Below are positions 1 through 8,342 of a stretch of DNA of 8,342 nucleotides, piece by piece. Made by a program: the position numbers and the translations under genes. Under the pieces are notes generated by a model. That model saw only the letters and a list, made by a program, of their open reading frames with translations, was not told where the DNA came from and searched no databases. Source of the DNA: Betaproteobacteria bacterium TMED156 (GTDB lineage Bacteria; Pseudomonadota; Gammaproteobacteria; Burkholderiales; Burkholderiaceae_A); the NCBI GenBank assembly GCA_002171155.1, contig NHHF01000138.1:1-8342 (forward strand), in the 5' to 3' direction. Each line of letters starts with the position of its first letter. The stretch's first letter is position 1.

Positions 1-1
1 G

Positions 2-730
2 AATTTACGTCTCCGACAACTACACACGTACCATACCGGAAACATTCAAAACACAAACTGTTCAGTGTTGCGTGAACCAACTTCAGAAGCAGATGATTGT
101 ATTGCACTTTGGATACAAGCACACCCAAATGAAAAACATGTAATTATTTCTTCTGATTCTGATTTCTATCAATTAATCAATAATAATGTGACGCTATACA
201 ATGGTGTTGCAAATCAAATTGTAACAGCAAATGGTTTTTATGATGAAAAAGATCGTCCGATCATAGATAAAAAAACAGGTGAAACAAAACTTCCGCCTAA
301 TCCGGAATGGATGCTTTTTGAAAAATGTATGAGGGGTGATTCAGCTGACAATGTATTTTCAGCATATCCGAAAGTGCGTAAAGCAAAATTAGAAGAAGCA
401 TTTGCAGATAGAGAGAATCAAGGATTTGTGTGGAACAATTTAATGTTGCAACGTTGGACAGATCATAATGGAACTGAACATAGAGTAAAAGAATGTTATG
501 AAAGAAATAAAAAATTAATCGATCTTACACAACAGCCAGAAGAAATTAGAAAAAAAGTGTTTGCAGAAATATTCCAAGCACAGAATCCAAAACATGTTGA
601 TCAGGTTGGTATAAGATTTATGAAATTTTGTGCAAAGTATGGATTAAATAGATTATCTGAACAACCAACTGATCACGCACAATATTTAAATGCAGGTTAT
701 CCACGTGTTAAAAGCAAAGCAAATAATTAA
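2..730 (+). CDS. 5'-3' exonuclease, FEN / T4 RNase H-like (5' end missing)
   Basis: C-terminal part of a flap-endonuclease-type 5' nuclease, expected to remove RNA primers or 5' flaps during phage DNA replication. The frame is open to the window edge, so the real start is upstream; the GTG at 65 is only an internal codon. Family marks are the acidic motif SEADD (nt 83-97), the SSDSDF motif (about nt 152-166) and the GDSADN motif (nt 335-352) followed by VFSAYPKVRKAK, which fits the metal-binding and helix-hairpin-helix region of FENs. The later part (WNNLMLQRW, then a Lys-rich helix and KLIDLTQQPEE) resembles what I remember of marine T4-like phage versions. In T4 this role belongs to RNase H (rnh), but orthology cannot be settled from a fragment. 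The 3' end overlaps the next gene. Nucleotides 1-64 are less certain because a second frame is also open there. Confidence 0.85.
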   Translation, partial: NLRLRQLHTYHTGNIQNTNCSVLREPTSEADDCIALWIQAHPNEKHVIISSDSDFYQLINNNVTLYNGVANQIVTANGFYDEKDRPIIDKKTGETKLPPNPEWMLFEKCMRGDSADNVFSAYPKVRKAKLEEAFADRENQGFVWNNLMLQRWTDHNGTEHRVKECYERNKKLIDLTQQPEEIRKKVFAEIFQAQNPKHVDQVGIRFMKFCAKYGLNRLSEQPTDHAQYLNAGYPRVKSKANN

Positions 731-1205
731 AGATTCTTTTTGGATCCTAGAAAGCAATGAGCAGAAAATAGGGACCATGAGACATGCAAATAGCACATGG
801 CAGTTATTACTAGATAAAGATAGAAAAGATTTCACCTCATATGAGAATGTAGTTGAATTTTTAGGAGAAGATCCTTTTAAGGTTGAAGAAAAGAGATTAT
901 TAGATCAACCTGTACAAGGTAACTTTGATGTTGAAGGATATCCTACTCCGGTACAACCTTATAATGTAGAACATTACAAATCATTGCCTACATACACCAA
1001 AACAATTAAATCTGGTGTAAAATACAGTGCAGGATATTATGGTATTGAATTTGCTAAAGGTTGGGTGCCGTCATTTAATCCTAAATTAAACACTTTGCTC
1101 GAAGGTGCAGTCTCGTATGTTGGTCCATTTTATTCAGAAATGGAAATGAATATTAACATAAATAATAAAAAGCGAGAACGAAAGCACACACATGGCACAG
1201 TATGA
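690..1205 (+). CDS. Conserved marine T4-like phage protein, unknown function
   Basis: About 171 residues from the first ATG, with no known domain that I can name. The N-terminal part (SFWILESNEQKIGTM, residues 16-30) looks like a small beta-hairpin module of the kind 'display value, do not change'. The central and C-terminal part carries YPTPVQPYN (84-92), LPTYTK (99-104), SAGYYGIEFAKGW (113-125), FNPKLNTLL (129-137) and YVGPF (143-147), a pattern I recall from conserved hypothetical proteins of T4-like cyanophages. It ends in a basic tail (KKRERKH, 160-166). The start is uncertain: ATG 690 lies 41 bp inside the exonuclease gene and has no Shine-Dalgarno; GTG 705 or an ATA/ATT at 723-728 directly before KDSFWIL could be used instead. 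The stop overlaps the next start by 14 bp, suggesting translational coupling. Confidence 0.8.
   Translation: MQVIHVLKAKQIIKDSFWILESNEQKIGTMRHANSTWQLLLDKDRKDFTSYENVVEFLGEDPFKVEEKRLLDQPVQGNFDVEGYPTPVQPYNVEHYKSLPTYTKTIKSGVKYSAGYYGIEFAKGWVPSFNPKLNTLLEGAVSYVGPFYSEMEMNININNKKRERKHTHGTV
1157..1164 (+). promoter_or_regulatory. Weak candidate T4-type late promoter (CATAAATA)
   Basis: The octamer CATAAATA is identical to the better-placed one at 2751 and one base from the T4 late consensus TATAAATA. It sits 27 bp before the ATG at 1192, a normal spacing for a late transcript with a short leader. However it lies inside Asn/Ile-rich codons of the preceding gene, and an AT-rich 8-mer like this is expected about once by chance in such a window, so support is weak. 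Confidence 0.25.
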
Positions 1206-1398
1206 TAACATAAAAAGTTTTTGTAACAGAGTAATACATCTACAAAAATCAAACAGCAAAGAATTGAGATTAACTCAAGAAGAAGCAGTATCATTAATGT
1301 GTGAATTAAATCAATTGTTACTAACACAAAAGAATACGATACAAATCCCAAACACCGAGTCTAAGATACAATCGTCAGTTGATGCAGGATCGTTTTAG
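1192..1398 (+). CDS. Small conserved phage protein, unknown function
   Basis: 68 residues, mostly predicted alpha-helical and soluble. A helical repeat-like segment (LRLTQEEAVSLMCELNQLLL, residues 26-45) is amphipathic, and the protein ends in SSVDAGSF. The combination of a helical LT.EEA..L segment and a terminal (D/N)(A/G)G(S/T)F tail is something I recall from small hypothetical proteins of marine T4-like phages, but I cannot assign a role. The ATG overlaps the end of the upstream gene by 14 bp. Only a weak purine stretch (GCGAGAACGAAAG) precedes it, so coupling to upstream translation is likely. The stop codon (1396-1398) is embedded in the Shine-Dalgarno of the protease gene, which ties the two together. 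Confidence 0.7.
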   Translation: MAQYDNIKSFCNRVIHLQKSNSKELRLTQEEAVSLMCELNQLLLTQKNTIQIPNTESKIQSSVDAGSF

Positions 1399-1402
1399 GA
1401 GA
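1397..1402 (+). promoter_or_regulatory. Ribosome binding site fixing the protease start
   Basis: AGGAGA ends 6 bp before ATG 1409. This strong Shine-Dalgarno selects ATG 1409 over the in-frame TTG 1379 and ATG 1382, and gives a protein that begins directly with a signal peptide. It overlaps the stop codon of the preceding gene. Confidence 0.85.
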
Positions 1403-1408
1403 AACAAG

Positions 1409-2515
1409 ATGAAGAAACTAAAGCTACTACCATTAATGGTCATGATGCTATCTTTGATGGTACCTTACAAACTAATCGCATCAACACACGATGATGACAA
1501 TCCAAATACATTTAAGTATGAGAGATGTATGTATAACACTGCATCTGAAATAGTTGCAGAAGCTATACCTAATGTAGTTTATATTTTTATGGAAAGAGGT
1601 CCAGAAGTAACATTTGATGATGAATTTGGTGGATTGATGCCTAGCATACCAAGACCTACTTCAGGAATTGGAACAGGATTTTTTATTAATGATGAAGGTT
1701 ATATTGTTACCAATGCACACGTGGTAAAAGGTGCAACTACTCTAAAAATATTTTATTGGGATTCTCCTTTAGAATATGGAGATGCAGAAATTGTAGGTAT
1801 TGATGAAATTGCAGATATCGCCGTAGTAAAAATTAATCCAGAAGGTCCAACTAAATTTGTTGAATGGGGAGACAGCGATAAATTAGAAATGGGTAGTGAC
1901 GTGATAGCAATTGGTCATGGTTTGAGTATGCCATGGGCAGTCACAAAAGGAATTATAAGTTACGTTGATAGATCACCAGATAAATCAAAACCAATGATAA
2001 CATACAATCAATCAGACACAGTTATCAACCAAGGTAACTCAGGAGGTCCTTTGTTTGATATGTGTGGTAAAGTTGTTGGGGTAAACACATTATTATTTTC
2101 AAGAACAGGATCTTTTTCAGGAGTTGGGTTTTCAATACCATCTAATCTAGCAAAAAGATCAGTTGATCAAATTATTGAAAAAGGTTACACAACATATCCT
2201 GCTATTGGAATACAGATGAAAGTAGTTTCAACTCTTGAAGAAAGAAAACATTTATTAAGTATCGGAATAGAATCAGTGGTAAAAGTTGACAAACCATCAG
2301 AAGGCGGAGCGGCCGAATTAGCTGGTTTAAAAAGTGGTGATATTTTAGTTGAAGTTGGTGGACATGAAATAGTTGGATCACTTGATATTATCAAGCAGTT
2401 ATGGTATAACGAAATTGGTGACATATTAAAAGTCAAAGTATACAGAGATGGTGAATTTATGACTTTTGATGTTAAGTTACAACCATTTATATTTCAAAAT
2501 CTTGAAGGAAAATAG
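1409..2515 (+). CDS. htrA: HtrA/DegP-type periplasmic serine protease, one PDZ domain
   Basis: 368-residue exported trypsin-fold protease. The first 25 residues form a signal peptide: basic MKKLK, a Leu/Met-rich hydrophobic core, then a likely cut near IAS/THDD, so it should act in the periplasm or be membrane tethered. The protease domain spans about 45-250 and has a complete catalytic triad: His104 in TNAHVVKG, Asp136 in IADIAVV and Ser211 in NQGNSGGPL. The usual HtrA context is kept (GIGTGFFI 86-93, GYIVTNAHVV, GVGFSIPS 238-245). A single PDZ domain covers roughly 260-355, with GLKSGDILVEVGG (306-318), closest in layout to DegS or single-PDZ HtrA rather than two-PDZ DegP. Known family members degrade or sense misfolded envelope proteins; a phage copy could help virion or lysis proteins mature in the envelope (inference). 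It is followed after one base by glutaredoxin, indicating one transcript. Confidence 0.93.
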   Translation: MKKLKLLPLMVMMLSLMVPYKLIASTHDDDNPNTFKYERCMYNTASEIVAEAIPNVVYIFMERGPEVTFDDEFGGLMPSIPRPTSGIGTGFFINDEGYIVTNAHVVKGATTLKIFYWDSPLEYGDAEIVGIDEIADIAVVKINPEGPTKFVEWGDSDKLEMGSDVIAIGHGLSMPWAVTKGIISYVDRSPDKSKPMITYNQSDTVINQGNSGGPLFDMCGKVVGVNTLLFSRTGSFSGVGFSIPSNLAKRSVDQIIEKGYTTYPAIGIQMKVVSTLEERKHLLSIGIESVVKVDKPSEGGAAELAGLKSGDILVEVGGHEIVGSLDIIKQLWYNEIGDILKVKVYRDGEFMTFDVKLQPFIFQNLEGK

Positions 2516-2516
2516 T

Positions 2517-2750
2517 ATGAAAGAAGTTATAGTCTACAGTAAAAATTTGTGTGGTTACTGTGTTCAAGCAAAAAACTGGTTAAAAAGTAAAAATATTGAA
2601 TTTAAAGAAATCAACATAGAGGAACAGCTAGAAGCACGTGAATTTGTAATTAGCCAAGGACATAGAACCATGCCCCAGATCTATATAGAAGGTCAAAGCA
2701 TAGGTGGATATCAACAGCTAATTCAATTAAACGAATCTGCGTTTAATTAG
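2517..2750 (+). CDS. grx: Glutaredoxin
   Basis: 77-residue complete thioredoxin-fold redox protein that reduces disulfides with glutathione in the cytoplasm. The dithiol active site is C12-G-Y-C15 (a CGYC variant of the classical CPYC), the cis-proline loop is T51-M-P53, and the glutathione-binding GGY motif is at 63-65. Start ATG 2517 is chosen because AAGGAA (2505-2510) lies 6 bp upstream and the resulting N-terminus MKEVIVYSK is the standard first strand; a start at 2466 would add 17 unrelated residues. Phage glutaredoxins typically supply electrons to ribonucleotide reductase, feeding dNTP synthesis; no reductase gene is in this window, so the partner is inferred. The gene follows the protease by one base. 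Confidence 0.95.
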   Translation: MKEVIVYSKNLCGYCVQAKNWLKSKNIEFKEINIEEQLEAREFVISQGHRTMPQIYIEGQSIGGYQQLIQLNESAFN

Positions 2751-2758
2751 CATAAATA
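2751..2758 (+). promoter_or_regulatory. Candidate T4-type late promoter (CATAAATA)
   Basis: CATAAATA begins immediately after the glutaredoxin stop, in one of the few intergenic gaps (2751-2766), and matches the T4 late promoter TATAAATA at 7 of 8 bases. In T4 such a box is centred near -10, so the transcript would start about 2764-2766, almost on the ATG at 2767, giving a nearly leaderless mRNA. There is no Shine-Dalgarno in the gap. Confidence 0.5.
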
Positions 2759-2766
2759 CAATTGTT

Positions 2767-3252
2767 ATGGATACACAAGAGATATTAGATAATCATTACG
2801 CAGTTCACAAGAACACTAGCCTACTTGATATATTGCTAGAGTTTGAAAAATCTATGGACGAAATGGGAATTTACACCTATAAAAACTGGATGGAAGGTGA
2901 AATTGTAGACGGACCTAAAATTGGTAGATATTGGGTAGATATTACAATAATGTATCCAAGAGAAATGATGCCAGATCCAGCTGGTGGTCAACGTTTACTT
3001 GGTTATGACTGCAAAGTGTATTACAAAAAAGATTACTATTTGGCTCCACGTAGAGTAAAAACACCAGGTGATTTTAAACCTGGAACAAAAAAACCACAAG
3101 TGGATGAAGTACCAGTTTGGTTGGTAACTATTAAAATGCCAAAAAGATTATTAGACAACTTTGATTTAGAAACTGATGCTGAAGTTGAAGCACAAGACAA
3201 AGCAAAAGACGAGGGGATTACAGATGAAACTACAATCACTAGTGACGAGTAA
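2767..3252 (+). CDS. Conserved T4-like phage protein, possibly virion-associated
   Basis: 161 residues, no domain recognised. The core has YKNWMEGEIVDGPKIGRYWV (38-57), the MYPREMMPDPAGGQRLL region (62-78) and VWLVTIKMPKRLLDNFD (117-133); the rest is an acidic C-terminal tail rich in Glu and Asp (134-161). I recall similar sequences in T4-like cyanophages annotated as hypothetical or structural proteins, always next to a homologue of the following gene, but cannot assign a role. A candidate late promoter directly upstream would fit a virion or assembly protein. The last 29 bp overlap the next gene, and the acidic tail is encoded over that gene's ribosome binding site. Confidence 0.8.
   Translation: MDTQEILDNHYAVHKNTSLLDILLEFEKSMDEMGIYTYKNWMEGEIVDGPKIGRYWVDITIMYPREMMPDPAGGQRLLGYDCKVYYKKDYYLAPRRVKTPGDFKPGTKKPQVDEVPVWLVTIKMPKRLLDNFDLETDAEVEAQDKAKDEGITDETTITSDE
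3211..3216 (+). promoter_or_regulatory. Ribosome binding site fixing the start at 3224
   Basis: GAGGGG lies 7 bp before ATG 3224, inside the end of the upstream coding sequence. It favours ATG 3224 over the in-frame upstream TTG 3176, which would add 16 basic residues unlike the rest of the protein. Confidence 0.75.
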
Positions 3253-3649
3253 GCGCCTTGAAGAAGGTTTAAGATCAGGTGATCTACAACACCTTATTTT
3301 AAACAAAGTTAGCATTGATCAGTTTGAGCCAAAAACAGGTGATGCAAAAGAAGTTTTAGTAATGGGCTTGTATTCAAAAGATGAAGAACCAGCTCAAGAT
3401 TTAGCAAGATTTATAGAACGTGGATATGTTGGAATAAAAGATACAGAAGTATCACCGGGTCCAGATGAAGATGGAAATTACATGGTATTCGTAGAAATAA
3501 AAAAAGATCAAGAAACAATGAAACGTGTAGTAGAAATACTTCATGATATTAAAAGTGTAACAACAGTTACTGAATGGCAATTAAATTTTCATGGTGGTAG
3601 AACCCACATGTTATCTGAACAAATGATTGAAAAAACAATTAGAGGTTAA
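3224..3649 (+). CDS. Conserved T4-like phage protein, possibly virion-associated
   Basis: 141 residues with no recognised domain. It starts [20 protein letters not shown], followed by [20 protein letters not shown] (21-40). A motif of [14 protein letters not shown] (55-68) and a [17 protein letters not shown] strand (76-92) lead into a second alpha/beta half, [15 protein letters not shown] (118-132). The pattern of two related alpha/beta halves with EPA.DL..FIE.GY and a D.EV.PG loop is one I recall from marine T4-like phage genomes, where the gene sits next to the preceding one. The function is unknown; the shared late-type promoter suggests a structural or assembly role. The stop overlaps the IF-1 start by one base (TAATG), a classic coupling junction. 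Confidence 0.8.
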
Positions 3650-3867
3650 TGTCAAAGGATAACGTAATTACAATGAATGGTACAGTGACTTCGGTTTTAC
3701 CGGCAGGAACATTTAAAATAAAGTTAGAAAATGGACATCAAGTTTTAGGACATTTAAGTGGTAAGATGAGAAAAAATCATATTAGAATATTAGAGAATGA
3801 TAAAGTTGATGTAGAAATTAGTCCATATGATCTATCAAAAGGAAGGGTAGTATACAGGTACAAGTAA
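3649..3867 (+). CDS. infA: Translation initiation factor IF-1
   Basis: 72 residues, exactly the size of bacterial IF-1, a single S1-like OB-fold that binds the 30S A site and works with IF-2 and IF-3 in start-site selection. The hallmarks are plain: NGTV (10-13), [20 protein letters not shown] (26-45), IRILENDKV (45-53) and [15 protein letters not shown] (58-72). Compared from memory, long stretches match E. coli IF-1 ([24 protein letters not shown]), while the YRYK ending is closer to alphaproteobacterial versions. No residue is missing, so it should be functional. It is embedded between phage genes: the start overlaps the upstream stop (TAATG), the downstream gene begins one base after its stop, and codon use is equally AT-rich, so this is a resident phage gene rather than a contaminating host segment. 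No own Shine-Dalgarno is obvious, so translation is probably coupled. Confidence 0.96.
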
Positions 3868-3868
3868 T

Positions 3869-4111
3869 ATGTGGTTTTGGATTATAAAAGCAATGGCTGG
3901 AGCAATTATTGGAAATGCAACAGCAACATGGTTTCGAGATACCAAGCTAGGTGTATGGTTCTACAATAAGGTAGATTCACTATACAACTGGGCGGCAAAA
4001 AGGTATAACGTAAAACTTCTCACTGATGAGGAGAAAAGAATGGCAAAATTTCCAGCTTTAAAAGAAAAGTTGGCTGACCTTGAGAGTAGGATTTCAAAGT
4101 TAGAAAAATAA
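3869..4111 (+). CDS. Small membrane-associated protein with C-terminal coiled coil
   Basis: 80 residues. The N-terminus (MWFWIIKAMAGAIIGNATAT, 1-20) is hydrophobic with small-residue spacing (A/G xxx G), giving one likely membrane-inserting helix. An aromatic segment (VWFYNKVDSLYNW, 29-41) may lie at the membrane surface. The C-terminus (52-80, EEKRMAKFPALKEKLADLESRISKLEK) has heptad-like Leu/Ile spacing, a short coiled coil. I recall similar proteins in marine T4-like phages without a function. With the next gene it could form part of a holin-like or other membrane component of the lysis region, but this is inferred from position only. The ATG lies one base after the IF-1 stop and has only a poor AGG ten bases upstream. 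Confidence 0.75.
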   Translation: MWFWIIKAMAGAIIGNATATWFRDTKLGVWFYNKVDSLYNWAAKRYNVKLLTDEEKRMAKFPALKEKLADLESRISKLEK

Positions 4112-4121
4112 GTCATAATAA

Positions 4122-4127
4122 AAGGAG
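4122..4127 (+). promoter_or_regulatory. Strong ribosome binding site for the 52-residue membrane protein
   Basis: AAGGAG, followed by ATG, sits 6 bp before ATG 4134 in a 22-bp intergenic gap. It is among the best Shine-Dalgarno matches in the window and is main evidence that the very short ORF downstream is translated. Confidence 0.85.
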
Positions 4128-4133
4128 ATGAAC

Positions 4134-4292
4134 ATGAGTTGGTTAACAGATAGACTTAAAGAAAAAGCATCACATGGTGGACTGGGTTTAGTAGCAGTTG
4201 GTTTGATTATCTTATTTTTAGGTAGTTGGATTAACATTGCGGCCTATGCCGCTATTGCCTTTGGTGCATATCAATTTTTCACAAGAGGTTAA
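4134..4292 (+). CDS. 52-residue two-helix membrane protein (holin candidate)
   Basis: Short ORF: ATG at 4134, TAA at 4290-4292. The protein starts MSWLTDRLKEKASHGG (1-16, charged, amphipathic), then LGLVAVGLIILFLGSW (17-32) as a first membrane helix, a tight turn at INIA, and AAYAAIAFGAYQFF (36-49) as a second, ending TRG. This is a small helix-turn-helix hairpin with both ends probably cytoplasmic. The strong AAGGAG site 6 bp upstream and tight spacing support it as a real gene. Size and topology fit a class II-type holin, and the downstream lipase and spanin-like genes fit a lysis cassette, but many small phage membrane proteins look alike. I recall similar small proteins in marine T4-like phages annotated only as hypothetical. 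Confidence 0.8.
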   Translation: MSWLTDRLKEKASHGGLGLVAVGLIILFLGSWINIAAYAAIAFGAYQFFTRG

Positions 4293-4294
4293 TT

Positions 4295-4768
4295 ATGAGA
4301 TTTAGAGAACTAGTTCAGGCAATACAAGAGAGCATGAGTTTTTCAGCTGGTGCTAAAGGTAAGGACGGCATGTGGAGACCATCTGTCGAGTCAGGTGATA
4401 GATATCATCCTGATGTTTACAAAGCAGACTATCCGTATGATGCAGATCCTAAACCAAATCCGGATTACAAACCTGAACTAGATCTCACTCTCGCTAACGC
4501 AAATATGAGACAGGTAATGGATGAGCTTGGCTATCCAACAGATTTAGAAGATGTGCCACCTTTTCCAATTGATGAATTTATAGCAAGAACAACACAGTGG
4601 TTACAAAAAGCAATTGGCAAACCATCGCCAGAAGAAGAACCACAAAGAGATGGCAATATGATATCAGGTGGTAAGCCAGAAGGATATTATAATCAAGTAA
4701 TTAAAAGTATGAATCAAATTGCAAGAGTGGGAAAACAAAACGGAGCGACTCATGTCTGGGCTTCTTAA
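4295..4768 (+). CDS. Conserved phage protein of unknown function
   Basis: 157 residues, soluble, Pro- and Asp-rich. AGAGG (about 4283-4287) sits 7 bp before ATG 4295, two bases after the previous stop, so the start is solid. The N-terminus MRFRELVQAIQES (1-13) resembles the capsid-targeting leader of T4 internal proteins, which ends in the gp21 cleavage pattern (I/L)xE; here IQE/S is at 10-13. The middle has an acidic Tyr/Pro-rich stretch (YHPDVYKADYPYDADPKPNPDY region, about 37-58), a helical part (69-77), VPPFPIDEFIARTTQWLQKAIGKPSPEEE (87-115), and a C-terminal GGKPEGYYNQVIKSMNQIARVGKQNGATHVWAS (125-157). No known domain is recognised. Its end overlaps the lipase start by 17 bp. Confidence 0.75.
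   Translation: MRFRELVQAIQESMSFSAGAKGKDGMWRPSVESGDRYHPDVYKADYPYDADPKPNPDYKPELDLTLANANMRQVMDELGYPTDLEDVPPFPIDEFIARTTQWLQKAIGKPSPEEEPQRDGNMISGGKPEGYYNQVIKSMNQIARVGKQNGATHVWAS
4742..4745 (+). promoter_or_regulatory. Ribosome binding site fixing the lipase start
   Basis: GGAG in CGGAGCGACTC lies 6 bp before ATG 4752, within the preceding coding sequence. It supports ATG 4752 over the in-frame ATG 4719. Confidence 0.7.
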
Positions 4769-5549
4769 TTTTGTTGTTGATAAATTTGATACTAGCACAG
4801 CATTATTTTTTTCAAAATTAAGTTCAGCTAGTTATTATTCACCAAAGTCTTTTACGCATTTTTTAAGAAAAGAAGATATTATTGATCATTTACACTATCA
4901 ATTTGTAGACAATAATGGAAGTCAAGCATACGTACTTTGGAATGATGAAAATTTTATAATTGCCTTTAGAGGTACACAGCCAACTGAATGGGCTGACATT
5001 AAATCAGACATAAACTTTTGGAAAAGACCTGCATGGGAAGGTGGAAAAGTTCACACAGGTTTTGCAAAATATGTTGATGAAATTTGGGATGATATTAAAA
5101 AACTATTCTTTGAACATGGTGTAAATCCAAAAAACAACAAAACTAAAAAGGTTTATTTGACTGGTCATTCATTAGGAGCGGCCGCGGCAACTATAGCTAC
5201 TGCAAGATTAGGAACATTTGCAACTGGTTGCTTTACATATGGTTCACCGAGAGCAGGCAATAGAGCATTTACGAAAACAATCAAATGCCCAGTGTGGAGA
5301 TTTAGAAATCAAAGAGATTTAGTAACAAGAGTTCCTACAACTTTTATGGGATTTAAACACGTTGGTAAATTTTGTTACATTGATGGAAAACATGAAATAA
5401 GAATTGGTGCAGTCAATTGGACGAGAGTATTCAAAGACGGCATAGCAAGTCTTTTTAATAAAACTGTCGGTGATGGGTTTGTAGATCATTCAATTGATGA
5501 TTATACTAAATACATTAAACAATGCGATACAATTCATAAAAAGGATTAA
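4752..5549 (+). CDS. Class 3 (fungal-type) lipase
   Basis: 265-residue alpha/beta hydrolase of the Lipase_3 family, which hydrolyses ester bonds of acylglycerols or phospholipids. Seen directly: the family's FRGTQPTEW block (72-80), HTGF (101-104), the nucleophile elbow G138-H-S140-L-G142 with the small-residue run AAAAT, YGSPRAGN (163-170), and NQRDLVTRVP (186-195). The catalytic triad is Ser140, Asp189 and most likely His246 in VDHSIDDYTKYI (His203 is an alternative). Cysteines are few and no signal peptide is visible, so it is predicted to be made in the cytoplasm and would need a holin or other route to reach a membrane face. The neighbours are small membrane proteins upstream and spanin-like genes directly downstream (2-bp gap), suggesting a lysis or envelope role. 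Substrate specificity cannot be read from sequence. Confidence 0.92.
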   Translation: MSGLLNFVVDKFDTSTALFFSKLSSASYYSPKSFTHFLRKEDIIDHLHYQFVDNNGSQAYVLWNDENFIIAFRGTQPTEWADIKSDINFWKRPAWEGGKVHTGFAKYVDEIWDDIKKLFFEHGVNPKNNKTKKVYLTGHSLGAAAATIATARLGTFATGCFTYGSPRAGNRAFTKTIKCPVWRFRNQRDLVTRVPTTFMGFKHVGKFCYIDGKHEIRIGAVNWTRVFKDGIASLFNKTVGDGFVDHSIDDYTKYIKQCDTIHKKD

Positions 5550-5551
5550 TT

Positions 5552-6025
5552 ATGTTTGGTTATATTAAAGTTATTTTTACAGTAGTGATCATCTCAGCAA
5601 TAGCAGGTGCTGGTATGTATGTAATGAAATTACGTTCTGACAATGCTGTATTAAAAGCAAATCAAATAGAACTAGAACGTTCGATTGAATCACAACAAGA
5701 ATTATTAGAACAACAAAAAGCAGACTTTGAAGAAATACTAGAATCAAACAAACAATTAAATGTTTTAATCAACAGTTTGAAAAAAGATCTAGAAGATCTA
5801 GACAAAAGATTTAACAAAGGTGGCAGGGACGTTGGTAAAATTGGTGTTGAAAAGCCAAAACTGTTAGAAAAAATAATAAACAATGGAGCCAACAATGCGG
5901 CTAGATGTATTGAATTAGCATCAGGGGCCCCACACACAGAAGAGGAGTTGAAGGCAACTAAGAAATCGGAAATCAATCCAGAATGTCCGGCATTAGCAAA
6001 CCCTTCATATGTACCATATGAATAA
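5552..6025 (+). CDS. Inner-membrane spanin-like protein (Rz-like)
   Basis: 157 residues. A single N-terminal membrane helix (about 4-24, IKVIFTVVIISAIAGAGMYV) is followed by a long coiled coil (about 27-88) of Leu/Ile heptads with many Gln and Glu, then a globular tail. The tail (GGRDVGKIGVEKPKLLEKII, 90-109) matches a pattern I remember in phage proteins of the type 'RD.G.L...KP.L....IN.GT', commonly in lysis cassettes. It holds two Cys (119 and 145), which could form a disulfide in the periplasm. The topology (N-in membrane anchor, periplasmic coiled coil) is that of an i-spanin, which with an outer-membrane partner fuses the membranes at lysis. AAGGA (5541-5545) lies 6 bp before ATG 5552. 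The stop is overlapped by the next gene (17 bp), the typical arrangement of Rz/Rz1-type pairs. Confidence 0.75.
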   Translation: MFGYIKVIFTVVIISAIAGAGMYVMKLRSDNAVLKANQIELERSIESQQELLEQQKADFEEILESNKQLNVLINSLKKDLEDLDKRFNKGGRDVGKIGVEKPKLLEKIINNGANNAARCIELASGAPHTEEELKATKKSEINPECPALANPSYVPYE

Positions 6026-6485
6026 ATTTTTTAAATGGCATAACAGCCAAATAGATTGGTGGAAGAATAAATTAGGAGTTAGCTGGTATGCGGTATCTTG
6101 GATATCATTTCTTAAAGGTGCAATACTAGTTCTTATAGTTGTTGCATTGACTGGCTGTACGATTGGTGAAAAAAGAATAAAAGTATTTTCAGTTGAAGAA
6201 CCAAGACAGAATTTAGATCATCCTATGCCTACTCCATTAGAACTGGAAGAGATTAGATGGATAATTATCAATTCAGAAAATGCAGATGAAGTATTCAAAA
6301 AGTTAGAAGAACAAGGCATTGACCCAGTGTTGTTTGGATTGACTGACAGAGACTTTGAAATACTGGCCAAAAACTTTGCACAGATTAGAGCAAAGCTTCA
6401 AGAAACAAATACACTGTTGGAAGAATATAAAAAATATTACGAAGAATATAATCAAGAAGACGAAGTCAACAATAAACCTAAATAA
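6009..6485 (+). CDS. Outer-membrane spanin-like lipoprotein or membrane protein
   Basis: 158 residues from ATG 6009 (ATG 6018 would give 155). An unusually long N-terminus of about 35 residues with many Trp and Lys (KWHNSQIDWWKNK) precedes a hydrophobic helix (about 32-49) ending L-T-G-C50, a textbook lipobox. The exterior part has a Pro-rich linker (EPRQNLDHPMPTPLELEEI, about 63-81), then IRWIIINSENADEVFKKLEEQ, FGLTDRDFEILAKNFAQIRA (108-128) and a C-terminal helical tail with EEYKKYYEEY. I recall comparable proteins in marine T4-like phages annotated as hypothetical with a similar LT..D.E.L..N...IR segment. Position and overlap with the i-spanin-like gene suggest the o-spanin partner, but the long pre-lipobox extension is atypical, so it may simply be a membrane protein. 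Confidence 0.65.
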   Translation: MYHMNKFFKWHNSQIDWWKNKLGVSWYAVSWISFLKGAILVLIVVALTGCTIGEKRIKVFSVEEPRQNLDHPMPTPLELEEIRWIIINSENADEVFKKLEEQGIDPVLFGLTDRDFEILAKNFAQIRAKLQETNTLLEEYKKYYEEYNQEDEVNNKPK

Positions 6486-6488
6486 TAC

Positions 6489-6516
6489 TTGACTTTTAAT
6501 TAATCTGTTATATACT
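6489..6516 (+). promoter_or_regulatory. Sigma70-type promoter of the dnaJ-def-clpA operon
   Basis: TTGACT (6489-6494, 5/6 to TTGACA) and TATACT (6511-6516, 5/6 to TATAAT) are separated by 16 bp, close to the optimum; TGTTATA just before adds an extended -10-like feature. It lies in the 37-bp gap between the spanin-like gene and dnaJ, the second-largest gap in the window. A start 6-8 bp downstream falls at about 6522-6524, on the ATG itself, so the mRNA would have almost no leader and no Shine-Dalgarno. Early host-polymerase transcription is likely if this is used. Confidence 0.75.
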
Positions 6517-6522
6517 TAAACA

Positions 6523-7401
6523 ATGAGTCAGGATCATTATAAAACACTTGGAGTATCGGAACAATCATCGCAGGATGAGATAAAACGAGCATATAAAAAG
6601 CTCGCCAAACAGTATCATCCTGACCTTAATGGTGGTGATGACACACAGTTTAAAAAAATAAATGAAGCCAATAATATTTTAAGTGATCAGCAAAGAAGAC
6701 AACAATATGATATGGAAAGACGCTATGGTGCACAAGGTGGTCAAGGACCTTTTGGATTTGCAGGCGGATCGTTTGATGATATTATTATTGATAGTGATAT
6801 ACCTGGCTTTGGAAATATGTTTGAGCAATTCTTTGGCGATAACACATCAAGAAGAACATTTAGACAAAGAAAAGCAAAACCATTACGTAATCAAGATATA
6901 AGGATTAACTTAACTGTTTCTTTGGAAGATGTTTTTTATGGTGTGTCAAAAGAAGTAGTTATTAAAACACCAACAGGCACAAATCAAAATGTAAAAATAG
7001 ATATTCCAAAGGCATGTGATACAGGAACACAAATAAGATTTTCAGGTTTAGGATCAACGTTGCATGAAGACTTAAGACCAGGAGACTTATATGTGGTATT
7101 ATCTGTCGCGGCTCATAAAAAGTTTACTCAAAAAGGAAAAGACTTGTACACTAACATAGATATAGATATTTTTGATGCGTTATTAGGAACAAAAGTTGAT
7201 ATTGAACATTTTGATAATAATATAACTATAACTGTTCCACCTCTAACTCAACCGGAAGATGTAATTAGAGTAAAAGGAAAAGGTATGCAATTAAACAATG
7301 GTACATCAGGAAATTTGTATATTAAATTAAATTATCAAATACCAAAAAAATTAACAGATGAACAAAAACAACTTTTAGAAAAAATAAGGAAAAACATATA
7401 A
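6523..7401 (+). CDS. dnaJ: J-domain co-chaperone without zinc fingers (CbpA/DnaJ class II-like)
   Basis: 292-residue J-domain protein (type II layout) that would stimulate the ATPase of an Hsp70 (DnaK) and present substrates. The J domain is residues 1-65 with the essential H32-P-D34 motif, KKLAKQYHPDLN. A short Gly/Phe-rich linker follows (71-83), then FGNMFEQFFG (96-105), a stretch recalling DnaJ's FGDIFEDFFG. The four CXXCXGXG zinc-finger repeats of DnaJ are absent. Two C-terminal substrate-binding domains run from about 123 (NQDIRINLTVSLEDVFYG, RPGDLYVVLSV 185-195, DIFDALLGTKVDI 215-227, ITVPPLTQPEDVIRVKGKGM 236-255) to a terminal helix (DEQKQLLEKIRKN) where dimerisation occurs. No DnaK is in the window, so it probably recruits the host's. 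The stop overlaps the PDF start (TAATG). ATG 6523 is the only sensible start; it lies at the transcription start of the upstream promoter. Confidence 0.93.
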   Translation: MSQDHYKTLGVSEQSSQDEIKRAYKKLAKQYHPDLNGGDDTQFKKINEANNILSDQQRRQQYDMERRYGAQGGQGPFGFAGGSFDDIIIDSDIPGFGNMFEQFFGDNTSRRTFRQRKAKPLRNQDIRINLTVSLEDVFYGVSKEVVIKTPTGTNQNVKIDIPKACDTGTQIRFSGLGSTLHEDLRPGDLYVVLSVAAHKKFTQKGKDLYTNIDIDIFDALLGTKVDIEHFDNNITITVPPLTQPEDVIRVKGKGMQLNNGTSGNLYIKLNYQIPKKLTDEQKQLLEKIRKNI

Positions 7402-7889
7402 TGGAATTAGTGTACGCACCTGCAGATATTTTAAAGAAACCTACAATAAGTGTTGACGACGACATGGATAATGTAGTAAAATTAGCAGAACAAATGCACA
7501 AAATTATGTCACAAAATAACGGTATTGGTCTTGCCGCTCCACAAGTAGGTTTAGATAAAAGTTTCTTTATAATGGGAGATAAAACACGTTATAAGTTAGT
7601 TGTTAACCCTAAAGTAGTAGAAACAGGTAGTGAAAAAGGTTTAATTACAGAAGGTTGTTTAAGTTTTCCCGGCATATTTTTAAAAGTTCTACGTCCACTT
7701 AATACAGTTGTAGAGTATGTAAATACTAATGGAGAGAAAGTTAATGAAAGACTCGAAGGAATGATGAGTAGAGTTTTTCAGCATGAAACTGATCATCTAA
7801 ATGGAATAACATTTGATACATTAGTTTCTAAACTTAAACTTGATATGGCAATGAAAAAATTAAATAAAAGGTTAAAACGCAATGGCTGA
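7401..7889 (+). CDS. def: Peptide deformylase
   Basis: 162-residue metalloenzyme that removes the formyl group from the N-terminal Met of nascent proteins in the cytoplasm. All three family motifs are intact: G41-I-G-L-A-A-P-Q48, E84-G-C86-L-S (metal ligand Cys86) and Q127-H128-E129-T-D-H132 (metal ligands His128 and His132, catalytic Glu129), so it should be active. A short basic C-terminal helix (KLKLDMAMKKLNKRLKRNG region, 144-162) remains, between the long helix of bacterial type 1 PDFs and the truncated versions seen in some cyanophages. AAGGAA (about 7386-7391) precedes ATG 7401, and the start overlaps the dnaJ stop by one base. Phage-encoded PDFs are known from marine phages and are thought to help mature photosystem or other short-lived proteins; no photosystem gene is in this window. 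Confidence 0.96.
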   Translation: MELVYAPADILKKPTISVDDDMDNVVKLAEQMHKIMSQNNGIGLAAPQVGLDKSFFIMGDKTRYKLVVNPKVVETGSEKGLITEGCLSFPGIFLKVLRPLNTVVEYVNTNGEKVNERLEGMMSRVFQHETDHLNGITFDTLVSKLKLDMAMKKLNKRLKRNG

Positions 7890-8342
7890 AGAATATGATC
7901 CAATAGAATCCGTACTAGATAGAGCAATGGAATTTGCTTCTGAGAGAAACCACGAGTATGTGGTTCTTGAACATCTTCTATTGGCATTAGCAAACGAAAA
8001 AGAAATACAATCATTGATTTCAGAAGTTAAAGGTGACGTTGATCAAATAATGGTTGACTGTATGCAGTATCTTGATAATAAGTTGAAAGATATTGTAGTT
8101 GAATCAACAGACGCTCCACGCAAAACTTCAGCACTAGAAAGAGTATTTAATAGGGCAGTCACACAGGTTATATTTTCTGGTAGAAAAAAATTAGCAATCA
8201 AAGATATTTTTGTAAGTTTATTAAGTGAAAAAAATAGTTATGCCTTGTACTTTTTAAAGAAAAATAATATTACAAGACAAGCAGTTATTGAGCAACTTAC
8301 AAAAGAACGTTATGGTGAAGATGTACATCTACAAGAAAGACA
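7882..8342 (+). CDS. clpA: ClpA-type AAA+ unfoldase, N-terminal domain (cut by window edge)
   Basis: Open from ATG 7882 to the window end, 153 codons, no stop. The protein has the Clp N-domain double repeat: MAEEYDPIESVLDRAMEFAS, then HEYVVLEHLLLAL (24-36) and a second repeat with SALERVFNRAV (83-93), FSGRKKLAIKDIFVSLLSEKNS (about 97-118), YALYFLKKNNITRQAV (119-134). Repeat by repeat this resembles the start of E. coli ClpA (RHEFMTVEHLLLAL, FQRVLQRAV, SGRNEVTGANVLVAIFSEQES, AAYLLRK). The AAA+ modules lie outside the window, so full length and function as a ClpP partner are not shown. In bacteria the ClpA N-domain binds the adaptor ClpS, which delivers N-degron substrates. The ATG overlaps the PDF stop by 8 bp, with AAAGG 11-12 bp upstream. 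Confidence 0.88.
   Translation, partial: MAEEYDPIESVLDRAMEFASERNHEYVVLEHLLLALANEKEIQSLISEVKGDVDQIMVDCMQYLDNKLKDIVVESTDAPRKTSALERVFNRAVTQVIFSGRKKLAIKDIFVSLLSEKNSYALYFLKKNNITRQAVIEQLTKERYGEDVHLQER

Follow-up and report, generated by a model that had tools for sequence, protein, structure and literature searches.

Phage-encoded translation initiation factors have been described before. IF1 and IF3 were named in huge phages by Al-Shayeb 2020, where a redirection of host translation was proposed (PMC7162821), and a "translation initiation factor 1A" is a core gene of the Jug phages, a huge-phage clade of the gut (PMC12363816). Both are comparable by description to the locus studied here, the former in having a phage-encoded IF1 and the latter in having an IF-1-type core gene, but the Jug phages are a gut lineage, and the available part of PMC7162821 describes neither a late gene block nor the phage lineage reported below. 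IF-3 was reported for CBB, GAP32, 121Q, PBECO4, and RaK2 (PMC5259590). For AP-J-162, the accessible part of the report gives IF-3 together with S21 and L7/L12, with clpX next to IF-3. In a literature search that covered main texts and few subscription journals, neither an IF-1 gene within a conserved late vsp-spanin-DnaJ-ClpA block nor residue shifts shared by phage IF-1s were found described. The original prediction that an infA gene is unusual in a T4-like marine phage is not supported, given the published huge-phage and Jug genes and our IMG/VR profile scan, in which 90 contigs encoded an IF-1 relative (80 kept; host sequence in one case or more, L019). A phage-encoded IF-1 as such is already known; the anatomy of the putative late block is newly added here.

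The window, i.e., the whole stretch of 8,342 nucleotides that was analyzed, encodes a protein that resembles cellular IF-1 (infA, TIGR00008/PF01176) in length, predicted fold, and nearly all of the named 30S-contact residues. It differs from it in being part of a phage gene block, in carrying H44, E49, N50, and D54, and in sequence, with 56 to 67% identity to the IF-1s of the best 80 of 586 bacterial genome loci. Sinorhizobium phage Phosso (PV764938) has an IF-1 that is 62.5% identical to that of the window and shares with it the order vsp1-vsp2-..-IF1-..-DnaJ-PDF-ClpA. However, the Phosso IF-1 lies 7.3 kb past vsp2, behind a MutT-like gene, and its vsp1 is not preceded by a late motif within 80 bp. 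The family phrog_30201 covers residues 1 to 72 of the window IF-1, yet it is catalogued as having an unknown function.

Identity of the IF-1 gene and layout of the window

The features of the window are collected in Table 1. The region upstream of IF-1 encodes a 5'-3' exonuclease-like protein, an HtrA-type protease, a glutaredoxin, and the two virion structural proteins, vsp1 and vsp2. The downstream region encodes small ORFs, a lipase-like protein, the i-spanin/o-spanin pair, DnaJ, peptide deformylase (PDF), and the start of ClpA.

Table 1. Positions of genes and candidate promoters around the IF-1 gene of the window
Feature	Positions	Strand	Basis	Remarks
CATAAATA, T4/cyanophage-type late promoter motif	2751..2758	+	Sequence motif	8 bases 5' of vsp1 ATG
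vsp1, virion structural protein	2767..3252	+	PHROG match	phrog_12928; first gene of the putative late unit
vsp2, virion structural protein	3224..3649	+	PHROG match	phrog_13138; stop overlaps IF-1 start by one base
infA-like gene, IF-1	3649..3867	+	ORF, PF01176, TIGR00008, predicted fold	72 aa, ATG to TAA
Small ORF	3869..4111	+	ORF list	One base past IF-1
Rz-like i-spanin	5552..6025	+	phrog_739	
Rz-like o-spanin	6018..6485	+	phrog_812	
Sigma-70-like promoter, TTGACT-16-TATACT	6489..6516	+	Sequence motif	Six bases 5' of DnaJ ATG
DnaJ-like protein	6523..7401	+	Profile matches	
Peptide deformylase (PDF)	7401..7889	+	Profile matches	Acts on fMet of new chains
ClpA-like protein, N-terminal part	7882..8342	+	Profile matches	Incomplete at window end

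The original prediction of a complete IF-1 was confirmed. The infA equivalog TIGR00008 matched with 110.3 bits (cut-off, 61.15) over its full length (profile positions 1 to 69 of 69), PF01176 matched with 88 bits (cut-off, 30.2), and the predicted structure is an OB fold (beta1-3, short helix, beta4-5), which is the IF-1 fold. The one-base junctions that had been claimed on both sides are real: upstream, a one-base overlap in which the vsp2 stop (TAA, 3647 to 3649) gives its last base to the IF-1 ATG in a TAATG junction; downstream, a one-base gap between the IF-1 stop (3865 to 3867) and the next ATG. The neighbors had been called phage genes and look like such, with two PHROG virion structural matches upstream and spanin-like genes further downstream; for the adjoining small ORF, comparison with family profiles and PHROGs gave nothing above a cut-off. 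Four other contigs have the same gene arrangement, with IF-1s 71 to 75% identical to that of the window. Among five IF-1 sequences, dN/dS (as the ratio of dN and dS, with some dS near saturation) was 0.07 to 0.25 in 10/10 pairs, indicating that the lineage of the window IF-1 is under purifying selection. The profile scores, the arrangement in four contigs, and the low dN/dS exclude a chance ORF.

Residues K39, R41, R46, and R66 are reported as 30S contacts, R41 and R46 on A1492/A1493, in the part of the source that was available (PMC10913371). All four are kept in the window IF-1, where R64, another basic 30S contact, is replaced by K, a residue also found at this position in 38 of 50 bacterial rows. 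The window protein is most likely a working IF-1 that would sustain or tune initiation late in infection. The location of the gene amid virion and lysis genes, not translation genes, and the OB fold, a broad binder of nucleic acids, would also suit an IF-1-fold protein with another use, e.g., as an RNA chaperone or antitermination factor. We consider this very unlikely in view of the equivalog-level match and the conserved 30S contacts, to which are added the PDF of the window and the presence of IF-3, bS21, and PDF in relatives.

Some variation was observed in the genes preceding IF-1. The vsp2 of the window has 141 aa versus about 240 to 266 aa in Phosso, Atu_ph07, and their kin (L006, L007, L013, L017, and L021), in which the protein is longer at its C terminus by about 100 aa. 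The glutaredoxin and vsp1 genes are separated by 16 bases in the window versus about 1 kb in L004 (5443 to 6430). The vsp1 homolog of PA5oct is annotated with an ESI-MS/MS note.

The jumbo-phage lineage and the block around IF-1

The window had been attributed to a T4-like marine phage. The first term is right only in the broad sense of the gp23-capsid superfamily, as seen in relatives; a classical T4-like phage, with a genome of about 170 kb, is less probable, since the kin of the window are jumbo phages. The marine attribution is based on close protein clusters that carry Tara labels. Among large viral contigs, the nearest is IMG/VR 3300020477_000990 (328,149 bp; vsp2 67% identical), which has one gp23-type capsid gene, one IF-1, and IF-3 and bS21 genes 0.2 kb apart, and the flanks of the window IF-1 recur on it. 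No capsid, IF-3, or bS21 gene lies in the 8.3 kb of the window itself; the gp23-type gene was seen in this 328-kb relative and in 16 of 20 phage records (see below). The best 40 of 57 records matching vsp1, and likewise vsp2, were, fragments apart, jumbo phages of 285 to 490 kb. The annotated ones include Phosso (469 kb), Atu_ph07 (490 kb), PA5oct (287 kb), RaK2, 121Q, and GAP32. These records and the 328-kb relative point to a jumbo-phage lineage and away from the classical T4-like group. With the window as query, megablast matched nothing in the phage collection.

The tblastn search of the phage collection revealed IF-1 matches in 36 records, many unannotated and some doubtful. When 20 phage records were searched whole, exactly one IF-1 was found in 19 (all picked for IF-1) and none in Atu_ph07. 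Among these 20 records, several of which are fragments, IF-3 was present in 9, bS21 in 14, gp23 in 16, PDF in 12, and the vsp2 family in 19. In four jumbo contigs (L313 to L316), IF-3 adjoins bS21, and an upstream ORF end looked ClpX-like by eye in some of them. Rejected as phage carriers of IF-1 were "Acinetobacter phage MD-2021a" (L223), a record of host chromosome around infA, and L019 (IMG/VR contig 2645727640_000047), which encodes the E. coli IF-1 with a host flank; the short unannotated "Listeria/Staphylococcus phage" records with IF-1 may also be host DNA.

IF-1 belongs to a block with the order vsp1-vsp2-[IF1]-spanins-DnaJ-[PDF]-ClpA. In the set picked by IF-1 (63 distinct contexts after removal of duplicates and host sequence), 30 had a same-strand vsp2. 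Among these 30 block loci, IF-1 abutted or overlapped vsp2 (-22 to +8 bases) in 19, and the partners found were ClpA (26 loci), DnaJ (25), i-spanin (20), and PDF (11). A second set was picked by vsp2 to offset the picking by IF-1 (best 80 of 168 relatives, 70 distinct by vsp2), and the presence of IF-1 was counted in the 57 loci having at least 9 kb downstream. IF-1 was present in 40 of them, within 60 bases of vsp2 in 28 and 0.8 to 6.7 kb away in 12, where a common late transcript is not evident. The other 17 had no IF-1 in the stretch analyzed, which reached 9 kb or more downstream. The whole record of Atu_ph07 gave no match to the IF-1 or PDF family, and the listed genes of its block include neither. 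The 17 loci and the Atu_ph07 record imply that IF-1 is dispensable in the wider lineage. PA5oct has the order vsp1-vsp2-DnaJ-ClpA, with zero annotated genes separating vsp2 from DnaJ. A linkage between IF-1 and PDF was considered and discarded, since, of the 57 vsp2 loci, 5 had both PDF and IF-1 and 3 had PDF but no IF-1, showing no clear association.

Late promoter motif and proposed role

The late motif before vsp1 in the window has its counterpart in L008 to L011, where NATAAATA is found at the equivalent site. According to the accessible parts of earlier reports, late promoters have the sequence TATAAATA in T4 and KVP40 and NATAAATA in cyanophage S-PM2 (PMC2984593), and a similar late motif with a gp55-like sigma is given for the related jumbo phage CBB (PMC5259590). 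The last seven letters of CATAAATA, ATAAATA, were not enriched in the window (two on the + strand, none on the - strand; shuffle mean of 3.4, with 179 of 200 shuffles reaching 2); it is the position of the motif that is informative, not its count. ATAAATA was found at most 80 bp 5' of vsp1 in 19/30 block loci (against 1.3% for background stretches of 80 bp) and in 46/68 loci of the vsp2 set (background, 1.8%), these being raw counts, uncorrected for kinship, from sets that have contigs in common. It was rare before the other block genes (vsp2, 1/30; IF1, 1/29; i-spanin, 0/20; DnaJ, 0/25; PDF, 0/11; ClpA, 3/26). No late motif preceded vsp1 in 11 of the 30 block loci, including Phosso, and in 22 of the 68 vsp2-set loci, which counts against a late-gene explanation. 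Nevertheless, the frequency of the T4-type motif before vsp1 in the vsp2 set, compared with its background, suggests that IF-1 is probably a late gene, made with the virion proteins.

In four relatives, the late motif was absent from the 1 kb 5' of the IF-3 start, and in three of them it was located within IF-3 itself, some 320 bases 5' of bS21. IF-3 may thus be made at a different time from IF-1. The sigma-70-like promoter before DnaJ has the same spacing to the DnaJ ATG in L008 to L011 and, as judged by eye, in L236 and L237, so that transcription of DnaJ-PDF-ClpA may yield an almost leaderless message outside the late class. A second ATAAATA is present in the window at 1158 to 1164, 27 bases 5' of ORF 1192, with the HtrA and glutaredoxin genes following; L008 to L010 also have such a copy, spaced similarly from the one at vsp1.

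We judge it reasonably likely that the window encodes a functional late IF-1 of gp23-type jumbo phages, which aids initiation on the host 30S together with phage IF-3 and bS21. Late transcription would start from the T4-type promoter, with infA coming third in a vsp1-vsp2-infA unit, and translation of infA would probably be coupled to that of vsp2. The phage IF-1 would bind the A site of the host 30S, as cellular IF-1 does. Together with IF-3 and bS21, the latter two known from relatives, it would benefit the phage by keeping initiation fast and correctly staged during the synthesis of virion proteins, when renewal of the host infA mRNA may have ceased. Several counts speak against this role: IF-3 and bS21 were found in only 9 and 14 of the 20 records (several of them fragments), and IF-1 is absent from 17 of 57 vsp2 loci and from the whole Atu_ph07 record. 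The 12 of 40 loci with a distant IF-1 count against a single late unit.

Phage bS21 incorporated in E. coli ribosomes gave inactive ribosomes, according to the available part of PMC6375957; with regard to this result, phage IF-1 and IF-3 would be natural candidates if the functional late IF-1 is accepted. Much of the jumbo-phage lineage retains IF-1 in this putative late-gene position, which makes a former curiosity accessible to experiment. The lineage offers an IF-1 carrier with a named host strain (Phosso, Sinorhizobium meliloti) and a relative without IF-1 (Atu_ph07), so that gene removal can be used to ask why a phage needs initiation factors of its own.

The original prediction had also suggested that a phage IF-1 could favor leaderless or weakly SD-dependent mRNAs, for which we found no general support. 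An SD-like match of at least 4 nt was present at 11 of 16 window starts (raw count, without shuffle comparison), which gives no hint that SD sequences are scarce in this phage, and the DnaJ promoter was the sole near-leaderless case noticed.

Origin and residue shifts of the phage IF-1

A recent transfer of IF-1 from a host is unlikely, since the best bacterial loci reach 56 to 67% identity versus 71 to 75% for phage contigs with the same block and up to 92 to 93% for metagenomic protein clusters. In the phylum of a Lamprocystis MAG, 117 of 120 genomes matched, with 43 to 65% identity. In a first tree, the window clade, with L008 to L011, was firm (99/94), and 53 other phage rows were placed on one side of a 92/91 branch; the window clade grouped weakly with bacteria, beside two Acidimicrobiia loci (82/75; 72 columns). 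The second tree, with 12 long or unstable rows taken out and 18 of 120 metagenomic proteins added, gave the same placement (starred support), with 100/94 for the window clade, P0038, and the two Acidimicrobiia loci (72 columns) and 96/90 for this set with bacteria. The trees did not include bacteria more than 92% alike or L168 to L197. The AU test on the first tree did not reject a single clade uniting all block phages (P = 0.36), nor the window with the alpha-type rows, an assignment judged by sequence (P = 0.58), nor the window with gamma (P = 0.18).

The tree placement would favor one of two histories for the window clade, an older acquisition of its own or a replacement in place, but it is not firm, because the clade of all block phages was not rejected and the alignment has 72 columns. 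Vertical descent and in-place replacement could both fit these 72-column data. An older acquisition is a different matter from the recent capture of a host gene or a chimeric assembly, a concern raised along with the original prediction. In favor of such a capture or chimera, IF-1 is a universal host gene, and both trees put the window clade on the bacterial side, next to the Acidimicrobiia loci. This placement is not firm by the AU test, however, and identical flanks on four further contigs and on the 328-kb contig, a gene order that recurs beyond the window, and the moderate identity of the best bacterial IF-1s make recent capture or chimerism extremely improbable. The Acidimicrobiia contigs found beside the window clade in both trees (L137 and L138) have a GC content of 0.68 and 0.72 and an unusual IF-1.

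Phage and bacterial IF-1s differ at several positions. Residue 54 is acidic (D/E) in 46/62 distinct phage IF-1s versus 0/104 distinct bacterial ones, the latter being mostly from Pseudomonadota and in part chosen for likeness. R46 is present in 18/62 phage versus 101/104 bacterial IF-1s, and position 44 is Y/F/R in 101/104 bacterial sequences and N/H/E/T/K/S in 55/62 phage sequences. The window IF-1 has H44, R46, E49, N50, and D54. L019, whose IF-1 is the E. coli chain over 71 residues, was excluded from all phage counts, and sequence duplicates were removed; of the 36 phage-collection records, IF-1 was read in 11 besides Phosso. One search pattern could favor D54; among the viral sequences holding SGKMRKN (40/61), for which that pattern was not needed, residue 54 was acidic in 25 of 40.

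The group-wide shifts at positions 44, 46, and 54, and the contacts of R41 and R46 with A1492/A1493 (PMC10913371, as far as available), could indicate a specialized variant. Changes in the decoding-site loop and the acidic residue 54 would alter start-site selection or subunit joining, and ribosomes would thereby favor phage mRNAs or lose fitness for host mRNAs. We regard this as unlikely. The window IF-1 retains R46, and the pattern is not universal, since Y44 occurs, together with K54, in the Lak phage IF-1s (L224 and L225) and also in Bacteroides phages L228 and L229, for which Y44 is the exception noted. Moreover, the bacterial sample is biased as described, and residue shifts by themselves do not prove a changed function, since drift in a common phage ancestor would look alike. 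Somewhat more doubtful still is a virus-specific, late-only jumbo-phage IF-1 subfamily in which the changed loop at the decoding site and the acidic residue 54 would act with phage IF-3 and bS21 to rebuild the host 30S initiation complex, so that it prefers late phage mRNAs. The Bacteroides phages mentioned above, DAC19 and SJC03, encode an IF-1-like protein of 101 aa, annotated as hypothetical and extended at the N terminus by about 30 aa.
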